A stretch of DNA of 64,000 nucleotides from the NCBI RefSeq assembly GCF_003807585.1, contig NZ_RMBX01000008.1, forward strand, positions 248,001-312,000, read 5' to 3'. The DNA comes from Chitinophaga barathri (lineage in GTDB: Bacteria; Bacteroidota; Bacteroidia; Chitinophagales; Chitinophagaceae). The position numbers were made by a program, and so were the translations under genes. Shown one piece after another: positions 1 to 64,000 of the stretch (its first letter is position 1; every line of letters starts with the position of its first letter). Under the pieces are notes generated by a model that was not told where the DNA came from, did no database searches, and saw nothing but the letters and a program-made list of their open reading frames with translations.

Positions 1-209
1 GTGGCTGCCGCAAGGTCCAGGTGGCCAGACACGAAGTCTGCATGAAAATGTGTCTCGAAAATATATTTGATGGAGGCGTTCCTTTCATGTGCAAGCTCCA
101 GGTACGGCTCGATGTCTCTCAGCGGATCTATTATAGCGGCTTCCCCTTCGGATTCTATATAATATGCTGCTTCGGATAAGCAACCTGTATACAACTGCTT
201 AATGAACAT
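1..209 (-). CDS. MBL-fold metallo-hydrolase (persulfide dioxygenase/rhodanese type), N-terminal part only
   Basis: The first 69 residues of a protein whose remainder lies outside the window. They read MFIKQLYTGCLSEAAYYIES..., then a IIDP strand and an ETHFHADFVSGH segment. The T-H-x-H-A-D metal-binding motif followed by DFVSGH is characteristic of the ETHE1/BaeB-type beta-lactamase fold, whose members oxidise glutathione persulfide or carry rhodanese domains in sulfide detoxification. Whether rhodanese domains follow cannot be seen. A TAnnTTTG-like element on the same strand (228-235) and a dyad (258-282) lie just upstream. The ArsR gene further upstream ends in its own terminator, so the two are probably separate transcripts. 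Confidence 0.8.
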   Translation of the reverse strand, partial: MFIKQLYTGCLSEAAYYIESEGEAAIIDPLRDIEPYLELAHERNASIKYIFETHFHADFVSGHLDLAAA

Positions 210-227
210 AGTGGTTTTTGATTTTTG

Positions 228-235
228 CAAAAATA
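228..235 (-). promoter_or_regulatory. Bacteroidota -7 element for the MBL-fold gene
   Basis: On the minus strand this reads TATTTTTG, matching the Bacteroidota primary-sigma -7 consensus TAnnTTTG. It lies about 19 bases before the start codon. No TTTG is found at the expected -33 spacing. Confidence 0.4.
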
Positions 236-257
236 CGAAGAAGTTAGGCAATGCGGG

Positions 258-282
258 TTGACGGATGTCAGGGGTCCGTCAA
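258..282. promoter_or_regulatory. Inverted repeat upstream of the MBL-fold gene, possible operator
   Basis: TTGACGGA (258-265) and TCCGTCAA (275-282) form a perfect 8-bp dyad with a 9-base spacer. It sits just upstream of the -7 element of the MBL-fold gene. The neighbouring ArsR protein is an obvious candidate to bind it, but that is inference. Confidence 0.35.
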
Positions 283-316
283 ACTGTTATCCGGTAGGAT
301 AAGGGGATTAAAAGGC

Positions 317-353
317 ATAAAAAAGGCTGTCTTCCCAACAGGAGAAGACAGCC
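317..353 (-). terminator. Intrinsic terminator of the ArsR gene
   Basis: GGCTGTCTTC (325-334) pairs with GAAGACAGCC (344-353). On the minus strand the 10-bp stem is followed by six T, placed about 60 bases after the ArsR stop codon. Confidence 0.85.
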
Positions 354-412
354 AGTTCAGTATGGTGCAGGGCCGCTCTTCCGGCCACTTAAAAGAAAAG
401 ATTGTAGATGGA

Positions 413-772
413 TTATCCCACCAGTTCCTCGACAAACTTAGCTACCTCAGCAATACGTTGCTTGTTGATAGTATAGTGGATAAACTTACCGTCTCTTTCG
501 GTAATCACGATGCCTGCGCGCCTCAGGATGGCCAGGTGCTGGCTTGCTACAGACTGTTCCAAACGCAATTTCACATAGATCTCCGTTACAGTCATGCGCT
601 TATGGTCTTCCAGCAGCTTGATCATTTGCTGGCGCAGTTTGTGGTTGATTGCTCTCAACACCATCGCGGCCTTTTTAACGGCAATGTAATCCAATTTGAT
701 CTGATCTTTTTCATTGTTACCTCTAGAAATAATAAGAGTATTAGAAGAGGTAGTTAATAATTGTTTTTCCAT
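413..772 (-). CDS. ArsR/SmtB-family winged-helix transcriptional regulator
   Basis: A 119-residue protein. Residues 35-110 carry the ArsR-type winged helix: NHKLRQQMIKLLEDHKRMTV, the recognition helix SVASQHLAILRRAGIV, and a wing ending in DGKFIHYTIN. There is no cysteine at all, so it cannot use the metal-thiolate sites of ArsR/SmtB or the disulfide or persulfide switch of BigR/SqrR-type sensors. Its signal is therefore unknown. It begins with about 34 extra residues of low predicted order. It is a single gene with its own terminator, lying next to a sulfur-metabolism-like MBL-fold gene that it may control. Confidence 0.85.
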   Translation of the reverse strand: MEKQLLTTSSNTLIISRGNNEKDQIKLDYIAVKKAAMVLRAINHKLRQQMIKLLEDHKRMTVTEIYVKLRLEQSVASQHLAILRRAGIVITERDGKFIHYTINKQRIAEVAKFVEELVG

Positions 773-1076
773 CGCAAAATAGTTTTAAAAATAAATGAAA
801 TGACAGGGATCAACGGACAGTAAAACGCGACTATTAGACAACAATCACGGATATTGATTATACAAAATTATAATATCTGTCACAATAAAAAAAATTTCTA
901 TACCTTCTTTTTTAATATATAAACCGGAATATGCCTCTTTTTTCCACAATTTGACACTTCTCTGACATTTCCGGGTGCGTTTTACTGTCAATCCTGCCGT
1001 CCACAGATTATAACGCGTTTCAATGCGTAATATGATGCGGCGAAATGCTAAAAATCTGCTAAAAAATTAGAGGATG
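773..1076. other. AT-rich gene-free stretch between tsaB and the ArsR gene
   Basis: About 300 bases without a coding frame of note. On the minus strand a TAATTTTG sequence (863-870) fits the TAnnTTTG consensus, about 90 bases upstream of the ArsR start, and may be part of its promoter. Nothing else is recognised. Confidence 0.4.
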
Positions 1077-1751
1077 TTACGGTTTTCCAGGGGTAAAGAA
1101 GGCTTTGAGATAGTGGGGAGCGAAGTAGGCCACATCCTGAAAATGCTTGCTGGCAAAGGCTTTATCTGCCAGAGGGATCATATGTGCGGCGGAAATCTGA
1201 TATGTGGGAAAAACAGCATTGGTAGGCGATCCTAAAAAAGGCCGCCATTTTGCGGCGCCGTCGCCAAAGAAAAACGCCGTTTTCAGGCCCATATACGCGC
1301 TGAAAGAATCAGGTGCCAGTATCATAGCCTGCGGGGGCATTTCCGCGTGTAATGAGCTGTTATACACCGCCGTGAACACTTCCATGCGGCGGGCGTCTAT
1401 CATCGGTACATAAAATGCATCTTCCTGGTGCTCAGCCTGTAAACCTGATGCCATCATCTGCAAAGTGGAGACTGCGATCAGGGGTTTTTTCCAGGTATAA
1501 CACAATCCTTTCACCGTGGCGGCGCCCACACGCAGACCTGTATACGAACCGGGCCCGGCGCTCACCGCGATGGCGTCCAGCTCTTCGTGGCGGATACCGT
1601 GATTGTTCAGCAGGCGCTGTATAAACAGGCCGATAGTGGCTGCATGATCTTTCTGATCCGCGTTGTGCAGCGTTTCCAGTTCTTTCCCGTCCTGCGATAA
1701 ACAAACGGAGCCAAACGAAGTGGCGGTGTCGATATGTAAAATAAGTGCCAA
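1077..1751 (-). CDS. tsaB: tRNA threonylcarbamoyladenosine biosynthesis protein TsaB
   Basis: A 224-residue protein of the ASKHA fold. TsaB is the non-catalytic partner of TsaD in the t6A37 tRNA modification complex with TsaE. The N-terminus LILHIDTATSFGSV and the loop AVSAGPGSYTGLRVG (about 63-77) are diagnostic, followed by VPMIDARRMEVF. The start is a TTG codon at 1749-1751: no ATG or GTG lies nearby and the LILHIDTA strand is part of the conserved fold. It starts 12 bases after the stop of the upstream 3HCDH-like gene, so the two are probably co-transcribed with RidA. Confidence 0.93.
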   Translation of the reverse strand: MALILHIDTATSFGSVCLSQDGKELETLHNADQKDHAATIGLFIQRLLNNHGIRHEELDAIAVSAGPGSYTGLRVGAATVKGLCYTWKKPLIAVSTLQMMASGLQAEHQEDAFYVPMIDARRMEVFTAVYNSSLHAEMPPQAMILAPDSFSAYMGLKTAFFFGDGAAKWRPFLGSPTNAVFPTYQISAAHMIPLADKAFASKHFQDVAYFAPHYLKAFFTPGKP

Positions 1752-1763
1752 ACGATAATATTT

Positions 1764-2411
1764 TTAAAACGGCAGTGCTTCGTATTCCTCCCGCAAAAGC
1801 GGGGCGGGTTTGTAACGTTCGTTGCCTGTTTCCCGGTAAACGGCCTGCAATACTTCGTATATGTTGCGGATGCCGGCCTTTTTGCTCCATTCAAAAGGGC
1901 CGTAAGGATAGTTCGTGCCCAGTTTCATGGAAATATCTATGTCTTCCCGCGAGGCGGTGCCTTCCGCCGCGGTAAAATATGCTTCGTTGATGATCATGGC
2001 TACTACTCTTGGCGTAACCATTCCCGTGGCGGCCCTGACAGTTTCGTATGCCCAGCCCAGTGTTTTCATCAGCGCCTCCAGTGCCGGGGCTTCGCCCGCG
2101 GCGGACAATGCTGTTTCCAGCGGGCTCATGCCGATAAAACCAAGCAGCCAGTTCACGCCGTAAATATGAGGATATTGCTCCCATACCGACGGCGAGGTTT
2201 TCACCAGGCAGCCCAGCACGGGCACTTCCGGCTTCATGGAGTACAACATGAGATTTTCAGGCCGCTCGTCCAGGGAGAGGTCTATCACCACATCGGTTTC
2301 ACCACGGATAAGCTGCAGTTCGGGTTCCCACACACAATTGTGGCCGTCAGTATTCCTGGTGGCCTGAAACTCTTCCCATCGCCGGGCGTCGCCTGTTATG
2401 AGAATATCCAT
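1764..2411 (-). CDS. 3-hydroxyacyl-CoA dehydrogenase-like protein with reduced N-terminal domain
   Basis: A 215-residue protein. Residues about 125-200 match the C-terminal helical domain of 3-hydroxyacyl-CoA dehydrogenases: VTPRVVAMIINEAYFTAAEG, DIDISMKLGTNYPYGPFEW and a terminal IYEVLQAVY helix. The N-terminal half begins MDILITGD but has no GxGxxG dinucleotide-binding loop and is far shorter than the usual roughly 190-residue Rossmann domain. NAD binding and dehydrogenase activity are therefore doubtful. It lies between ridA and tsaB, 4 and 12 bases away, implying one operon. The exact role is unknown. Confidence 0.75.
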   Translation of the reverse strand: MDILITGDARRWEEFQATRNTDGHNCVWEPELQLIRGETDVVIDLSLDERPENLMLYSMKPEVPVLGCLVKTSPSVWEQYPHIYGVNWLLGFIGMSPLETALSAAGEAPALEALMKTLGWAYETVRAATGMVTPRVVAMIINEAYFTAAEGTASREDIDISMKLGTNYPYGPFEWSKKAGIRNIYEVLQAVYRETGNERYKPAPLLREEYEALPF

Positions 2412-2415
2412 AGGT

Positions 2416-2796
2416 TTATTTAACTGCGATCATGGAAATCTCAACATTCACGCCTTTGGGCAAAGCAGCCACCTGCACGGTTTCCCGGGCGGGGAAGTAG
2501 CCGGAAAAATACTTGCCGTACACTTCGTTGATCTGTGAAAAATCATCCATGTTCATGATAAAAATGGTGCTTTTCACTACATCGGAAAAGTCCATGCCGG
2601 CTTCGGTGAGGATATTCCGCAGGTTCTGCATCACGCGGTGCGTTTCGGTGATGATATCATCTTTTTCCAGCTGCCCGCTTTCAGGGTTCAGGGCAATCTG
2701 GCCTGAAATAAAAAGCATACTGCCGGCTTTGATGGCCTGGTTATACGGTCCGATAGGCGCCGGGGCATTGTTTGTGTTGATGATCTGTTTTTCCAT
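2416..2796 (-). CDS. ridA: RidA family reactive imine/enamine deaminase
   Basis: A 126-residue RidA/YjgF protein. Members hydrolyse reactive 2-aminoacrylate and related enamines released by PLP enzymes. Visible family features are NTNNAPAPIGPYNQAIKAG near the N-terminus, LFISGQIALNPESG, TEAGMDFSDVVKSTIF, and VQVAALPKGVNVEISMIAVK at the end, which includes the PxxxxVEI element near the conserved active site. The ATG at 2794-2796 (MEKQII) is preferred over an in-frame TTG three codons earlier. It is first in a tight run with the 3HCDH-like gene and tsaB. Confidence 0.93.
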   Translation of the reverse strand: MEKQIINTNNAPAPIGPYNQAIKAGSMLFISGQIALNPESGQLEKDDIITETHRVMQNLRNILTEAGMDFSDVVKSTIFIMNMDDFSQINEVYGKYFSGYFPARETVQVAALPKGVNVEISMIAVK

Positions 2797-2895
2797 ATGC
2801 GGCAAAAATAAGATTTTAGATACGCAAATTCCTTATATTAGCATTATAGTGTCAACCAAAGAAGTACCATATCCCGCAACATTATCTTTCCGATT

Positions 2896-3711
2896 ATGTA
2901 TGTCAAAACCCTGAATGGTCTTTCGTTAAATGGCGCCTGGAAGATGCAGATCAGCTTGTACGCGGGCTGGATTGCGGGCGCTGGCCTTCTCTACTTGTTT
3001 ACCGGGAGCAACATCTTGCTGTACTCCTCGTTACTCGTCACTATCTACCTCCTGAGCGGCGTCAGCGTCATCCTTTGTACGCTGATCAACAAAAAAGATA
3101 ATTTCCGCCTCATCCCGAAGATCAATATTTCTGTTGAAACCTTTCTGCTGGCTTTTTCCATGGCGCTTGCGCTGGTCATGGTGAAAGACGGGCTGGGATA
3201 CCTGCTCCCCTTCCCCACCTGGCCGGAGCTTTCTTTTACCTCCATTCATACCGGTTCCGGTTATGCGATCATTGTTTCCGTGATGCTGGCGGCTTTTATG
3301 GAAGAGTTGCTTTTCCGCGGTATTATGATGGAAGCGCTGATGCAAAGATATTCCGGTGGCGTGGCGCTGCTGCAAAGCTCGCTGCTTTTTATGCTCGCCC
3401 ACCCCGACCCTGCGCAGATGCCCGGTACTTTCCTCCTGGGGCTGCTCACCGGCTTTTTTTATCTCCGCCTCCGCGACCTCTGCTCCTGTTTCCTCATCCA
3501 CCTCACCCATAACGTCGCCACCGCCCTGCTTATTTCCGCGGGCACCTTCCAGTTCATGGCCGCTTCGCCGGTCATGTACCTGATGATCATCGCGGGATGT
3601 ATCGTGGTGCTCACGGCCGGTTATTTTATGGTCATGAAACTTAAACCGGCAAGCGTCATTAAACCGCTGCCGGAAAAGATCCGCCCAAAGGCCATGTTAC
3701 TTACCAAATAA
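2896..3711 (+). CDS. CPBP family intramembrane glutamic endopeptidase
   Basis: A 271-residue multi-pass membrane protein of the CAAX-protease/bacteriocin-processing (ABI) family. The catalytic motif EExxxR is present as E136-E137-LLF-R141. Histidine motifs follow in MLAHPDP (about 170) and HLTHNVATALL (about 205), both in predicted membrane helices. About seven hydrophobic helices are visible. The substrate is unknown. Family members process prenylated proteins, bacteriocins or membrane regulators. Its last 15 bases overlap the 3' end of the convergent L,D-transpeptidase gene, so the two transcripts are antisense at their ends. Confidence 0.88.
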   Translation: MYVKTLNGLSLNGAWKMQISLYAGWIAGAGLLYLFTGSNILLYSSLLVTIYLLSGVSVILCTLINKKDNFRLIPKINISVETFLLAFSMALALVMVKDGLGYLLPFPTWPELSFTSIHTGSGYAIIVSVMLAAFMEELLFRGIMMEALMQRYSGGVALLQSSLLFMLAHPDPAQMPGTFLLGLLTGFFYLRLRDLCSCFLIHLTHNVATALLISAGTFQFMAASPVMYLMIIAGCIVVLTAGYFMVMKLKPASVIKPLPEKIRPKAMLLTK

Positions 3712-5316
3712 GAGCTTCGCCAGTTTGGCGTCGTGGCCGTATACGTCGTCACGGAAGTTGAGGCGGCCCTGGCTGTCCACCCAGGCGGTGAAATACCCGA
3801 TATACACCGGGAGTTTGGTTTTCAGCGTCACATACTTTTCTTTCCCTGCGTTCATCGCGGCGTCTATTTTCTGTTCCGTCCAGCTGGAATCTTTACGCAG
3901 TACCCACTGTGCGAGATGTTTGGGTTCCGCTACGCGGATGCAGCCGTGGCTGAAGGAACGTTTTGTTTCGTTGAACAGTCCTTTGGACGGGGTATCGTGC
4001 AGGTAAATGTTGTATTCGTTCGGAAAAAGGAATTTCACTTTGCCGAGGGAATTGCTCGGGCCCGGCTTCTGCCTTACAGAAATATTGTTGCCGCTGCCGG
4101 TCATTTCCATGTTGTGGCGCGCCAGGTAGGCTTTGCCGCTGCGGCGGATGCCCGGCAGTACTTCTTTTTTCAGGATACCAGGCGGTACATTCCAGTAGGG
4201 GCTGAATACCACGTATTGCATTTCCTTGCTGAAAATTACCGTGCTGGCGCCGGGTGTGCCCACCACTACGTTGCAGCTCCAGGCAAGTTTGCCATCTTCA
4301 TATGCGTGCAGCCGGAATTCGGGGATATTTACAAGCAGGTAATCCGTCGTTACTTCCACGGGTACCCAGCGGAGGCGCTCCATGTTCAGCAGCAGCTGCT
4401 GCATATAGTGTTCCGTCGGGCGGTTGAGGGCGTCCACGGTCTGCTGGCGGATGATGCCATCGGGTTTCTGTCCCATGCGGGTTTGATAGTTTCGCAGGGC
4501 GGAATCCAGCAGGGGAGTGAATTTCGTGGTGGTATCGTTTTCCTTGTAATCGCCCCAGATAGTCAGCCGTTTTTTTACGGCGGCGATCACGTCAGAGGAG
4601 TCGCCGGATTTGAATGTTTTCTTTTTATCCGCCAGCCTGATGGAATCATGCTGCGGGTGTTTTTTCACCAGTTCGCCTACTTTGGTGAGCTCATCGCGGA
4701 GGAGCTTATACTGGCGGTTCACCGGCTCGTCGGACGCCAGGGCGCGTTTCGGGTAGCGGATGATGGAATCCAGCAGGCTTTCCACATTGATCTTCTTTCG
4801 GGGAATGAACCATTCCAGGTCTTTGGCATCCTTCGTCATGCCGCCCCATACTTTGTTCGCATATACGAAAAACTGCCCGGTGAGGCTCAGCTCTGCTATG
4901 GAGATGAGGGTATCCTGCCGGTTGAGGCTGTCGCCCATCAGCGCGATGGAATCATACAGGGCGTTTACCCGGCTTTTATTCAGCACACTATCTTTGATGC
5001 CGCTTTCTTCGTCCTGCCGCATCATGTTCAGCAGGCCGCCCGCCTGTTCCGTGATCCCTTCTTCGTTGATCCAGGCGTAGTGGAAGTCGCGTTTGCGGTA
5101 AAACTCTTTGATCAGGTCCGTATAGGGCGCAAATTCCGCATGCCGTGCCAGGAAGTCGCCAACCTGGTTGCTGTCCAGCGACTGGGCAATATATTCCTGT
5201 TTGGTGTAGTGGGTGGTGTCCCTGTTGATGGCTTCGGATTTTCCGGATCTGCCACCCTGTTTACAGGCGGCGAAAGCGAGGATAACGAGTACGGGCAGCA
5301 GATAATTTTTCAGCAT
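3697..5316 (-). CDS. YcbB/LdtD-type L,D-transpeptidase lipoprotein with peptidoglycan-binding domain
   Basis: A 539-residue cell-envelope enzyme that forms 3-3 cross-links or attaches proteins to peptidoglycan. Starting at the ATG at 5314-5316 gives a lipoprotein signal (MLKNYLLPVLVILAFAACK). Upstream in-frame codons would bury this signal, so the longer frame is rejected. A long helical scaffold follows, then a PG-binding-like segment (DSSDVIAAVKKRLTIWGD... QKPDGIIRQQTVDALN), then the YkuD domain with PNEYNIYLHDTPSKGLF and the catalytic SHGCIRV. The architecture (scaffold, PG-binding, YkuD) is that of the E. coli YcbB family. A hairpin (5386-5421) separates it from rng upstream. Confidence 0.9.
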   Translation of the reverse strand: MLKNYLLPVLVILAFAACKQGGRSGKSEAINRDTTHYTKQEYIAQSLDSNQVGDFLARHAEFAPYTDLIKEFYRKRDFHYAWINEEGITEQAGGLLNMMRQDEESGIKDSVLNKSRVNALYDSIALMGDSLNRQDTLISIAELSLTGQFFVYANKVWGGMTKDAKDLEWFIPRKKINVESLLDSIIRYPKRALASDEPVNRQYKLLRDELTKVGELVKKHPQHDSIRLADKKKTFKSGDSSDVIAAVKKRLTIWGDYKENDTTTKFTPLLDSALRNYQTRMGQKPDGIIRQQTVDALNRPTEHYMQQLLLNMERLRWVPVEVTTDYLLVNIPEFRLHAYEDGKLAWSCNVVVGTPGASTVIFSKEMQYVVFSPYWNVPPGILKKEVLPGIRRSGKAYLARHNMEMTGSGNNISVRQKPGPSNSLGKVKFLFPNEYNIYLHDTPSKGLFNETKRSFSHGCIRVAEPKHLAQWVLRKDSSWTEQKIDAAMNAGKEKYVTLKTKLPVYIGYFTAWVDSQGRLNFRDDVYGHDAKLAKLLFGK

Positions 5317-5385
5317 AGCACAGAACGGTTTACGAGGTATAACAATTGAATACCGGGTATGTTGCGTTAGGAAAGCAACAATCAT

Positions 5386-5421
5386 GCAAAAGGGCCTACT
5401 GTTTTTCCAGTAAGCCCTTTG
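5386..5421 (-). terminator. Hairpin after RNase G gene
   Basis: AAAGGGC and GCCCTTT arms with an inner CTGTTTTTCCAG stem lie 13-50 bases after the rng stop codon on the minus strand. The T run is only four bases, so this is a weak intrinsic terminator or a 3'-end stem. Confidence 0.6.
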
Positions 5422-5433
5422 CAATATCTTTTT

Positions 5434-6984
5434 TTACAATTTGATTTCTTCGTCGTTGGCATCAAAGAAGTGGTATTCCGTAAGATGATAATTGGAATCC
5501 GCTTTGAGTTTGATCCATTTTTTGTGGGCGAAGTACCATTTCCACTGCCGGCTGCGCATGAACCAGCCTTTGTTGAGGAAGGCGTACAGTATCGGGTGTA
5601 CGCGGATGGTGAGGCCTTTGTGCTGGTGATTGAGGAGATACAGGAGGTTCTTCTCGATGTCTTCGACAATGAGCATGGAAGCGCCGATCTTGCCGGTGCC
5701 TTTGCAGGCCGGGCAATCTTCCGCAACGGAAATGGTGATCTCCGGTTTCACGCGCTGGCGGGTGATCTGCATCAGGCCGAACTTGGAAATGGGCAGGATG
5801 GTATGTTTTGCCCGGTCCGGCGCCATGAATTTTTCCATGGCTTCGTACACCGTTTTTTTGTTCTCCGGCAGTTTCATATCGATGAAGTCGATGATGATGA
5901 TGCCGCCCAGGTCGCGGAGCCTTAGCTGGCGTGCGATCTCGGCCGCCGCTTCCAGGTTGGAGGCGAGGGCGTTCTGTTCCTGGTTGTTGCTGGAGCTTTT
6001 ATAGCCGCTGTTCACGTCTATGACGTGCAGGGCTTCGGTGGCTTCGATGATGAGATAGACCCCGCTGTCCAGGTTCACGGTTTTGCCGAAAGATGCTTTC
6101 ACCTGGCGGGTGACGCCGAAGTGATCGAAGATGGGAGCGCCGTTGTGGTAATAGGTAACAATGTCCTGCTTTTCCGGCGCGATCTTCTGGATATACGTCT
6201 TGGTGTCCGTATAAATATTTTTATCGTTGATGACGATGCGGTTAAAGCTCTCGTTCAACAGGTCGCGCAGGATGCTGGTTGTTTTGGTCTGTTCGCTCAG
6301 TATTTTTTGCGGGGCCTGGCCGTTTCGCAGGTTTTCCTGGATGGTTTTCCAGGTGCTGACGAGGGTGGTCAGGTCTTCGTGTAGTTCGGCGGTCTTTTTT
6401 CCTTCGGCGGCGGTACGTACGATCACTCCAAAATTGGGCGGTTTGATGGCCTCAACGATCTTCTGTAGTCTTTTCCTTTCTTCCGATGAGTGTATCTTTT
6501 TGGATACGGCTACAATATTGTTGAAAGGGGTGATAACGATGAAGCGCCCCGGGAGCGATATTTCGCAGCTGAGCCTGGGGCCTTTGGAAGAAATGGGTTC
6601 TTTTAGGATCTGTACGAGGATGTTGGGTTTTCCGCCGAGCACTTCGGTGATCTTACCTGTTTTTACGATTTCCGGTTCATTCTTGAACTTTCCGAAATCG
6701 AAGGTCTCTGACTTGTCCGAGATGGATTGTTGGGTGAACTTTAAGAGTGACCGGATGTAGGGGCTGAGGTCCGTATAGTGCAGGAAGGCGTCTTTTTCGA
6801 AGCCAACATCTACAAAGGCCGCGTTCAGGCCGGGAATGAGTTTCTTTACTTTGCCCAAATAAAGGTCGCCCACCGCAAAATTAGGGTTACCGCTTTCATG
6901 ATGCAGCTCCACTAATTTTTTATCTTCCAGCAATGCTATTTCTACACCGGATGGTGCTGCATTTATAATCAATTCCTTATTCAA
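5434..6984 (-). CDS. rng: Ribonuclease G (RNase E/G family)
   Basis: A 516-residue RNase E/G family endoribonuclease, which matures rRNA 5' ends and decays mRNA. Visible are the S1 domain (NPNFAVGDLYLGKVKKLIPG... AAFVDVGFEKDAFLHYTDL, residues 33-75), the DNase I-like catalytic region with IDVNSGYKSS and GGIIIIDFIDM, and the Zn-link CPACKGTGKIG (about 434-444). An arginine-rich RNase E scaffold is absent, and the length fits RNase G. The start is TTG at 6982-6984, giving MNKELIINA, typical of Bacteroidota homologues; no ATG is nearby. Downstream of the HU/TPR/mini-protein genes on the same strand. Confidence 0.93.
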   Translation of the reverse strand: MNKELIINAAPSGVEIALLEDKKLVELHHESGNPNFAVGDLYLGKVKKLIPGLNAAFVDVGFEKDAFLHYTDLSPYIRSLLKFTQQSISDKSETFDFGKFKNEPEIVKTGKITEVLGGKPNILVQILKEPISSKGPRLSCEISLPGRFIVITPFNNIVAVSKKIHSSEERKRLQKIVEAIKPPNFGVIVRTAAEGKKTAELHEDLTTLVSTWKTIQENLRNGQAPQKILSEQTKTTSILRDLLNESFNRIVINDKNIYTDTKTYIQKIAPEKQDIVTYYHNGAPIFDHFGVTRQVKASFGKTVNLDSGVYLIIEATEALHVIDVNSGYKSSSNNQEQNALASNLEAAAEIARQLRLRDLGGIIIIDFIDMKLPENKKTVYEAMEKFMAPDRAKHTILPISKFGLMQITRQRVKPEITISVAEDCPACKGTGKIGASMLIVEDIEKNLLYLLNHQHKGLTIRVHPILYAFLNKGWFMRSRQWKWYFAHKKWIKLKADSNYHLTEYHFFDANDEEIKL

Positions 6985-7297
6985 GCGTCAAAATTTTATC
7001 CATAAATACTTCACTTTAGTGCACCCGCAGTGTTAACACGGGAATACAACATGCCCAAATGAGAGGCCGGGGTCTGGGACCGGCGATTCACTACGAGGAG
7101 AGGATTGTGCAAAGGGTTCTAGTGATATACAGGATAAGTTCCGGAATCTGTAGGCCGAACTACGAAAACAACCTGCATGACTTTAGCAATTTAACAATTA
7201 AAGCTAAAATCATGCAGGATCGTCTAAAAAAATTTATCGTGTCGGGCCCTACCGTCTACTTATACCTGTTAGTATAAATGGCGGGGAAACAGGAGAA
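6985..7297. other. Gene-free stretch upstream of rng with a long hairpin
   Basis: About 310 bases between rng and the AURKAIP1/COX24-like gene. The only striking element is the 7172-7218 stem. No exact TAnnTTTG promoter for rng was found. A 72-codon open frame on the plus strand (7059-7277) has no protein-like features and is not called. Confidence 0.5.
7172..7218. terminator. Long hairpin, probably 3' end of the COX24-like gene transcript
   Basis: CCTGCATGA-C-TTTAGC (7172-7187) pairs with GCTAAA-A-TCATGCAGG (7203-7218): 15 base pairs interrupted by one mismatch, with a 15-base AT-rich loop. It lies 80 bases after the stop of the mini-protein gene on the minus strand and is followed there by TTGTTTTC. 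It could terminate that transcript or act as a processing site upstream of rng. Confidence 0.5.
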
Positions 7298-7393
7298 TTA
7301 TTTCTTACCTTTCTTATGACGGTTTTTTCTCAACCTTTTTTTGCGTTTGTGGGTTGCGATTTTATGTCTTTTTCTTTTCTTTCCGCAGGGCAT
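7298..7393 (-). CDS. AURKAIP1/COX24-domain mini-protein (mS38-like, ribosome-associated)
   Basis: A 31-residue, extremely basic protein: MPCGKKRKRHKIATHKRKKR followed by LRKNRHKKGKK. The HKxxTHKRKKRLRKNRHK core is the AURKAIP1/COX24 signature, known from mitoribosomal protein mS38 and from tiny conserved proteins of Bacteroidota. A role as a ribosomal or ribosome-associated protein is inferred from that family. The start is the ATG at 7391-7393. It lies 32 bases downstream of the TPR gene, in the run HU, TPR protein, mini-protein, RNase G, a grouping with a translation and RNA flavour. Confidence 0.85.
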   Translation of the reverse strand: MPCGKKRKRHKIATHKRKKRLRKNRHKKGKK

Positions 7394-7425
7394 ACCTTTT
7401 TTTGTTTTTAATGTTTTATAATATA

Positions 7426-8283
7426 TTACTTAATGCTCTTTATATACTCGTCTATCTCAGCAGCCAGCGCCGGATCTTTGATCAGCTTGCGGCATTGACG
7501 GAGCAGATCGATAGCTTTCTCATTTTCTCCTTTGCTCTGATGGGCCACGGCCAGCAGGAACATTGCTTTGGGCTCGTCAGGCTTGCGTTCCAGTACTTTT
7601 TCCATCCGTTCGATCGCTTTGTCGAACTGGCCGGAGGTGATACTGAAATTGGCCAGTGTGAGCTGGGCATCCAGGAAATCAGGATTCCGCTCCGCTACTT
7701 CCCTCAGAATGCCGATGCCTTCCATAGGCGCCGAGCTATTGCTGATTACAAGCAGCGTACCTTTCTTTACTTTCAGCGTGTCATTGTTTGGTTCAAGCGC
7801 GATAGCCCTGTCAAGCAACTCTTTAGCCTTTTCGGCCTCCCACTGTCTTACGCCCGCGTCCTGGGTGTGCGAGAGATGGTCTAAAAATAAATTGGCTGCA
7901 AAGGTGAGGCTTTTTCCCGAATTTTCCAACTTAGCGGCTTCGGCGGCATAATGTGCGGCGATGGGGAGCTCGTTTAGATTGTCCCAGATGGTGTACAATT
8001 GCCGGTAAGCGGTGATCTGTTGGGTCTGAACATCACCGCGTACGACAGTATTTTCAAGCCCGGTGATTTCCACCAGCTTGTCAGCAGGAACCTTTTCTTT
8101 GGCCTTTTTGAGCAGATCGTTAAAATCGGCAGCCTTTGTTTCCGCCATGGGAGCGCCTTCAGCGGCGTGGTCATGACCTTCATGATCGTGCCCATGCACT
8201 TTCGGCGATATCCGGCCAAACGCAAACAGTACCGAGATTACGGCAACAGCAAGGCCAATAAGGAGTAGTTGATTTCTTTGCAC
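7426..8283 (-). CDS. Membrane-anchored tetratricopeptide-repeat protein with histidine-rich segment
   Basis: A 285-residue protein. Residues 5-22 (QLLLIGLAVAVISVLFAFG) form one membrane anchor. A histidine/acid-rich stretch (HGHDHEGHDHAAE, about 30-42) could bind metal. Residues about 60-285 are helical TPR units, clearest in the last two (FLDAQLTLANFSITSGQFDK and PDEPKAMFLLAVAHQSKGEN). The start is GTG at 8281-8283. It is probably exported and tethered to the inner membrane. It lies 23 bases after HU and upstream of the COX24-like mini-protein. The TPR class suggests a scaffold role, but the partner is unknown. Confidence 0.85.
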   Translation of the reverse strand: MQRNQLLLIGLAVAVISVLFAFGRISPKVHGHDHEGHDHAAEGAPMAETKAADFNDLLKKAKEKVPADKLVEITGLENTVVRGDVQTQQITAYRQLYTIWDNLNELPIAAHYAAEAAKLENSGKSLTFAANLFLDHLSHTQDAGVRQWEAEKAKELLDRAIALEPNNDTLKVKKGTLLVISNSSAPMEGIGILREVAERNPDFLDAQLTLANFSITSGQFDKAIERMEKVLERKPDEPKAMFLLAVAHQSKGENEKAIDLLRQCRKLIKDPALAAEIDEYIKSIK

Positions 8284-8306
8284 CTAATAAATGTTAGGAT
8301 GCAAAT

Positions 8307-8594
8307 CTAAGAACTTTTGAGCTTTTTAACTTCTGCTACAAACTCTTTAGATGGCTTAAATGCTGGAATGAAGTGTTCCGGGATCTCCACGGCCACGTTC
8401 TTCTTGATGTTACGGCCAATCTTGGCAGCTCTTTTCTTGGTGATAAAGCTACCGAACCCGCGGATGTAGATATGCTCGCCATTTGCTAACGCCTCCTTAA
8501 CTTCCTTGAACATGGCTTCGAGTGTTACTAACACATCTACTTTGGGGATGCCGGTTTTTTCAGCAATGTTGTTAATCAAATCAGCTTTTCTCAT
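8307..8594 (-). CDS. HU/IHF-family DNA-binding protein
   Basis: A 95-residue histone-like protein that bends and compacts DNA. It has the N-terminal helices MRKADLINNIAEKTGIPKVD and the GEHIYIRGFGSFITKKRAAK core. The arm region is NIKKNVAVEIPEHFIPAFKP, where the proline of the flexible beta-arm tip is expected. A TAnnTTTG element (8621-8628 on the minus strand) lies 27 bases upstream of the ATG. It differs clearly from the second HU copy at 62.6 kb, so the cell has at least two HU-type proteins. Confidence 0.93.
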   Translation of the reverse strand: MRKADLINNIAEKTGIPKVDVLVTLEAMFKEVKEALANGEHIYIRGFGSFITKKRAAKIGRNIKKNVAVEIPEHFIPAFKPSKEFVAEVKKLKSS

Positions 8595-8620
8595 AATGAA
8601 GCGGAGGATTACTTGTTTTC

Positions 8621-8628
8621 CAAAGTTA
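8621..8628 (-). promoter_or_regulatory. -7 promoter element of the HU gene
   Basis: The minus strand reads TAACTTTG, an exact TAnnTTTG. The start codon is 27 bases downstream. The -33 TTTG is not at the canonical spacing. Confidence 0.5.
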
Positions 8629-8819
8629 TTAAAAAAAATTTAATTGCTGAATTTTCAAGCAAATAAAATTTATCTTTTTTTGTTATAGATACTGCGTTCT
8701 AAAAATACGTTTATTTGTGCTCCCGCTAATGCCTAAATCACTGCAATTCAGCACTAATAAAGGCTTTGGGAACACGAATATATAAAAAAATCTCAACATA
8801 TATAAATTATTTTGCCCAA

Positions 8820-9869
8820 ATGACCGATACAAAAAGATTTTTTACTGACCGTATCCTGACCTGGAACCGCTCCCACAACGACCGGACCATGCCCTGGAAG
8901 AACGAAAAAAATCCATATTTCATCTGGTTATCCGAGATCATTCTTCAACAAACCCGGGTGGAACAAGGCCGGCCCTATTATGAAAGGTTCATCGCCGCAT
9001 ACCCCACCGTGAACGATCTCGCCAAAGCCCCGGAGGAAGAGGTTTTCCGCCTCTGGCAAGGGCTCGGCTACTACGCCCGCTGCAAAAATATGCTCGCCGC
9101 AGCCCGCTCCATCGCCCATTCCGGCAAATTTCCCGATACCTACGAAGGCATTGCCGCGCTCAAAGGCGTAGGCGCCTATACGGCAGCCGCCATCGCTTCT
9201 TTTGCCTATAACCTTCCCCACGCTGTGCTTGACGGAAATGTTTACCGTGTGCTTGCCCGCTATTTTGGCATTGATACTCCTATAGACACTACTGCAGGCA
9301 AAAAACGCTTCACCTTCCTTGCCAATGATTTGCTCCCCAAAAACCAGGCTGGCATTTATAATCAGGCGATTATGGATTTCGGGGCCGTAGTCTGCAAACC
9401 TCAGCAACCACTCTGCAAAACTTGTACGCTCTCGCCTCATTGCGAGGCCTTTCAAAAAGGATTAACAGATCTTGTTCCTGTAAAATCCAAAAAATTAATC
9501 ATAAAAAAAAGATATTTCCATTTTTTACTGCTCGAACAGGACGGAAAGATCTGGATCCGCAAACGTACCGCCAAAGACATCTGGCAGAACCTTCACGAGT
9601 TCCCCCTCGTGGAAACCCCGGCCCCTGCCGACCTGGAAACCCTTCGTCAAACTCCTGGTTTTCAGCGCCTGCTGCCTATAAAAACAAAGACCACGGCGCC
9701 CGGCATCGAACTGAAGCAGCAGCTTACCCACCAGACCATTCACGCCAGCTTTATCCGTTTCAGCCTTTCCCCGGATTTTACCCTGCCGGAAGATTATATG
9801 CTGGTGCCGGCAAACCAGTTGGACAAATATGCCTTCCCGAAGATCATCACCGATTACCTGAAACGTTAG
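8820..9869 (+). CDS. mutY: A/G-specific adenine DNA glycosylase MutY
   Basis: A 349-residue base-excision repair enzyme that removes adenine opposite 8-oxoguanine. The ATG at 8820 (MTDTKRFF) is preferred over an upstream TTG. Visible are WLSEIILQQTRVEQGRPYY with the catalytic glutamate region, the helix-hairpin-helix LKGVGAYTAAAIASFAYN, the catalytic aspartate in VLDGNVYRVLARYF, and the [4Fe-4S] loop C-x6-C-x2-C-x5-C (CKPQQPLCKTCTLSPHC). The C-terminal 120 residues form the NUDIX-like 8-oxoG recognition domain. It heads a mutY-ssb-gldE-gldD block conserved in Bacteroidota. Confidence 0.95.
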   Translation: MTDTKRFFTDRILTWNRSHNDRTMPWKNEKNPYFIWLSEIILQQTRVEQGRPYYERFIAAYPTVNDLAKAPEEEVFRLWQGLGYYARCKNMLAAARSIAHSGKFPDTYEGIAALKGVGAYTAAAIASFAYNLPHAVLDGNVYRVLARYFGIDTPIDTTAGKKRFTFLANDLLPKNQAGIYNQAIMDFGAVVCKPQQPLCKTCTLSPHCEAFQKGLTDLVPVKSKKLIIKKRYFHFLLLEQDGKIWIRKRTAKDIWQNLHEFPLVETPAPADLETLRQTPGFQRLLPIKTKTTAPGIELKQQLTHQTIHASFIRFSLSPDFTLPEDYMLVPANQLDKYAFPKIITDYLKR

Positions 9870-10039
9870 ACGTGCCGGAACGGCTTTAGTACCATACAAA
9901 TACGTAACCGTATCCGTAAGCCTTACCTGTCAACGGAAAAGGTAAAAATTCTATGCCTTGATTGGAAAAAAATATTAACTTTAGTAAGGTTGACCGTGAG
10001 ATGAATAATTTATAATAGGACAGATTAAAACCTACAATT

Positions 10040-10519
10040 ATGAGAGGTGTTAATAAAGTAATCCTGATTGGCAATCTTGGCAGAGACCCCGATGTTCAAT
10101 TCCTGGAAGGTAATATTGCAGTGGCTAAATTCTCCCTCGCCACTACCGAAACGTTTAAAGACAGAGCCGGCAAGTTGATTTCCCAAACAGAATGGCATAC
10201 GGTTGTTCTTTGGAGAGGACTGGCGGAACTGGCCCAGAAGTATCTCCACAAAGGCAGCCTCGTCTATATTGAGGGCCGCCTCCGGACCCGCAGCTGGGAA
10301 GACAAGGAAGGCAACAAAAAATTCGCCACGGAAGTAGTAGGTGACAACCTGGTGATGCTGGACAAAAGGATGGATGTTAACAACGGCGACCACCCTGTTT
10401 CCCACCACCATACCACCGGCCCGGCTACCACTCCCACAGGAGCCCCGCATCACGGGGAAGGTTATGCAGGCCTGGATATCCCCCCGATGAGCGAACCGGC
10501 GGACGACCTGCCTTTTTAA
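10040..10519 (+). CDS. ssb: Single-stranded DNA-binding protein
   Basis: A 159-residue SSB. The OB fold spans residues 1-110: GVNKVILIGNLGRDPDVQF, TEWHTVVLWRGLAELAQKYL and GSLVYIEGRLRTRSWED. A His/Pro/Thr-rich linker follows. The acidic tip ends in DDLPF, the partner-binding tail used by RecQ, PriA and other replication/repair proteins. Its position between mutY and gldE matches the order known from gliding Bacteroidota. Confidence 0.96.
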   Translation: MRGVNKVILIGNLGRDPDVQFLEGNIAVAKFSLATTETFKDRAGKLISQTEWHTVVLWRGLAELAQKYLHKGSLVYIEGRLRTRSWEDKEGNKKFATEVVGDNLVMLDKRMDVNNGDHPVSHHHTTGPATTPTGAPHHGEGYAGLDIPPMSEPADDLPF

Positions 10520-10574
10520 TGCCAACCCGGCAGGTTAAATCTTCAAGACTATCCGCCCGTAACGGTACATTCTT

Positions 10575-10582
10575 TATATTTG
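10575..10582 (+). promoter_or_regulatory. -7-like element at the gldE start
   Basis: TATATTTG is an exact TAnnTTTG but lies one base upstream of the first ATG of gldE. A second one, TATTTTTG, occurs inside the frame at 10631-10638. If either is used, translation must begin at a later codon. Neither has TTTG at the -33 position. Confidence 0.3.
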
Positions 10583-10583
10583 C

Positions 10584-12008
10584 ATGCGGGAAAGCGATTC
10601 AATCATTACAGACCTGAATTACTTTCCCATTATTTTTGACCAATACATAAATAACTTGGCTTACCTACCGGCTAGCATTTTACCGATCAAGAGTGTTTTG
10701 TTACAAGAGCTGGCATCGAACGCACCTAACCTGAATATCGTTGTGTTCCTGCTGGTTATATTCATTTTGTTACTGCTCACTTTCATTGTTTCCGGAGCAG
10801 AAGTGGCCTTTTTTTCCCTGAATTACAAAGACCTGAACGTACTCAAAACCCGGCAAAGCAACGCCGGTAAAATGATCACCAGGCTCCTGGAAAAACCCAA
10901 ATCACTGCTCGCCTCCCTCCAGATAGCGAACATCCTGTTCAACATCGCCTTCATTTTTATTACCAATTACCTCATATACCAGGTGGAATCCCTCCAGGAA
11001 CTGGCCGTCGTGTCTTTCGTGGTAAGGATTGCCATCATCACTTTCGTATTGCTGTTCTTTGGCCAGATACTCCCGCGCGTGTGGGCCACCCAGAATAATA
11101 TGCGCTTTGCCACCTATTTTGCGTGGTTCGTCCATATCATTTACGCCACGCTGGAGCCGGTAAGCGACTTTTTTGTGAGTATGAGCGAAGGCATAGAAGC
11201 CCGCCTGTTCCATCGGAACACCCGCCCCATCAACTACCACGAAATAGACGAAGTGATTGAAATGAGCGTGGAGCCGGGCGCTTCGCAGGAAGAAAAAAAT
11301 ATTGTGCGGGGCATTCTCAAATTCGGCAACATCGCCGTGAAACAGATCATGCGCACCCGCCTGGACGTGAACGGCCTGGAGTACGACATGCCCTTCAGCG
11401 CCGTCGTAAAACAGGTGGCAGACCTCCACTATTCCCGCCTCCCCGTGTACAAAGTGAACCTGGACACGATCGTGGGCGTGGTACACACCAAAGACCTTTT
11501 ACAACACCTGGACAAAGGGGATGATTTCGACTGGCACGAAGTATTGCGCCAGCCCTTTTTTGTGCATGAACATAAACTGATAGAAGACCTCCTGAATGAG
11601 TTCCAGACCCGGCATATGCATTTTGCCGTGGTAGTGGACGAGTTCGGGGGCACCTCGGGCATCGTGACGCTGGAGGACATTATGGAAGAGGTGATCGGGG
11701 ATATCAAAGACGAGTTTGACGAGGAAGAATTCAATTACAACAAGGTAAACGATCATACCTACGTGTTCGAAGGCAAAACCATGCTGAATGACGTTTGCCG
11801 CATCCTGAACATCGCACCGGACACCTTTGAGACCGTAAAAGGCGAAAGCGACTCCATCGGCGGGCTCATCCTGGAGCTTTCGGGGAAATTCCCGGAGGAA
11901 AACAGCGTGATCAGCTTTGGGAACTTCGATTTCACCATCCTGGAAGTGACCAAAATGCGCATCCAGAAAGTACAGGTGAGCATTAAATCTGGTATAGAAA
12001 CTGAATGA
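10584..12008 (+). CDS. gldE: Gliding-motility-associated protein GldE (CNNM/CBS membrane protein)
   Basis: A 474-residue protein as drawn. In Flavobacterium johnsoniae GldE is a membrane protein that supports GldD function in gliding and type IX secretion. It has a DUF21/CNNM transmembrane block (LNIVVFLLVIFILLLLTFIVS plus further helices to about 200), a CBS pair (KQIMRTRLDVNGLE; TIVGVVHTKDLLQHL; GGTSGIVTLEDIMEEVIGDI), and a C-terminal CorC_HlyC domain. The first 38 residues are not typical. A TTG at 10698 would give a length nearer to known GldE, so the start is uncertain. It overlaps gldD by 4 bases. Confidence 0.9.
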   Translation: MRESDSIITDLNYFPIIFDQYINNLAYLPASILPIKSVLLQELASNAPNLNIVVFLLVIFILLLLTFIVSGAEVAFFSLNYKDLNVLKTRQSNAGKMITRLLEKPKSLLASLQIANILFNIAFIFITNYLIYQVESLQELAVVSFVVRIAIITFVLLFFGQILPRVWATQNNMRFATYFAWFVHIIYATLEPVSDFFVSMSEGIEARLFHRNTRPINYHEIDEVIEMSVEPGASQEEKNIVRGILKFGNIAVKQIMRTRLDVNGLEYDMPFSAVVKQVADLHYSRLPVYKVNLDTIVGVVHTKDLLQHLDKGDDFDWHEVLRQPFFVHEHKLIEDLLNEFQTRHMHFAVVVDEFGGTSGIVTLEDIMEEVIGDIKDEFDEEEFNYNKVNDHTYVFEGKTMLNDVCRILNIAPDTFETVKGESDSIGGLILELSGKFPEENSVISFGNFDFTILEVTKMRIQKVQVSIKSGIETE

Positions 12009-12616
12009 GACCGGTCGTGAAAAATTTCCGCTATTTATTACTGGCAGCCATTCTGCCTATTTTAGCCGCCTGCGGGCAACAGGGCACCACGCCCAAACCC
12101 AGGGGTTATTTCCGCATAGATCTGCCGGAAAAACAATACCGCCTGTTCGACGAGCCCGGTTATCCTTACTCATTCGAATATCCCGTATACGCGAACATCG
12201 TGAAAGACACCCTCTTTTTTGATGAAAAAGCGGAAAATCCCTGGTGGATCAACGTGGACATCCCCGGACTGAACGGTAAAATTTACCTGAGCTATAAGGT
12301 CGTAGGCCCGAAAAACGCATTGGACAAGCTCATCAACGATGCTTTTAAACTGACTTACAAACATACCTACAAAGCAGAATCCATTGAAGAACAGGACATC
12401 CACACGCCGAACAACGTGCACGGCCTGTTTTACGAAGTAGGCGGCAATGCGGCATCCGCCAAACAATTTTACGCCACGGATTCCAGCGCGCATTTTTTGC
12501 GCGGAGCTTTGTACTTTTATGCACCGCCTAATGCGGATTCCCTGGCGCCGGTCAATAAATTCCTGGAAGAGGATATGCGCCACCTGGTCGAAACGCTGAA
12601 ATGGAAAGCTAACTGA
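12005..12616 (+). CDS. gldD: Gliding motility lipoprotein GldD
   Basis: A 203-residue lipoprotein with the lipobox LPILAAC near residue 22. It matches GldD in the segments PKPRGYFRIDLPEKQYRLFD, YPYSFEYPVYANI and NPWWINVDIPGLNGKIYLSY. GldD is needed for gliding motility and SprB surface display in F. johnsoniae. The start ATG overlaps the gldE stop in ATGA, indicating translational coupling. Many non-gliding Bacteroidota keep it as part of the type IX secretion accessory set, so its presence alone does not prove motility. Confidence 0.92.
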   Translation: MRPVVKNFRYLLLAAILPILAACGQQGTTPKPRGYFRIDLPEKQYRLFDEPGYPYSFEYPVYANIVKDTLFFDEKAENPWWINVDIPGLNGKIYLSYKVVGPKNALDKLINDAFKLTYKHTYKAESIEEQDIHTPNNVHGLFYEVGGNAASAKQFYATDSSAHFLRGALYFYAPPNADSLAPVNKFLEEDMRHLVETLKWKAN

Positions 12617-12623
12617 GCGAAAG

Positions 12624-13208
12624 ATGATAGTGATAGATGATAAATACATCAGTGACGATGTAATCGAAAAGAACTTTGTATGCAACCTGAACGCATGCAA
12701 AGGCGCCTGTTGCGTTGCCGGCGATTGCGGCGCGCCACTGGAAGAGGCTGAACTGAAAATCCTGAAAAAGATCTATCCCAAAGTAAAGCCCTTTCTCCGC
12801 CCGCAGGGCATCGAAGAAATAGAACGTACCGGCCTGCATACCTGGGACGATGAGCACGGACACGTAACCCCGATCGTAAACGGCGCCATCTGCGCCTACG
12901 CTACCATAGACGATAACGGCATTGTAGGCTGCGGCATCGAAAAGGCCTGGAAGGCCGGTGTGATCGATTACCGCAAGCCCATTTCCTGCCACCTCTACCC
13001 CATCCGCATTACCAGATACGAGAGTTTTGAAGCGGTGAACTACGACAAATGGAGCGTCTGCAAACCCGCCTGCAAACTGGGCAACCAACTACAGGTACCG
13101 GTGTACAAGTTCCTGAAAGAAGCCATCACCCGGAAATACGGCGAAGAGTTTTACGAAGTGCTGGACAAGATCGCGAACAAAAAACACCTTGAAGAAACGG
13201 AAGACTAA
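12624..13208 (+). CDS. DUF3109 family cysteine-rich protein
   Basis: A 194-residue protein of DUF3109. It is rich in cysteine: CNLNACKGACCVAGDCG (residues 19-35), ICAYATID, GCGIEKAW, ISCHLYPIRI and VCKPACKLG. This is the pattern of the YkgJ/Fe-S or zinc-binding CxxxCxxCC superfamily. The function is not established. It starts 7 bases after gldD and is presumably co-transcribed with it, an arrangement common in Bacteroidota. Confidence 0.88.
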   Translation: MIVIDDKYISDDVIEKNFVCNLNACKGACCVAGDCGAPLEEAELKILKKIYPKVKPFLRPQGIEEIERTGLHTWDDEHGHVTPIVNGAICAYATIDDNGIVGCGIEKAWKAGVIDYRKPISCHLYPIRITRYESFEAVNYDKWSVCKPACKLGNQLQVPVYKFLKEAITRKYGEEFYEVLDKIANKKHLEETED

Positions 13209-13338
13209 TAACAGGCTATCCCCGGGAGCAGGATAGTACAGGACAGGAATGATATAATTTTTCTGAATATTGATAGAATAGGCGCAATCTTTGCCCTGCA
13301 AAAACACCCGAACACTTTTTGACTATCTTTACAGGCAT

Positions 13339-14718
13339 ATGAACAAGACGGCAAGCACCTTTCTTTCCGAAAGCGAAAACAAAGCGGCTGATCTGGGTCA
13401 CCGCAAGACGATCAACTTCAATATAGGCAAGTACAATGCCGCCGTGAAGAACGGCAAACTTCAGTTCGCAGACCTGCCTACGGCACGTGAGCGCGCCAAA
13501 AACGTGAAGTGGAAAGCCATCGAGAACCTGGATAAACACCTGGAAGATTTCGAGATGAACTTCATCAAACGGGGCGGCAAAGTGATCTGGGCGGAAACGG
13601 CTGAACAGGCGCGTGAAGAAATCCTCGCCATCTGCAAAGCGAAGAACTGCAAGACCGTGGTGAAGAGCAAATCCATGGCCACGGAAGAAATACACCTGAA
13701 CGATTTCCTGCACGAAAACAATATCGAAAGCGTAGAGACCGATCTCGGCGAATATATCCAGCAGCTGGACGATGAACCGCCTTATCACATCGTGACGCCC
13801 GCCATGCATAAAAGCAAAGAGCAGGTAGCGCAGCTCTTTCACGAAAAACTCGGCTCCTCTCCCACGCTTACGCCTGAAGAACTCACGCTCGTAGCCCGCG
13901 ACAAACTCCGCCAGAAATACCTGGACGCGGAAGTGGGCATCACCGGCGCCAACTTCATCATTGCGGATATCGGCGGCATCGCCGTTACCGAAAATGAAGG
14001 CAATGCGCGGCTCACCACTTCTTTCCCCAAAACGCATATCGCGCTGATCGGGATTGAAAAAGTACTGCCGTCCATCAACGACCTTGCGCTATTCTGGCCG
14101 CTGCTGGCCACGTACGGCACCGGTCAGCAGATCACGTCTTACAATACCATCTTCACCGGCCCCCGCCAGGAAGGCGAAACAGACGGGCCGGAAGAGATGT
14201 ATGTGATCTTCCTGGACAATGGCCGCACGAACATCCTGCAAGACGTAGAGGCCCGCGAAAGCCTCTATTGCATCCGCTGCGGCTCCTGCCTCAACGCCTG
14301 CCCCGTGTACAAAAACATCGGCGGCCATACTTACAAAACTACCTATAGCGGCCCCATCGGCGCAGTGATCACACCGCACCTGCAAGGGATAGAAAAATAC
14401 ATGCACCTCAGCTTTGCTTCTTCCCTTTGCGGCAACTGCACCGAGGTGTGCCCCGTGCGCATCAACCTGCACGAGCTGCTGCTGCACAACCGTCATAAAG
14501 CAGTAGAAGAACATCATACCACCGGTGCTGAAAAGATCGGATGGTTTGGCTGGAAACAGGCTTGCCTCAGCAGGCGCATGATGAACCTGGTGGGCGGTAA
14601 AACCAAAAACCTGGTGATCGGGAAACTGTTCGGAAGCGCCTGGGGTGACGATGAAAGAGGGCTGCCTGTATTTGCGCCCAAGTCGTTCAACCAGATGTGG
14701 AAAGAAAAGAAAAAATAA
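13339..14718 (+). CDS. lutB: LutB/LldF-like iron-sulfur lactate-utilisation protein
   Basis: A 459-residue LUD-domain protein starting at the ATG at 13339 (an earlier TTG is rejected). LutB is the Fe-S subunit of the LutABC L-lactate oxidation system. Features seen are VVKSKSMATEEIHLNDFL, GANFIIADIGGIAVTENEGN (typical LUD), and two [4Fe-4S] motifs: CIRCGSCLNACPVY near residue 314 and SLCGNCTEVCPV near residue 363. A tryptophan-rich C-terminus follows. No lutA or lutC is in the window, so the complex would need genes elsewhere. A terminator follows at 14741. Confidence 0.88.
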   Translation: MNKTASTFLSESENKAADLGHRKTINFNIGKYNAAVKNGKLQFADLPTARERAKNVKWKAIENLDKHLEDFEMNFIKRGGKVIWAETAEQAREEILAICKAKNCKTVVKSKSMATEEIHLNDFLHENNIESVETDLGEYIQQLDDEPPYHIVTPAMHKSKEQVAQLFHEKLGSSPTLTPEELTLVARDKLRQKYLDAEVGITGANFIIADIGGIAVTENEGNARLTTSFPKTHIALIGIEKVLPSINDLALFWPLLATYGTGQQITSYNTIFTGPRQEGETDGPEEMYVIFLDNGRTNILQDVEARESLYCIRCGSCLNACPVYKNIGGHTYKTTYSGPIGAVITPHLQGIEKYMHLSFASSLCGNCTEVCPVRINLHELLLHNRHKAVEEHHTTGAEKIGWFGWKQACLSRRMMNLVGGKTKNLVIGKLFGSAWGDDERGLPVFAPKSFNQMWKEKKK

Positions 14719-14740
14719 ACCGACAGATATTTTTGATACA

Positions 14741-14766
14741 GGGGCTGAGAGATCAGCCCCTTTTTA
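14741..14766 (+). terminator. Intrinsic terminator of lutB
   Basis: GGGGCTGA (14741-14748), loop GAGA, TCAGCCCC (14753-14760), then TTTTTA. It lies 23 bases after the stop codon. Confidence 0.92.
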
Positions 14767-14800
14767 TTGTGCGGAAGCGGCTTGTTAAGGATTTATCAGG

Positions 14801-16360
14801 TTATTGCGCGGGAACCAGTTCTATCGGCACTCTCAGGTGCACGGTGGACTTTTTGCCGTTTGATGCGGGTATCCACTCCGGCCCTTCTTCCACATTCCTG
14901 ATGGCGGCTTTGCCGGCTTCTTCATGGAAAGGATTGTTTGCCTTGAAGTTTTTCATTGAGCCGTTGGGCATTACGGTGAAAGATATCTCCACGTCACCGG
15001 CCATTTTTTCTTTCAGGCCTTTTACCGGTACTATTTTGATGCCATCGAGGTATCTACGGTACGCGGTGTCTCCGTAATAGGGTGTGGCCGCCAGCACGGC
15101 TTTTTTGCGGACGGAGCCGTAACCCACGACCACCACATCGTTCAGCGCTTTGCTGTCCGCGGGCAGGCGTACGTTCAGGTTGCTTTGATTGCTTGCCACG
15201 GCAAGGTTCACCTGTTCATAGCCCACATATGAAAAATCGAGGTCCAGTTTTTTGTTGGGCTCTACCTTCAGTGCGAAGTTACCGGCAGTGTCCGTTACAG
15301 CGCCCTTATTGGTGCCACGTATGCGGATCGCTACTCCTGTCAGGCGCTGGCCGCTTTCCGCGTCTATTACCTGGCCGCTGAGTATGCGGAGGTCGTTTTC
15401 CTCGGAGTAGCGGCGGTATTTGGCTTCAGTGCCTGTTACAACGCCCTCCACTTTGTTTCCCTGTGCCAGTGCTTTCCGTCTTGCGGCATCAGCGCCGAAA
15501 GCGTAGGAGGTAGTATCGGCCTGCGCACGGCCTATTAGTATCGTATCGATCTTATCATTTAAATGTACCTCTTCCTTGGCTACCAAAGGCGCAGGCGTGG
15601 CGCGGGAAGCAACAGCATATCCGGATGTTTCAGCCTCTTTCACCGCAGGCGGGGGAGGTGGTGCCGCAGCTGGTTTTGCCCTTGCCTCGGTCTGCCTGGC
15701 GGCGTCCGATCTTTTCTCTGCTTTAGCGATTTCCTGGCGGCTCTGTGCGTCCAGGCCGTTTTTACTGGTATTTGGAAGGGCCGGTTTGGCAACATCTTTT
15801 GTTTTCGCGGGAGCTTCCGCTTCTTCAATTGCGGGAACTGCACTCAGCGCCCCGGCGGGTGCGGAATCCTTCGCTTCATCGGCAGCCGGAGTACTGATTG
15901 AATCCGCCGAATTGATCAGGCCGGGCTGAACAACGGCCGTATCCCTTTTGGCCTTGGGCACCTGGGCAATATCCTGCTCACCAGGGCCTTTATTCAGCAT
16001 CATCAGCCCGCCTACCGTTAAAATGACCAGGATAACGGCTGCCGCAGCCCAGCGGTAATCCAGGCGGCGCACTTTGCCTTTTTCCGGCGGGGTATCGGAC
16101 TGAACAGCAGCGGCTGCCGGAACAACGATGGCGTCTTTTTTACCGGCGCTCACCCTTTCCCCCAAACGAGCCCCAAGATCCGATAACGCGGCGGACTGGT
16201 CAGGCTCATGCATGGCATACCCTTCCAGCGCATCCGCCAGGAAAGGATCATCCAGCGCCTGTTTTTCGAGGGCGTGCATGGTTTTATCATCCAGCTCGCC
16301 TGCCAGGTACCGGCGGATCAGGTCCGCAGTTGGTTTAATATGTCCTTGATTATCAGCCAT
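14801..16360 (-). CDS. Composite anti-sigma-like / carboxypeptidase-regulatory / TonB C-terminal protein
   Basis: A 519-residue protein starting at the ATG that overlaps the sigma-factor stop (TAATG). Order of parts: cytoplasmic anti-sigma-like segment (IRRYLAGELDDKTMHALEKQ, 15-60), one membrane helix (about 103-122), a long Ala/Pro/Lys-rich periplasmic region with a P5 run, a carboxypeptidase-regulatory-like beta domain (SGQVIDAESGQRLTGVAIRI, 328-402), a SusC-like NDVVVVGYGSVRKK linker (408-420), and a TonB-like C-terminal domain (457-519: VEISFTVMPNGSMKNF... AIRNVEEGPEW). It could sequester the adjacent ECF sigma factor and contact an outer-membrane transporter; that function is inference. 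Confidence 0.8.
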   Translation of the reverse strand: MADNQGHIKPTADLIRRYLAGELDDKTMHALEKQALDDPFLADALEGYAMHEPDQSAALSDLGARLGERVSAGKKDAIVVPAAAAVQSDTPPEKGKVRRLDYRWAAAAVILVILTVGGLMMLNKGPGEQDIAQVPKAKRDTAVVQPGLINSADSISTPAADEAKDSAPAGALSAVPAIEEAEAPAKTKDVAKPALPNTSKNGLDAQSRQEIAKAEKRSDAARQTEARAKPAAAPPPPPAVKEAETSGYAVASRATPAPLVAKEEVHLNDKIDTILIGRAQADTTSYAFGADAARRKALAQGNKVEGVVTGTEAKYRRYSEENDLRILSGQVIDAESGQRLTGVAIRIRGTNKGAVTDTAGNFALKVEPNKKLDLDFSYVGYEQVNLAVASNQSNLNVRLPADSKALNDVVVVGYGSVRKKAVLAATPYYGDTAYRRYLDGIKIVPVKGLKEKMAGDVEISFTVMPNGSMKNFKANNPFHEEAGKAAIRNVEEGPEWIPASNGKKSTVHLRVPIELVPAQ

Positions 16361-16923
16361 TAATTCTTTTCCATACAAATTTTCAGGTTCCTTTTCCCGT
16401 TCTGTATATAGCTTTTGACCTTTGTCATTTCATAGCCGGTGATCTCGGCTACCTCGCGGTAGCTTTTTTCCTGCAGGTAAAACAGGTTCACACTGCGTTT
16501 CTGCTCTTCCGGCAAGGTTTCCAGGCACCGCTCCATCACCTGGAGGTTCGCTTCCAGGTTAAATCCGTTTTCAGGATGAATATTTTCGCCTGATTCCATA
16601 AATCCATTGTCGTCCATGGAAACAATCCTGCCCTTGCTGGCCCTGATCTTCATCAGGCAATGGTTGCGGCTGAGCACATGTAGCCAGCCCCGGAAATTCT
16701 GTACTTCGTGATTTTTCACCTTTTCGATCAGCTCCTCAAATATCTGCATGACCGCGTCTTTGCTGCTTTCTTCGTCTAAGTACTTGAGGCACACCCCATA
16801 TACGAGGTTCATGTAGCGTTCATACAATGCCGCCAGGTAGTCCAGCCGACCGGATTCTTTGTATTCCCGGATCAGAGTGGCGTCATCGGCTTCCTTCATC
16901 ATATGTTGCTGCAAAAAGGGCAT
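16360..16923 (-). CDS. ECF-type RNA polymerase sigma factor
   Basis: A 187-residue sigma-70 family factor. Region 2 is DYLAALYERYMNLVYGVCLK to VQNFRGWLHVLSRN. Region 4 is LPEEQKRSVNLFYLQEKSYR, continuing EVAEITGYEMTKVKSYIQNGKRNLK with its helix-turn-helix. Starts at residues 8 or 9 (MMKEADD) are also possible. Its stop codon overlaps the start of the membrane-anchored composite protein, the usual arrangement of an ECF sigma factor with its anti-sigma factor. Confidence 0.9.
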   Translation of the reverse strand: MPFLQQHMMKEADDATLIREYKESGRLDYLAALYERYMNLVYGVCLKYLDEESSKDAVMQIFEELIEKVKNHEVQNFRGWLHVLSRNHCLMKIRASKGRIVSMDDNGFMESGENIHPENGFNLEANLQVMERCLETLPEEQKRSVNLFYLQEKSYREVAEITGYEMTKVKSYIQNGKRNLKICMEKN

Positions 16924-16941
16924 CTACGTTGGCAATACTAC

Positions 16942-16974
16942 AAAAAAAAGGCTGCATCCTCTCCAGATGCAGCC
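16942..16974 (-). terminator. Intrinsic terminator of purH
   Basis: GGCTGCATC (16950-16958) and GATGCAGCC (16966-16974) form a 9-bp stem followed on the minus strand by eight T. It lies 25 bases after the purH stop and just before the sigma-factor start. Confidence 0.93.
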
Positions 16975-16998
16975 CTGTTTTATAAGGTAAAAATGTGT

Positions 16999-18513
16999 TT
17001 AGTGACGGAAGTGCCTCATGCCGGTGATCACCATGACCATGCCGTTCTCTTTGGCGAAGGTGATGGAATCATTGTCGCGGATGGAGCCGCCTGGCTGGAT
17101 CACAGCGTTGATGCCTTCCTCATGCGCGATGCGTACGCAATCGTCGAAGGGGAAGAAAGCATCCGAAGCCATCACAGCGCCTTTCAGTTCAAAACTGAAC
17201 TGTTTGGCCTTTTCGATGGCGTGGCGCAGCGCGTCGATGCGGGAGGTCTGGCCGCAGCCTTTCCCTACGAGCTGACGGTCTTTTACCAGTGCGATGGCAT
17301 TGGATTTCAGGTGTTTACACACGATGTTGGCAAACTCCAGGTCAGATTTCTGTGCTGCGGTAGCGGGCTGTGCGCCGGTATCGTTCCAGGTGATGAAGCT
17401 GCCTTCGTCGTTGTCCTGTACGAGTACGCCGTTCAGCACGTTCTTGAACATTTTGTCCGTCTTCAGCGGCTGTTTTTGCAGCAGCAGGATGCGGTTCTTT
17501 TTCGCCTGGAGTATTTCCAGCGCTGCGGGCTCAAACCCGGGCGCAATGAGAATTTCGAAGAAAATTTCGTTGATGGCTTTGGCTGATTCGGCATCTACCG
17601 GTTTGTTACATACCAGTACGCCACCAAATGCGCTTTCTTTATCGCCTGCCAGGGCGGCTTCCCAGGCTTCCGCCAGCGTGGGCCTGCTGGCGATGCCGCA
17701 TACGTTGGTATGTTTGATCACGGCGAAAGTGGTTTCCTGGAACTCGGCGATCAGCTGTACGGCAGCGTCTACGTCTACTAGGTTGTTATAGGAAAGTTCT
17801 TTGCCATGCAGTTTGTCGAACAGGTCGTTCAGGTTGCCATAGAAAACGCCTTTCTGGTGTGGGTTTTCGCCGTAGCGGCATACCTGGCCCTGGGGCACGG
17901 AGAGCTGGAAGTAATCCTGCTCCTGGTTTTTCAGGAAATAACCGGCAATGGCCACATCGTAATGCGCGCACACTTCAAATGCCTTCGCGGCGAAGTTCCT
18001 GCGCTGCTCCAGGCTGGTAGCGCCGTTGCCGTCCACCAGTGCCTTCTCAAGGTCCGCATACTGGTTTTTGGAAGCTACGATCACTACATCTTTATAGTTT
18101 TTACCGGCCGCACGGATCAGGGAAACGCCGCCGATATCGATCTTTTCGATGATGGTTTGTTCTTCTGTGGTGCTTTTAACGGTTTCTTCAAAGGGGTAAA
18201 GGTCTACGATCACGAGGTCTATCTCGGGTATCTCGTACTGGGCAAGCTGCTCCAGGTCCTGGGGATTTTCCCTGCGGGCGAGGATACCGCCAAATACTTT
18301 GGGGTGGAGGGTTTTAACACGGCCGCCCAAGATGGAGGGATAAGCGGTGAGGTCTTCCACGGCCACACATTTTACACCCAGCTCTTCGATGAACTTCTGC
18401 GTTCCGCCGGTAGAGTAAATAGTTACGCCTTGCTGGCCCAATGTTTTAACGATATTCTCCAGGTTATCCTTATAGAAAACGGAGATCAAAGCTGATTTGA
18501 TTTGCTTTTGCAT
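16999..18513 (-). CDS. purH: Bifunctional AICAR formyltransferase / IMP cyclohydrolase PurH
   Basis: A 504-residue enzyme for the last two steps of de novo IMP synthesis. The N-terminal cyclohydrolase (MGS-like) domain shows ALISVFYKDNLENIVKTLG, IYSTGGTQKFIEELG, GGRVKTLHPKVFGGILARR and DLVIVDLYPFE. The formyltransferase domain shows RYGENPHQKGVFYG, FAVIKHTNVCGIAS, FGGVLVCNKPVD and the catalytic-region GCGQTSRIDALRHAI. Length and motif order are those of a complete PurH. It lies 12 bases downstream of comEC on the same strand and ends in a strong terminator. Confidence 0.97.
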   Translation of the reverse strand: MQKQIKSALISVFYKDNLENIVKTLGQQGVTIYSTGGTQKFIEELGVKCVAVEDLTAYPSILGGRVKTLHPKVFGGILARRENPQDLEQLAQYEIPEIDLVIVDLYPFEETVKSTTEEQTIIEKIDIGGVSLIRAAGKNYKDVVIVASKNQYADLEKALVDGNGATSLEQRRNFAAKAFEVCAHYDVAIAGYFLKNQEQDYFQLSVPQGQVCRYGENPHQKGVFYGNLNDLFDKLHGKELSYNNLVDVDAAVQLIAEFQETTFAVIKHTNVCGIASRPTLAEAWEAALAGDKESAFGGVLVCNKPVDAESAKAINEIFFEILIAPGFEPAALEILQAKKNRILLLQKQPLKTDKMFKNVLNGVLVQDNDEGSFITWNDTGAQPATAAQKSDLEFANIVCKHLKSNAIALVKDRQLVGKGCGQTSRIDALRHAIEKAKQFSFELKGAVMASDAFFPFDDCVRIAHEEGINAVIQPGGSIRDNDSITFAKENGMVMVITGMRHFRH

Positions 18514-18525
18514 GCACAGTAATAA

Positions 18526-20574
18526 TTAGAGATTTACAACAAAGGCTCCTTGGTCCGGAACCGAAAAGCAGCGCAAAGGTAGTTCGTTGCAGGCATTTTT
18601 CCACTTTCTGAGCAGGAAAGCTGTGTTTGATGCATCAAAAATGAGCTGGTCGTATATAAAAAATTCCTGCAAACGGCTGATATCGACCTTTGGATTATGT
18701 GAAAACAATATGTAATCTATTTTGATCTTTTTTGATACGGGTGGCGCGTGCTGAAGGTTGCCCCTGAGGATCAACATGCGTTTGTTCCCCGCACTCAGCA
18801 GGCAACCATCGCGGATATACGAAATACGGACAACATCCTTCACGCCCAGTTCCAACTGTGAAGCGGCCAGTTGCGGATGAATCAATCCCGCGCTATCCCC
18901 CGCCAGGGTACTTTTCCTTCCTTCAATATATTCAACAGCCGTCAGCTTCGGAAGGTTGTAGATCACCAGCAGTTTTTGTTCCTGCCAGCGGATACGCCGC
19001 GCAGCGCCCAGGAAAACAAAAACAAACATCCCTCCCAAAGCCCACCACAACGCACCCTTTTTCTTCAGCAGCCACATCACCAGGCAGGCTACCGTAACGA
19101 CATACAGCAGGAACATCTGTTCCATGCTAAGCGCTATCCCGTTCACCACCGCCCCCGGGATCCGGTCTATCCACCGGATGAGCGTATTCATCACAAAGAT
19201 GCCATACTCCAGCGCCTTCCCCATAAACTCCGCCAGCAACGGCACTTCCACTAACATCATCAGCCCTATTTCTCCATACAGCAATAAGGTGGACAACGGC
19301 ACCGCCACGATATTCGCCAGCAGGAAATAATTCGGGAACTGGTGAAAATAAAACAGGCAAACAGGCCAGGTGAAAGCCTGCGCAGCCATTGAAACTGCCA
19401 CCATTTGCCACAATTTATCCGCCCACTTATTTTCTATCATCCAAAGATCATATAGCGGCTGGTAACACAACACAATACCCGCCACCGCCAGGAAGGAAAG
19501 CTGAAAACCTGCGTCCACCAGGAAATATGGATTATAACACAACAACAGGAAAGCCGCCGCGGCTAGCGTATTAAAGATATTGGAATGCCTGGCGATCACG
19601 AATTGCCCGAGCGCAATAGTCGTAAACATCACGGCTGAGCGGAGCACTGATGCAGAAGCGCCCGTCAGCAGGGAAAATCCCCACAACACTGTTATCAGCA
19701 GGAAAGCCTTCAGGAAATCTGCCCATCGTTTGCGCGGCAGCCACTTCAACAGTTGCAGCAAACTCACATAGATCAGCCCCAGGTGCAGGCCGGAGATAGC
19801 AATGATATGCACCACGCCTGTATTCGTATATGCCTGCACAATCTCTTTATCCAGCTCATCACGATAGCCGATCAGCAAAGCCTGCGCGACGCCGTATTCT
19901 TCTTTTCCCGGGATATATCTTTTTAATGCGTTCAATGAATAAGACCGGGCGGCATTTAGCCAGCGGCCCAGCCGGTTCCCTCCTTTCCCCGGTAGCATCC
20001 GCCATGCAGCTTTATCCAGGAAAACCTGGTGATAGATATTCCTGTAGGCACAATACCGCGCATAATCAAATGCGCCGGGATTGCCGGAGCTCCTGATCCT
20101 TTGCGGCCCTCCGCGGAACAATATCCTGCTTCCGTAATCCAGCGGCGGCGCCTCGCGGAAATACAACAGTAATTTCCCTGTCACCTCTTTCCATTCACCA
20201 TTATGCACCATCAATACCTCCGCTTCCGCTTTCCAGGATTGTTTTTTCTTCACAGGCGGCTCTTTTAGCACAGCCACGCAATACATACTGTCTTTTACAA
20301 CGTGCCCCAGCCAATCATCCCGCCGTTTCACATCCGATATACACATCAGCGAAAAACCAAGACAGCACAGCAGCCCCAACACTGCGGCGCCACGGTATTG
20401 TCGCCAGGCAAACTGTTTCCGGATATTAAAAAACACAGGGACCAGCCAGACGATCACACAAATGATCATACACTCCCAGGGAATAAGCGGGTAATACATC
20501 CCGCCTGTGATGCCCGCCGCGAAAGGCAGCAGCAAACGAAGGAATGGCGCGGTGCGCCAAAGGTTAACAAACAT
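18526..20574 (-). CDS. comEC: ComEC/Rec2 family DNA-uptake channel with degenerate C-terminal domain
   Basis: A 682-residue polytopic membrane protein. The N-terminus has two helices and a DUF4131 OB-like segment (GSRILFRGGPQRIRSSGNPG, then FDYARYCAYRNIYHQVFL). The competence domain follows, with VHIIAISGLHLGLIYVSLLQ and multiple membrane helices. Full-length ComEC proteins carry a C-terminal beta-lactamase-like nuclease domain with HxHxDH. Here the last 150 residues keep only an IDYILFSHNPKVDIS-like strand and lack the metal ligands. It probably forms the channel that takes up single-stranded DNA, without its own nuclease. The neighbours carB and purH are unrelated. Confidence 0.88.
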   Translation of the reverse strand: MFVNLWRTAPFLRLLLPFAAGITGGMYYPLIPWECMIICVIVWLVPVFFNIRKQFAWRQYRGAAVLGLLCCLGFSLMCISDVKRRDDWLGHVVKDSMYCVAVLKEPPVKKKQSWKAEAEVLMVHNGEWKEVTGKLLLYFREAPPLDYGSRILFRGGPQRIRSSGNPGAFDYARYCAYRNIYHQVFLDKAAWRMLPGKGGNRLGRWLNAARSYSLNALKRYIPGKEEYGVAQALLIGYRDELDKEIVQAYTNTGVVHIIAISGLHLGLIYVSLLQLLKWLPRKRWADFLKAFLLITVLWGFSLLTGASASVLRSAVMFTTIALGQFVIARHSNIFNTLAAAAFLLLCYNPYFLVDAGFQLSFLAVAGIVLCYQPLYDLWMIENKWADKLWQMVAVSMAAQAFTWPVCLFYFHQFPNYFLLANIVAVPLSTLLLYGEIGLMMLVEVPLLAEFMGKALEYGIFVMNTLIRWIDRIPGAVVNGIALSMEQMFLLYVVTVACLVMWLLKKKGALWWALGGMFVFVFLGAARRIRWQEQKLLVIYNLPKLTAVEYIEGRKSTLAGDSAGLIHPQLAASQLELGVKDVVRISYIRDGCLLSAGNKRMLILRGNLQHAPPVSKKIKIDYILFSHNPKVDISRLQEFFIYDQLIFDASNTAFLLRKWKNACNELPLRCFSVPDQGAFVVNL

Positions 20575-20608
20575 CGGTTACAAACAATGATACTCCCCGA
20601 ATGTAACG

Positions 20609-20648
20609 AAAAAAGAGGCTGCCCCTGAAACGGAGCAACCTCTTTTTT
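20609..20648. terminator. Bidirectional terminator between carB and comEC
   Basis: AAAAAAGAGG (20609-20618) and CCTCTTTTTT (20639-20648) pair with an inner TGC/GCA stem. T runs exist on both strands. It lies just after the carB stop on the minus strand. Confidence 0.88.
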
Positions 20649-20667
20649 ATATTTTTTTGAACCTGGT

Positions 20668-23484
20668 TTATTTGCTCAGGTGCATGCTTCTTTCTTTGTA
20701 AAGCGTGCGGAAGTAAGGATCGCGGAGATCTTTGATGAAGCGGATAGCCTCACCGGTAGATTTCATTTCGGGGCCCAGCTCCTTGTTCACGCCCGGGAAT
20801 TTGTTGAAGGAGAACACCGGTTCTTTGATCGCAAAACCTTTCAGTTTTTTCTCGATCTTAAAATCAGTGAGTTTATTTGCGCCGAGCATCACTTTGGTAG
20901 CGATGTTCAGGTAAGGTACCTGGTAGGCTTTCGCGATGAAAGGCGTGGTGCGTGATGCACGCGGGTTCGCTTCGATCACGGCTACCTTGCCGTCTTTGAT
21001 CGCGTACTGGATGTTGATCAGTCCGCGGATATCGAGCGCGCGCGCGATCTTCTCAGCGTAATATTCCATCGTGGTCACAACCAGCTGGCTCAGGTTAAAC
21101 GCAGGCAGCACCGCGTTGCTGTCGCCACTGTGGATACCAGCGGGCTCGATGTGTTCCATCACGCCCATCACATGGAAGTTCTCCCCGTCAAAAATGGCGT
21201 CTATCTCAGCCTCCTGGCAACGGTCCAGGAAGTGGTCGATCAGGATCTTATTGCCGGGAAGGTGTTTCAGCAGGCTCAGCACGGATGCTTCCAGCTCTTC
21301 CTCGTTGATCACGATACGCATACGCTGGCCGCCGAGTACGTAGGAGGGGCGCACCAGTACGGGGTAACCCACTTCTTTCGCCACTTCTATCGCATCGTCT
21401 GTATTGTAAGCGGTGCCATATTTAGGATAAGGAATGCCCAGTTCTTTCAACAGGTCGGAGAATCGGCCGCGGTCTTCCGCGATGTCCATGTTGTCAAAGG
21501 AAGTACCGATAATGCGGACGCCTTTTTCGGTGAGTTTTTTGGCAAGTTTCAGGGCCGTCTGGCCGCCGAGCTGCACGATCACGCCTTCCGGTTTTTCCAG
21601 CTCGATGATGTCCCAGAGATGCTCCCAGTATACCGGCTCGAAATACAGTTTATCCGCCATGTCGAAGTCTGTAGACACCGTTTCGGGGTTACAGTTCACC
21701 ATGATGGCTTCGTAACCGCACTCCTGGATGGCTTGCAGGCCGTGGGTACAGCAGTAATCGAACTCAATACCCTGGCCGATCCTGTTAGGGCCGGAACCGA
21801 GCACGATCACTTTCTTTTTATCGGAAGGGATGCTTTCGTTCTCTGTATCGAAAGTGGAATAGAAGTACGGTGTTTTGGCTTCGAACTCCGCGGAGCAGGT
21901 GTCCACCATTTTGTAAGTACGGGTAATGCCGAGGGATTTACGTTTCTCGTACACTTCATCTTCTTCACAGTTGGTGAAGATGAGCGCCAGCTGTTTGTCG
22001 GAGAAGCCCATTTCTTTGGCTTCTTTCAGCATGGAGGCGGGTACGGAATCGAGGTCGTGTTCCATCAGCTGTTTTTCCAGCGTCACGATATCGTTGATCT
22101 GGTGGAGGAACCAGCGGTCGATCTGCGTAGCCTGGTGAATGGATTTTACGGACATGCCTTCCATGAGCGCGTCTTTGATGCGGAAGATGCGATCCCAGGT
22201 GGGGCGCTTCAGCTTCTCTATCAATTGTTCGCTTTTCATGAGGGATTTGCCGTAATAACCGAGGCCAACGGCTTCGTTCTCAAGGCTCTGGCAGGCTTTC
22301 TGGATGGCTTCGGGGAAAGTGCGGCCGATGGCCATTACTTCACCTACCGATTTCATCTGCAGGCCGAGGGTATCGTCTGCGCCTTTGAATTTATCGAAGT
22401 TCCAGCGCGGCATTTTTACGATCACGTAATCCAGCGCGGGTTCAAAATATGCGGAAGTGGTGCGGGTGATCTGGTTTTCCAGTTCGTCCAGGGAATAACC
22501 GATGGCGAGTTTGGAAGCGATCTTTGCGATCGGGTAACCGGTGGCTTTGGATGCAAGAGCGGAAGAGCGGCTTACGCGGGGGTTGATCTCGATGGCGATC
22601 AGCTCTTCATTTTCAGGATTCATCGCAAACTGCACGTTACAGCCGCCTGCGAAGTTGCCCAGCTCGCGCATCATCCTGATGGCCTTGTTGCGCATGTCCT
22701 GGAAAGCGGTATCGCTGAGGGTCATGGCCGGGGCCACGGTGATGGAATCGCCGGTGTGGATGCCCATCGGGTCGAGGTTTTCCACGGTACAGATGATCAC
22801 CACGTTATCGTTCATGTCGCGGAGCAGCTCCAGCTCATATTCTTTCCAGCCGAGCACTGCTTTTTCCACGAGCACTTCGTGTACGGGGGAGGCTTTCAGG
22901 CCACGGTCCAGCGCTTCGTCCAGGTCTTCTTTGCCATGTACAAAACCACCGCCGGTGCCGCCAAGCGTAAAAGATGGGCGTATAACGAGGGGGAAACCGA
23001 TCTCCTGTGCGAATTCCTTGCCTTCCAGCAGGGAGTTTGCAGTGCGGGCGGGGGCCACGGAGATGCCCATCTGGATCATCCACTGGCGGAACTGCTCGCG
23101 GTCTTCGGCTTTGTCGATGGCCTTGATGTCCACCCCGATCAGTTTTACATTAAACTTTTCCCAGATACCGAGCTCGTCCACATCTTTACAAAGGTTGAGG
23201 GCCGTCTGGCCGCCCATGGTGGGAAGTACGGCATCGATCTGGTTTTCTTCCAGGATCTGCTCAATGCTTTCCACGGTAAGAGGCAACAGATATACCTTGT
23301 CAGCCATCATAGGGTCCGTCATGATCGTAGCGGGATTGCTGTTGATCAAAATCACCTTGATTCCTTCTTCCCTAAGCGAACGTGCCGCCTGGGAACCGGA
23401 ATAGTCAAATTCACAGGCCTGACCAATAATAATGGGACCGGAACCGATAATGAGAACTGATTTGATAGATGTGTCTTTGGGCAT
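20668..23484 (-). CDS. carB: Carbamoyl-phosphate synthase large subunit, without allosteric domain
   Basis: A 938-residue CarB starting at the ATG at 23482-23484 ([20 protein letters not shown]), which matches the canonical CarB N-terminus; the longer upstream frame is rejected. It makes carbamoyl phosphate for arginine and pyrimidine synthesis. Both ATP-grasp halves are present: [18 protein letters not shown] and [20 protein letters not shown] in the first, [37 protein letters not shown] and [20 protein letters not shown] in the second. The protein stops at [13 protein letters not shown], so the roughly 130-residue C-terminal MGS domain that binds UMP and ornithine in E. coli is absent. carA is not in the window. 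Confidence 0.96.
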
Positions 23485-23657
23485 CTTTTTTATTAGCTTT
23501 TTATAATGAAAAACCATGCGATTTTTCAGCGCTCCTGCGAACTAAAAAATCGTGCAAAGTTACGGGAATAATTAATTAATTCCCCGGAGAAATTTGGAGA
23601 TGCCGGAAAGAAAGTATCGGTGTGGGTTTATTTTATATTTAAATAATCCTGAATCTT

Positions 23658-24089
23658 TTAGCCGTTATCAGTGGCATACACGTATACGAGCTTCCACTGG
23701 CCGTCCACTTTCTGGAATTCGAAGTCTTCAATCGTGGCGGAATCTTCGTCCACCATCGTCTTGTCGTCTTCGCTGAGGGCTTTGCGGGCGCGCAGCATGC
23801 CGTATTTATTGATGAAGTCGTCTTTGGCTGGCATTTCGAGGTAAACGGAAAAAAAACCGGGGAATTCCTGCCGGCCGATGGTCTGCACGGAGGTATCCGC
23901 CAGGCTCTTTTTAACCACCAGGGGGAATTCGATATATTGGCAAACGGCGTTGTAGTCTTTTTTAACGATCGCGGTGTACAGCTTTTTCCAGAATGCTTCA
24001 AACTCTTTCACTTCGGGAGCGGAGGCTGGCTGGGCTTTTACCACCAGCAGGCACAGGCACATGGCCAGGGATAGCAGGCTTTTTTTCAT
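23658..24089 (-). CDS. Small secreted protein of unknown function
   Basis: A 143-residue protein with a signal peptide (MKKSLLSLAMCLCLLVVKAQ, cleavage likely after KAQ). The mature part, EFEAFWKKLYTAIVKKDYNA to DGQWKLVYVYATDNG, begins with a helix and ends with a W-K-L-x-Y-V strand. This resembles the NTF2/SnoaL-like cone fold, but no family is firmly recognised. It stands alone upstream of carB, 173 bases away. Periplasmic localisation is inferred from the signal peptide. Confidence 0.75.
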   Translation of the reverse strand: MKKSLLSLAMCLCLLVVKAQPASAPEVKEFEAFWKKLYTAIVKKDYNAVCQYIEFPLVVKKSLADTSVQTIGRQEFPGFFSVYLEMPAKDDFINKYGMLRARKALSEDDKTMVDEDSATIEDFEFQKVDGQWKLVYVYATDNG

Positions 24090-24216
24090 AGTTCCAGGGA
24101 TAGCTTGTTATAAATATAAAAATGCTAATATATGTATTATAAAGGAGAAAAGGAAGTTCTGGCCAGGGATTTTTCCCTAATCCGCAAATTATTTTCCCGA
24201 TATGTACTGATTATGA

Positions 24217-24351
24217 ATGTTGGGGCAGGTAAATTTGCTGCTACTATCATCCCGGCTTGTTAACATCAGAACCCGTAAATTCCTGACCTTTGAAACCCTA
24301 GGGATGCTGCTGCCGTTGGCGGTGGCATCTTTCTTTTTGGGGCATATGTGA
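24217..24351 (+). CDS. Possible 44-residue membrane mini-protein
   Basis: ATG at 24217 opens a frame MLGQVNLLLLSSRLVNIRTR followed by a second hydrophobic stretch (MLLPLAVASFFLGHM). Its stop ends exactly where the convergent HTH gene's stop begins (24351/24352). It has a helix-loop-helix hydrophobicity pattern but no recognised family and no clear promoter. It may be a chance frame. Confidence 0.2.
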   Translation: MLGQVNLLLLSSRLVNIRTRKFLTFETLGMLLPLAVASFFLGHM

Positions 24352-24921
24352 CTAGAGGGGCGGCTGCCCTCTCAGCCTGGAGATCTCTACCAGGGCTTTG
24401 TTATATTCTTCCAGCAGCTTGTAATACTTGTCTTTCCAGCTTTCCAGTTCCGGCACTTCCGGATTGTCCTCCACATGGTTGGTACCCAGGAATTCTTTTG
24501 CCGTGATCTCCAGCACCTGGCAGACCTTTTTTAACTGCTCGGGGGTGAACTGCGGTTTTTCTATCAGGTTGTACAACGCACGGCGGCTGAGGTTCATCCG
24601 ATCCGCTAGGCGGGTTTTGTTCAGCCCCTTTTCTTCGATCAGTTCATCCAGGCGATGGCCCTGGTGAAGGTCCGACACCGGCTGCGAAGGCACGCGGCGG
24701 GGATGCGTCCAGGCGTAAAATTCGTCGAGGCTGATGCCGAGGAGCGTGCAGAACTCAAGCAGGGTGGCTCTTTTGATGGCTTCTTTGCGGAAATAGTAAT
24801 GAGCTATCTGGTTGGAGAAACCAGCCCTTTTGGCAAAGTCCAGGATCTTGATATGCTTGTCCCGCACGATCTGTTTTAACCGGGCGCCTTCATGGATAAT
24901 ATTTTTGGGAATTACCTCCAC
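24352..24921 (-). CDS. Double helix-turn-helix transcriptional regulator with C-terminal coiled coil
   Basis: A 189-residue protein with two XRE-like HTH units. The first is ARLKQIVRDKHIKILDFAKR, then AGFSNQIAHYYFRKEAIKRA (residues 13-52). The second is RLDELIEEKGLNKTRLADRM, then NLSRRALYNLIEKPQFTPEQ (89-128). A charged helix (SWKDKYYKLLEEYNKALVEI) at the end probably dimerises. The start is GTG at 24919-24921. It is divergent from the small gene at 25046. The 124-base gap holds two inverted repeats, the likely operators for autoregulation and control of the divergent genes. It resembles phage-type repressors, but no other phage gene is present. Confidence 0.82.
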   Translation of the reverse strand: MEVIPKNIIHEGARLKQIVRDKHIKILDFAKRAGFSNQIAHYYFRKEAIKRATLLEFCTLLGISLDEFYAWTHPRRVPSQPVSDLHQGHRLDELIEEKGLNKTRLADRMNLSRRALYNLIEKPQFTPEQLKKVCQVLEITAKEFLGTNHVEDNPEVPELESWKDKYYKLLEEYNKALVEISRLRGQPPL

Positions 24922-24934
24922 TGTAAATAATTTT

Positions 24935-25004
24935 TGTTATACTTGTAACAGGTGTCAATAAATAGTGTGATGCTTCTATTATCAATATAACATTTTTATT
25001 GACA
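24935..25004. promoter_or_regulatory. Paired dyads between divergent HTH gene and small gene
   Basis: TGTTA (24935-24939) / TAACA (24946-24950) and the wider TGTCAATAAA (24953-24962) / TTTATTGACA (24995-25004) are perfect inverted repeats in the divergent promoter region. They are candidate operators of the double-HTH protein. Confidence 0.45.
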
Positions 25005-25045
25005 TTTTGAGAAAAACTGAATCAAAATGACAAATTTAACTGCTA

Positions 25046-25288
25046 ATGGAAACAAACCAACTTTCATCCAACAACCTCCTACTGGACCTGCATGCTGAGA
25101 TGATCCAGCTGCCAAAAACCTTTCGTGACAGCGTATGTAAGGAATGTGGCTGGAGCGAGGCCACATTTTACCGGAAAGCAAAGGGCATGTACCCGTTCAG
25201 CAACGCGGAAAGGGACAAGATCCTGGCTGTGGGGGACGGCCTTCTCAAACGTATCCGGGAAAGGTGCAACAAATACCGCCCACGTTAA
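25046..25288 (+). CDS. Small protein of unknown function, HTH-like
   Basis: An 80-residue protein: METNQLSSNNLLLDLHAEMI, then LPKTFRDSVCKECGWSEATF and a basic end RIRERCNKYRPR. The segment CGWSEATFYRKAKG looks like a turn-plus-recognition helix, so DNA binding is plausible. No family is recognised. It is divergent from the double-HTH regulator and followed 81 bases later by another small gene on the same strand. The shared control region suggests it is regulated by that protein. Confidence 0.6.
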   Translation: METNQLSSNNLLLDLHAEMIQLPKTFRDSVCKECGWSEATFYRKAKGMYPFSNAERDKILAVGDGLLKRIRERCNKYRPR

Positions 25289-25369
25289 CTGCACAACAGT
25301 GTAAACATTTTCTGCGGTATGAATGATTTTAAGTGACAACACCCCTGTTTTAACACCCAAACCCACACC

Positions 25370-25636
25370 ATGCAACAAACAGAAACCAGCCTACGAAAAC
25401 TGATCTCCGGCTTTCTCCGGCACGTGCACGCTGAGGCGGGCGATTCCATCAAACACATCTCGGTTACCGTTCATGGTCAGCTGTACCATTTAGAGGATGG
25501 CCGGTATACTGAACAATTGGCTACCTGTAAAATGCCAGGCGCAAAATCGCTTTATTACCAGTCTTTGCAGGTAGAAGGGCCGATCGATAACATGGTGACG
25601 CTGATAGCCACCAGCAGGCGGCCCCCTGGCACTTAA
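25370..25636 (+). CDS. Small protein of unknown function
   Basis: An 88-residue protein, MQQTETSLRKLISGFLRHVH onward. The middle has alternating strands (SIKHISVTVHGQLYHLEDGR) and the end is NMVTLIATSRRPPGT, suggesting a small alpha/beta fold. No signal peptide and no recognised family. It probably shares a transcript with the gene at 25046. A strong terminator follows at 25776-25821, 139 bases after the stop. Confidence 0.55.
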   Translation: MQQTETSLRKLISGFLRHVHAEAGDSIKHISVTVHGQLYHLEDGRYTEQLATCKMPGAKSLYYQSLQVEGPIDNMVTLIATSRRPPGT

Positions 25637-25775
25637 AAGCCGTATGCCAACCGTTACCGGCCGCGCTACATAAGATCCGCGCAACCCGCGTCACATCCCC
25701 GGTTATAGCTCACATCCGCCATCCGTGAAGTACCGTGGCATGTATTTGCGTTATCCCTGTCCCCATTTTGAACAT

Positions 25776-25821
25776 CAGGGGCATCCCGGAGATTAATCCT
25801 GGTATGATGCCCCTGTTTTTT
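25776..25821 (+). terminator. Intrinsic terminator after the small-gene pair
   Basis: CAGGGGCATC (25776-25785) pairs with GATGCCCCTG (25806-25815), followed by TTTTTT. The 20-base loop contains a further CCGGA/TCCTGG partial stem. Confidence 0.88.
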
Positions 25822-25905
25822 AAAATATGCCGCTCCATCACCCTGCTGCCCAAAATTTATGACCCTTGCAACCAACAGGGCAAAAGATGTTAACTAAAGC
25901 GTTCG

Positions 25906-25937
25906 TTTTATAAAACTAAATGCTTAGTTTTATAAAA
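25906..25937. promoter_or_regulatory. Perfect 14-bp inverted repeat upstream of a TPR gene
   Basis: TTTTATAAAACTAA (25906-25919), spacer ATGC, TTAGTTTTATAAAA (25924-25937). Each arm contains its own palindrome TTTTATAAAA. It ends 10 bases before the ATG at 25948, where a repressor would block expression. It has no GC-rich stem and no T tract, so it is not a typical terminator. Confidence 0.5.
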
Positions 25938-25947
25938 ACAGATCGAT

Positions 25948-27093
25948 ATGCTCCGCAGATTTTCCGCATTATGCCTGCTGTTATGCAGCGCAGTCATTGC
26001 AAAAGCACAGGACCAGCTGGACAAAAGCCTGCTGATGGACTATTTACAGGAACAGCAGTACGATAAAGTGATCCGTTATATGCAGGAAACAGTAAAACCT
26101 TCGCATGTGAACGGGCTGGCCATACTCGCCAATGCTTACCTGCAAAACGGGCAGACGGCGGACGCGGAGAAAACCTATCAGCTGGTGCTGGAAAAAGATT
26201 CGATTAACATTGCCGTGCTTCAGCAGCTGGGCAATATCGCCAGGGCTCAGCAGCAGTATGCCAAAGCGCTGGGTCATTATTCAAAACTGGTGGAGCTGCG
26301 GCCCTCTAATGCCATCTATTTTAAACAACTGGCGAATACCGCTTCCAATCTCGTAGGCCTGCAGGACACTGCTTTCGCACTCATGAAAGTTTCCTATCAG
26401 CTGAATCAGAAAGACGCTTCCGTGGTAACGTTCCTTGCTGAAGAATACCTGGACCGCAAAGATTACCTGCATGCGGATAGTTTGCTGAAACAATATTACC
26501 TGCTCGATTCTACCAACACGCTTGTGATAGCCGCCATTATAAAATCTTCCTATCAGCAGAAAAAACACCGGGACGTAGTGACCTATGGTGAACAACTGGT
26601 CAGCTCCAATACTGTAAACATGGTCTCATTTACCTTTCTGGCGATTTCTCATTATACGCTGGAGCATTACGACAGCACCATCAGGGTATATGATAAATTG
26701 GTGGAGCTGGCGCAGAATGAGCCGGAAACATTAAAATATTATGCGGCTCTATCGTACGCTCAACTCAAACAATACGATAAGAGCAACGAGATGCTGGAAC
26801 AATGTATTGCCGCCGCCAAAAGCCCTACGCTGGATGCCTTTTACACCGCCCTTGCCGGCAATTATGAGGCAATGAAACAGTACCGCGCCGCTATTTCCAA
26901 CTACGACACGGCTTATTACCTCTTCAAAGACCCGATGCGCCACTACGGTATAGCGCGCATTTACGATCAGTATGTACAGGACCCGCAGAAAGCGAAAAGA
27001 TATTATGAGTTATTCCTCAAAAACTCCAAACCGGAGAGCAAAGATGAAAGGGACATCCAGGCTTATGTGAAAGAACGGGTAAAGAGCTTATAA
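25948..27093 (+). CDS. Secreted tetratricopeptide-repeat protein
   Basis: A 381-residue protein with a signal peptide (MLRRFSALCLLLCSAVIAKA, cleaved near KAQ). The rest is a regular array of about nine to ten TPR units. Clear ones are VNGLAILANAYLQNGQTADA, IAVLQQLGNIARAQQQYAKA, VSFTFLAISHYTLEHYDSTI and DAFYTALAGNYEAMKQYRAA. No enzymatic domain is seen, so a periplasmic scaffold or binding role is likely. It is a single gene between the palindrome and acs. Confidence 0.85.
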   Translation: MLRRFSALCLLLCSAVIAKAQDQLDKSLLMDYLQEQQYDKVIRYMQETVKPSHVNGLAILANAYLQNGQTADAEKTYQLVLEKDSINIAVLQQLGNIARAQQQYAKALGHYSKLVELRPSNAIYFKQLANTASNLVGLQDTAFALMKVSYQLNQKDASVVTFLAEEYLDRKDYLHADSLLKQYYLLDSTNTLVIAAIIKSSYQQKKHRDVVTYGEQLVSSNTVNMVSFTFLAISHYTLEHYDSTIRVYDKLVELAQNEPETLKYYAALSYAQLKQYDKSNEMLEQCIAAAKSPTLDAFYTALAGNYEAMKQYRAAISNYDTAYYLFKDPMRHYGIARIYDQYVQDPQKAKRYYELFLKNSKPESKDERDIQAYVKERVKSL

Positions 27094-27262
27094 ACTTCCG
27101 CTATTATTCAACCCCATAAACCCGGCCCCTGTGGCTGGGTTTTATATTTCAATTTGAATTAATTCAATGTTATTCTGACATTATTTGATATTGTTCAATC
27201 ATAAATCATTAAATTTAAGCCCCGTTAAAAAAACCGATAACATATAAATCTTTTTGGGAATC

Positions 27263-29176
27263 ATGTCGTACCCATACCAACTCAAGAGCTTCGAAGATTA
27301 TCAGCAAGCCTGGCAGCACAGTGTAACAGACCCGGAAGGATTCTGGGCAAACGTAGCAGATCATTTTTACTGGCGCCGTAAATGGGATAAAGTGCTGGAA
27401 TGGGATTTTAAAACCCCTGATGTAAAATGGTTTTCCGGCGCACGTCTCAACATCACTGAAAACTGCCTTGACAGGCACCTGGGCACGCTCGGCAACCAAC
27501 CCGCCATCATCTGGGAGCCGAACGATCCGGAAGAAAGGCACCGCATTCTTACTTACAGGGAATTATACAACAAGGTTTGCCAGTTTGCCAATGTGCTCAA
27601 AAACAACGGCGTTAAAAAAGGCGACAGGGTGTGCATCTACATGGGCATGATCCCTGAGCTGGCTATTGCCGTACTGGCGTGTGCACGCATCGGCGCCATC
27701 CACTCCGTGGTATTCGGCGGCTTCAGCGCGCAGTCCATTGCCGACCGTATCCAGGATGCGCAGTGTAACCTCGTGATCACCTGCGACGGTGCATTCCGCG
27801 GCGCAAAAGATATCCCGCTTAAATCCGTGATAGACGATGCGCTGATGGCCTGCCCATCCGTAAAAAGAGTGATCGTATGCACCCGTACCCGCACGCCCGT
27901 GAGCATGCTCAAAGGCCGCGACGTATGGTGGGAAGACGAGATCAAACAAGTGGAAACGATGGGCAATCCGCCTGTGCCCGCTGAAGAAATGGAAGCGGAA
28001 GACATGCTCTTCATCCTCTACACTTCCGGCTCCACCGGCAAACCCAAAGGTGTGGTACACACCTGCGGCGGCTACATGGTATACGCGAATTATACTTTTA
28101 TCAACTCATTCCAATACAAACCGGGACAGGTTTATTTCTGTACGGCGGATATCGGCTGGATCACCGGCCACAGCTACATCGTGTACGGCCCGCTGAGCGC
28201 GGGCGCCACCACGCTGATGTTCGAAGGCGTGCCCACATATCCTGACGCAGGGCGTTTCTGGGATATCGTGGACAAATTCAGGGTGAACATCCTGTACACC
28301 GCCCCTACAGCTATCCGCAGCCTCATGGGCTACGGGCTTGGGCCGGTAAATCATAAAGACCTCAGCTCTCTCACCACACTTGGCACCGTGGGCGAGCCTA
28401 TCAATGAAGAAGCATGGCATTGGTACAAAGACCAGATCGGGAAAGGTAAATGCCCCATCACCGATACCTGGTGGCAAACCGAGACCGGTGGCATCATGAT
28501 AGCGCCCATCGCGGGCATCACGCCTGAAAAACCAGGCTACGCCACGCTCCCGCTTCCCGGCATTCAGCCCATACTCGTGGACGAAACCGGGAAAGAGATC
28601 GAAGGGAACGGTGTGAACGGGAACCTCTGCATCAAGTTCCCATGGCCCGGCATGATACGCACTACTTATGGCGATCATGAACGTTGCCGCACCACGTATT
28701 TCTCCACTTACGAAAATCTTTACTTCACCGGCGACGGCTGTCTCCGTGACGAAGACGGTTATTACCGCATCACCGGCCGCGTGGACGATGTGCTGAACGT
28801 AAGCGGTCACCGCATTGGCACCGCCGAAGTGGAAAACGCGATCAATATGCACGCGGGTGTAGTGGAAAGCGCGGTGGTAGGTTACCCGCACGAGATCAAA
28901 GGCCAGGGTATTTATGCATTTGTGATCGCTGAAAAGCAGGTGAAAGACCCGGAGCTTACCCGGAAAGACATCATGCAGACAGTATCCCGCATCATCGGCC
29001 CTATTGCCAAACCGGACAAGATCCAGTTTGTGAGCGGCCTTCCCAAAACACGCTCAGGCAAGATCATGCGCCGCATCCTGCGCAAAATTGCCGAAGGTGA
29101 AATGGACAATCTCGGCGATACCACTACCCTCCTCGATCCCGCTGTTGTAGAAGAGATCAAGACAGGCAGGTTGTAA
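27263..29176 (+). CDS. acs: Acetyl-CoA synthetase (AMP-forming)
   Basis: A 637-residue acetate-CoA ligase that activates acetate through acetyl-AMP. The ATG at 27263 is preferred over a TTG three codons earlier. Seen are the N-terminal ACAS segment (WANVADHFYWRRKWDKVLEW, WFSGARLNITENCLDRHL), the P-loop-like LYTSGSTGKPKGVVHT, TADIGWITGHSYIVYGPL, DTWWQTETGG, YFTGDGCLRDEDGYYRITGR and the C-terminal lysine in TRSGKIMRRIL. In many bacteria that lysine is acetylated to switch the enzyme off. The length is complete and a terminator follows. Confidence 0.97.
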   Translation: MSYPYQLKSFEDYQQAWQHSVTDPEGFWANVADHFYWRRKWDKVLEWDFKTPDVKWFSGARLNITENCLDRHLGTLGNQPAIIWEPNDPEERHRILTYRELYNKVCQFANVLKNNGVKKGDRVCIYMGMIPELAIAVLACARIGAIHSVVFGGFSAQSIADRIQDAQCNLVITCDGAFRGAKDIPLKSVIDDALMACPSVKRVIVCTRTRTPVSMLKGRDVWWEDEIKQVETMGNPPVPAEEMEAEDMLFILYTSGSTGKPKGVVHTCGGYMVYANYTFINSFQYKPGQVYFCTADIGWITGHSYIVYGPLSAGATTLMFEGVPTYPDAGRFWDIVDKFRVNILYTAPTAIRSLMGYGLGPVNHKDLSSLTTLGTVGEPINEEAWHWYKDQIGKGKCPITDTWWQTETGGIMIAPIAGITPEKPGYATLPLPGIQPILVDETGKEIEGNGVNGNLCIKFPWPGMIRTTYGDHERCRTTYFSTYENLYFTGDGCLRDEDGYYRITGRVDDVLNVSGHRIGTAEVENAINMHAGVVESAVVGYPHEIKGQGIYAFVIAEKQVKDPELTRKDIMQTVSRIIGPIAKPDKIQFVSGLPKTRSGKIMRRILRKIAEGEMDNLGDTTTLLDPAVVEEIKTGRL

Positions 29177-29195
29177 TTATCCGTTAGAACATATA

Positions 29196-29233
29196 AAGGG
29201 TTTCAAGGTCGCAAGGCTTTGAAACCCTTTTTT
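29196..29233 (+). terminator. Intrinsic terminator of acs
   Basis: AAAGGGTTTCAA (29196-29207) pairs with TTTGAAACCC (29218-29227), followed by six T. It lies 20 bases after the acs stop. Confidence 0.92.
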
Positions 29234-29308
29234 ATTCATTTCGTATTAAAAAATAAACGGCTGCTCCTTTTTCAGGAACAACCGTTTTCTTATTTTCCAT
29301 ATCCGCGG

Positions 29309-29863
29309 TTACGGCCGTATCACCACGGGCGTTCCCACTTTCACGACATCATAAATTTCATTGATATCTCCATTCTTCAGGCTCACACATCCAAGCGTCC
29401 AGTTGATGCGCTGGTCCACATAATTGTCGCGGATGCCGGAGGCGTACTCCACACCGTGCAACCCAATACCCCCGCCGATATCCGCGCCGCGCGATATCTG
29501 GCCGGTGGCCTGGCGCTGCTGGAATTTTGAATACGATTCGGCGTTGGGATAATCCAGCAGCAGGAACCGGCTCCACCGGTTGTCATACCGCTTGGAGAGG
29601 ATGCGGAAAGTGCCGTCGGGAGTCCGTTTGTCTCCCTGCATAAATTTATCCGCGGTTGTATTACTGCCGAATACAACTTTGTAGATCTTGATCAATGTCA
29701 CGTCTTCATAAACGTACATACGATAGTCGCTTTTATCGACGAGCAGGAAAACCTTGTCCACATCTATCCTGGAAGGGTTCAGCCTAACGGAATACAGGTC
29801 GGAAATATTGTGCTCAAACGCAAAAAGCGGTAATACGACAATCAGAAAGCAATAGCGCCACAT
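29309..29863 (-). CDS. L,D-transpeptidase (YkuD-like) with N-terminal signal
   Basis: A 184-residue exported protein with a hydrophobic N-terminus (MWRYCFLIVVLPLFAFEHNI). The YkuD fold is visible in KVFLLVDKSDYRMYVYED, the substrate loop GDKRTPDGTF, GGGIGLHGVEYASGI and the active-site region NWTLGCVSLKNGDI. The usual SHGC is replaced by T-L-G-C, as in the ErfK/YafK-like subgroup, and the catalytic cysteine is kept. It could cross-link or trim peptidoglycan. It is one of two L,D-transpeptidases in the window and is unrelated in architecture to the one at 3.7-5.3 kb. Confidence 0.88.
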   Translation of the reverse strand: MWRYCFLIVVLPLFAFEHNISDLYSVRLNPSRIDVDKVFLLVDKSDYRMYVYEDVTLIKIYKVVFGSNTTADKFMQGDKRTPDGTFRILSKRYDNRWSRFLLLDYPNAESYSKFQQRQATGQISRGADIGGGIGLHGVEYASGIRDNYVDQRINWTLGCVSLKNGDINEIYDVVKVGTPVVIRP

Positions 29864-29978
29864 GGTAACATAGGTGGTTTATCGATTTCTAGAACGGCGG
29901 AGAAACTGTGAATATTGTGTTAAAAAAATGAGACGCGGCCAGCGCGTCTCATTCCTCTATTTTTATTGGCCGCAAAGA

Positions 29979-32915
29979 TCAGTAACCGAAGATTTCCTCC
30001 AGCGATACTTTCTGTACTTCCCCGTATTTCTTCAGATCATCGAGGCTCACTTTTTTCTCGGAAGCCAGGATGCAGTAGGAATAAGGTTTACCCGCAATAT
30101 TTTGTTGGTGGAGTTTTTTCACGTCATCAAATTTCAGGTTGTCCACCGTTTCGTACACGTTCTTACGGATATCCGTATCCAGCCCGAGTTTCTGCGCATT
30201 GAGGTAGCTGAACACGATGCCGTCCTGCGTGATCCTTTCTGTTTCCAGGTCTTTTTTGAGGCTGCTGCGCGCGGTCTCAAAATTCTTTTCGGATTCGGGA
30301 ATCACATTCAGCAGTTCGTTCATACCGGCGATCGCTTCGTTGATCTTGTCCGCCTGGCTGCCTACGTAGGCGAGCATGGCGTAACGGTCTGCTTTTTTAT
30401 TGGGCTGTGCGTATACCGCGTAAGTGGAATATGCCAGCGCTTTGGATTCACGGATGGTCTGGAACACGATGGAGCCCATACCGCCGCCGAAATAATTGTT
30501 AAACAGGTTCACCACGGCGGACTGACCCGGGTCAAATACATCGCCGTTGCGCACCCAGTTCACTTCCGCCTGCACCATGTCGTAATCGGCAAACAACACT
30601 TTGTTATTCGCCATCACGGTTTTTTCAAACTTCAGCTGCGGCATGTCTTCTTTGAACGAGCCGGGCTGCTGGTGCAGTTTGGTGATCTTCGCGGAAGCGG
30701 TGCTCAGTTCATCCGGGCCGTAGTAGATCACCGTATGACGGTAAGCAGGCAGCTCATGCAGGATGGCCACCAGTTCCGCCGCGGTAAGGCTGTTCAGCTC
30801 CTCGGTGCTCAACTGGTTATTGAACGGATTTTTCGCGCCATATGTTGCGTAGGAGCGCAGGCCGCTCAGGATCTGGGCTTTGTTCAGCTTGTTGTCCGAA
30901 CGTGCTTTCTGCATCCTGTTCTTCATGCCCGCCAATACCTGTTCGTCTGCTTTGCAGTTATTGATCAGGTGGTCGAACAGTTCAACGGCTTTGTCAAAGT
31001 TTTCCTGCAAGCCCGTAATGGAAATTGTGGTTTCCTCGTTGCCGGGTTGTACGCTGAAGTTGCAGGCGATGTTGTAAAACTGTTTGCTGATCTCTTCGGA
31101 AGAGTATTTATCCGTACCGAGGTATTGCAGGTATTGCGCGGCCAGCGGCAGTTTTTTGTTGTTCCAGCTGCCCATGTTGAAACGGTAGTAGAGGCGGAAC
31201 AGGCCGTTGTCTTTGTTCTGCACATACAACAGGTCCGCATTACCGGCTTTGCCTTTCTGGATGTCTTTGTTATAATCCAGCCACTGGGGTTTCACAGCGG
31301 TTTCAGGCATGTCCGCTACTTTTTTCAGGAACTCGGACTGTGCGTCGCGGTTCACTTCCACCGGGGTGATCGGCGGTTTTTCCACTTTCACGATGCTTTT
31401 GTCCTCGCCTTTGCGTTTGTACAGCAGCACGTAATTGTTCGCCAGGTATTTATTGGCGAAGTCCATGATCTGCTTTTTGGTCACCTTGCTCATATCCTCG
31501 ATGTAGGCCACATCGTACAGCCAGTTCTGGCCGCGGTGTTTGATAAAGGCGTCCATCAGGCTGTTCGCGCGGTTGCCGTTGCTTTCCAGGCCTTGTATCT
31601 CGAACAGCTTGAAGTTATTCACTATCGCGGTGATCAGGCTTTCGTCAAATTCGCCTTTGCGCAGGATATCCACCTGTGCAAGCAGGAGGTCTTTCACGTC
31701 GTCCAGCGACTGGCCTTGTTTGGCGCGGCCGCTCAGGGCAAATACGGTATAATCTTTCCAGGGCAGGGTGCTTACGCCGGCGCCCAGTACTTTCTGTTGT
31801 TTGTTGAGGTTCAGGTCCAGCAGGCCGGCTTTACCATTGGACAGTATTTGCGACAATACTGTGAGCACTACCGCATTTTTGGTGTCCAGCGCGCCGGACA
31901 TTCGGTATGCAATGTTCACGTTCTCCGCGTCAGGCCCGAACACTTCTTTCACGATGGGGCTGGTGATGAGCTTTTCCACCGGGGCTTTGTATTCCACCAC
32001 CGGCTTTTTCTGCATGTAGGAAAACGCTTCGTCGATGCGTTTGATCACATAATCCGGGTCGAAGTCGCCGGCCATTACGATGGCCATGTTGTTCGGCACG
32101 TAATATTCGTTGTAAAACTTGCGGATAGCGACGAGCGACGGGTTTTTGAGGTGATCAACAGTACCGATGGTGGACTGCTGGCCGTAGTTGTGGGTCGGGA
32201 ACAGGGTGGCCAGCATGGTTTCATACATCTTGCGGCCGTCATTGTCCAGCCCACGGTTCTTTTCTTCATATACAGCTTCCAGTTCCGTATGGAAGATGCG
32301 GAACACGGGATCTTTGAAACGCTCCGCCTGCACGGCCAGGAACTTGTCCACGGCGGTGGAGGGAATGTCTTCCTCGTACACGGTTTCTTCCACCCAGGTA
32401 TGGGCATTGGTGCCCTGGGCGCCCATATTGGTCATCATTTTATCGTACTCGTTGGCGATCGCGTATTTGGCGGCGAGGCCGGAGATACTGTCTATCTGGT
32501 GGTAAACGGCTTTACGCGCGTCCGCACCGGTGGTTTTGTTGTATTTGTCGTACAGGTTGGTGATCTGGTCCAGGTAGGGTTTTTCTTTGGTCCAGTCCAG
32601 CGATCCGAAGTGGGTGGTGCCTTTAAAGAGCAGGTGCTCCAGGTAGTGGGCAAGGCCGGTATGGTCTTTCGGATCGTTGTTGCTGCCGGCGCGTACGCCA
32701 ATGAGGGTTTGGATGCGCGGGTCTTTTTTATTGACGCTGAGCATCACGGTCAGGCCGTTTTTAAGGGTGTAAAAGCGGGCCTGCATGGGGTCTCCGGAAA
32801 TATAACGGTAGGAATATCCTCCGGAGGAGGCTTCTTTCCATTCGTGTTTTGACTGGGCTTTGCCCTGAAGGGAAGCGGCAAGTACCAGGACGAGGAACAG
32901 GTGGATAATTCTCAT
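29979..32915 (-). CDS. M16 family (insulinase/pitrilysin) zinc metallopeptidase
   Basis: A 978-residue exported peptidase starting at the ATG at 32913-32915. That start gives a clean signal peptide (MRIIHLFLVLVLAASLQGKA); the longer frame would hide it. The first M16 domain carries the inverted zinc motif HxxEH (GLAHYLEHLLFKGTTHFGSL) with the distal glutamate in ELEAVYEEKNRGLDND. A second, inactive-looking M16 half follows (VKEVFGPDAENVNIAYR... GMGSIVFQTIRESKALAYST). Two-domain M16 proteins act as clam-shell oligopeptidases in the periplasm. No partner gene is adjacent. Confidence 0.93.
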   Translation of the reverse strand: MRIIHLFLVLVLAASLQGKAQSKHEWKEASSGGYSYRYISGDPMQARFYTLKNGLTVMLSVNKKDPRIQTLIGVRAGSNNDPKDHTGLAHYLEHLLFKGTTHFGSLDWTKEKPYLDQITNLYDKYNKTTGADARKAVYHQIDSISGLAAKYAIANEYDKMMTNMGAQGTNAHTWVEETVYEEDIPSTAVDKFLAVQAERFKDPVFRIFHTELEAVYEEKNRGLDNDGRKMYETMLATLFPTHNYGQQSTIGTVDHLKNPSLVAIRKFYNEYYVPNNMAIVMAGDFDPDYVIKRIDEAFSYMQKKPVVEYKAPVEKLITSPIVKEVFGPDAENVNIAYRMSGALDTKNAVVLTVLSQILSNGKAGLLDLNLNKQQKVLGAGVSTLPWKDYTVFALSGRAKQGQSLDDVKDLLLAQVDILRKGEFDESLITAIVNNFKLFEIQGLESNGNRANSLMDAFIKHRGQNWLYDVAYIEDMSKVTKKQIMDFANKYLANNYVLLYKRKGEDKSIVKVEKPPITPVEVNRDAQSEFLKKVADMPETAVKPQWLDYNKDIQKGKAGNADLLYVQNKDNGLFRLYYRFNMGSWNNKKLPLAAQYLQYLGTDKYSSEEISKQFYNIACNFSVQPGNEETTISITGLQENFDKAVELFDHLINNCKADEQVLAGMKNRMQKARSDNKLNKAQILSGLRSYATYGAKNPFNNQLSTEELNSLTAAELVAILHELPAYRHTVIYYGPDELSTASAKITKLHQQPGSFKEDMPQLKFEKTVMANNKVLFADYDMVQAEVNWVRNGDVFDPGQSAVVNLFNNYFGGGMGSIVFQTIRESKALAYSTYAVYAQPNKKADRYAMLAYVGSQADKINEAIAGMNELLNVIPESEKNFETARSSLKKDLETERITQDGIVFSYLNAQKLGLDTDIRKNVYETVDNLKFDDVKKLHQQNIAGKPYSYCILASEKKVSLDDLKKYGEVQKVSLEEIFGY

Positions 32916-33033
32916 ACAGTTGGTTTGAAGATTTTCAAACCAAATATAAAAATGCGCAGCCACATTCGGTGTTGAAACCGGGAAAATATGTGTCCCGACG
33001 GGATGAACGGTCAAAAAATGCCTTTGTGACCGG

Positions 33034-33375
33034 TTACCGGTGCATCAGGCTGGTAGCGAACACGCGATGGGGCACCAGGGGGCTTGCGGCAGTTTGGAAA
33101 ACCGAATCCATTTTGATGTACAGTACATGGTAATGATTGGTAACGTACAGGTTATGATCGCCGTGATAAGCCTGAAAAAGGCTGTCCGGCATGTAAACCA
33201 GGGATTCAGTGGCCTGGGGAACAGGTAATTTGGGGGTGCTTCCGGGGATGTTCACTTCGGCCGCGGGGCTTGCAGTTTCGCTCAGTTCCGTAGGATTGAC
33301 CGGTAATTTCAATTTGCTTGCATGCATAAACACAATACCACTCACGACAGCAACAAATGACAAGATGGATCTCAT
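33034..33375 (-). CDS. Small exported or membrane-anchored protein of unknown function
   Basis: A 113-residue protein starting at the ATG at 33373-33375 (MRSILSFVAVVSGIVFMHAS), with one hydrophobic N-terminal helix acting as signal or anchor. A Pro/Ser/Thr-rich stretch (LPVNPTELSETASPAAEVNI) follows, then a folded-looking end with YMPDSLFQAYHGDHNLYVTN and HYHVLYIKMDSVFQ. No family is recognised. It lies upstream of the M16 peptidase gene on the same strand, 118 bases away. Confidence 0.55.
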   Translation of the reverse strand: MRSILSFVAVVSGIVFMHASKLKLPVNPTELSETASPAAEVNIPGSTPKLPVPQATESLVYMPDSLFQAYHGDHNLYVTNHYHVLYIKMDSVFQTAASPLVPHRVFATSLMHR

Positions 33376-33501
33376 ACTTCTCAAGTTTGGTTGTGTACAG
33401 TTTTAATAGGATAACTCAAATCACAGGATTGTTACCCAACCTATTCATACTTTTCTGGTTTCCTTACTTTTTGCTTTTTATACGGGCTGTAAAGGTAAGT
33501 A

Positions 33502-34434
33502 TTAGAATCCGTTAAACCGAAAACCGACTGAAAAAGGGTACTGTTCCAGCCCGTAATCGTGCAACGGGGTTAATGCGAAATTACTGTACAGTTTGATGGG
33601 TCCGTAAGCGACCTCGCCGGTAAGGCCAAACCTCCACTTATTCAGGCTGAAATCATCCGTCAGTCTCACTTTCCCGCGTTCTTCGCTCACCTGTTTGGTA
33701 CGGGACTTAAGCAGGTAACCGCCCTGAACACCTAAACTTACTTCAAAACTCCTGCCAGGCCTTGCCGGGTTGGAATTAAAGTTCAGCATCAGTGGTATAG
33801 AAACATATTGAGCGAACAGTTTGTTCTTGGAGAAATCCACCGAGTCGCGGATAACAGTGGTGGAATAGCCGGGTACGTAAGTAATATTACGCGCAAAGCG
33901 GTAGTTATTCATCTCCAGGCCCAGGGCGTAGATCAGGTTCAGCTTGTGTTTCACCAGATTCAGCCTTTGCATGATCACCCACACGTTGAAGTTGATCGAC
34001 TTGGAGGGTATGAGCTTAAACTCCGCAGGGGACAAAGGTTCACTGGCCATCCTTGGGGCGAAATTATTCAGCGCCTGACCGGAATAATCGAAACTTTTGT
34101 TCGCATACGACTGAATATAGCTTCCCCCCGGATAGTATTGCTGACCGTTCCCCGGGTGCAGGGACATGATCATCGCGGCGGGGTAGTCGCTTTTGTCACG
34201 GTAATTGTTAAAGCCAAGGTCCAGCACCAGCCATTTGGTATGGAGGTTCTTTTTCAGCTTCTGGCGGGCATAGGCCGTGTCCTGGTAGGCTTTGAAAACA
34301 CTCTTCCCCTCGGCGGTTTTTCCCTTTACGATGATCAATCCCTTGATCTGTATGGTATCTATAGCCGCCTGTTGGGCGAAAGCGCCCGCAGACAGGAAGA
34401 TGGTAAGGAGGGTGAGTAAAATTCTATACTTCAT
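33502..34434 (-). CDS. Outer-membrane beta-barrel protein (PorT-like)
   Basis: A 310-residue protein with a signal peptide (MKYRILLTLLTIFLSAGAFA). Alternating amphipathic strands cover residues 70-310 (WLVLDLGFNNYRD, SINFNVWVIMQRLNL, KLNLIYALGLEMNNYRF, FAQYVSIPLMLNFNS, FEVSLGVQGGYLL, FGLTGEVAYGPIKLYSNF), and it ends in an aromatic residue (FSVGFRFNGF). This is the OMP_b-brl/PorT pattern. It is third in the sigma, anti-sigma, barrel operon, 26 bases after the anti-sigma gene, so the barrel may be the envelope sensor or target of that system. Confidence 0.8.
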   Translation of the reverse strand: MKYRILLTLLTIFLSAGAFAQQAAIDTIQIKGLIIVKGKTAEGKSVFKAYQDTAYARQKLKKNLHTKWLVLDLGFNNYRDKSDYPAAMIMSLHPGNGQQYYPGGSYIQSYANKSFDYSGQALNNFAPRMASEPLSPAEFKLIPSKSINFNVWVIMQRLNLVKHKLNLIYALGLEMNNYRFARNITYVPGYSTTVIRDSVDFSKNKLFAQYVSIPLMLNFNSNPARPGRSFEVSLGVQGGYLLKSRTKQVSEERGKVRLTDDFSLNKWRFGLTGEVAYGPIKLYSNFALTPLHDYGLEQYPFSVGFRFNGF

Positions 34435-34460
34435 ATGACTGTGCCGTTTTAGACGGTCCG

Positions 34461-35549
34461 TTATTTATTGGTATTCCTTTTTCTTGAAAATAATTTGGCC
34501 ACGTTCGTCACTTTATCCAACACTTTGCTTTCCAGCCCGTTGCCTGTCACTGACATGATCAGCTCTCCCGGCTCTTTTGCGGGGGGCGGGGTGGCGAGCG
34601 CGGCGGCGGCCTGTATATCGATGGATGGCTTGTTGTTCATAGCCAGCACTGTTTCGTTCTCTTTCACTTTCGGGATGCTGTTTGCCAGGTCCGTGCTCAC
34701 AGCCGGGCGGGCGGCGGGGTCCTGTGCAGCCTGTGTGCGGAGGCTGGAAAGGTCCGCGGCGGCAACGGACTGTTCCGGTTCGCGGGTGGAAACAGTTTCC
34801 GTATTGTTCACATTATTGGAAGACGCCTGGGCCAATGTGGGGCGGGAAGGCGCCGGTGTGTTGCTTTGCTCTTCAGCGGCTGTATTCGTACGCTCCTGCA
34901 CCAGCTGGTCGGCATCGGGCTGTGCGGTGTTTTCATTCCCGGAAGCGCCCGGTGTGTTTGCCTGCGGTGCGGCCGGAACCGGTTCATTCCCTGCCGGGGC
35001 GGGGGAAGGTTTGGCAGCGGCGAACTGCGGAGCGGCGGTATCTTCCTGGTTAAAGGTATTCCTCAGCAGGAAAAGGGAGCCGGCCAGCATAGCGGCTGCG
35101 GCCCACCAGTAAGCGGGGCGCATGCGTACAGTACGGGTGGCGGTATGGCGGTAAAGGGACGGTTTGTTCTCAAAACGAACGGACAGGTCGGGCACCAGGC
35201 GGGTCTTTTCCCAAACGGCCAGTTCCTGCCGGAGCTGCGGGTGCGCTTCCATAAAATGCTCCAGCTCTCTGGCGGCTGTTGCATCCAGCTCACCGTCCAT
35301 ATAGCTGAGCAGCTGGCTTTCGTAGTTTTCTTCGGACAGCTGGCTACTCCTGTAAAGAGCAGCTTTGCTGTTGAAAACCAGGTCTTCCGGCTGCAGGCGG
35401 GTAGCCATCAGCTGGTCCAGTTCCGTGCGGAGGTGCGGGTGCTGGTCAAGGAAAAGCTCCAGCGCCAGGGTTTCCTCCGGCGTCAGCTCCCCGTCTACAT
35501 AACTGTAGAGGAACTCTTCGTAGTTTGATATGTGAATGTCTGTTGACAT
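34461..35549 (-). CDS. Membrane anti-sigma-like protein with duplicated N-terminal domain
   Basis: A 362-residue protein. Two related cytoplasmic units lie in tandem: EEFLYSYVDGELTPEETLAL (11-48) and ESQLLSYMDGELDATAAREL (76-113). Each has the YxDGEL and HPxLRxEL features of anti-sigma zinc-finger-like domains, but without zinc ligands. A single membrane helix (about 146-163) follows, then about 200 residues of Ala/Pro/Asn-rich periplasmic sequence. It sits 26 bases after an ECF sigma gene. The expected role is to hold that sigma factor and release it on an envelope signal. Confidence 0.78.
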   Translation of the reverse strand: MSTDIHISNYEEFLYSYVDGELTPEETLALELFLDQHPHLRTELDQLMATRLQPEDLVFNSKAALYRSSQLSEENYESQLLSYMDGELDATAARELEHFMEAHPQLRQELAVWEKTRLVPDLSVRFENKPSLYRHTATRTVRMRPAYWWAAAAMLAGSLFLLRNTFNQEDTAAPQFAAAKPSPAPAGNEPVPAAPQANTPGASGNENTAQPDADQLVQERTNTAAEEQSNTPAPSRPTLAQASSNNVNNTETVSTREPEQSVAAADLSSLRTQAAQDPAARPAVSTDLANSIPKVKENETVLAMNNKPSIDIQAAAALATPPPAKEPGELIMSVTGNGLESKVLDKVTNVAKLFSRKRNTNK

Positions 35550-35575
35550 AAAAGACTGATTTTGAATACCTTTTC

Positions 35576-36061
35576 TTAAATCACGTTTTCCATTTTCACG
35601 AGATATTCCTTGAGGTGGGCCCTTGCCCTGTGCAGGTAAACCTTCACCTGCGAGGGGTTGAGCTTCATGATCTCCCCTATTTCTTCGTAGCTGTACCCTT
35701 CGTAGTCCTTGAGGACGATCAGGGACCGCTGTACATCACTAAGCCGGTTCAGCGCTTTCTCTATAATGGCCCTGGCATTGTGTATTTTCTGTTCCGTCAC
35801 CTTTGCTTCTTCCCTGAATTCTTCCACCAGCGACACTCTTTTCACTTTCCGCACATGATCGATCATATTATGGTACGCTACGGTAAACAGGTAACTTTTG
35901 GCCTTTTCGAAAGGCACATCATTACAATGTTTCCATAATATTTCAAACGCATTCTGTACTACATCCCTGGCATCTTCCGTGTGTTCCAGGTTTTTGACGA
36001 TAAAACGGAAGAGATTATCGCTATACAGATCCACGCATTTGTTGTACTCCTTTTCCGTCAT
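35576..36061 (-). CDS. ECF-type RNA polymerase sigma factor
   Basis: A 161-residue sigma factor. Region 2 contains DLYSDNLFRFIVKNLEHTED, ARDVVQNAFEILWKH and the AYHNMIDHVRK helix. Region 4 contains LSDVQRSLIVLKDYEGYSYE and EIGEIMKLNPSQVKVYLHRA. It is first gene of a three-gene operon with a double-domain anti-sigma protein and a beta-barrel. Such operons commonly control envelope homeostasis in this phylum. Confidence 0.93.
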   Translation of the reverse strand: MTEKEYNKCVDLYSDNLFRFIVKNLEHTEDARDVVQNAFEILWKHCNDVPFEKAKSYLFTVAYHNMIDHVRKVKRVSLVEEFREEAKVTEQKIHNARAIIEKALNRLSDVQRSLIVLKDYEGYSYEEIGEIMKLNPSQVKVYLHRARAHLKEYLVKMENVI

Positions 36062-36508
36062 CCGGCGATAGGTTCTTTAGAGTGCTAATTTCCGACAAAT
36101 TGTTGATAGCGCCGCCTTTCCCTTCGGAACAGGACCGGAACGGCCGTGTTATCACCAGTTTCATGACAGAAATTCCACTATACGCCACGCTTTAAACGAT
36201 ACCCCGCTCAGCAACAACCAGGGTATCAGCGCACCTTTAGCGGCCGCCTGACGGACATTCAGCCTCCCTGCAGCGTTTACGGCCGGGGAAATTGAAGGCG
36301 GACAGAACAAACCACCGGATCATGGGGCGAACAGTACTTTTCGTCATAATCTACCGTCTATGATAATTGTATGACGCAAACCGGCAAACAAATGTTACAC
36401 CTCGGTCAAACTTTTTATCCTTAGGGCAATTACCCGCCCTACCCTGTTTAAAGCTTGATACATTTATTGCCCTAACTTTGTTAGTGACAGACAAAAACAC
36501 TCAAACTC
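36062..36508. other. Gene-free divergent region between ECF operon and kbl
   Basis: 447 bases holding the promoters of two divergent units. On the plus strand a TAACTTTG element (36473-36480) serves kbl. No clear promoter of the ECF operon is seen. The stretch is GC-rich from 36110 to 36320 without an open frame that looks coding. Confidence 0.5.
36473..36480 (+). promoter_or_regulatory. -7 promoter element of kbl
   Basis: TAACTTTG matches TAnnTTTG exactly, 28 bases before the ATG. The -33 region is AT-rich but lacks an exactly placed TTTG. Confidence 0.5.
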
Positions 36509-37711
36509 ATGAACCAAAATTTCATCAAACGTTTACAAACCGAGCTGGATGAAATCAATAATGCCGGGCTGTATAAACGGGAAAGGATCATTACCTCGGA
36601 GCAGGGCGCGGAAATTACCGTAGGCGGTAAGACCGTGATCAACCTCTGCGCCAATAACTATCTTGGCCTTTCCTCCCACCCGAAAGTGGTGTCGGCAGCC
36701 AAAGAAGCCATTGATACTCACGGCTACGGCATGAGCAGCGTCCGTTTCATCTGCGGCACGCAGGACATTCACGCCGAGCTGGAAAAAAAGATATCCAAAT
36801 TCCTCGGCACCGAGGATACCATCCTGTACGTGGCTGCTTTTGACGCGAACGGCGGGGTATTCGAGCCCCTGTTCTCCGAGCAGGACGCCATCATTTCCGA
36901 CGCCCTCAACCATGCTTCCATCATAGACGGGGTGCGCCTTTGCAAGGCCCAGCGCTTCCGTTACGAACATAACAACATGGCAGACCTGGAAGCCAAACTC
37001 CAGGAAGCCTCCGGCGCCCGCAGCCGCATTATCGTGACAGACGGCTCTTTCAGCATGGACGGCACCATCGCCCAGCTGGACAAGATCTGCGACTTGGCGG
37101 ATAAATACGACGCCATCGTGATGAGCGACGAAAGCCACAGCAGCGGTTTCCTGGGCAAAACAGGCCGCGGCACCCACGAATACCGCGGCGTGATGGGCCG
37201 GGTAGACATTATCACCGGCACCCTCGGCAAGGCCCTCGGCGGCGCTTCCGGCGGCTTCACCAGCGGTAAAAAAGAAGTGATAGACATGCTCCGCCAGCGC
37301 AGCCGCCCCTATCTTTTCTCCAACTCCGTGGCCCCCAGCATCGTAGGCGCTTCCATCGCCGTGCTGGACATGCTCAGCGACACCACCGAGCTGCGCGACA
37401 AACTGGAATTCAACACCCGCTACTTCCGGGAAAAAATAACCGCCGCCGGCTTCGACATCAAACCCGGTGACCATCCCATTGTGCCGGTAATGCTCTACGA
37501 CGCCAAGCTGAGCCAGGAATTTGCGGACAAACTCCTCCAGGAAGGCATTTATGTGATCGGGTTCTTCTTCCCGGTAGTGCCCAAAGGCCAGGCCCGCATC
37601 CGCGTGCAGCTGAGCGCCGCGCATACGCAGGCCCACCTGGACAAGGCCATTGCCGCCTTTACCAAAGTAGGGAAAGAACTGGGCGTGCTGAAAACCGCCG
37701 CGCACGTTTAA
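36509..37711 (+). CDS. kbl: Glycine C-acetyltransferase (2-amino-3-ketobutyrate CoA ligase)
   Basis: A 400-residue PLP enzyme of the alpha-oxoamine synthase family, which cleaves 2-amino-3-ketobutyrate with CoA to glycine and acetyl-CoA in threonine breakdown. Features: [76 protein letters not shown] and the PLP lysine in [16 protein letters not shown]. The length equals E. coli Kbl. Threonine dehydrogenase (tdh) is not adjacent. Related serine palmitoyltransferases share the fold, but the [10 protein letters not shown] and CGTQDIH motifs favour Kbl. Confidence 0.93.
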
Positions 37712-37902
37712 AAAGTACCAGCCGGGACTTCCCCGCCCTGATAGTATTTTCTTAAAAACGGCAGGATATACGAGGGATATAGGATCGTCGAACCATCGTC
37801 GAAGGAGAGTCGAAGGAGAAAAACTTGAAAATAGTATCAGATTGGGGAAAGAATACACGGTTTTGAGGGTTATGCTAAAACCTTCATGTTCAAAAAGTAC
37901 CA
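37710..37902. repeat. Intergenic element bounded by 11-bp direct repeats
   Basis: AAAAAGTACCA occurs at 37710-37720 and 37892-37902. Between them is a run of short repeats, GTCGAA and GTCGAAGGAG (about 37786-37819). The copies flank 171 bases between the kbl stop and its terminator. It may be a small non-coding repeat element, but copy number elsewhere is unknown. Confidence 0.35.
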
Positions 37903-37916
37903 TACCCATTATAATG

Positions 37917-37952
37917 ATGACGGGCGAAAACAAACGCCCGTCATTCTTTTTT
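37917..37952 (+). terminator. Intrinsic terminator between kbl and the beta-lactamase gene
   Basis: ATGACGGGCG (37917-37926) pairs with CGCCCGTCAT (37935-37944), followed by TCTTTTTT. It lies about 205 bases downstream of the kbl stop. Confidence 0.9.
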
Positions 37953-37966
37953 ATACGCGCTTAGCT

Positions 37967-37974
37967 TACTTTTG
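37967..37974 (+). promoter_or_regulatory. -7 promoter element of the beta-lactamase gene
   Basis: TACTTTTG matches TAnnTTTG and lies 28 bases before the ATG, directly after the preceding terminator. The -33 motif is not evident, so basal expression may be low. Confidence 0.45.
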
Positions 37975-38002
37975 CCCCGTCTAACAAAAAACTTGAATAC
38001 AG

Positions 38003-38806
38003 ATGAAATTGCCCGGCCTGCTGCTGCTGACCATCGCCATCCTTTTCGGCGCCTGCTCTCCAAACAATGTGAAAGATGCTAAAGAATGGGAGAAATATTT
38101 CGCCAAACATAAACTGGAAGGCACTTTCATGATGTTTGACAATGGCCAGGGCTCCTTTAAAGTATATAACATCGACCGGGCAAAGCAACGTTTCAGCCCG
38201 GCTTCCACTTTTAAAATATTTAACTCCCTCACCGCGCTTCATACCGGCGCGGCCAGCGATACCAATATGGTCATCCGCTGGGACAGCATCGTGCGGCCGG
38301 ACACTCCCTGGAACCATGATCTGACCATGGCGCAGGCTTTCCGCGTTTCCTCCGTGCCTTATTTCCAGGAAATAGCCCGCCGCATCGGCAAAGACACCAT
38401 GCAGACCTGGCTGGACTCCGTGGGTTATGGCAATAAAAAGATCAGCAAAATAGATACCTTCTGGCTGGACAACTCCCTCCAGATATCGCCGGACGAGCAG
38501 CTGGGATTCGTGAAACAGTTGTATTTCAACCAGTTACCCTACCAGAAACGCGCCCAACAGCTGGTTTGCGGCATGATGATCCGGGAAAAGACAGACAAAT
38601 ACATTTTCGCCTGGAAAGGCGGCTGGGGCATCTCCGGCAAAAAACATATCGGCTGGCTGGTAGGCTGGATCGAGGAGAACCTGCATCCCACCTTTTTTGT
38701 GCTGAACTTCGAAACAGAAGATCCGAACCCGGATATCGAGGGAATGCGCCTGGAGATCACCCGCAATATCCTGGCGGAAGAAGGTTTTTTTAAAGGCGAA
38801 AGATAG
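38003..38806 (+). CDS. Class D beta-lactamase-like lipoprotein
   Basis: A 267-residue protein with a lipobox (LFGAC, Cys18). The serine beta-lactamase motifs of class D are all present: S68-T-F-K71 in PASTFKIFNSL, S116-S-V118, Y142-G-N144 and K205-G-G207 (WKGGWG). Class D enzymes hydrolyse penicillins and sometimes carbapenems and use a carboxylated lysine in the SxxK motif. The same fold also occurs in the sensor domains of BlaR/MecR, but this protein is a stand-alone domain of enzyme length. No transposon surrounds it, so it appears intrinsic to the chromosome. Confidence 0.9.
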   Translation: MKLPGLLLLTIAILFGACSPNNVKDAKEWEKYFAKHKLEGTFMMFDNGQGSFKVYNIDRAKQRFSPASTFKIFNSLTALHTGAASDTNMVIRWDSIVRPDTPWNHDLTMAQAFRVSSVPYFQEIARRIGKDTMQTWLDSVGYGNKKISKIDTFWLDNSLQISPDEQLGFVKQLYFNQLPYQKRAQQLVCGMMIREKTDKYIFAWKGGWGISGKKHIGWLVGWIEENLHPTFFVLNFETEDPNPDIEGMRLEITRNILAEEGFFKGER

Positions 38807-38844
38807 GCTGCTGTTAAAAAACTCCTAAATCATTTCAAAACACC

Positions 38845-38875
38845 CTTGTAATACGTTATAAAAAAATTATTTTTG
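38845..38875 (+). promoter_or_regulatory. Promoter of batBC
   Basis: CTTG (38845-38848), 19-base spacer, TATTTTTG (38868-38875): the -7 element is exact and the -33 element has three of four bases. The predicted transcript starts about 38881. Confidence 0.65.
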
Positions 38876-38882
38876 AACTGCT

Positions 38883-38900
38883 CCCCGGCATGAGCCGGGG
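38883..38900 (+). other. Hairpin at the 5' end of the batBC mRNA
   Basis: CCCCGGC (38883-38889), loop ATGA, GCCGGGG (38894-38900). It lies at the very start of the predicted batBC transcript, 14 bases before the ATG. It could stabilise the mRNA or limit translation. It could also be a terminator for the upstream gene, but its T run is interrupted. Confidence 0.5.
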
Positions 38901-38914
38901 TTGTCGTTTTAACC

Positions 38915-39958
38915 ATGTTAAGATTTCAACATACTGAATACCTCTGGGCTTTTGCCCTGCTGATCATACTGGTGCTGGCCTTTGCCTGGGTAACCTGGTG
39001 GAAACGCCGGTCCATCCGCCGTATGGGCGATCCCGTAATGGTGGAAAAACTCTTCAGCGGGTATTCCCGCCGCCTTTTCACCTTCAAGTTCCTGCTCCTT
39101 TTCATCGCCTTCTTTTTTGGTGTGATCGGGCTGGCGAACCTGCAAAAGGGCAGCCGGGTGGATAAGATCACCCGCAAAGGCGTGGATGTGATCATTGCGC
39201 TGGACGTGAGCAAAAGCATGCTGGCCACGGATGCCAAGCCGGACCGGCTTACCCGCGCCAAACAGCTGGTGACCAGGCTGATGGAAAAGCTGGACAACGA
39301 CCGTGTAGGCCTGGTGGTTTTTGCCGGCAACGCCTATCTCCAGATGCCCCTCACCATCGATTATTCCGCCGCGAGGATGTACCTGGGCAGCATCACCCCG
39401 GACCTCATTCCCCGCCAGGGTACCGAGATCAACGAAGCCATCCGCGTATCAGACGAGGCATTTAATAAAAAAGAACGCAAACATAAAGCCCTCATCATCA
39501 TTTCCGATGGCGAGGACCATAACGAAGGCGCCATCAACGAAGCGAAAAAAGCACTGGAAAACGGCGTGGTGATCAATACCGTCGGTATCGGCTCCCCCAC
39601 CGGCTCGCCCCTCCCCGATCCTGAAACGGGCGGGCTGAAAAAAGATAATGAGGGCAACACCGTGGTATCCAAACTCAATGAAGACGCGCTCAAATCCCTC
39701 GCCTCCACCGGCAAAGGCATGTACCTGCACCTCATGAACAATACGGACGAAGTGGTGGATGCGCTGGCGGATAAGATCGACAAGATGGAGCAGAAAGAAT
39801 TCGGCGAGAACGTATTTACCGATTACAACAGTTATTTCCAATACTTCCTGGGCATCTGCCTGATACTGATACTGCTGGAGTTTTTTGTGCCGGAAGGCCG
39901 TAAAAAAAGAGCGGAAGATGCAGATATGCCGGGGCTTAAAACCGTGGAAGCAAAATGA
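38915..39958 (+). CDS. batB: BatB-like von Willebrand factor A membrane protein
   Basis: A 347-residue protein with two N-terminal membrane helices (LWAFALLIILVLAFAWVTWW and FKFLLLFIAFFFGVIGLANL), a VWA domain with the MIDAS motif DVSKSM (about 93-98) and the downstream T and D elements (PRQGTEINEAIR, IISDGEDHNEGA), and a C-terminal helix (YFLGICLILILLEFFVPEG). Bat proteins were named for aerotolerance in Bacteroides; their mechanism is not settled. It overlaps batC in ATGA. The usual moxR, DUF58, batA, batD and batE neighbours are not in the window. Confidence 0.88.
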   Translation: MLRFQHTEYLWAFALLIILVLAFAWVTWWKRRSIRRMGDPVMVEKLFSGYSRRLFTFKFLLLFIAFFFGVIGLANLQKGSRVDKITRKGVDVIIALDVSKSMLATDAKPDRLTRAKQLVTRLMEKLDNDRVGLVVFAGNAYLQMPLTIDYSAARMYLGSITPDLIPRQGTEINEAIRVSDEAFNKKERKHKALIIISDGEDHNEGAINEAKKALENGVVINTVGIGSPTGSPLPDPETGGLKKDNEGNTVVSKLNEDALKSLASTGKGMYLHLMNNTDEVVDALADKIDKMEQKEFGENVFTDYNSYFQYFLGICLILILLEFFVPEGRKKRAEDADMPGLKTVEAK

Positions 39959-40698
39959 GGAAACATATTTTTCATATAACCCTTGCCGTTATAACGCTGC
40001 TATCCGTACAGATGCAGGCGCAGGCACAGGAAGGCACCAGTAAACTGATCCGCCAGGGCAACGCCCAGTACAAAAAGCAGCAGTATGCCGATGCCGAAGC
40101 CAGCTACAAAAAAGCGCTGGAGCGGAACAACAAGTCCGTTGAAGGAAATTACAATCTCGGTAATTCCCTCTACGAACAAAAACGTTTCGACGCCGCCCGC
40201 CAGCAATATTCCAACACCATCAAATCTGCCACCGGCAAAGAAGTGAAGGCGGACGCCAGCTACAACATCGGCAACTCTTTTATGGAAGATAAAAAGTGGG
40301 AAGAAAGCATCAAAAATTATAAGACCTCCCTCAAAGCCAATCCCCATGACGAGCAGGCCCGCTACAACCTGGCCTATGCGCAGGCTATGCTGAAAAAACA
40401 GCAGCAGCAGGGCGGCGGCAAAGATGATAAAGAGAACAAAGACAAACAGAAAGATCAGAAAGATAAAAAGGACCAGGAGAAAAAAGAGCAGGAGAAAAAG
40501 GATCAGAAACAGAACCAGGACGAGCAGAAAGAACAGGACAAAGATCAGCAGCAACAGCCGCAGCCCAAGCCCAGCAAACTGACGCCGGAAGAGGCCAAAC
40601 GCCTGCTGCAAAATCTTGCGCAGCAGGAAAAGAAACTCCAGGAAGATAAAATGAAAAAGGTGAAAGGCACACCCGGCTCCGTTGAGAAGGACTGGTAA
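39955..40698 (+). CDS. batC: BatC-like TPR protein with charged low-complexity tail
   Basis: A 247-residue protein with a signal peptide (MRKHIFHITLAVITLLSVQM to AQA) and three TPR units (KLIRQGNAQYKKQQYADAEA, VEGNYNLGNSLYEQKRFDAA, ADASYNIGNSFMEDKKWEES). It continues into about 70 residues made almost only of Lys, Gln, Asp and Glu, and ends with a helical PSKLTPEEAKRLLQNLAQQE segment. This TPR-plus-charged-tail layout is characteristic of BatC in Bacteroidota. It probably works with BatB in the periplasm. A terminator follows. Confidence 0.86.
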   Translation: MRKHIFHITLAVITLLSVQMQAQAQEGTSKLIRQGNAQYKKQQYADAEASYKKALERNNKSVEGNYNLGNSLYEQKRFDAARQQYSNTIKSATGKEVKADASYNIGNSFMEDKKWEESIKNYKTSLKANPHDEQARYNLAYAQAMLKKQQQQGGGKDDKENKDKQKDQKDKKDQEKKEQEKKDQKQNQDEQKEQDKDQQQQPQPKPSKLTPEEAKRLLQNLAQQEKKLQEDKMKKVKGTPGSVEKDW

Positions 40699-40724
40699 GT
40701 TATCATCATCTCTTTAACCGCATA

Positions 40725-40755
40725 AAAAACCCGCTCTAAAAAAGGGCGGGTTTTT
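40725..40755 (+). terminator. Intrinsic terminator of batBC
   Basis: AAAAACCCGC (40725-40734) pairs with GCGGGTTTTT (40746-40755), with a loop TCTAAAAAAGG. It lies 26 bases after the batC stop. The symmetric A/T flanks make it potentially bidirectional. Confidence 0.9.
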
Positions 40756-40773
40756 ATTTCTACTTTCCTTTCC

Positions 40774-40799
40774 AAATAAAAAACGCGTCCTAAACGCGT
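40774..40799 (-). terminator. Probable terminator of the AraC-family gene
   Basis: ACGCGT (40783-40788) and ACGCGT (40794-40799) are self-complementary and can fold with a five-base loop. On the minus strand TTTTTTATTT follows. It lies 87 bases after the stop codon. Confidence 0.6.
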
Positions 40800-40885
40800 C
40801 AAAAGCATGGGTTCCGTTAAAACGAGAATGTAAAATTACTCCGCATTTACCCTCCCGGTTTGGACAAAGGGAAGATTAACTGGTA

Positions 40886-41758
40886 TTATTTGAACATTGT
40901 TTCCCTGAATTCGTGGGGGGAGGTGCCGGCATGGTTCCGGAAAAAGCGGCTGAAATAAGCCGGATCTTCAAATCCCAGTTCATAACAGATCTCTTTTACG
41001 CTACGGTTGCTGAAAGCCAGCTGGCGCTTCGCTTCGAGTACGAGGCGGTCGTGCACCATATCTGTCACCGTTTTACTGATGGCGTCCCGCGTGATCTCGT
41101 TCAACCGTTTGGGCGTAAGTGAGAACTGCTGTGCGTAAAATCCCGCCTGGTGCTCCATCCTGAAATGTTTGTCCACCAGCCTGCGCAGCTGGATGATCCG
41201 GGGATCGTGGTTCAGGAGGGCGGGCGAATTGGCCACATTGTGTTTTTTCTCCCGCTCGGCCAGCAGCAGGAAAGCGTTCAGGTAATGTTTGATCACGCTG
41301 CTGCTGCTGCCTTCGAACTGTGCGGACAGTTCCTGCCGCATGAGCGTGATGATCATTCCCAGGTTTTCCGCCGAAGGTTTGCTGATAAAGATGGGGGCGT
41401 ACTCCTGCGAGTCGTCGAACAGGGTGGTGAAATCGTATAATGTCTCGCGTTCGTGTTTATTGGTAAAGTAAAATTTCTCGGTGAACGTGATGCTGAACCC
41501 GAAGATGCCTTTAGCGGGCAACTGGTGCACCTGGCCGGGCCTCAGCAGGAAGATCGTGTTATTTTTCAGCTCATAGGTCACGAAGTCCACGATATGATCG
41601 CCCGCGGCTTTGGTGAACCACAGTATCTGGAAATCGTGATGCCGGTGGGGAATGCCCGCCAGTTCCGTTTTGAAGCTCTCCAGCTCGAACACGCTGAATT
41701 GCCCGGTAAGAGGTAATTGTTGATAGGGTATGGTATCCACGGTAATATTTTGCTGCAT
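40886..41758 (-). CDS. AraC-family transcriptional regulator
   Basis: A 290-residue protein. The N-terminal half is a cupin-like sensor: GIPHRHHDFQILWFTKAAGD, TIFLLRPGQVHQLP and IFGFSITFTEKFYF. The C-terminal 100 residues hold the two AraC HTH units: FYAQQFSLTPKRLNEITRDA and ELGFEDPAYFSRFFRNHAGT followed by SPHEFRE. The H-R-H-H metal or sugar pocket pattern is typical of regulators of carbon-source genes, but no target gene is adjacent. It is a single gene with a GC-palindromic terminator. Confidence 0.92.
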   Translation of the reverse strand: MQQNITVDTIPYQQLPLTGQFSVFELESFKTELAGIPHRHHDFQILWFTKAAGDHIVDFVTYELKNNTIFLLRPGQVHQLPAKGIFGFSITFTEKFYFTNKHERETLYDFTTLFDDSQEYAPIFISKPSAENLGMIITLMRQELSAQFEGSSSSVIKHYLNAFLLLAEREKKHNVANSPALLNHDPRIIQLRRLVDKHFRMEHQAGFYAQQFSLTPKRLNEITRDAISKTVTDMVHDRLVLEAKRQLAFSNRSVKEICYELGFEDPAYFSRFFRNHAGTSPHEFRETMFK

Positions 41759-41883
41759 TGTTAGGTTAAATAGCTGGTTACAAACAAATTGACGCGATAA
41801 AACTAGGGAAATTAACGCCGTGTGCGTTACCGCTCATATAAAATAACAAAATATGAGCAGGATGGATCGGGGAATAATTTGCT

Positions 41884-41891
41884 TAATTTTG
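41884..41891 (+). promoter_or_regulatory. -7 promoter element of ispG
   Basis: TAATTTTG matches TAnnTTTG exactly and lies 24 bases before the ATG at 41916. It supports that start over the upstream in-frame ATG at 41853, which lies upstream of the element. Confidence 0.55.
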
Positions 41892-41915
41892 TTGAACAAC
41901 TTAGATATCAATTTC

Positions 41916-43925
41916 ATGCAATTATATTGCCCTTCACTGACAAAATACGAGCGCCTGGCCACACTGGAAGTTAAAGTGGGGGACCTTACCATCGGGAATT
42001 TTAACCCCATCCGCATTCAGACGATGACAACTACAGACACCATGGATACCAAAGGCACCGTGGAACAGTCTATCCGTTGTATCGAAGCCGGCGCGGAGCT
42101 GGTGCGCATTACCGCCCCCAGCAAAACTGAAGCGGAGAACCTGCTGAATATCAAAAACGAATTACGTAAAAGAGGTTATAACACCCCACTGGTGGCGGAT
42201 ATCCACTTCACGCCCAATGCCGCCGAAGTGGCCGCCCGCATCGTTGAAAAAGTGCGTGTGAACCCGGGCAATTACGTGGATAAAAAGAAATTTGAACTGC
42301 TGGAATACACCGATGCCGAATACCAGGAAGAGATAGACCGCATCCGCGAACGTTTCACACCACTGGTGAACATCTGCAAAGAATACGGTACGGCCATGCG
42401 CATCGGCACAAACCACGGTTCCCTCAGCGACCGCATCATGAGCCGCTATGGCGATACCCCCATGGGAATGGTGGAAAGCGCCATGGAATTCCTCCGCATC
42501 GCGGAAGACCTGCATTACCGGAACATCGTGCTGAGCATGAAAGCCAGCAATCCCCAGGTAATGGTACAGGCCTACCGCCTGCTGGTGAACACGATGCAGC
42601 AGGAGCTGGGCCACTGTTATCCCCTTCACCTGGGCGTTACCGAAGCCGGCGACGGGGAAGACGGCCGCATTAAATCTGCCGTGGGCATCGGCACCCTCCT
42701 GGAAGACGGTGTGGGCGACACGATCCGCGTATCTCTCACGGAAGACCCGGAATTTGAACTGCCCGTATGCCGCGATATCGTAAAACGTTATACCAGCCGC
42801 ATTTCCCACGCACCCATCCAGCCGCTCACCGATCCGGCCAAACTGCCTTATTCCCCCTTCAACTTTGCCAAAAGGGAAAGCATCGCGGTGGACAATATCG
42901 GGGGCAAACAGGTGCCCGTTGTAGTGGCGGACCTCAGCCACCTCCACACCATCACCCACCACGACCTTCGCGGTATCGGTTATCACTACGACGAAACCAC
43001 CGACAAATGGAACATTGGCGATGCCGCCGCGGATTATATCTTCACCGGGGATCATGTGCTGCCATTCGCTTTGCCGGGCACGCTGAAGGTGATCGTACAA
43101 CATCCGGCATGGCTGCACGCGGAAGATAAAGAGAAGTATTTCCCCTACCTGGACGTACACGGCTACCAGGCCGCCGCCAAAGAAGGCCGTCTTGCAAAGA
43201 TGAACTTCGTGGCCGCTCATGCGGACGACTTCGGCACGCCTGCATTCACCACATTCCTGGAAACGCTCCGCACGGCGCAGGACGTGATACCGGTGCTCTA
43301 TTCCAATTCCGCCCACGCGATGGCCATGGTAAGGCGCGCGTTGATCGCCATGATGGAGCAACAAATTGCCCAACCGGTTGTTTTAATGTGCAACAGCGGT
43401 CATGATAACGCGGAAGACGACCTGGTCCACTACGCCACCGAAACCGGCGCGCTGCTGCTGGACGGCTTTGGCGAAGGCCTCTGGCTGAAGGCCCTGCCTG
43501 AGCAGTCGCTGAACAGGCAGCCGGGCAGTGTAAAAGAATCGCTGGAACTGATCAACAACATTGCTTTTGGTATCCTCCAGGCCACCCGCTCCAGGATCTC
43601 CAAAACGGAATATATCTCCTGCCCTTCCTGTGGCAGGACGCTCTTTGACCTGCAGGAAACAACCGCCCGCATCCGCGCGGTGACCAATCACCTCAAAGGC
43701 GTGAAGATCGCCATCATGGGCTGTATCGTGAACGGGCCCGGTGAAATGGCCGACGCGGACTTCGGCTACGTGGGCAGCGGCGTGGGCAAGATCACGCTGT
43801 ACCGCGGTAAGGAAGTAGTAAAACGCGGCCTCAGCAGCGATGTAGCCGTGAAAGAACTGATCAACCTGATCAAGGATAACGGGATGTGGGTAGATGTGAA
43901 AGAAACCGTTTTAATCCAGGGGTAA
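41916..43925 (+). CDS. ispG: 4-hydroxy-3-methylbut-2-enyl-diphosphate synthase IspG, large form
   Basis: A 669-residue Fe-S enzyme of the MEP isoprenoid pathway. The TIM-barrel half shows TLEVKVGDLTIGNFNPIRIQ, TAPSKTEAENLLNIKNELRK and VADIHFTPNAAEVAARIVEK. A roughly 250-residue insert (domain A*), seen in plant, chlamydial and Bacteroidota IspG, follows residue 290. The C-terminal Fe-S half has SCPSCGRTLFDLQE and MGCIVNGPGEMADADFGYVG, with the three cluster cysteines. Bacterial short forms are about 370 residues. The MEP pathway is thus present. The promoter element supports the ATG at 41916. Confidence 0.95.
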   Translation: MQLYCPSLTKYERLATLEVKVGDLTIGNFNPIRIQTMTTTDTMDTKGTVEQSIRCIEAGAELVRITAPSKTEAENLLNIKNELRKRGYNTPLVADIHFTPNAAEVAARIVEKVRVNPGNYVDKKKFELLEYTDAEYQEEIDRIRERFTPLVNICKEYGTAMRIGTNHGSLSDRIMSRYGDTPMGMVESAMEFLRIAEDLHYRNIVLSMKASNPQVMVQAYRLLVNTMQQELGHCYPLHLGVTEAGDGEDGRIKSAVGIGTLLEDGVGDTIRVSLTEDPEFELPVCRDIVKRYTSRISHAPIQPLTDPAKLPYSPFNFAKRESIAVDNIGGKQVPVVVADLSHLHTITHHDLRGIGYHYDETTDKWNIGDAAADYIFTGDHVLPFALPGTLKVIVQHPAWLHAEDKEKYFPYLDVHGYQAAAKEGRLAKMNFVAAHADDFGTPAFTTFLETLRTAQDVIPVLYSNSAHAMAMVRRALIAMMEQQIAQPVVLMCNSGHDNAEDDLVHYATETGALLLDGFGEGLWLKALPEQSLNRQPGSVKESLELINNIAFGILQATRSRISKTEYISCPSCGRTLFDLQETTARIRAVTNHLKGVKIAIMGCIVNGPGEMADADFGYVGSGVGKITLYRGKEVVKRGLSSDVAVKELINLIKDNGMWVDVKETVLIQG

Positions 43926-44243
43926 CGATATTAAACGAATAACAGGTAAAAAAGCGGGCCGTCCCGGGGCAAGCCCGGGACAGCCCTAAAACTGTAACTG
44001 GGGTTAACAGAACAGTGTGTACCTTAACTTTTCTTAATTCTGAACTGCTTATTTGGGGTTAAATGCAATCCTTAAGCATGTCACAAAACTACTACCCTCC
44101 AGAGGGTATATCAAGCGTAGTTTTACGCAATTTGCTGCGTATTTCCCCTGTAAATCAACTTATTGCTATAATACTATTTTCCCTGTCCTCAAAAGTTTGG
44201 TATCCAGATTGCGGTAATTCCTTTACAAACCAAATTGTGATTT
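43926..44243. other. Gene-free stretch downstream of ispG
   Basis: 318 bases. It contains a strong GC stem: GTCCCGGG (43961-43968), loop GCAAG, CCCGGGAC (43974-43981), extended by GGGC/GCCC. It probably marks the ispG 3' end, although no T run follows on the plus strand. A dyad TACCCTC-CA-GAGGGTA lies at 44093-44108. No coding frame is credible. Confidence 0.5.
44093..44108. promoter_or_regulatory. Short perfect dyad upstream of the lipoprotein gene
   Basis: TACCCTC (44093-44099), CA, GAGGGTA (44102-44108). The size and tight spacing suit a dimeric regulator. It lies about 135 bases upstream of the lipoprotein start. Its regulator is unknown. Confidence 0.35.
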
Positions 44244-44780
44244 ATGAAGAACCTGCTATATGCCGGAGGGCTTATTCTACTCGTTGCCTGCGGCCCCAAC
44301 ACCTCGCAAAACACTGTTACCCGGGAGGAGGAACAGGCGGACACTACCAATGAAGTGGTGAACTTCCAGAAAGACGTTGTGGTCACGCCTTTGAGCGGTT
44401 ATTTTGTCAAAAACACAGTCAAACAATCCGATAGTATTGCCTGCTGGGTGATCAACGATGCGCAGGAGATGAAAGACGTGTTTGGAATGGCTAAAACCGT
44501 TTCCAATACGATCGATACCGTGGATTTCAGCAGTCATTTGCTCACGGCGGTTACGCTCAGGCTCAGTAGTCTTGAACAGAAAATAGAACTGAGCAGCAGC
44601 AAACAGGATGGCAATACGGTGGAATTACATTTCATCATTATGGAAGAAGGAGAGCCCAGATCGTTTACCAGTGCCATGGCCTGGCTGGGAGCGATTCCGA
44701 AAACAGGTGTGAAGACTGTGAAGTTCTATAAGGGAGATCAGTTGATCAAGCGGGTGGATGTGAGTGATGAGAATCGATAG
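44244..44780 (+). CDS. Lipoprotein of unknown function
   Basis: A 178-residue protein with a lipobox (LILLVACG, Cys16). The mature part has an acidic linker (TREEEQADTTNEVVNFQKDV), then strands and one helix: VTPLSGYFVKNTVKQSDSIA, CWVINDAQEMKDVFGMAKTV, LLTAVTLRLSSLEQKIELSS and GVKTVKFYKGDQLIKRVDV. The alternation suggests a compact periplasmic beta-rich fold. No family is recognised with confidence. It is a single gene ending in a strong bidirectional terminator. Confidence 0.7.
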   Translation: MKNLLYAGGLILLVACGPNTSQNTVTREEEQADTTNEVVNFQKDVVVTPLSGYFVKNTVKQSDSIACWVINDAQEMKDVFGMAKTVSNTIDTVDFSSHLLTAVTLRLSSLEQKIELSSSKQDGNTVELHFIIMEEGEPRSFTSAMAWLGAIPKTGVKTVKFYKGDQLIKRVDVSDENR

Positions 44781-44791
44781 ATAACATTATA

Positions 44792-44822
44792 AAAAAAGCT
44801 GACCTGGCAGGTCAGCTTTTTT
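44792..44822. terminator. Bidirectional terminator between the lipoprotein gene and metH
   Basis: AAAAAAGCTGACC (44792-44804), loop TGGCA, GGTCAGCTTTTTT (44810-44822). It serves the convergent genes on both strands. Confidence 0.93.
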
Positions 44823-44837
44823 ATTGTCAGTTATTGA

Positions 44838-47546
44838 TTACATATCATATTCAAGGTTTGGCCGCAACCATCTCTCTGCTTCTTCAACGGGCCAGCCTTT
44901 ACGCTCCGCGTAATCTTCCACCTGGTCTTTTTCGATCTTACCGAGGCCGAAGTATCTTGACTGGGGGTTTGCGAAATACCAGCCGCTAACGCTTGCCGCG
45001 GGATACATCGCGAGCGATTCGGTGAGCGTGATGCCGGTGGCCTCCGTTGCGCTGAGCAGGTCGAAAAGTTTGTATTTCTCCGTATGCTCCGGGCAGGCCG
45101 GGTAACCGGGTGCGGGGCGGATGCCGAGATATTCTTCTTTGATCAGGTCTTCGTTGGAAAGATGTTCGTCCGTCGCATATGCCCAGAATTCTTTACGCAC
45201 GCGTTCGTGCAGCAGTTCGGTGAAGGCTTCGGCAAGACGGTCTGCCAGGGCTTTCAGCATAATGCTGCTATAATCGTCATGTTCTTTTTTGAATCGCTCC
45301 AGGTGCTCCTCGATGCCTTCGCCCGCGGTAACGGCAAAGCCGCCAATGTAGTCCTGTTTTTTTGTTTCAGCGGGAGCTATATAATCCGCAAGGCTGATAT
45401 TCGGCTGGCCTGGCGCCTTTTTGATCTGCTGGCGCAGGAACTCCAGGGGCACTTCCGCGCCGTCTATGGCCGTAACTGTCACCGTGTCGTCCGCTGTGGC
45501 ATTGGCCGGGAATAGACCGATCACTGCTCTTGCTCTCAGCCATTTTTCATCGATCAGTTTTTTCAACATGTCCTGCGCATCGTTGAAGAGACGGGTGGCT
45601 TCTTTGCCCACTACTTCGTCTGTAAGTATCTGCGGGAATTTGCCGTGCAGTTCCCAGGCAATGAAGAAAGGCTGCCAGTCGATGTATTTCGCGATCTCGC
45701 CGAGATCGTAGTTGTCAAATACCTGTGTTCCCAGCTGTGCGGGCTTCACGGGGTTAAACGCGGCCCAGTCGATTGTCACTTTCTGTTTACGGGCTTCCGC
45801 AATGGGATGGTATTGTTTAACGGGACGTTTGTTCCTGAACTGGTCATTCAGTTTTACGTATTCTTCTTTTACGTCTGTGAGGAAGTTTTTGCTGAGCGCT
45901 TTGTTCAGCAGGTTGCCCGTCACGGTCACGCTGCGTGAAGCGTCCAGTACGTGCACCACACCGTTTTCATACTCCGGCGCGATCTTCACGGCCGTATGCG
46001 TACGGGAGGTAGTGGCGCCGCCGATCAGCAGCGGGATGTTGAACTGCTGGCGTTTCAGTTCGCGCGCGATGTGCACCATTTCATCAAGGCTGGGCGTGAT
46101 GAGGCCGCTGAGGCCGATGATGTCCACTTTCTGTTCGCGTGCGGCCTGTAATATTTTTTCCGCGGGTACCATTACACCAAGGTCGATGATGTCGTAGCCG
46201 TTACAGCCGAGTACCACGCCTACAATGTTTTTACCGATGTCGTGCACGTCGCCTTTAACGGTGGCGAGCAATATTCTCCCGGCGGACTTGATCTCTCCGC
46301 CGTTCTTCGCCTGTAGTTCCAGTTTTTCAGCCTCGATGAAAGGCGTGAGCACAGCTACGGATTTTTTCATCACGCGGGCGCTTTTTACTACCTGCGGGAG
46401 GAACATTTTACCGCTGCCGAAAAGATCGCCTACGATGTTCATGCCATCCATCAGCGGTCCTTCGATCACTTCAAGCGGGCGGGGATATTTCTGGCGGGCT
46501 TCTTCAGTATCCAGTTCGATATAATCAGTGATGCCGTTCACCAGGGCGTGGCTGAGCCTTTGCTCTACCGTGCCGTTGCGCCAGGCTTCATCTTTTTCAA
46601 TCACTTTTCCCTTGGCCTTTACGGTTTCCGCAAACGAGATGAGGCGTTCGGTGGCGTCTTCGCGGCGGTTCAGGATGGCGTCTTCACAAAGCTCACGCAG
46701 CTGCGGTTCGATCTCGTCGTAGATCTGGATCATACCGGCGTTTACGATACCCATATCCAGCCCGGCCCTGATGGCGTGGAACAGGAACACCGCGTGCATA
46801 GCTTCGCGCACGGCGTCGTTGCCCCTGAAGGAGAAAGATACGTTGCTCACACCGCCGCTGATCTTGGCGAGGGGCATGAGTTCTTTGATCCGGCGGCAGG
46901 CTTCGATGAATTCTACCGCGTAGTTGTTATGTTCTTCAATGCCGGTGGCAATGGCGAAAATGTTCGGGTCGAAGATGATGTCCTGCGGATCGAAGCCGAC
47001 TTTGTCCACAAGGATGTTGTAAGCCCGGTGGCAGAAGGATACGCGTTTTTCCAGCGTGTCCGCCTGGCCGTTTTCATCAAAGGCCATAACTACCACGGAA
47101 GCGCCGTAGCTCTGGCAGATGATGGCATGCTCGATGAATTTCTCTTCACCTTCTTTCAGGCTGATGGAGTTTACGATACATTTGCCCTGCAGACATTTCA
47201 GGCCTGCTTCGATCACGCTGAACTTACTGGAATCGATCATCACGGGGATGCGGGAGATGTCCGGTTCGGAAGCGAGCAGGTTCAGGAAAGTGCTCATGGC
47301 CTTTTCGCCGTCCAGCAGCGCATCGTCCATGTTCACGTCCAGTATCTGCGCACCGCTTTCCACCTGTTGGCGGGCAACGGACAGTGCTTCTTCATACAGC
47401 CCTTCGCGGATGAGCCTTGCAAATTTTTTGGAGCCGGTAACGTTGGTTCTTTCACCGACGTTGATAAAGTTGGTTTCAGGTCTTACCACCAGCGGCTCCA
47501 GGCCGCTAAGTCTCAGGTAAGGCTTGATCGTATGCGTTGTGTTCAT
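44838..47546 (-). CDS. metH: Methionine synthase, folate/cobalamin/activation part of a split MetH
   Basis: A 902-residue protein corresponding to the last three modules of cobalamin-dependent methionine synthase. The pterin-binding domain is at 20-290 ([40 protein letters not shown]). The cobalamin cap and Rossmann module (about 315-560) has the axial histidine 435 in [14 protein letters not shown]. The AdoMet-binding activation domain (about 580-902) has [20 protein letters not shown]. The homocysteine module is encoded separately, 19 bases upstream. Together they transfer a methyl group from methyl-tetrahydrofolate to homocysteine. Confidence 0.95.
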
Positions 47547-47565
47547 GCTAATTTCCTCGTTCTTC

Positions 47566-48582
47566 TTATGCCAGAGCAGTTTCCACTACCGGCAGGGGGC
47601 GCGGGGTAATGGTCTTTACATTTTCAGCGATGTGACGAATGTGATCAGGCGTGGTGCCGCAGCAGCCGCCTACGATATTTACGAAACCCTCGCGGGCAAA
47701 GTCTTCGATGATGTGCGCCGTTTCATGCGGTTGTTCGTCGTATTCGCCAAAGGTGTTCGGGAGCCCCGCGTTAGGGTAACAGCTTACGTAACAGCTGGCG
47801 ATGTTTGCCAGTTCTTCCACATAAGGCCTCATCTGGCTACCGCCCAGTGCGCAGTTCAAACCGATGGAGAACGGTTTGGCGTGCATCACGGAGATGTAGA
47901 ACGCTTCCAGCGTCTGCCCGCTCAGCGTGCGGCCGGAAGCATCGGTGATGGTACCGGAGATCATGATGGGTAGCTCAGGTTTGCCTGAATCGCGGAAGTA
48001 TTTTTTAATGGCGAAGATGGCGCCTTTACAGTTCAGGGTATCAAAGATGGTCTCGATGAGAAGTACGTCCGCACCGGCTTCAGACAAGGCTTTCACCTGG
48101 TCATAATAAGCGTCCACCACTTCGTCGAAGGTAACGGAGCGGAAGCCGGGGTTGTTCACATCGGGGGAGATGGACAGGGTTTTGTTCAGCGGGCCGATGG
48201 CGCCGGCTACGAACCTTGGTTTGTCCGGGGTCCGGCGGGTATAGTCCTGTGCGGCGCGTTTAGCGATCTGTACGGCGGCGACGTTCATTTCAAAGGCGAG
48301 GCTCTGCATGTCGTAGTCTGCCTGTGCAATAACGGTACTGCTGAAGGTATTGGTCTCGATAATGTCCGCGCCGGCTTCCAGGTATTCCCTGTGAATGGCT
48401 TCAATGATGCCGGGTTGGGTGAGGGACAGCAGATCGCTGTTACCTTTCACATCGCTGTGATAGTCCGCAAATCGTTCCCCTCTGTAATCGGATTCCTGGA
48501 GTTTGTAGCGTTGGATCATGGTGCCCATAGCACCGTCAATGATCAATATGCGCTCGCGGGCGCACTCTTGTAATGATTTCAT
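47566..48582 (-). CDS. metH: Homocysteine S-methyltransferase module of split MetH
   Basis: A 338-residue barrel protein equal to the N-terminal module of MetH. Zinc ligands are visible as C244 (IGLNCALGG) and C307-C308 ([15 protein letters not shown]). The N-terminus [20 protein letters not shown] and the segment [20 protein letters not shown] are typical. It is first in a two-gene operon with the folate/cobalamin part, 19 bases before it. A TAnnTTTG element lies upstream on the minus strand (48660-48667). No riboswitch (cobalamin or SAM) could be recognised in the leader. Confidence 0.94.
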
Positions 48583-48659
48583 GGCAATAACGTTTATTAG
48601 TTACGGTTTACAATGAACCCGGGGGCCGAACAATAAACAAATCTACCCGCGGGCATTTG

Positions 48660-48667
48660 CAAAGATA
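48660..48667 (-). promoter_or_regulatory. -7 promoter element of the split metH operon
   Basis: The minus strand reads TATCTTTG (TAnnTTTG). It implies a leader of about 70 bases with a GC-rich CCCGCGGG / CCCCCGGG near-complementary pair. That stem is the only structure seen; no riboswitch match was recognised. Confidence 0.45.
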
Positions 48668-48799
48668 GAAAAGTCCCGGTTAATAATGTTCATTCCTTAT
48701 CCGCGAGCCTCCTATTTGCCCGCATGAAAAAATTTACGGTTATATTTATTTGATAATCAGGATATTGCATTGCCATTCAACTTTTCTCCTCAAAATATT

Positions 48800-48830
48800 T
48801 TTGGATAGTCTACAAATCCTATTATTTTTG
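48800..48830 (+). promoter_or_regulatory. Consensus promoter of a small transcription unit
   Basis: TTTG (48800-48803), exactly 19 bases, TATTTTTG (48823-48830): a full match to the Bacteroidota primary-sigma consensus. Transcription would start near 48836 and run through the leader frame and the 65-residue gene to the terminator at 49282-49311. Confidence 0.75.
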
Positions 48831-48886
48831 TAGGGAATTACAACGAGATCAAAAAACCAGAAACCAACCGTTTAACTTTTAAGACT

Positions 48887-48988
48887 ATGCTTTTAAAGGA
48901 GATGCAACAAGGCTCATATCAGGTACAGCGGGCATACCCCTACCACCACCGCGCCGCTGCCGGATGTTGTTCAATGCGCTGCTGCTGA
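48887..48988 (+). CDS. Possible 33-residue leader peptide
   Basis: ATG at 48887 begins MLLKEMQQGSYQVQRAYPYH, continues with a second His and ends AAAGCCSMRCC. It is the first frame on a transcript with a consensus promoter and lies 45 bases upstream of the 65-residue gene. Four cysteines at the end and the tandem histidines are unusual. It may be a regulatory leader, a small metal-binding peptide, or chance. Confidence 0.3.
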   Translation: MLLKEMQQGSYQVQRAYPYHHRAAAGCCSMRCC

Positions 48989-49033
48989 TTAACCCGTCAG
49001 GCAACACATTACAATAACCGAAAACTTTTAGCA

Positions 49034-49231
49034 ATGAACATTGAGAATGATTTAAGGCAGTTAAGCCTCCGGCTCGCAGAGCTTGGACTGGAACAGGTTG
49101 TGGCCGAAAGAAGCGCCGCAAACGAATCTTTCAGGGTCGTTTATGTGAACAAAAATGCAAAAGTGCAGCAGGCCCCTGAGCCGCAAACTCCCCGCAAAGG
49201 GAACAACAACAAGACTTCCTCTAAGCTGTAG
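49034..49231 (+). CDS. Small protein of unknown function
   Basis: A 65-residue protein: MNIENDLRQLSLRLAELGLE, then QVVAERSAANESFRVVYVNK and a Lys/Asn/Pro-rich disordered end (QAPEPQTPRKGNNNKTSSKL). The first 25 residues form an amphipathic helix with leucine heptads. No family is recognised. Its reality is supported by an exact promoter 200 bases upstream and a UUCG-capped terminator 50 bases downstream, so this is a dedicated transcription unit. Confidence 0.6.
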   Translation: MNIENDLRQLSLRLAELGLEQVVAERSAANESFRVVYVNKNAKVQQAPEPQTPRKGNNNKTSSKL

Positions 49232-49281
49232 TTGACATAATGCAACAATTGCGTATTCATAACGTGGAATAGTTACCAGAG

Positions 49282-49311
49282 ACAGGTGTTTTCGAACACC
49301 TGTATTTTTTT
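49282..49311 (+). terminator. UUCG-capped intrinsic terminator
   Basis: ACAGGTGTT (49282-49290), tetraloop TTCG, AACACCTGT (49295-49303), A and seven T. It ends the small transcription unit on the plus strand, just before the convergent comF gene. Confidence 0.93.
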
Positions 49312-49336
49312 GTGCCTGGCCTGCGCCAATTCAGGC

Positions 49337-50023
49337 CTAGCGGCCGCCACAAGCCAAAGCACATACGCTTATCTTCGCTTGCTCCCCTGCCTGCAAAACC
49401 GCATGAGCGCAGGCTTCCAACGTTGCCCCGGTGGTCATCACATCGTCCACCAGCAACAGATGCTCCCGGCCGTTCGGCTCTTTCCGGTTCCAGGCAAAGA
49501 TGTTCTCCACATTGTCCCAGCGGTCCGTCCGGGACTTACGCGTCTGGGTGTCTGTAAAGACGGTCCTTTTAAGCCCGTTTGCCCAAACCCCGCACTTCAG
49601 CACTTCAGCCATCCCTTCCGCCAGCAGGGCGGCCTGGTTATAACCCCTGTGCCGGAACTTCGCGGCATGGAGCGGTACCGGCACGAGGGCGGTGATATCC
49701 TTCCACCAGGCACTTTCTTTCAACTGGAAACCCAGCTGGCGGCCGAGAAACAGGGCGATGTCTTCGCGTTTCCTGTACTTAAAACCATGAATGAGGCTTT
49801 GCAAAATACCCTGCTGGTTAAAAAAGTACCCGGCCGTAGCATGTTGTATGGGCACACGGCCCCAGAATATCCTTTCAACGGGATTTTGTGCAAATTTCTG
49901 AAAGCCGGTGACCGGTAGCCGGAGCGAGCAGCGGATGCACAATATCTTTTCGGTACGGCTAAGCTCATGCCCGCAGCCTTCGCAGGCATGCGGGTAAAAC
50001 AGGTGCAAGAGGGCCTGCAGCAT
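49337..50023 (-). CDS. comF: ComF family phosphoribosyltransferase-like protein
   Basis: A 228-residue protein. The N-terminal four-cysteine zinc ribbon is CEGCGHELSRTEKILCIRC (16-34). The phosphoribosyltransferase domain has the PRPP loop HLLLVDDVMTTGATLEACAH near residue 190, plus LVPVPLHAAKFRHRGYNQAA and ADRW-like LKRTVFTDTQTRKSRTDRWD. ComF homologues (GntX in E. coli) support DNA uptake and recycling; the reaction is not settled. It is directly downstream of radA (35 bases). Together with comEC this suggests competence capacity. Confidence 0.92.
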   Translation of the reverse strand: MLQALLHLFYPHACEGCGHELSRTEKILCIRCSLRLPVTGFQKFAQNPVERIFWGRVPIQHATAGYFFNQQGILQSLIHGFKYRKREDIALFLGRQLGFQLKESAWWKDITALVPVPLHAAKFRHRGYNQAALLAEGMAEVLKCGVWANGLKRTVFTDTQTRKSRTDRWDNVENIFAWNRKEPNGREHLLLVDDVMTTGATLEACAHAVLQAGEQAKISVCALACGGR

Positions 50024-50058
50024 AATGGAAGATTTCAGGTTAACAAACAGGCGCCGGA

Positions 50059-51435
50059 TCAGAAGAGGAGACGGTATACTTCTTCCACCCTTCCCAGCGG
50101 CACCACTTCTATACCCAATTTACTGAAATCAAGCCCTTTTTTGTGATACTTGGAGATAAAAATCTTTTCAAAGCCCAGCTTCTCCGCTTCCGCAATACGC
50201 TGCTCGATGCGGTTCACCGCCCTGATCTCCCCGCTGAGGCCTACTTCGCCCGCGAAACAGTTTTTGTGGGATACGCCCACATCTTCAAACGAAGACAACA
50301 GCGCCACCAGCACCGCCAGATCGATGGATGGGTCTTCGATCCTCAAGCCGCCGGCGATATTGAGGAACACATCCTTCACCCCGAAATGAAACCCTCCGCG
50401 TTTTTCCAGCACGGCGAGCAACAGCTGCAGCCTGCGCAGGTCAAAGCCTGTAGCGGTACGCTGTGGCGTGCCATACACGGATTGCGTCACCAGTGCCTGT
50501 ACTTCCACGAGCATCGGCCTGAGACCTTCGATGGTGGAGGCAATGGCCACACCGCTCAGCATATCGTCCCGCTGGGAGATGAGTATTTCAGATGGATTGT
50601 TTACCTGCCTGAGCCCGGCTCCCGTCATTTCATAAATACCCAGCTCGGCGGTAGACCCAAAGCGGTTCTTGATGGTGCGCAGGATGCGGTAGGCATAGTG
50701 CTGGTCGCCTTCGAACTGCAAAACCGTGTCCACCATATGTTCCAGTATCTTCGGGCCGGCAATTGCGCCGTCTTTGGTGATATGGCCGATGAGAAAAACA
50801 GGTGTATTTGTTTCCTTTGCGAAACGTTGCATTTCCGCAGCTGTTTCGCGTATCTGCGATACGCTTCCCGGAGCTGATTCAATCAACGGAGATTGAAGGG
50901 TTTGTATAGAATCGATGATCACAAGTTGTGGTTCCAGTTTTTTGATCTCCTGGAAAATAACCTGTGTGGATGTTTCTGTGAGCAGGTAAAACTGATCGTT
51001 GCGGATCTTCAGCCTGTCCGCCCGCATTTTGATCTGTTGTTCACTTTCTTCGCCGCTGATATACAGTGTTTTAATGTCCTTCAGCAGCAATGCAATCTGC
51101 AGGAACAAAGTTGATTTGCCAATGCCCGGCTCTCCACCTACCAATACCAGCGAACCCGCTACTATACCGCCTCCCAGCACTCTGTTCAGTTCGGCGTCGG
51201 GTGTAAGCCAGCGTTTTTCTTCAAGGCCTTCCACTGCATCGAGATGGACTGTTTTGGGTGCTTTATATGCGCTTGGCGTCTCCGCTTTCCATTCCATCTG
51301 GCGCATAGGAATATCTTTCTGCACCTTTTCCTCTACAAAAGTGTTCCATTGATTACACGAAGGACATTTACCTGTCCACTTCGCTGATTCATGTCCGCAG
51401 TTCTGGCAAAAAAAAGCTGTTCTGATTTTACTCAT
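50059..51435 (-). CDS. radA: DNA repair protein RadA (Sms)
   Basis: A 458-residue RecA-like helicase that processes recombination intermediates and extends strand invasion. The N-terminal zinc finger is CQNCGHESAKWTGKCPSC (residues 10-27). Walker A is GGEPGIGKSTLF (about 97), then LYISGEESEQQIKMRADRLK and the RadA-specific KNRFG (KNRFGSTAELGIYEM). The Lon-like C-terminal domain contains DLAVLVALLSSFEDV and GEVGLSGEIRAVNRIEQRI. All features of an intact RadA are present. It is the first gene of a radA-comF pair. Confidence 0.97.
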   Translation of the reverse strand: MSKIRTAFFCQNCGHESAKWTGKCPSCNQWNTFVEEKVQKDIPMRQMEWKAETPSAYKAPKTVHLDAVEGLEEKRWLTPDAELNRVLGGGIVAGSLVLVGGEPGIGKSTLFLQIALLLKDIKTLYISGEESEQQIKMRADRLKIRNDQFYLLTETSTQVIFQEIKKLEPQLVIIDSIQTLQSPLIESAPGSVSQIRETAAEMQRFAKETNTPVFLIGHITKDGAIAGPKILEHMVDTVLQFEGDQHYAYRILRTIKNRFGSTAELGIYEMTGAGLRQVNNPSEILISQRDDMLSGVAIASTIEGLRPMLVEVQALVTQSVYGTPQRTATGFDLRRLQLLLAVLEKRGGFHFGVKDVFLNIAGGLRIEDPSIDLAVLVALLSSFEDVGVSHKNCFAGEVGLSGEIRAVNRIEQRIAEAEKLGFEKIFISKYHKKGLDFSKLGIEVVPLGRVEEVYRLLF

Positions 51436-52030
51436 GCAACAAAGTAAAATGAAAAAAAGGAGAAGAGAGTGATTGTTGATTTTTGATGAAACGAAGGATA
51501 AAAATGCGTGTTTCTTTTCGTGGAAAAGTGCTAAAATGAGAAAAGAGCCAACGGAAGATTCCGCTGACTCTTTCTACTTACTAACCCATTAAATTCAGGA
51601 CTAAATTACTAAATGGGTTCAGAATAAAAAAGTTTATTTAATGGATGTTAATAACTTTTAAAGTGTTAATTCCTTTGGCAGTCAGTCGGCTGGAACCCCC
51701 TGTTGTAGCCTGTTTCGCCTGCAAATTATTTTCTATAAACTTTCGTAAATTATTGATAGAGAGGGGTGGTAATATGGGCTTTGATATATTAAAAATCGAA
51801 CATATTATAATTTAAAATAACCATTAATATTACCTGGAAAATAGGGATGAAAAGGGGGCGGTCCGGCCAAAGTGGCAGTGTTAAATTTTTGTGCTGACAA
51901 ATTCCATGTGTAACCGTCAGGTTACATGACAGAACTGTCAATTTTACCAACTGGTAAGGGATTTGATAAGAATTATGGGTAATTTTATAGTGCGAACGAA
52001 TCCAAACGACAATTAAAACAACAATATAAG
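51436..52030. other. 595-base gene-free region with several dyads
   Basis: Between radA and the zinc peptidase. Near 51541-51573 a 15-bp imperfect stem (AAAGAGCC... GACTCTTT) and at 51582-51621 an AACCCATT/AATGGGTT pair could be transcript ends or small structures. The region 51909-51957 holds three adjacent dyads. No credible coding frame is present. Confidence 0.6.
51909..51957. promoter_or_regulatory. Three adjacent inverted repeats upstream of the zinc peptidase gene
   Basis: TGTAACC-GTCA-GGTTACA (51909-51926), TGACAG-AA-CTGTCA (51927-51940) and TTACCA-AC-TGGTAA (51944-51957) are three perfect dyads within 49 bases. The outer two share the pattern ACC-N4-GGT, with centres 33 bp apart, close to three helical turns. 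They end 73 bases before the ATG at 52031. They look like a composite operator or a set of stacked hairpins. Confidence 0.55.
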
Positions 52031-52720
52031 ATGACACCTGGTATAATGATTATTTCCCTGATCTTCGTGGGTATCAGTGCGCTGGTCAGCTACCGCCTGA
52101 AGAGCAAATTCAAGAAATACAGTGAGGTAGCGACTTCTTCCGGCTTTACCGGGCGGGAAATTGCCGAAAAGATGCTGAAGGACAACGGGATCTACGATGT
52201 GAAGGTGGTTCAGGGCCAGGGGTTCCTCAGCGACCATTATAACCCTGGTACCAAAACCGTGAACCTGAGCCCTGAGGTATATGGAACGGCCAGTGTGGCC
52301 GCCGCCGCGGTGGCTGCCCACGAGTGCGGCCACGCCGTACAGCACGCCACGGCTTATCCCTGGCTCACTATGCGCTCCAAACTGGTGCCTGCGGTGCAAT
52401 TCAGCTCCTACATCGTCCAACTGGCCCTGATAGCGGGCATCCTGCTGGTAAACGTATTTCCCCAGCTGTTGCTGGTGGGTATTATCCTGTTTGCCGTTAC
52501 AACGGTCTTTTCCATTATTACCCTCCCCGTGGAGTTCGACGCGTCCAACAGGGCCTTAAAATGGCTGGACAGCGCGGGCATTACTTATAAGCAGGAGCAC
52601 GATATGGCCAAAGACGCGCTTTGGTGGGCCGCGATGACCTATGTGGTAGCCGCTGTGTCTTCCGTGGTGATCTTATTACAATACTTAATGATATATCTGG
52701 GCGCCAGCAGGAGAGATTAA
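52031..52720 (+). CDS. YugP-type membrane zinc metallopeptidase
   Basis: A 229-residue membrane protein of the neutral zinc metallopeptidase-2 (YugP) family. The HExxH-type motif is HECGH (about residue 97, AAHECGHAVQHATAYPWL). The flanking NPGTKTVNLSPEVYGTASVA and the third-ligand region LPVEFDASNRALKWL are typical. Four membrane helices are visible: one at the N-terminus, two in the middle and one at the C-terminus. The physiological substrate is unknown. It stands alone with an unusual set of dyads upstream. Confidence 0.9.
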   Translation: MTPGIMIISLIFVGISALVSYRLKSKFKKYSEVATSSGFTGREIAEKMLKDNGIYDVKVVQGQGFLSDHYNPGTKTVNLSPEVYGTASVAAAAVAAHECGHAVQHATAYPWLTMRSKLVPAVQFSSYIVQLALIAGILLVNVFPQLLLVGIILFAVTTVFSIITLPVEFDASNRALKWLDSAGITYKQEHDMAKDALWWAAMTYVVAAVSSVVILLQYLMIYLGASRRD

Positions 52721-52913
52721 TGCTGTTTCCCGGGAAAATAAATATAGAAAGGGCCGCGCTTGCGGTCCTTTTTGTATGTGGGAGGCCAGTAAAACCGGGC
52801 TATGGATAAGGTGTTGATAATTGTTTGTCAAAATTTTTATTGAAAATCAATTAATTACAAGCACTCTCACGAAAAAAGTCGTTCAAACTGATGGTTATTT
52901 TCATTTTCCGACT

Positions 52914-52921
52914 TAGCTTTG
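52914..52921 (+). promoter_or_regulatory. -7 promoter element of the rplM operon
   Basis: TAGCTTTG matches TAnnTTTG, followed by GCACTCCC and a roughly 40-base leader before the rplM ATG. The -33 TTTG is not present at the canonical distance. Confidence 0.5.
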
Positions 52922-52963
52922 CACTCCCAAATAGGGCGAGATTAAATTTTATTCTATTAAGCA

Positions 52964-53407
52964 ATGAATACTTTAAGCTTTAAAACAAAATCTGCTAACG
53001 ACGCTTACGTAAAGCGTGACTGGTACATTGTAGATGCTACCAACCAGACAGTAGGCAGAATGAGCGCCAAGATCGCGGCGATCCTGAGAGGTAAGAACAA
53101 ACCTTACTACACACCTCACACCGACTGTGGCGACAATATCATCGTGATCAACGCTGAGAAGGTTGTTTTCACAGGCAACAAGCTCAACGACAAGGAATAC
53201 CTGACTTACTCCGGTTACCCCGGTGGTCAGAAAGGCGAAACTGCCAAGGACCTGCTGAAGCGCCGTCCTGAGGTGGTGATCGAAAGAGCGGTAAAGGGTA
53301 TGCTCCCTAAAAACCGTCTGGGCCGTGCGATGTACAAAAAACTCTTCGTTTATGCCGGTGCGGAACATCCGCATGCTGCTCAGAAACCGCAGTCTTTAAC
53401 TTTCTAA
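52964..53407 (+). CDS. rplM: 50S ribosomal protein L13
   Basis: A 147-residue large-subunit protein. Recognisable segments are [60 protein letters not shown] and [20 protein letters not shown] with [12 protein letters not shown]. It begins the conserved rplM-rpsI-rpsB run, 13 bases before rpsI. A -7 element lies in the leader. Some bacteria autoregulate this operon through L13, but no such structure was identified here. Confidence 0.97.
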
Positions 53408-53420
53408 TCACACCTGAATA

Positions 53421-53810
53421 ATGGAAAAACAAAAAAATACTATCGGTCGTCGTAAGGAAGCAGTTGCCCGCGTATACGTGAGCAAAGGTACCGGCACCAT
53501 TCTGGTGAACGACAAGGATTATAAAACATACTTCGCGCTGATTTACCTGCAGAACCAGGTTGAAGCGCCTTTTAAGACCATTGACGCGCTGGATAAATTC
53601 GATGTAAAAGTGAATGCACAGGGTGGTGGTATCAAAGGTCAGGCTGAAGCTGTAAAACTGGGTATCGCCCGCGCACTGTGCGAGATCAACCCCGAGTTTC
53701 GCCCTGCACTGAAAGCTGCCGGCCTGCTGAAACGTGATCCGAGACAAGTGGAACGTAAGAAACCCGGTAAAGCTAAAGCTAGAAGAAGCTTCCAGTTCTC
53801 TAAACGTTAA
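53421..53810 (+). CDS. rpsI: 30S ribosomal protein S9
   Basis: A 129-residue small-subunit protein. It has NTIGRRKEAVARVYVSKGTG, the KVNAQGGGIKGQAEAVKLGI loop, IARALCEINPEFRPALKAAG and the basic C-terminus ending RRSFQFSKR. The terminal K-R contacts P-site tRNA in known structures. It lies 13 bases after rplM and 45 bases before rpsB and is co-transcribed with both. Confidence 0.98.
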   Translation: MEKQKNTIGRRKEAVARVYVSKGTGTILVNDKDYKTYFALIYLQNQVEAPFKTIDALDKFDVKVNAQGGGIKGQAEAVKLGIARALCEINPEFRPALKAAGLLKRDPRQVERKKPGKAKARRSFQFSKR

Positions 53811-53855
53811 TGATTGTATCATTCAATTTTTGAACATCAATTTGATTAAAACAAC

Positions 53856-54878
53856 ATGGAAAATAATACTTCATTACAGCAGCAGTTACTGGAAGCCGGT
53901 GTACACTTCGGTCACCTGAAGAAGAAATGGAACCCGAAGATGCTGCCTTATATTTTCGCTGAAAAGAAAGGTATTCACATCATTGACCTGAACAAAACCG
54001 TTGAAGGTCTGCAGGAAACAGCCGCTGCGCTGAAATCTATCGCGAAAAGCGGTAAAAAGATCATGTTCGTTGCTACCAAAAAGCAGGCGAAAGAGATCGT
54101 TGCAGAAGCTGCAAAACGTGTGAACATGCCCTACGTTACCGAAAGGTGGCTGGGTGGCATGCTGACCAACTTCGCTACTATCCGTAAAAGCGTTAAGAAG
54201 ATGCAGAGCATCGAAAAAATGCTGGCGGACGGTACTTTCGACAACATCACCAAAAAAGAGCGTCTGACGCTCTCCCGCGATAAGGACAAAATGGAAAAAG
54301 TGCTGGGTGGTATTGCCCAACTGGCGCGTGTTCCGGCTGCCCTGTTCATCGTAGACATCAGCCACGAGCACATCGCCCTGGCAGAAGCAAAACGACTCGG
54401 TGTATCTACTTTCGGTATGGTTGATACCAACTCCGATCCTACCAAGGTTGACTTCGCGATCCCCGCGAACGATGACGCTACCAAATCCATCGCTATCATC
54501 GTTAGCTACATTGCAGCAGCGATCGCTGACGGCCTGGCTGAGAGAGCCGTTGAAAAAACCGACGAGATTGAAGAAGAAGAAACCGACAACAAACTGCGCA
54601 AGTTCGAGCTGGAAGGCGGCGACGAGCGTGGTGAACGCGGACGCAGGCCTGGTGGCCCCGGTGGCAGAACCGGCGGTCCTGGTGGTCAACGCGGTCCTGG
54701 CGGCCCCGGTGGTAACCGTGGCGGCGGCGGCGGTAACCGTCCTGGTGGCGGTGGCGGCAGAAGCGGCGGCGGCGGCAATCGTCCTGGTGGCGGTGGTAAC
54801 CGTCCTGGTGGCAATCGTCCCGGCGGCGGCGGTGGATTCCGTCCTTCCGGTGCAGGCAGACCTGGTCCGGCCAGATAA
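53856..54878 (+). CDS. rpsB: 30S ribosomal protein S2 with long RGG-like C-terminal tail
   Basis: A 340-residue S2. Residues 1-235 are canonical: [80 protein letters not shown] and [20 protein letters not shown]. Then comes an acidic stretch ([20 protein letters not shown]) and an extra tail of about 85 residues of Gly, Arg, Pro and Asn built from GGNRPGGG-type units. Typical S2 proteins stop near 230-260. The tail resembles eukaryotic RGG RNA-binding regions. It may add RNA contacts on the 30S subunit, which is inference. Confidence 0.96.
54652..54872 (+). repeat. GGN/CGT-CCT-GGT-GGC repeat encoding the S2 tail
   Basis: A low-complexity tract with many imperfect copies of CGTCCTGGTGGCGGTGG and GGCCCCGGTGGT inside rpsB. 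Such tracts expand and contract by slippage, so tail length may vary between strains. Confidence 0.8.
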
Positions 54879-54900
54879 TTGAACATACTCAATATCAATA

Positions 54901-54936
54901 GTGAATCGTGAATGATACTCGTCGTTCACGATTCAC
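54901..54936. terminator. 12-bp perfect hairpin between rpsB and tsf
   Basis: GTGAATCGTGAA (54901-54912), 12-base loop, TTCACGATTCAC (54925-54936), 22 bases after the rpsB stop. No T run follows. It may end or attenuate the ribosomal transcript, or be a dispersed palindromic repeat. Confidence 0.55.
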
Positions 54937-54995
54937 ATTATACCCCACCGGTAGAAATTTTCATAAAACAATAACATATAAACTGATTATATACG

Positions 54996-55820
54996 ATGGC
55001 AACAATTACAGCAGCTGATGTAAATAAACTGCGTCAGCAAACAGGAGCCGGAATGATGGATTGCAGGAAGGCGCTGGTTGAAACAGACGGCGATTTCGAA
55101 AAAGCAGTGGATTACCTGCGTAAAAAAGGTCAGAAAGTAGCTGCGCTGCGTTCAGACCGCGAAACCAAAGAAGGCGTTGTGATCGCAAAAACCACCGCTG
55201 ACGCTAAAGCCGGCGTGGTGATCCTGCTGAGCTGCGAAACCGACTTCGTAGCCAAAAACGAAGATTTTGTGAAGTTCGGCCAGTCTATTGCAGACCTGGC
55301 GCTGGCAAACAACATCCAGACCGTAGAAGAACTGAACGCTGCTCCTCTTGACGGCGCTACAGTTGCAGATAAAGTGAACGACCAGGTAGCCAAGATCGGC
55401 GAAAAAATCACCCTGAGCCGTTTTGAAAGAGTGGAAGGCGCTGCCGTTACCGCTTACATCCACGGTAACTACCGCATGGGCGTACTGGTTGGTTTCAGCA
55501 AACCCGTTTCTGAAGAAGTGGGTAAAGACATCGCTATGCAGATCGCAGCTATGAATCCTCTCGCTGTAGATGCAGACGGTATTTCCGCTGACCTGGTGGC
55601 ACGTGAGAAAGAGATCGCTATCGAGCAGATCAAAGCTGAAGGCAAACCTGCTGAAATGGCTGAGAAGATCGCTGCCGGTAAGATCCAGAAATTCTACAAA
55701 GAGAGCACCCTGCTGCAGCAGGCGTTTGTAAAGGATGGTAACAAATCCGTAGCAGACCACCTGAAGAGCATCGATGCCGAGCTGAAGGTAAATACCTTCA
55801 AGCGCATCGCTTTGGGATAA
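54996..55820 (+). CDS. tsf: Translation elongation factor Ts
   Basis: A 274-residue EF-Ts that reloads EF-Tu with GTP. The N-terminal UBA-like domain is ADVNKLRQQTGAGMMDCRKA with LVETDGDFEKAVDYLRKKGQ. The core has VILLSCETDFVAKNEDFVKF (the TDFVA nucleotide-exchange motif) and HGNYRMGVLVGFSKP. The C-terminal part has EKIAAGKIQKFYKESTLLQQ and FVKDGNKSVADHL. The length is complete. It follows rpsB as in most bacteria, separated by a hairpin, and ends with a terminator. Confidence 0.97.
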   Translation: MATITAADVNKLRQQTGAGMMDCRKALVETDGDFEKAVDYLRKKGQKVAALRSDRETKEGVVIAKTTADAKAGVVILLSCETDFVAKNEDFVKFGQSIADLALANNIQTVEELNAAPLDGATVADKVNDQVAKIGEKITLSRFERVEGAAVTAYIHGNYRMGVLVGFSKPVSEEVGKDIAMQIAAMNPLAVDADGISADLVAREKEIAIEQIKAEGKPAEMAEKIAAGKIQKFYKESTLLQQAFVKDGNKSVADHLKSIDAELKVNTFKRIALG

Positions 55821-55836
55821 TAACTTTTAATGATAT

Positions 55837-55872
55837 AAAAGGAGAGAAATGAAAAATTCTCTCCTTTTTTTT
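55837..55872 (+). terminator. Intrinsic terminator of tsf
   Basis: AAAAGGAGAGAA (55837-55848), loop ATGAAAAA, TTCTCTCCTTTT (55857-55868), then further T. It overlaps the -33 element of the next promoter. Confidence 0.92.
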
Positions 55873-55900
55873 GCATATACGTATTCAGGGGATAATTTTG
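55870..55900 (+). promoter_or_regulatory. Consensus promoter of pyrH
   Basis: TTTG (55870-55873), exactly 19 bases, TAATTTTG (55893-55900). The -33 element is formed by the end of the tsf terminator T run, so terminator and promoter are interlocked. The pyrH ATG is 69 bases downstream. Confidence 0.72.
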
Positions 55901-55969
55901 GGATCGGAATTGTATATTAGCACTATTCGAGAATAAGGAGAATTAGATTTTACAATAATCATAGCTGAC

Positions 55970-56683
55970 ATGTTGCCAAAGTACAAACGAATTTTGCTCA
56001 AGCTGAGTGGTGAATCCCTGATGGGAGATAGCAATTATGGAATTGACCCGAAAGTGATATCCCAGTATGCAGTGGATATTAAGGCGGTAACGGACCTTGG
56101 AGTACAGGTTGCCATTGTTATTGGCGGGGGAAATATCTACCGCGGGATGAATGAAGCGGAAACCGGTATTGAACGGGCGCAGGGTGACTATATGGGCATG
56201 CTGGCCACCGTGATTAACGGCATGGCAATGCAGAGCGGCCTGGAACGCGCCGGGATGTATACCAGGCTTCAATCTGCCATCAAAATGGAACAGATTGCCG
56301 AACCTTACATCCGCCGCCGCGCCATCCGTCATCTTGAAAAAGGCCGTGTGGTGATCTTTGGGGCCGGCACGGGCAACCCTTATTTTACGACGGATACCGC
56401 AGCCTCGCTCCGTGCCATCGAGATACAGGCGGACGTGATCCTGAAGGGCACCCGTGTAGACGGTATCTATACCGCCGACCCGGAGAAAAACCCTACCGCC
56501 ACCAAATTTGAAACCATCACCTTCAGCGAAGTATACCAGAAATCCCTCAATGTGATGGATATGACGGCATTTACGCTGTGCCAGGAGAATAACCTGCCCA
56601 TCATCGTGTTTGACATGAATAAGATCGGGAATCTCCTGCACGTGATCATGGGAAGGAATGTGGGTACACTTGTGAAAGGATAA
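55970..56683 (+). CDS. pyrH: UMP kinase
   Basis: A 237-residue hexameric UMP kinase of the amino-acid-kinase fold, which makes UDP for pyrimidine nucleotides. Visible are [60 protein letters not shown], the nucleotide loop [20 protein letters not shown] and [20 protein letters not shown]. The length is normal. It follows tsf as in many bacteria (rpsB-tsf-pyrH-frr), but frr is not next. It has its own promoter and terminator. Confidence 0.97.
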
Positions 56684-56702
56684 TTTTCAGAAAATATATA
56701 TA

Positions 56703-56738
56703 CGAAAGCCGGGGTTTAGCTCCGGCTTTCGTGTTTTT
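56703..56738 (+). terminator. Intrinsic terminator of pyrH
   Basis: CGAAAGCCGG (56703-56712), loop, CCGGCTTTCG (56722-56731), then TGTTTTT. Confidence 0.9.
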
Positions 56739-58144
56739 CGAAATACCGCAGCGCACCGGAGATCAATCCCCGGGGGATGTTCCGGTTATGGGCTTGATGC
56801 TTCTCATTCCGCGATGAATATCCGTTATTTATTTCCGGTCGCGGCCAGTATATCGGGGATTACCAGGTGTTCGATATACGGCCTCCGATCATCCCACCCT
56901 ACCGGCTGCTACCGGGTTCGTGGAAAAAATTTCCAGGGGAGGAATCCCCCGGACTATTCACCCATTCTTATGTTTTGTCATGAACGAAATAGCCGAACAT
57001 GGCAGAGCTAAAGCTTTTAAAACAGCCGGAAGCTGCCTCTCTAAATGCTTCACTATTCCCATAATTTCCCTGGATAAAAATCATTAAAACTCCAGGGCCG
57101 TGTTCTGATGCCCGTAAAGAGCAATGGACCTTTTTCCGGAACATCAGCATATGGTCGTTGATTCTCCGGTTGTATTACCTCCCTTTCCGGCTGTTTAAGA
57201 TGGTTGTATATACCTTGTTGGCACTTGCAAGGTGGATCATTACTGAATTGGTAATGACCACATGTCAAAACATAATTTCCCCGCCCCGGTTTCCCTAACC
57301 GGGTGTCATCATATAATTGGCCGGGAACGGCAGCTCCTGGCGGATAGCCGGCGCAGATGTGTTGTTGTACTGGGATGTCTTGCTGCTCCTGCTTAGCATA
57401 TTCTCCCCCGGGAGCAAGTGCCATGTAAACTTGCGTATAACGGGGATACATACTAACCCTGATGTATGTCGAACGTAAGCGGCGGCAATCGTCCTGCCGG
57501 CCATCCACCCGGAGCCTGCCATAACCCGGCTCAATTTTTAACCCCTCAGATTCTTCAGGCTGAAATATAAACAGGTGATACTTTCCCGGTGAAAAGTTCC
57601 CGGCTTAAAAATGCTGTGATAATTTCCTGCCTTTCCCATGGCGGCTTCCAAAGGGAATAACCCATGGCAGGGGCCGGTTTTCCACCGGCAATTTTTCTGT
57701 CTTGCCTGATGTTTTTCATTGAATTCTCATGATGTGGTTGTGATAATAGTTTGTATTATCACATGCGGTTAACAGTATTTTTTCCGATCCTTATTTTTTC
57801 CTGTCACAACACTGCGAAATAGTAGGATAATCAAAAAATTGCAACAATGATTTCAGGTCAACATTGATAACAACACACGCAATTTAAGAATCAAAATCAT
57901 TACAAAAAATGCGCTTCTTCTTCATTTCAACATAGACTGTTACCACACGGAGAGAACATAAAGAAAGCTGAGGTATTCATCGTTTTTGTGGAGAGAATCA
58001 CATGAAATTTTTCCGGCTACCCGGTTGAAAAGAAAGGAAATGTGTGAGATGTTTTGAAAGGATAGCTGGGCGCAAACCTTTACCGGTATTGAAAAGTCAG
58101 CCCGGAGGGTGTAAAATCCGGCACAATGTGCCGTCAACAAACGA
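56739..58144. other. 1.4-kb region without a convincing gene
   Basis: Between pyrH and the histidine kinase. Short open frames exist on both strands (for example 57053-57508 minus) but lack a recognisable domain, signal peptide or conserved motif. The region holds an intrinsic-terminator-like hairpin on the plus strand (GCCGGT 57673-57678 / ACCGGC 57684-57689, then AATTTTT) and a perfect 10-bp dyad at 57739-57763. It may contain an unannotated RNA, a decayed gene, or simply spacer. Confidence 0.5.
57739..57763. promoter_or_regulatory. Perfect 10-bp inverted repeat in the gene-poor region
   Basis: TGTGATAATA (57739-57748), spacer GTTTG, TATTATCACA (57754-57763). The symmetry and AT content suit a regulator site. 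It is far from any start codon (the nearest annotated gene ends at 58145). Confidence 0.4.
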
Positions 58145-60118
58145 TCAGGCAGCCTGGTCTTCCTCTTCGATCATCAGCGTATATTCAAACGACGTATATG
58201 TCTCGCCGTCACTTGCCACGGAAATCGTTCCCTGCATCTTCTCAATAAAATCTTTGCAGATGATCAACGCTAAACCCGCACCGCGACCGGTTTCCCTTGT
58301 TATCGCACCCGGCACGCGATAAGTAAAGATGTAAGGCATATCAATCTCCGTAATACCGCTGCCGCCATTGGTTACGGTGACGATCACACGATCGCCGAAC
58401 TGGCGGGCGACAATGGATACAGGGCTTCCCCTCCGGGAATATTTAACCGCGTTGTGCAGCAGGTTACGGTTCACGAATTGCAGCATTTCACGGTCCGCGC
58501 GTACGGTAAGGCCGAACGGGATCTGCAGGTCCATGGCCAGTGCCTTGTCCCTGATATCCGCCATCATCGGCTCTCTCGCTTCATCCCAAAGCTCCTGTAA
58601 CGAATAGGGTTGGGCTTTATATTCAAACCCGGCAAGCTGTGATTTGATCCAGCTCAGCACGGTCTCGAACAACTGGAGCGTTTCCACCGCCCTGGAAGAT
58701 ATACTGTTGGCGATCTCCTGGAATTGATCAGGCCTGATATCTTTTTGCTGGAAAAGATTTGTAACGCTGATGATATGACTGAGCGGGAGCCTGAAGTCAT
58801 GTGCAAGGATGGACAGGAGTTTGTTCTTAAAATCGTCATGCCGCTGAAGCTGTTTGTTTTTGTCCATCATCATGCGGTTGATCTCTTTCAGCCTTTTGGC
58901 GCTCATGCGTGATTCGCGGGTGGATTTGTAATAAATGTATACCAGTCCCGCCGCCAGCAGTGTACAAACCACGAGGAAGAGGATCAGCATGGTCCTGTGA
59001 CGGCTCACGAGTTTGTCCGAAACGAGCGTCTGCTCCTGCAATTCCTTGTTCAGCCGCAATGCCCGCAGCTCCTGCTCCTGCAGGAAAGATTCCATATAAT
59101 CCTGTTCGCCCTGCGTGCGGAGGTCTTCCTGGTGCGTGGCTATTTCGCAAAGCACATCGGCGTACGGAAGGGCCGCGGCCGGGCCTATTGCTTTATAATA
59201 CTGGTACAATGAAGTGACCGGGCGTACCATCAGTTTTTTATACCCGCCAAGGATGGCAGCATCCAGCATCTGTTTCCGGTAGCTGATGGAATCGGGCATT
59301 TTCGCGTACGTGGAATAAATATCCATCTGGGCATTGGCGTACAACGCGAGATAAGAATACCCTTCCCGGAAAGAATGCGCGGCCAGCCGCTTCAGGTTTT
59401 CCATGGCCCTGTCCATCCGGCCGGCCTTTACTTCTTCATGCGCGAGAAAAAGGCCTGTATAAGTGATGATACGATCGTCGTGGTAACGGGTGGCAATGTC
59501 GCGGGCTTTGTTCAGCGCCCAGCGGGCGGAATCCTGGCGCAGGCTGTCTTCTGCGAAGACGAGGTAATAATTGGCGAGCATACTGGCCCACACGGAGTCT
59601 TTCAGCAACCGGCTGCCGACGCCCATCGATTCCTCCATATAAGGGATAGCCAGCTCGTCTTTACCTTCATAATGGAAATAGCTGCCGATACAATATAAAG
59701 CCTGGCAGATGCCCGCGGAATCGCCGAGGTTGCGGTAACGCATGAGGCCTTCGAGGTAAAAACGGTGAGCAAGCTTGCCGTTGTTCTGGAAGGAAAAGCT
59801 GGAGCCGAGGTTCATGTATGCATCCGCCAGTCCTTTATGATAACGCGTTCTTATAGCAAGGGCCTTTGCCTGCTCGGCGTATACAAAACAGCTGTCCAGC
59901 TGATGTACGAGCGAGAGGGCGCTGATGCGGTTGAGCAGGTCTGTGTACTGCGCGCTGTCCGTTACTTTACCGCTATACAGGGTGTTTTTGAGGGATTGTA
60001 CAAGTTGTTGCTGGCCGGATGCGGGAATGGAAAAAAGGAATAAAAAACAAAACAGCGGCGGAAGCAGGCGGATATTGTTTCCGACAGAGAAGATCCGGGG
60101 CAGGGAATTTTTTGTCAT
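58145..60118 (-). CDS. Sensor histidine kinase with periplasmic TPR domain
   Basis: A 657-residue membrane sensor. The N-terminal signal region contains PPLFCFLFLFSIPASG. Residues 40-330 are TPR-like helices (LADAYMNLGSSFSFQNNGKL, AGICQALYCIGSYFHYEGKD). A coiled stretch leads to one membrane helix (TMLILFLVVCTLLAAGLVYI). The kinase core has the H-box SILAHDFRLPLSHIISVTNL, the N-box FVNRNLLHNAVKYSRRG and the G-boxes in GRGAGLALIICKDFIEKMQG. No receiver domain is attached and no response regulator is adjacent. It is divergent from the double-glycine peptide genes. Confidence 0.92.
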   Translation of the reverse strand: MTKNSLPRIFSVGNNIRLLPPLFCFLFLFSIPASGQQQLVQSLKNTLYSGKVTDSAQYTDLLNRISALSLVHQLDSCFVYAEQAKALAIRTRYHKGLADAYMNLGSSFSFQNNGKLAHRFYLEGLMRYRNLGDSAGICQALYCIGSYFHYEGKDELAIPYMEESMGVGSRLLKDSVWASMLANYYLVFAEDSLRQDSARWALNKARDIATRYHDDRIITYTGLFLAHEEVKAGRMDRAMENLKRLAAHSFREGYSYLALYANAQMDIYSTYAKMPDSISYRKQMLDAAILGGYKKLMVRPVTSLYQYYKAIGPAAALPYADVLCEIATHQEDLRTQGEQDYMESFLQEQELRALRLNKELQEQTLVSDKLVSRHRTMLILFLVVCTLLAAGLVYIYYKSTRESRMSAKRLKEINRMMMDKNKQLQRHDDFKNKLLSILAHDFRLPLSHIISVTNLFQQKDIRPDQFQEIANSISSRAVETLQLFETVLSWIKSQLAGFEYKAQPYSLQELWDEAREPMMADIRDKALAMDLQIPFGLTVRADREMLQFVNRNLLHNAVKYSRRGSPVSIVARQFGDRVIVTVTNGGSGITEIDMPYIFTYRVPGAITRETGRGAGLALIICKDFIEKMQGTISVASDGETYTSFEYTLMIEEEDQAA

Positions 60119-60186
60119 GGTCTACATTGTGTATCCGGACAAACCGGTAGTATTATAAAGCGGCATTGTTCAAATCCTTTAGGGGC

Positions 60187-60209
60187 ACGGCTCCTGGGCC
60201 GTTTTTTTT
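60187..60209 (+). terminator. Orphan intrinsic terminator
   Basis: ACGGC (60187-60191), TCCTGG, GCCGT (60198-60202), then eight T in total. On the plus strand nothing annotated precedes it, because the kinase gene runs the other way. It may end a short antisense or leader RNA. Confidence 0.5.
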
Positions 60210-60312
60210 CAAGTATAAGTTACATAAAACGGTGGAATTATTGATTTTTCAATATGCAGGGTTTTCCGCATATAAAATGTTAACCGATTGCTAACAACTG
60301 CTTGTTCAGGAA

Positions 60313-60384
60313 ATGAACAAAAAAGAAAGTAAGGCCTTGAAAATGAACAAACTGAACAGCAAAAGATCGATTGCAGCTCTGTAA
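60313..60384 (+). pseudogene. Possible truncated peptide-precursor leader
   Basis: A 23-residue frame starting MNKKESKALKMNKLNSKRSI and ending AAL-stop. Its L-K-M-N-K...S-I-A-A-L pattern resembles the leader of Bacteroidota class I lanthipeptide precursors (LxLxKxTIxxL). In those the leader continues to a double glycine and a core. Here a TAA interrupts it and the downstream frame shows no core. It could be a decayed precursor or a coincidence. Confidence 0.3.
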
Positions 60385-60548
60385 TTTACAGTCTGTCATA
60401 AAATTTTTATCGTGGTTGTTCCCCGACAGAGCATCTAAAGACCCTGACCAATGAATGATCTAAGCCCCCGGGATTCATCGCCGATATACTCCTGATACCA
60501 GGAAAATGACAGCCAACAAAATCGTTTTTTAACCAAACCTCCTATCAT

Positions 60549-60830
60549 ATGGAAAACTTGCAAGTACACAACTATGGTTGCCAGGAACTGGATGCAACCA
60601 CGACCCAAGACGTTAACGGAGGATTCCTCTCTCTGGGTATCGCCAATGTTAACGGTAAAATCACTCTCGGAGCCCAGCTCGATACCAACGCCCTGCTTTC
60701 AGGTCTTCCCGGCCTGCCCGGCACCGGCGGCGGCGTTCCCGGCTTAGGCGGCCTCGGTAATTTACTCGCCCCTGTTACCAACCTGCTGAACAGCCTCCTC
60801 GGCGGCCTCGGCGGTGGTTTACTGGGCTAA
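60549..60830 (+). CDS. Double-glycine-leader peptide precursor, Gly/Leu-rich (paralogue 1)
   Basis: A 93-residue small protein. Residues 1-25 (MENLQVHNYGCQELDATTTQ, DVNGG) form a double-glycine leader of the kind cleaved by C39-peptidase ABC exporters, with the conserved QEL and G24-G25. The 68-residue core starts FLSLGIANVNGKITLGAQLD and continues into a Gly/Pro/Leu-rich half ending NLLAPVTNLLNSLLGGLGG-GLLG, with GxxxG-type spacing and no cysteine. This suits an unmodified class II-like bacteriocin or a signal peptide. It is followed by a strong terminator and a close paralogue. No exporter or immunity gene is nearby. Confidence 0.75.
   Translation: MENLQVHNYGCQELDATTTQDVNGGFLSLGIANVNGKITLGAQLDTNALLSGLPGLPGTGGGVPGLGGLGNLLAPVTNLLNSLLGGLGGGLLG
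60774..60814 (+). repeat. 41-bp repeat shared by the two peptide genes (copy 1)
   Basis: This segment encodes the end of the core (VTNLLNSLLGGLGG). It recurs at 61134-61174 with a single base difference, evidence of recent duplication or gene conversion. Confidence 0.85.
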
Positions 60831-60856
60831 GAAACTGTAAAACCGGTTTAAAACCT

Positions 60857-60890
60857 GGTGGCGCTCATGGTACAGAGCGCCACCTTTTTT
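60857..60890 (+). terminator. Strong terminator or attenuator between the two peptide genes
   Basis: GGTGGCGCTC (60857-60866), loop ATGGTACA, GAGCGCCACC (60875-60884), then six T. Only 27 bases remain before the second peptide's ATG, too few for a separate full promoter, so the second gene depends on read-through or on RNA processing. Confidence 0.9.
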
Positions 60891-60917
60891 CCATTCACCC
60901 TCACAAACCCATTGCTT

Positions 60918-61193
60918 ATGCAAAACCTGCAGCCACAACTCTTCGGATGCCAGGAGCTCTCACAGGCAGACGCCCATGACATCAACGGCGGCCTTATCGA
61001 TCTCGGCTTCCTGAAAATCGATCTTGTAAACGCGGACGGCAAGATCAACCTCGGCATTACCATCGACCCCAACGGCCTCGGCGGCTTACCCGGCGGCGGC
61101 GGAACGGGCGGCCTGGGCAACATCCTCTCCCCCGTTACCAACCTGCTGAACAGCCTCCTCGGTGGCCTCGGCGGAGTTGTTAATCCATTGTAA
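60918..61193 (+). CDS. Double-glycine-leader peptide precursor, Gly/Leu-rich (paralogue 2)
   Basis: A 91-residue paralogue. The ATG at 60918 is chosen because it gives a leader of the same 25-residue length (MQNLQPQLFGCQELSQADAH, DINGG), aligned with paralogue 1 at NLQ, GCQEL and NGG. The 66-residue core begins LIDLGFLKIDLVNADGKINL and ends in NILSPVTNLLNSLLGGLGG-VVNPL, again without cysteine. The N-terminal core halves differ more than the C-terminal ones, so the pair could act as two different peptides. A strong terminator follows at 61219-61251. Confidence 0.75.
   Translation: MQNLQPQLFGCQELSQADAHDINGGLIDLGFLKIDLVNADGKINLGITIDPNGLGGLPGGGGTGGLGNILSPVTNLLNSLLGGLGGVVNPL
61134..61174 (+). repeat. 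41-bp repeat shared by the two peptide genes (copy 2)
   Basis: Same sequence as 60774-60814 except one synonymous change (GGC to GGT). Confidence 0.85.
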
Positions 61194-61218
61194 ACACCAT
61201 TTCATAACAATCTTCCTG

Positions 61219-61251
61219 AGACTGTACTGATACATCAGTACAGTCTTTTTT
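61219..61251 (+). terminator. Intrinsic terminator of the peptide locus
   Basis: AGACTGTACTGA (61219-61230), loop TACA, TCAGTACAGTCT (61235-61246), then TTTTT. A perfect 12-bp stem. Confidence 0.94.
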
Positions 61252-61285
61252 ATGCGAATCCTTATTTTTGCTGAAATAATTCATC

Positions 61286-62053
61286 ATGAGGATCGTCACC
61301 TACAATGTCAACGGGCTCCGCTCCGCCATGACAAAAGGATTCACCGAATGGCTCAAAACCGATCCCGCGGACGTTATCTGCCTGCAGGAAGTAAAAGCCC
61401 ACCGCGAGAATGTAGATTTCCAGCAATTTGAACAGCTTGGCTACACCGATTACTGGTACCCCGCCCAGAAAAAAGGCTACAGCGGGGTGGCCATCCTTAC
61501 CAAAATAAAACCCGATCATGTTCAGTACGGGAACGGATATATGCAAAGCGATGCCGAAGGAAGGGTGATAAGAGCCGATTTCGGGGATGTTACGCTCATC
61601 AACGCATATTTCCCGTCCGGCACCACGGGAAACGAAAGGCAGACCTATAAATACCAATGGCTGGACGAGTTCTACGGATATCTCCAGCTCCTCCGCCAGG
61701 AAAGGCCCAACCTCGTGGTAGTAGGTGATTATAATATTGCCCATCAGCCCATCGATATTCACAATCCCGTCAGCAATAAAGATTCCTCGGGCTTCCTGCC
61801 TGAAGAAAGGGCATGGATGACCAAGTTGCTTGAAAACGGCTTCGTGGATACCTTCCGACAGTTTCACCCGGAACCCGATCAATACAGCTGGTGGAGCTTC
61901 CGCGCCAATGCCCGCAACAATAATAAAGGCTGGCGTATCGATTATATTAATGTAACAGAACCGCTCAAAAACAGGCTCCAGGATGCCGCTATCTGGCAAC
62001 AGGTGAAACATTCGGACCACTGCCCCGTATACCTTCAACTCAAAAAGGCATGA
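61286..62053 (+). CDS. xth: Exodeoxyribonuclease III
   Basis: A 255-residue AP endonuclease/3'-exonuclease of the EEP fold, acting in base-excision repair. Motifs: MRIVTYNVNGLRSAM, VICLQEVKAH (catalytic Glu), LINAYFPSG, LVVVGDYNIAH (Asp/Asn pair), RIDYINVTEPL and the terminal KHSDHCPVYL with the catalytic Asp-His. The length is normal. The stop codon overlaps the start of the DUF4286 gene in ATGA, implying translational coupling. Confidence 0.95.
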   Translation: MRIVTYNVNGLRSAMTKGFTEWLKTDPADVICLQEVKAHRENVDFQQFEQLGYTDYWYPAQKKGYSGVAILTKIKPDHVQYGNGYMQSDAEGRVIRADFGDVTLINAYFPSGTTGNERQTYKYQWLDEFYGYLQLLRQERPNLVVVGDYNIAHQPIDIHNPVSNKDSSGFLPEERAWMTKLLENGFVDTFRQFHPEPDQYSWWSFRANARNNNKGWRIDYINVTEPLKNRLQDAAIWQQVKHSDHCPVYLQLKKA

Positions 62054-62352
62054 TCATATATAATGTTACCACCAAAGTAACGGTGCTGGTCAAAGACAGG
62101 TGGGTGGAATGGATGAAGCAGGAACATATCCCGGAGATCATTGCCACCGGCCTGTTTCACGACTACCGTTTCTGCCGCCTGCTGGAACAGGACGATTCGG
62201 ACGGGCCTACTTATACCGTCCAGTACTTTACAGACACCCTTGAAAACTATTATACCTACCTCCAGGAATACGCCCCGATGCTCAGGCAAAAGGCCTTCGA
62301 TGCTTTCGGAGACCAGTTTGTAGCCTTCAGGACGGTGATGCAGGTTGTATAA
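62050..62352 (+). CDS. DUF4286 family protein
   Basis: A 100-residue protein of DUF4286, common in Bacteroidota. Typical segments are MIIYNVTTKVTVLVKDRWVE, WMKQEHIPEIIATGLFHDYR and YTVQYFTDTLENYYTYLQEY with a C-terminal FGDQFVAFRTVMQVV strand. The fold resembles a small ferredoxin-like monooxygenase (dimeric alpha-beta barrel), but the function is unknown. It overlaps xth by 4 bases and is the last gene of the pair. Confidence 0.88.
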   Translation: MIIYNVTTKVTVLVKDRWVEWMKQEHIPEIIATGLFHDYRFCRLLEQDDSDGPTYTVQYFTDTLENYYTYLQEYAPMLRQKAFDAFGDQFVAFRTVMQVV

Positions 62353-62575
62353 CGCGCCAAACTTATCCACAGGAAATTCACTATTTTCAAGGCCTCGCGG
62401 CTTTGGTACAATACTTGGTATAAGAACGCGTTTAATAACGAAGTACATTAAAAGTCAATGCAGTAGCGCGTTTCACTGGAAACACCCGATCACATAACTT
62501 ATACCGGAGGAATGCCCAATCAGCTGTAAACGTTACCTGTAGGGTTTTTCAGCCTCCAAAAAAAAGTTTTAAAAA

Positions 62576-62606
62576 TTTGGTAATCTTATAAAACGCGCTA
62601 TATTTG
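62576..62606 (+). promoter_or_regulatory. Consensus promoter of the second HU gene
   Basis: TTTG (62576-62579), exactly 19 bases, TATATTTG (62599-62606): a full match to the Bacteroidota primary-sigma consensus, 42 bases before the ATG. A high expression level is expected. Confidence 0.8.
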
Positions 62607-62648
62607 CTCACATCAAACATTTTCTCACTAGTTAAATCTTAACTAACT

Positions 62649-62918
62649 ATGAACAAAGCCGAATTGATCGACAAACTCGCCAAAGACGCTGGCGTTACCA
62701 AAACCCAAGCAAACGATGCTCTGGATTCTTTCACTAAAGCTGTTGCCGACACCCTGAAAAAAGGCGGTAAAGTAACTCTGGTTGGTTTCGGTACTTTCTC
62801 CGTTTCCAAACGTGCTGCTCGTAACGGCAGAAACCCCCAGACTGGCCAGATCATCAAGATCAAAGCTAAAAAAGTTGCTAAATTCAAAGCTGGTAAAGCA
62901 CTGTCTGACAAGCTCTAA
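62649..62918 (+). CDS. HU family DNA-binding protein (second copy)
   Basis: An 89-residue histone-like protein close to canonical HU: MNKAELIDKLAKDAGVTKTQ, ANDALDSFTKAVADTLKKGG, KVTLVGFGTFSVSKRAARNG and RNPQTGQIIKIKAKKVAKFK with the conserved RNPxTG arm tip. It is the more typical HU of the two in the window. It is a single gene with a perfect promoter and its own terminator, consistent with an abundant nucleoid protein. Confidence 0.97.
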   Translation: MNKAELIDKLAKDAGVTKTQANDALDSFTKAVADTLKKGGKVTLVGFGTFSVSKRAARNGRNPQTGQIIKIKAKKVAKFKAGKALSDKL

Positions 62919-62940
62919 GAGTTGGCGACCCAACTTATTT

Positions 62941-62970
62941 AAGCAAGGAACATTATTTGTTTCTTGCTTT
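62941..62970 (+). terminator. Intrinsic terminator of the second HU gene
   Basis: AAGCAAGGAAC (62941-62951) pairs with GTTTCTTGCTT (62959-62969) through 11 pairs including one G-T, followed by a T run. Confidence 0.9.
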
Positions 62971-62973
62971 TTT

Positions 62974-62981
62974 TATTTTTG
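62974..62981 (+). promoter_or_regulatory. -7 promoter element of the THX gene
   Basis: TATTTTTG matches TAnnTTTG, directly after the HU terminator and 33 bases before the THX start. No TTTG at N19. Confidence 0.45.
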
Positions 62982-63014
62982 CACTACATTCATTACTTAA
63001 AAATCAATAAAAAA

Positions 63015-63131
63015 ATGGGTAGAGGAGATATCAAAACCAAGAAGGGAAAGATTTCCAACGGATCTTTCGGCAAAAGCCGTCCGGCTAAAACCAAGAAAAC
63101 TGCTGCTCCTAAGGCAGAAAAAAAGGCTTAA
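63015..63131 (+). CDS. 30S ribosomal protein THX
   Basis: A 38-residue basic protein: MGRGDIKTKKGKISNGSFGK, then SRPAKTKKTAAPKAEKKA. The MGxGDxKTKxGKIxNGSxGxxRP core is the bTHX signature, a small peptide bound at the head of the 30S subunit in Thermus and found across Bacteroidota. It was located by direct reading, as it is shorter than most gene-length cut-offs. It has its own -7 element and a strong terminator. Confidence 0.92.
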   Translation: MGRGDIKTKKGKISNGSFGKSRPAKTKKTAAPKAEKKA

Positions 63132-63151
63132 TTACATTAAGCCAGATATAG

Positions 63152-63200
63152 GGGATTCCGGTTATTTGCCTCGCAAAAACCCGGAATCCCTTTATTTTTT
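63152..63200 (+). terminator. Intrinsic terminator of the THX gene
   Basis: GGGATTCCGG (63152-63161) pairs with CCGGAATCCC (63181-63190), then TTTATTTTTT. Confidence 0.92.
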
Positions 63201-63250
63201 GTCCTTTCCAGGGTAGTCCTTCCATTATTTCCTTGTCGCAATCTGCCCGG

Positions 63251-63898
63251 TCAGGGCGCCAAACGGTCTATTTTCCAGCCCTGCGCGCCATCCGGGGTAT
63301 ATCTCAGCCTGTCGTGCAGACGGCTGCTACGGCCCTGCCAAAACTCCACCAGCGTCGGTTTTACAATATAACCGCCCCAATGCTCCGGGCGTTCGGGAGC
63401 ATGCTGCAAATGCTCGGCTTCCAGTGTTTTTACCTTTTCTTCCAGGAATTCCCGGCCCGGTATCACCTCACTCTGCGGTGACGCCATCGCGCCAATCCTG
63501 CTGCCTATCGGCCTGGAATTAAAATATTCGTCACTGATATTTCCGGGCGCTTTGCTAACGGTCCCTTCTATACGCACCTGGCGCTCCAACTCCTTCCAGA
63601 AGAACAGCAGCGTGACATACGGGTTTTCCGCCAGCTCACGACCCTTGCGGCTTTCGTAATTGGTGAAAAAAAGGAAGCCGTTTTCGTCGAAACTCTTTAA
63701 CAAGACGATCCTGGCCGATGGTTTGCCGTCCGCCGTACTGCTGGCCAGCGTCATGGCATTGGGCTCTTCCAGCTCGCTTTGTACCACATCCTGCCACCAG
63801 CGGCTGAACTGCTCCACGGGACCCGTTGCCACTTCCTTTTCGTTGAGCGTGGCCTTCCGGTAATCCTGCCTGAGGTCTGCTATCTTCTGATTGATCAT
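63251..63898 (-). CDS. pdxH: Pyridoxamine 5'-phosphate oxidase
   Basis: A 215-residue FMN enzyme that oxidises pyridoxamine or pyridoxine phosphate to pyridoxal phosphate. Motifs: IADLRQDYRKATLNEKEVAT, AMTLASSTADGKPSARIVLL, FFTNYESRKGRELAENPYVT, ERQVRIEGTVSKAPGNISDE, YFNSRPIGSRIGAMASPQSE and the C-terminal EFWQGRSSRLHDRLRYT. The length matches E. coli PdxH. It provides the cofactor for PLP enzymes such as Kbl in this window. A TAATTTTG element lies on the minus strand at 63913-63920. Confidence 0.96.
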   Translation of the reverse strand: MINQKIADLRQDYRKATLNEKEVATGPVEQFSRWWQDVVQSELEEPNAMTLASSTADGKPSARIVLLKSFDENGFLFFTNYESRKGRELAENPYVTLLFFWKELERQVRIEGTVSKAPGNISDEYFNSRPIGSRIGAMASPQSEVIPGREFLEEKVKTLEAEHLQHAPERPEHWGGYIVKPTLVEFWQGRSSRLHDRLRYTPDGAQGWKIDRLAP

Positions 63899-63912
63899 TG
63901 TTTCCGTTTTTG

Positions 63913-63920
63913 CAAAATTA
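63913..63920 (-). promoter_or_regulatory. -7 promoter element of pdxH
   Basis: The minus strand reads TAATTTTG (TAnnTTTG), 14 bases before the start codon, which would give a very short leader. The -33 position lacks TTTG. Confidence 0.4.
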
Positions 63921-64000
63921 AGGCATATCCCGGCACAGATGCGACCGGTATCTGTATAAGTGGTAATTTACACCAGTTTTTAAACCGGAAAGCATGAGAA

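Follow-up and report, generated by a model that had tools for sequence, protein, structure and literature searches.

Two small genes, pepA and pepB, stand in tandem on the forward strand of the analysed window, i.e. the whole stretch of 64,000 nucleotides from the soil bacterium Chitinophaga barathri, whose genome assembly comprises 28 contigs and 6.86 Mb (the pair lies on contig C27). pepA (60549..60830) encodes a 93-aa peptide with a double-glycine (GG) leader of residues 1-25 (60549-60623), with a predicted cleavage site behind Gly25, so that Phe26 would be the first residue of the core. pepB (60918..61193) encodes a 91-aa GG-leader paralogue with its leader at 60918-60992 and a predicted core start at Leu26; its start is most plausibly the ATG at 60918, not the upstream GTG of the longest open reading frame (ORF). 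Both cores are rich in Gly and Leu and are free of Cys, as an earlier note on this DNA had described, and each leader contains a single Cys. The 41-bp segment which that note had reported to recur with one mismatch was found as VTNLLNSLLGGLGG near the 3' end of pepA (60774..60814, forward strand), with its partner copy in pepB (61134..61174, same strand). Strong terminators, both on the forward strand, are situated between the two genes (60857..60890; -21.8 kcal/mol, z -5.95) and after pepB (61218..61252; -19 kcal/mol, z -6.83). The coordinates in the earlier note were right, although they omitted these two terminators and the conserved promoter region upstream of pepA (60303-60388).

Divergent from pepA, on the reverse strand, a TPR-HisKA-HATPase sensor kinase (58145..60118) was recognised by domain and curated-model searches (best curated match FimS, 140.5 bits against a cut-off of 600 bits). 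Apart from pepA, pepB and this kinase, the only gene recognised at the locus within the window was a nuclease-like gene downstream of the peptide genes, which we take to be exonuclease III. The wider gene order seen is kinase - pepA - (pepB) - nuclease - HU, some of these gene names being presumptive. In many species, a small gene in the neighbourhood of pepA is presumably a REP-associated transposase (L032-L040, approximately 6000-8600, reverse strand).

The two peptides are encoded by real paralogous genes. When PepA and PepB were aligned at full length, the score was 239, while the maximum in 2000 shuffles was 80; the leaders alone scored 74 (shuffle maximum 42) and the cores alone 179 (shuffle maximum 90). 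The alignment also bears out the earlier claim that the leaders line up at NLQ, GCQEL and NGG. Across the leader alignment, M1, G10, C11, E13, G24 and G25 are invariant; the leaders have the form GC.EL...NGG, and a GG leader ending with such conserved positions, as expected of peptides exported by C39 transporters, is present in both PepA and PepB. pepA is under purifying selection in each part tested, its core as strongly as its leader: the mean pN/pS was 0.23 (16 orthologues, 120 pairs), with 0.22 in the leader, 0.18 in the C-terminal segment and the highest value, 0.31, in the linker. These values apply to pepA, and five orthologues (G001, G014, G104, G109 and G110) were omitted as too distant.

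Searches with PepA and PepB returned nothing from Pfam, NCBIfam or PADLOC, and their family profile found nothing in the PDB. The NCBIfam model TIGR01847 (bacteriocin_sig) had no match above its cut-off in the host genome, and Rfam gave two matches only (E 0.6 and 0.99), far under the gathering scores. An AlphaFold model of low confidence (pLDDT 54.6) suggests that the peptide may fold into a beta-hairpin, a Gly-rich linker and a helix.

Strong leader-profile matches (E <= 2e-12) were detected in 22 of 79 genomes of the genus, and in 26 at E 0.1. Matches at E 0.001 in an order-wide sample were limited to 3 of 298 genomes and to one genus of 140, all three being Chitinophaga. A separate order-wide search at E 0.01 yielded matches in 15 of 99 genomes, one of them weak and outside the genus; this match (G086, E 0.009, within a 2206-aa frame) was taken as chance. 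Ten named records encoding relatives of the pair were all from Chitinophaga, some of them metagenome-assembled genomes. Two peptide genes were present at 12 of the 21 readable pepA loci, and pepA only at the other nine, although in one of these, G011, a peptide of similar type is encoded on a different contig. The codon and promoter counts omit one genome (G114, completeness 65%), whose pepA did not yield an open frame with the pattern used, leaving n=21. The second peptide, in the position of pepB, occurs in four core types. In many relatives, base-changed hairpins follow pepA (as judged by eye) whether pepB is present or not, so that pepB looks like an addition behind the terminator of pepA. 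The locus is conserved, as one and the same downstream gene, presumably that of exonuclease III, was located within 1.5 kb after a GC-leader gene in all pepA genomes but one (21/22; exception G104).

Alignment of 21 upstream regions revealed a conserved array in front of pepA, consisting, in this order, of an inverted box TGTTCA-N5-TGAACA, two directly repeated TGAAC, 9-10 nt apart, and the putative -7 element TAATTTA. In the window, all on the forward strand, the inverted box is found at 60303..60319, the direct pair AAAATGAACAAACTGAACA at 60340..60358 and TAATTTA at 60382..60388, 24 nt after the second TGAAC. With <=1 mismatch allowed, the window has no further copy of the inverted box; shuffled sequences had 0.18 copies on average, and 15 in 100 contained one. 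Of the 20 pepA promoters bearing the pair, 19 have 23-24 nt between it and TAATTTA; in the twentieth (G101), a gap of 24 nt is obtained if the -7 pattern is relaxed. The idea that box and -7 element always keep this distance was considered and rejected, since outside pepA promoters it was found, with the looser pattern, at only 4/10 pepD, 2/12 other GC-leader and 6/12 adhesin loci.

The exact 19-mer AAAATGAACAAACTGAACA occurs only twice in 6.86 Mb, i.e. before pepA and before a third peptide gene, pepC. At <=3 mismatches, it had 17 matches in the genome vs 4 for the reversed pattern, although only four of the 17 precede regulon members as defined here. Of the two 2-mismatch matches, one stands before an adhesin operon (contig C13) and the other inside a gene (C28); one 3-mismatch match led to a fourth peptide gene, pepD, and the remaining 12 are the other 3-mismatch matches. 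When a pair was counted as TGAAY-N4-5-TGAAY within 450 nt upstream, it was present at 20 of 21 pepA genes (exception G110) and at every other GC-leader gene (16 genes at 15 loci), two of these genes being neighbours with one common box (L163). A weak leader match without GG (G058 C2, E 0.046) was not counted as a GC-leader gene, though it has the pair upstream. By comparison, 8 of 479 control genes had the pair, six of these eight being in loci fetched for a box; the controls were longest-ORF calls of >=150 aa, some of which are not true genes. Genus-wide, the box pattern had 533 matches vs 30 for the reversed control and was found in every one of the 79 genomes, pepA present or not, also upstream of unrelated genes and within genes.

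A second box-promoter geometry, facing away from pepA, was noticed at seven loci of relatives (L155, L157, L158, L159, L160, L161 and L172), and small ORFs without a GG leader are located downstream of it. No such outward-facing second promoter was seen in this window.

The position of the array between kinase and pepA raises the question of signalling. The kinase adjoins pepA in 17 of the 22 pepA genomes (the match in G114 being partial) and, at >=52% identity, was detected in none of the 57 genus genomes without pepA; moreover, C39-exported GG peptides are frequently pheromones. Mature PepA might thus be a signal sensed, for example, by this kinase and tuning the TGAAC regulon. Against this, five of the 22 pepA genomes have no kinase and four of these five retain the box pair, the box itself does not follow pepA across the genus, no gene for a response regulator was noticed next to the kinase, and a Gly-rich core of 65-70 residues appears long and of low specificity for a pheromone. 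We therefore regard a signalling role as improbable, while the divergent kinase would still be one candidate input to the box.

The box led to peptides which differ from the pair in their cores. pepC (G000:C7:94934-94996 and beyond, L152, reverse strand) has the exact copy of the 19-mer upstream and encodes a GC-leader peptide with a hydrophobic core unlike that of pepA (YALTKGF...PLAGPL...FVDPV). pepD (G000:C26:81010-81207, L249) encodes a GG-leader peptide (MLPTILTELS...ITGG) whose core has a conserved LPTLPPV; it was not sought, went unreported by the leader profile and surfaced through the 3-mismatch copy of the box (L190). Relatives of pepD were found in 11 of 79 genomes, most at weak E-values; ten of these are pepA genomes, and nine of the ten have the TGAAC pair upstream (exception G039). 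The eleventh match (G117, E 0.048), without the pair, was taken as chance. The discovery of pepD served as an unplanned test of the regulon.

pepC gave two weak matches, both under the cut-offs: one to a lactococcin G-beta model (24.4 bits, cut-off 37), which we consider below, and one to a grasp-with-spasm precursor model (15 bits, cut-off 33). The latter would fit a modified (RiPP) natural product with its tailoring enzymes located elsewhere, as a precursor gene and those of its enzymes need not be neighbours. Considering that no tailoring gene was seen at the pepAB locus, that the PepA and PepB cores have no Cys and that neither peptide has a Pfam or NCBIfam match, such a product is highly improbable.

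As to export, the host genome holds a single protein with a Peptidase_C39 domain, so the complete lack of a C39-type exporter, named in the earlier note as grounds for refutation, was not observed. This 725-aa ABC protein scored 528.5 bits against TIGR01193, above the cut-off of 523.85 bits, and its gene adjoins that of an HlyD-family adaptor. By eye, a Cys in DCGAAC is followed by HH and DPSDG, which we take to be the positions of the catalytic residues. Exporter and adaptor lie on contig C11 and are thus unlinked to the peptides on C27. C39 proteins of any type are present in 78 of the 79 genus genomes, so that only the orthologous exporter is informative; its ortholog (E 1e-250 or better) was found in 22/22 pepA genomes vs 10/57 others (p 3e-12 in Fisher's test, with no correction for phylogeny). 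Export of PepA and PepB by this C39 ABC protein, as the earlier note had supposed, is therefore supported on genomic grounds. The NGG leaders would be cut by the peptidase domain of the exporter, which together with the adjacent adaptor would make up a type I secretion route.

GG-leader peptides, often rich in Gly, occur near the exporter ortholog in at least 10 of 21 regions (the host genome and 20 chosen stretches), a figure that is a lower bound because the search pattern was narrow. This is guilt by association and not proof, and might indicate what type of substrate the exporter handles. Among the exporter regions covered from pepA genomes, GG peptides adjacent to the exporter were found in G104 and G109 only, and were of another kind. 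No TGAAC pair was present within 450 nt upstream of the host genome's exporter operon, and of the 16 GG peptides that adjoin the exporter in relatives only two (in G057 and G038) had a pair upstream; the 16 omit a likely frame artefact (L141 4920) and one peptide in L153. In other Chitinophaga, several unrelated Gly-rich GG-leader peptides stand beside the orthologous C39 exporter (L136, L139, L141, L146 and L147).

The earlier note had proposed, among other options, a secreted two-peptide antimicrobial. There is a known set of features to compare. A GG leader, a C39 ABC protein and an HlyD adaptor are the usual export set of microcins, and all three are present here; like class IIb bacteriocins and class II microcins, the pair has small Cys-free cores. 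Class IIb bacteriocins have cationic cores, and class II microcins have linked adaptor/ABC genes together with an immunity gene. The net charge of the pair is 0 and -2 (range for 34 cores, -4 to +1), inspection by eye revealed no immunity gene beside pepAB in the window, the exporter is unlinked (C11 vs C27) and, unlike the two obligatory adjacent peptides of class IIb, the partner is not always there, as nine of the 21 loci have pepA only. For these reasons, the data do not support a classic two-peptide bacteriocin. The purifying selection acting on the core is further evidence against it, as a conserved locus with pN/pS 0.23 is unlike a fast-changing weapon.

A looser version of this idea deserves separate consideration, in which PepA, with PepB as an optional partner, is secreted or held at the surface and permeabilises competitors, immunity being encoded elsewhere. 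The GxxxG motifs mentioned in the earlier note could point in this direction: GxxxGxxxG occurs in at least one peptide at 22/22 loci and is densest in the short PepB type. Its frequency, however, is about that predicted by composition (24/34 cores vs 19.9 in shuffled cores; 15/21 PepA orthologues vs 13.1 expected). A precedent exists in the contact-dependent bacteriocin CdzC/CdzD of Caulobacter, tandem small Gly-rich GG-leader proteins with GxxxGxxxG that undergo type I export and act as surface-held killers (PMC5380434). The exporter cdzAB and the immunity gene cdzI lie with them in one cluster and CdzC/D consist of about 75% Gly, Ala, Val and Ile (PMC5380434), whereas the Chitinophaga pair has 41-42% of these residues, an unlinked exporter and no immunity gene that was recognised nearby. 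Box-promoted small ORFs near pepA in some relatives could encode immunity partners. On balance, we find a bacteriocin- or microcin-like role unlikely, but it keeps real weight because of the weak likeness of pepC to lactococcin G-beta and because immunity could be unlinked.

Another line of evidence is provided by the box copy with two mismatches on contig C13, which precedes the gene of a 3,588-aa adhesin of the type IX secretion system (T9SS), type B. In this protein, 24 Ig_7 stretches (PF19081) and a type-B sorting domain (PF13585, TIGR04131) were recognised, all above cut-off. The adhesin gene is followed by a PorP/SprF gene (PF11751 and TIGR03519, above cut-off) and then by a gene for a PorE/OmpA-like protein, which runs off the end of the stretch and scored 237 bits with NF053607 and 214 bits with T9SS_PorE, both under the full-length cut-offs. 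The scanned copy of the host genome thus has the make-up of an SprB-like operon, i.e. a giant repeat protein with a type-B C-terminal domain followed by PorP/SprF. Among the matches listed, 20 further box stretches were hand-picked (non-randomly, with paired boxes preferred), and in 11 of them the box is followed by a giant gene whose start resembles that of the adhesin. The other nine contained a GC-leader peptide, pepD, presumed radC-like genes, a secreted protein adjoining an ABC gene, a box within a gene or nothing clear. A gene of approximately 860 aa stands across the box region from the adhesin at 12/12 loci including the host genome, where its product has 858 aa (L192 3097-5673, reverse strand, divergent from the adhesin). 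The host genome's copy had no family match; the protein is a candidate regulator or sensor.

A promoter element is therefore common to pepA, pepC, pepD and the adhesin operon, and it can be inferred that the box-bearing genes may be co-expressed. A common promoter box is, of itself, no proof of common function. Nevertheless, as this element is common to a T9SS type-B adhesin operon, the surface-assembly option, which the earlier note had listed beside the two-peptide antimicrobial, is the one we favour. We propose, with a probability of slightly less than one half, that PepA and PepB are C39-exported surface or matrix peptides deployed together with a gliding-type adhesin.

According to this proposal, PepA and PepB would be precursors of small secreted peptides of Chitinophaga. 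The TGAAC-pair regulon would comprise several unlinked, unrelated GG-leader peptides and the giant type-B adhesin with its PorP/SprF and PorE-like partners. Self-associating Gly/Leu peptides might be released when the adhesin is made, and could then coat, lubricate or cement cells in surface growth or gliding; it appears most likely that they act on the cell surface or within the matrix of the colony. The more specific picture of a surface-growth regulon, in which peptides leaving by the C39/type I path and the T9SS type-B adhesin are made together and the peptides act as an accessory coat, lubricant or glue, is tentative, and we would sooner bet against it than for it.

The nearest functional precedent would be the EbfG/PteB system, and Cdz the nearest antimicrobial one. 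In Synechococcus elongatus, biofilm formation requires the EbfG proteins, which have a GG motif, as well as a C39 transporter (PMC4997328), and some EbfG proteins form amyloid (PMC9981879). EbfG1-4/PteB might work in a similar way to the system proposed here, with several small GG-motif proteins whose export a C39 peptidase transporter assists and for which a part in biofilm, but no killing, has been demonstrated (PMC4997328, PMC9981879); yet ebfG1-4 are cotranscribed, whereas the Chitinophaga genes are scattered and tied by their promoters to a T9SS adhesin. The box-sharing gene resembles SprB/SprF (T9SS type B; PMC9143113) in its type-B sorting domain and in the PorP/SprF and PorE-like genes that follow, but the peptides, in contrast, would use type I/C39 export and not T9SS. 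Among the open-licence papers listed, judged by title and the start of the abstract, none was recognised that joins GG-leader export with SprB/gliding or with Chitinophaga. One of those listed, on Flavobacterium columnare genomes (PMC5524665), contains the words SprB, gliding motility and double-glycine.

If true, the proposed role would join double-glycine peptide export with surface adhesion in Bacteroidota. Double-glycine peptides of Gram-negative bacteria tend to be classed as bacteriocins, and the peptides described here are without most bacteriocin marks. As the case of pepD illustrates, the box offers a homology-free route to such GG peptides. PepA and PepB would thus be a specific example, open to experiment, of a possible further use of C39 export in building the cell surface of Bacteroidota.
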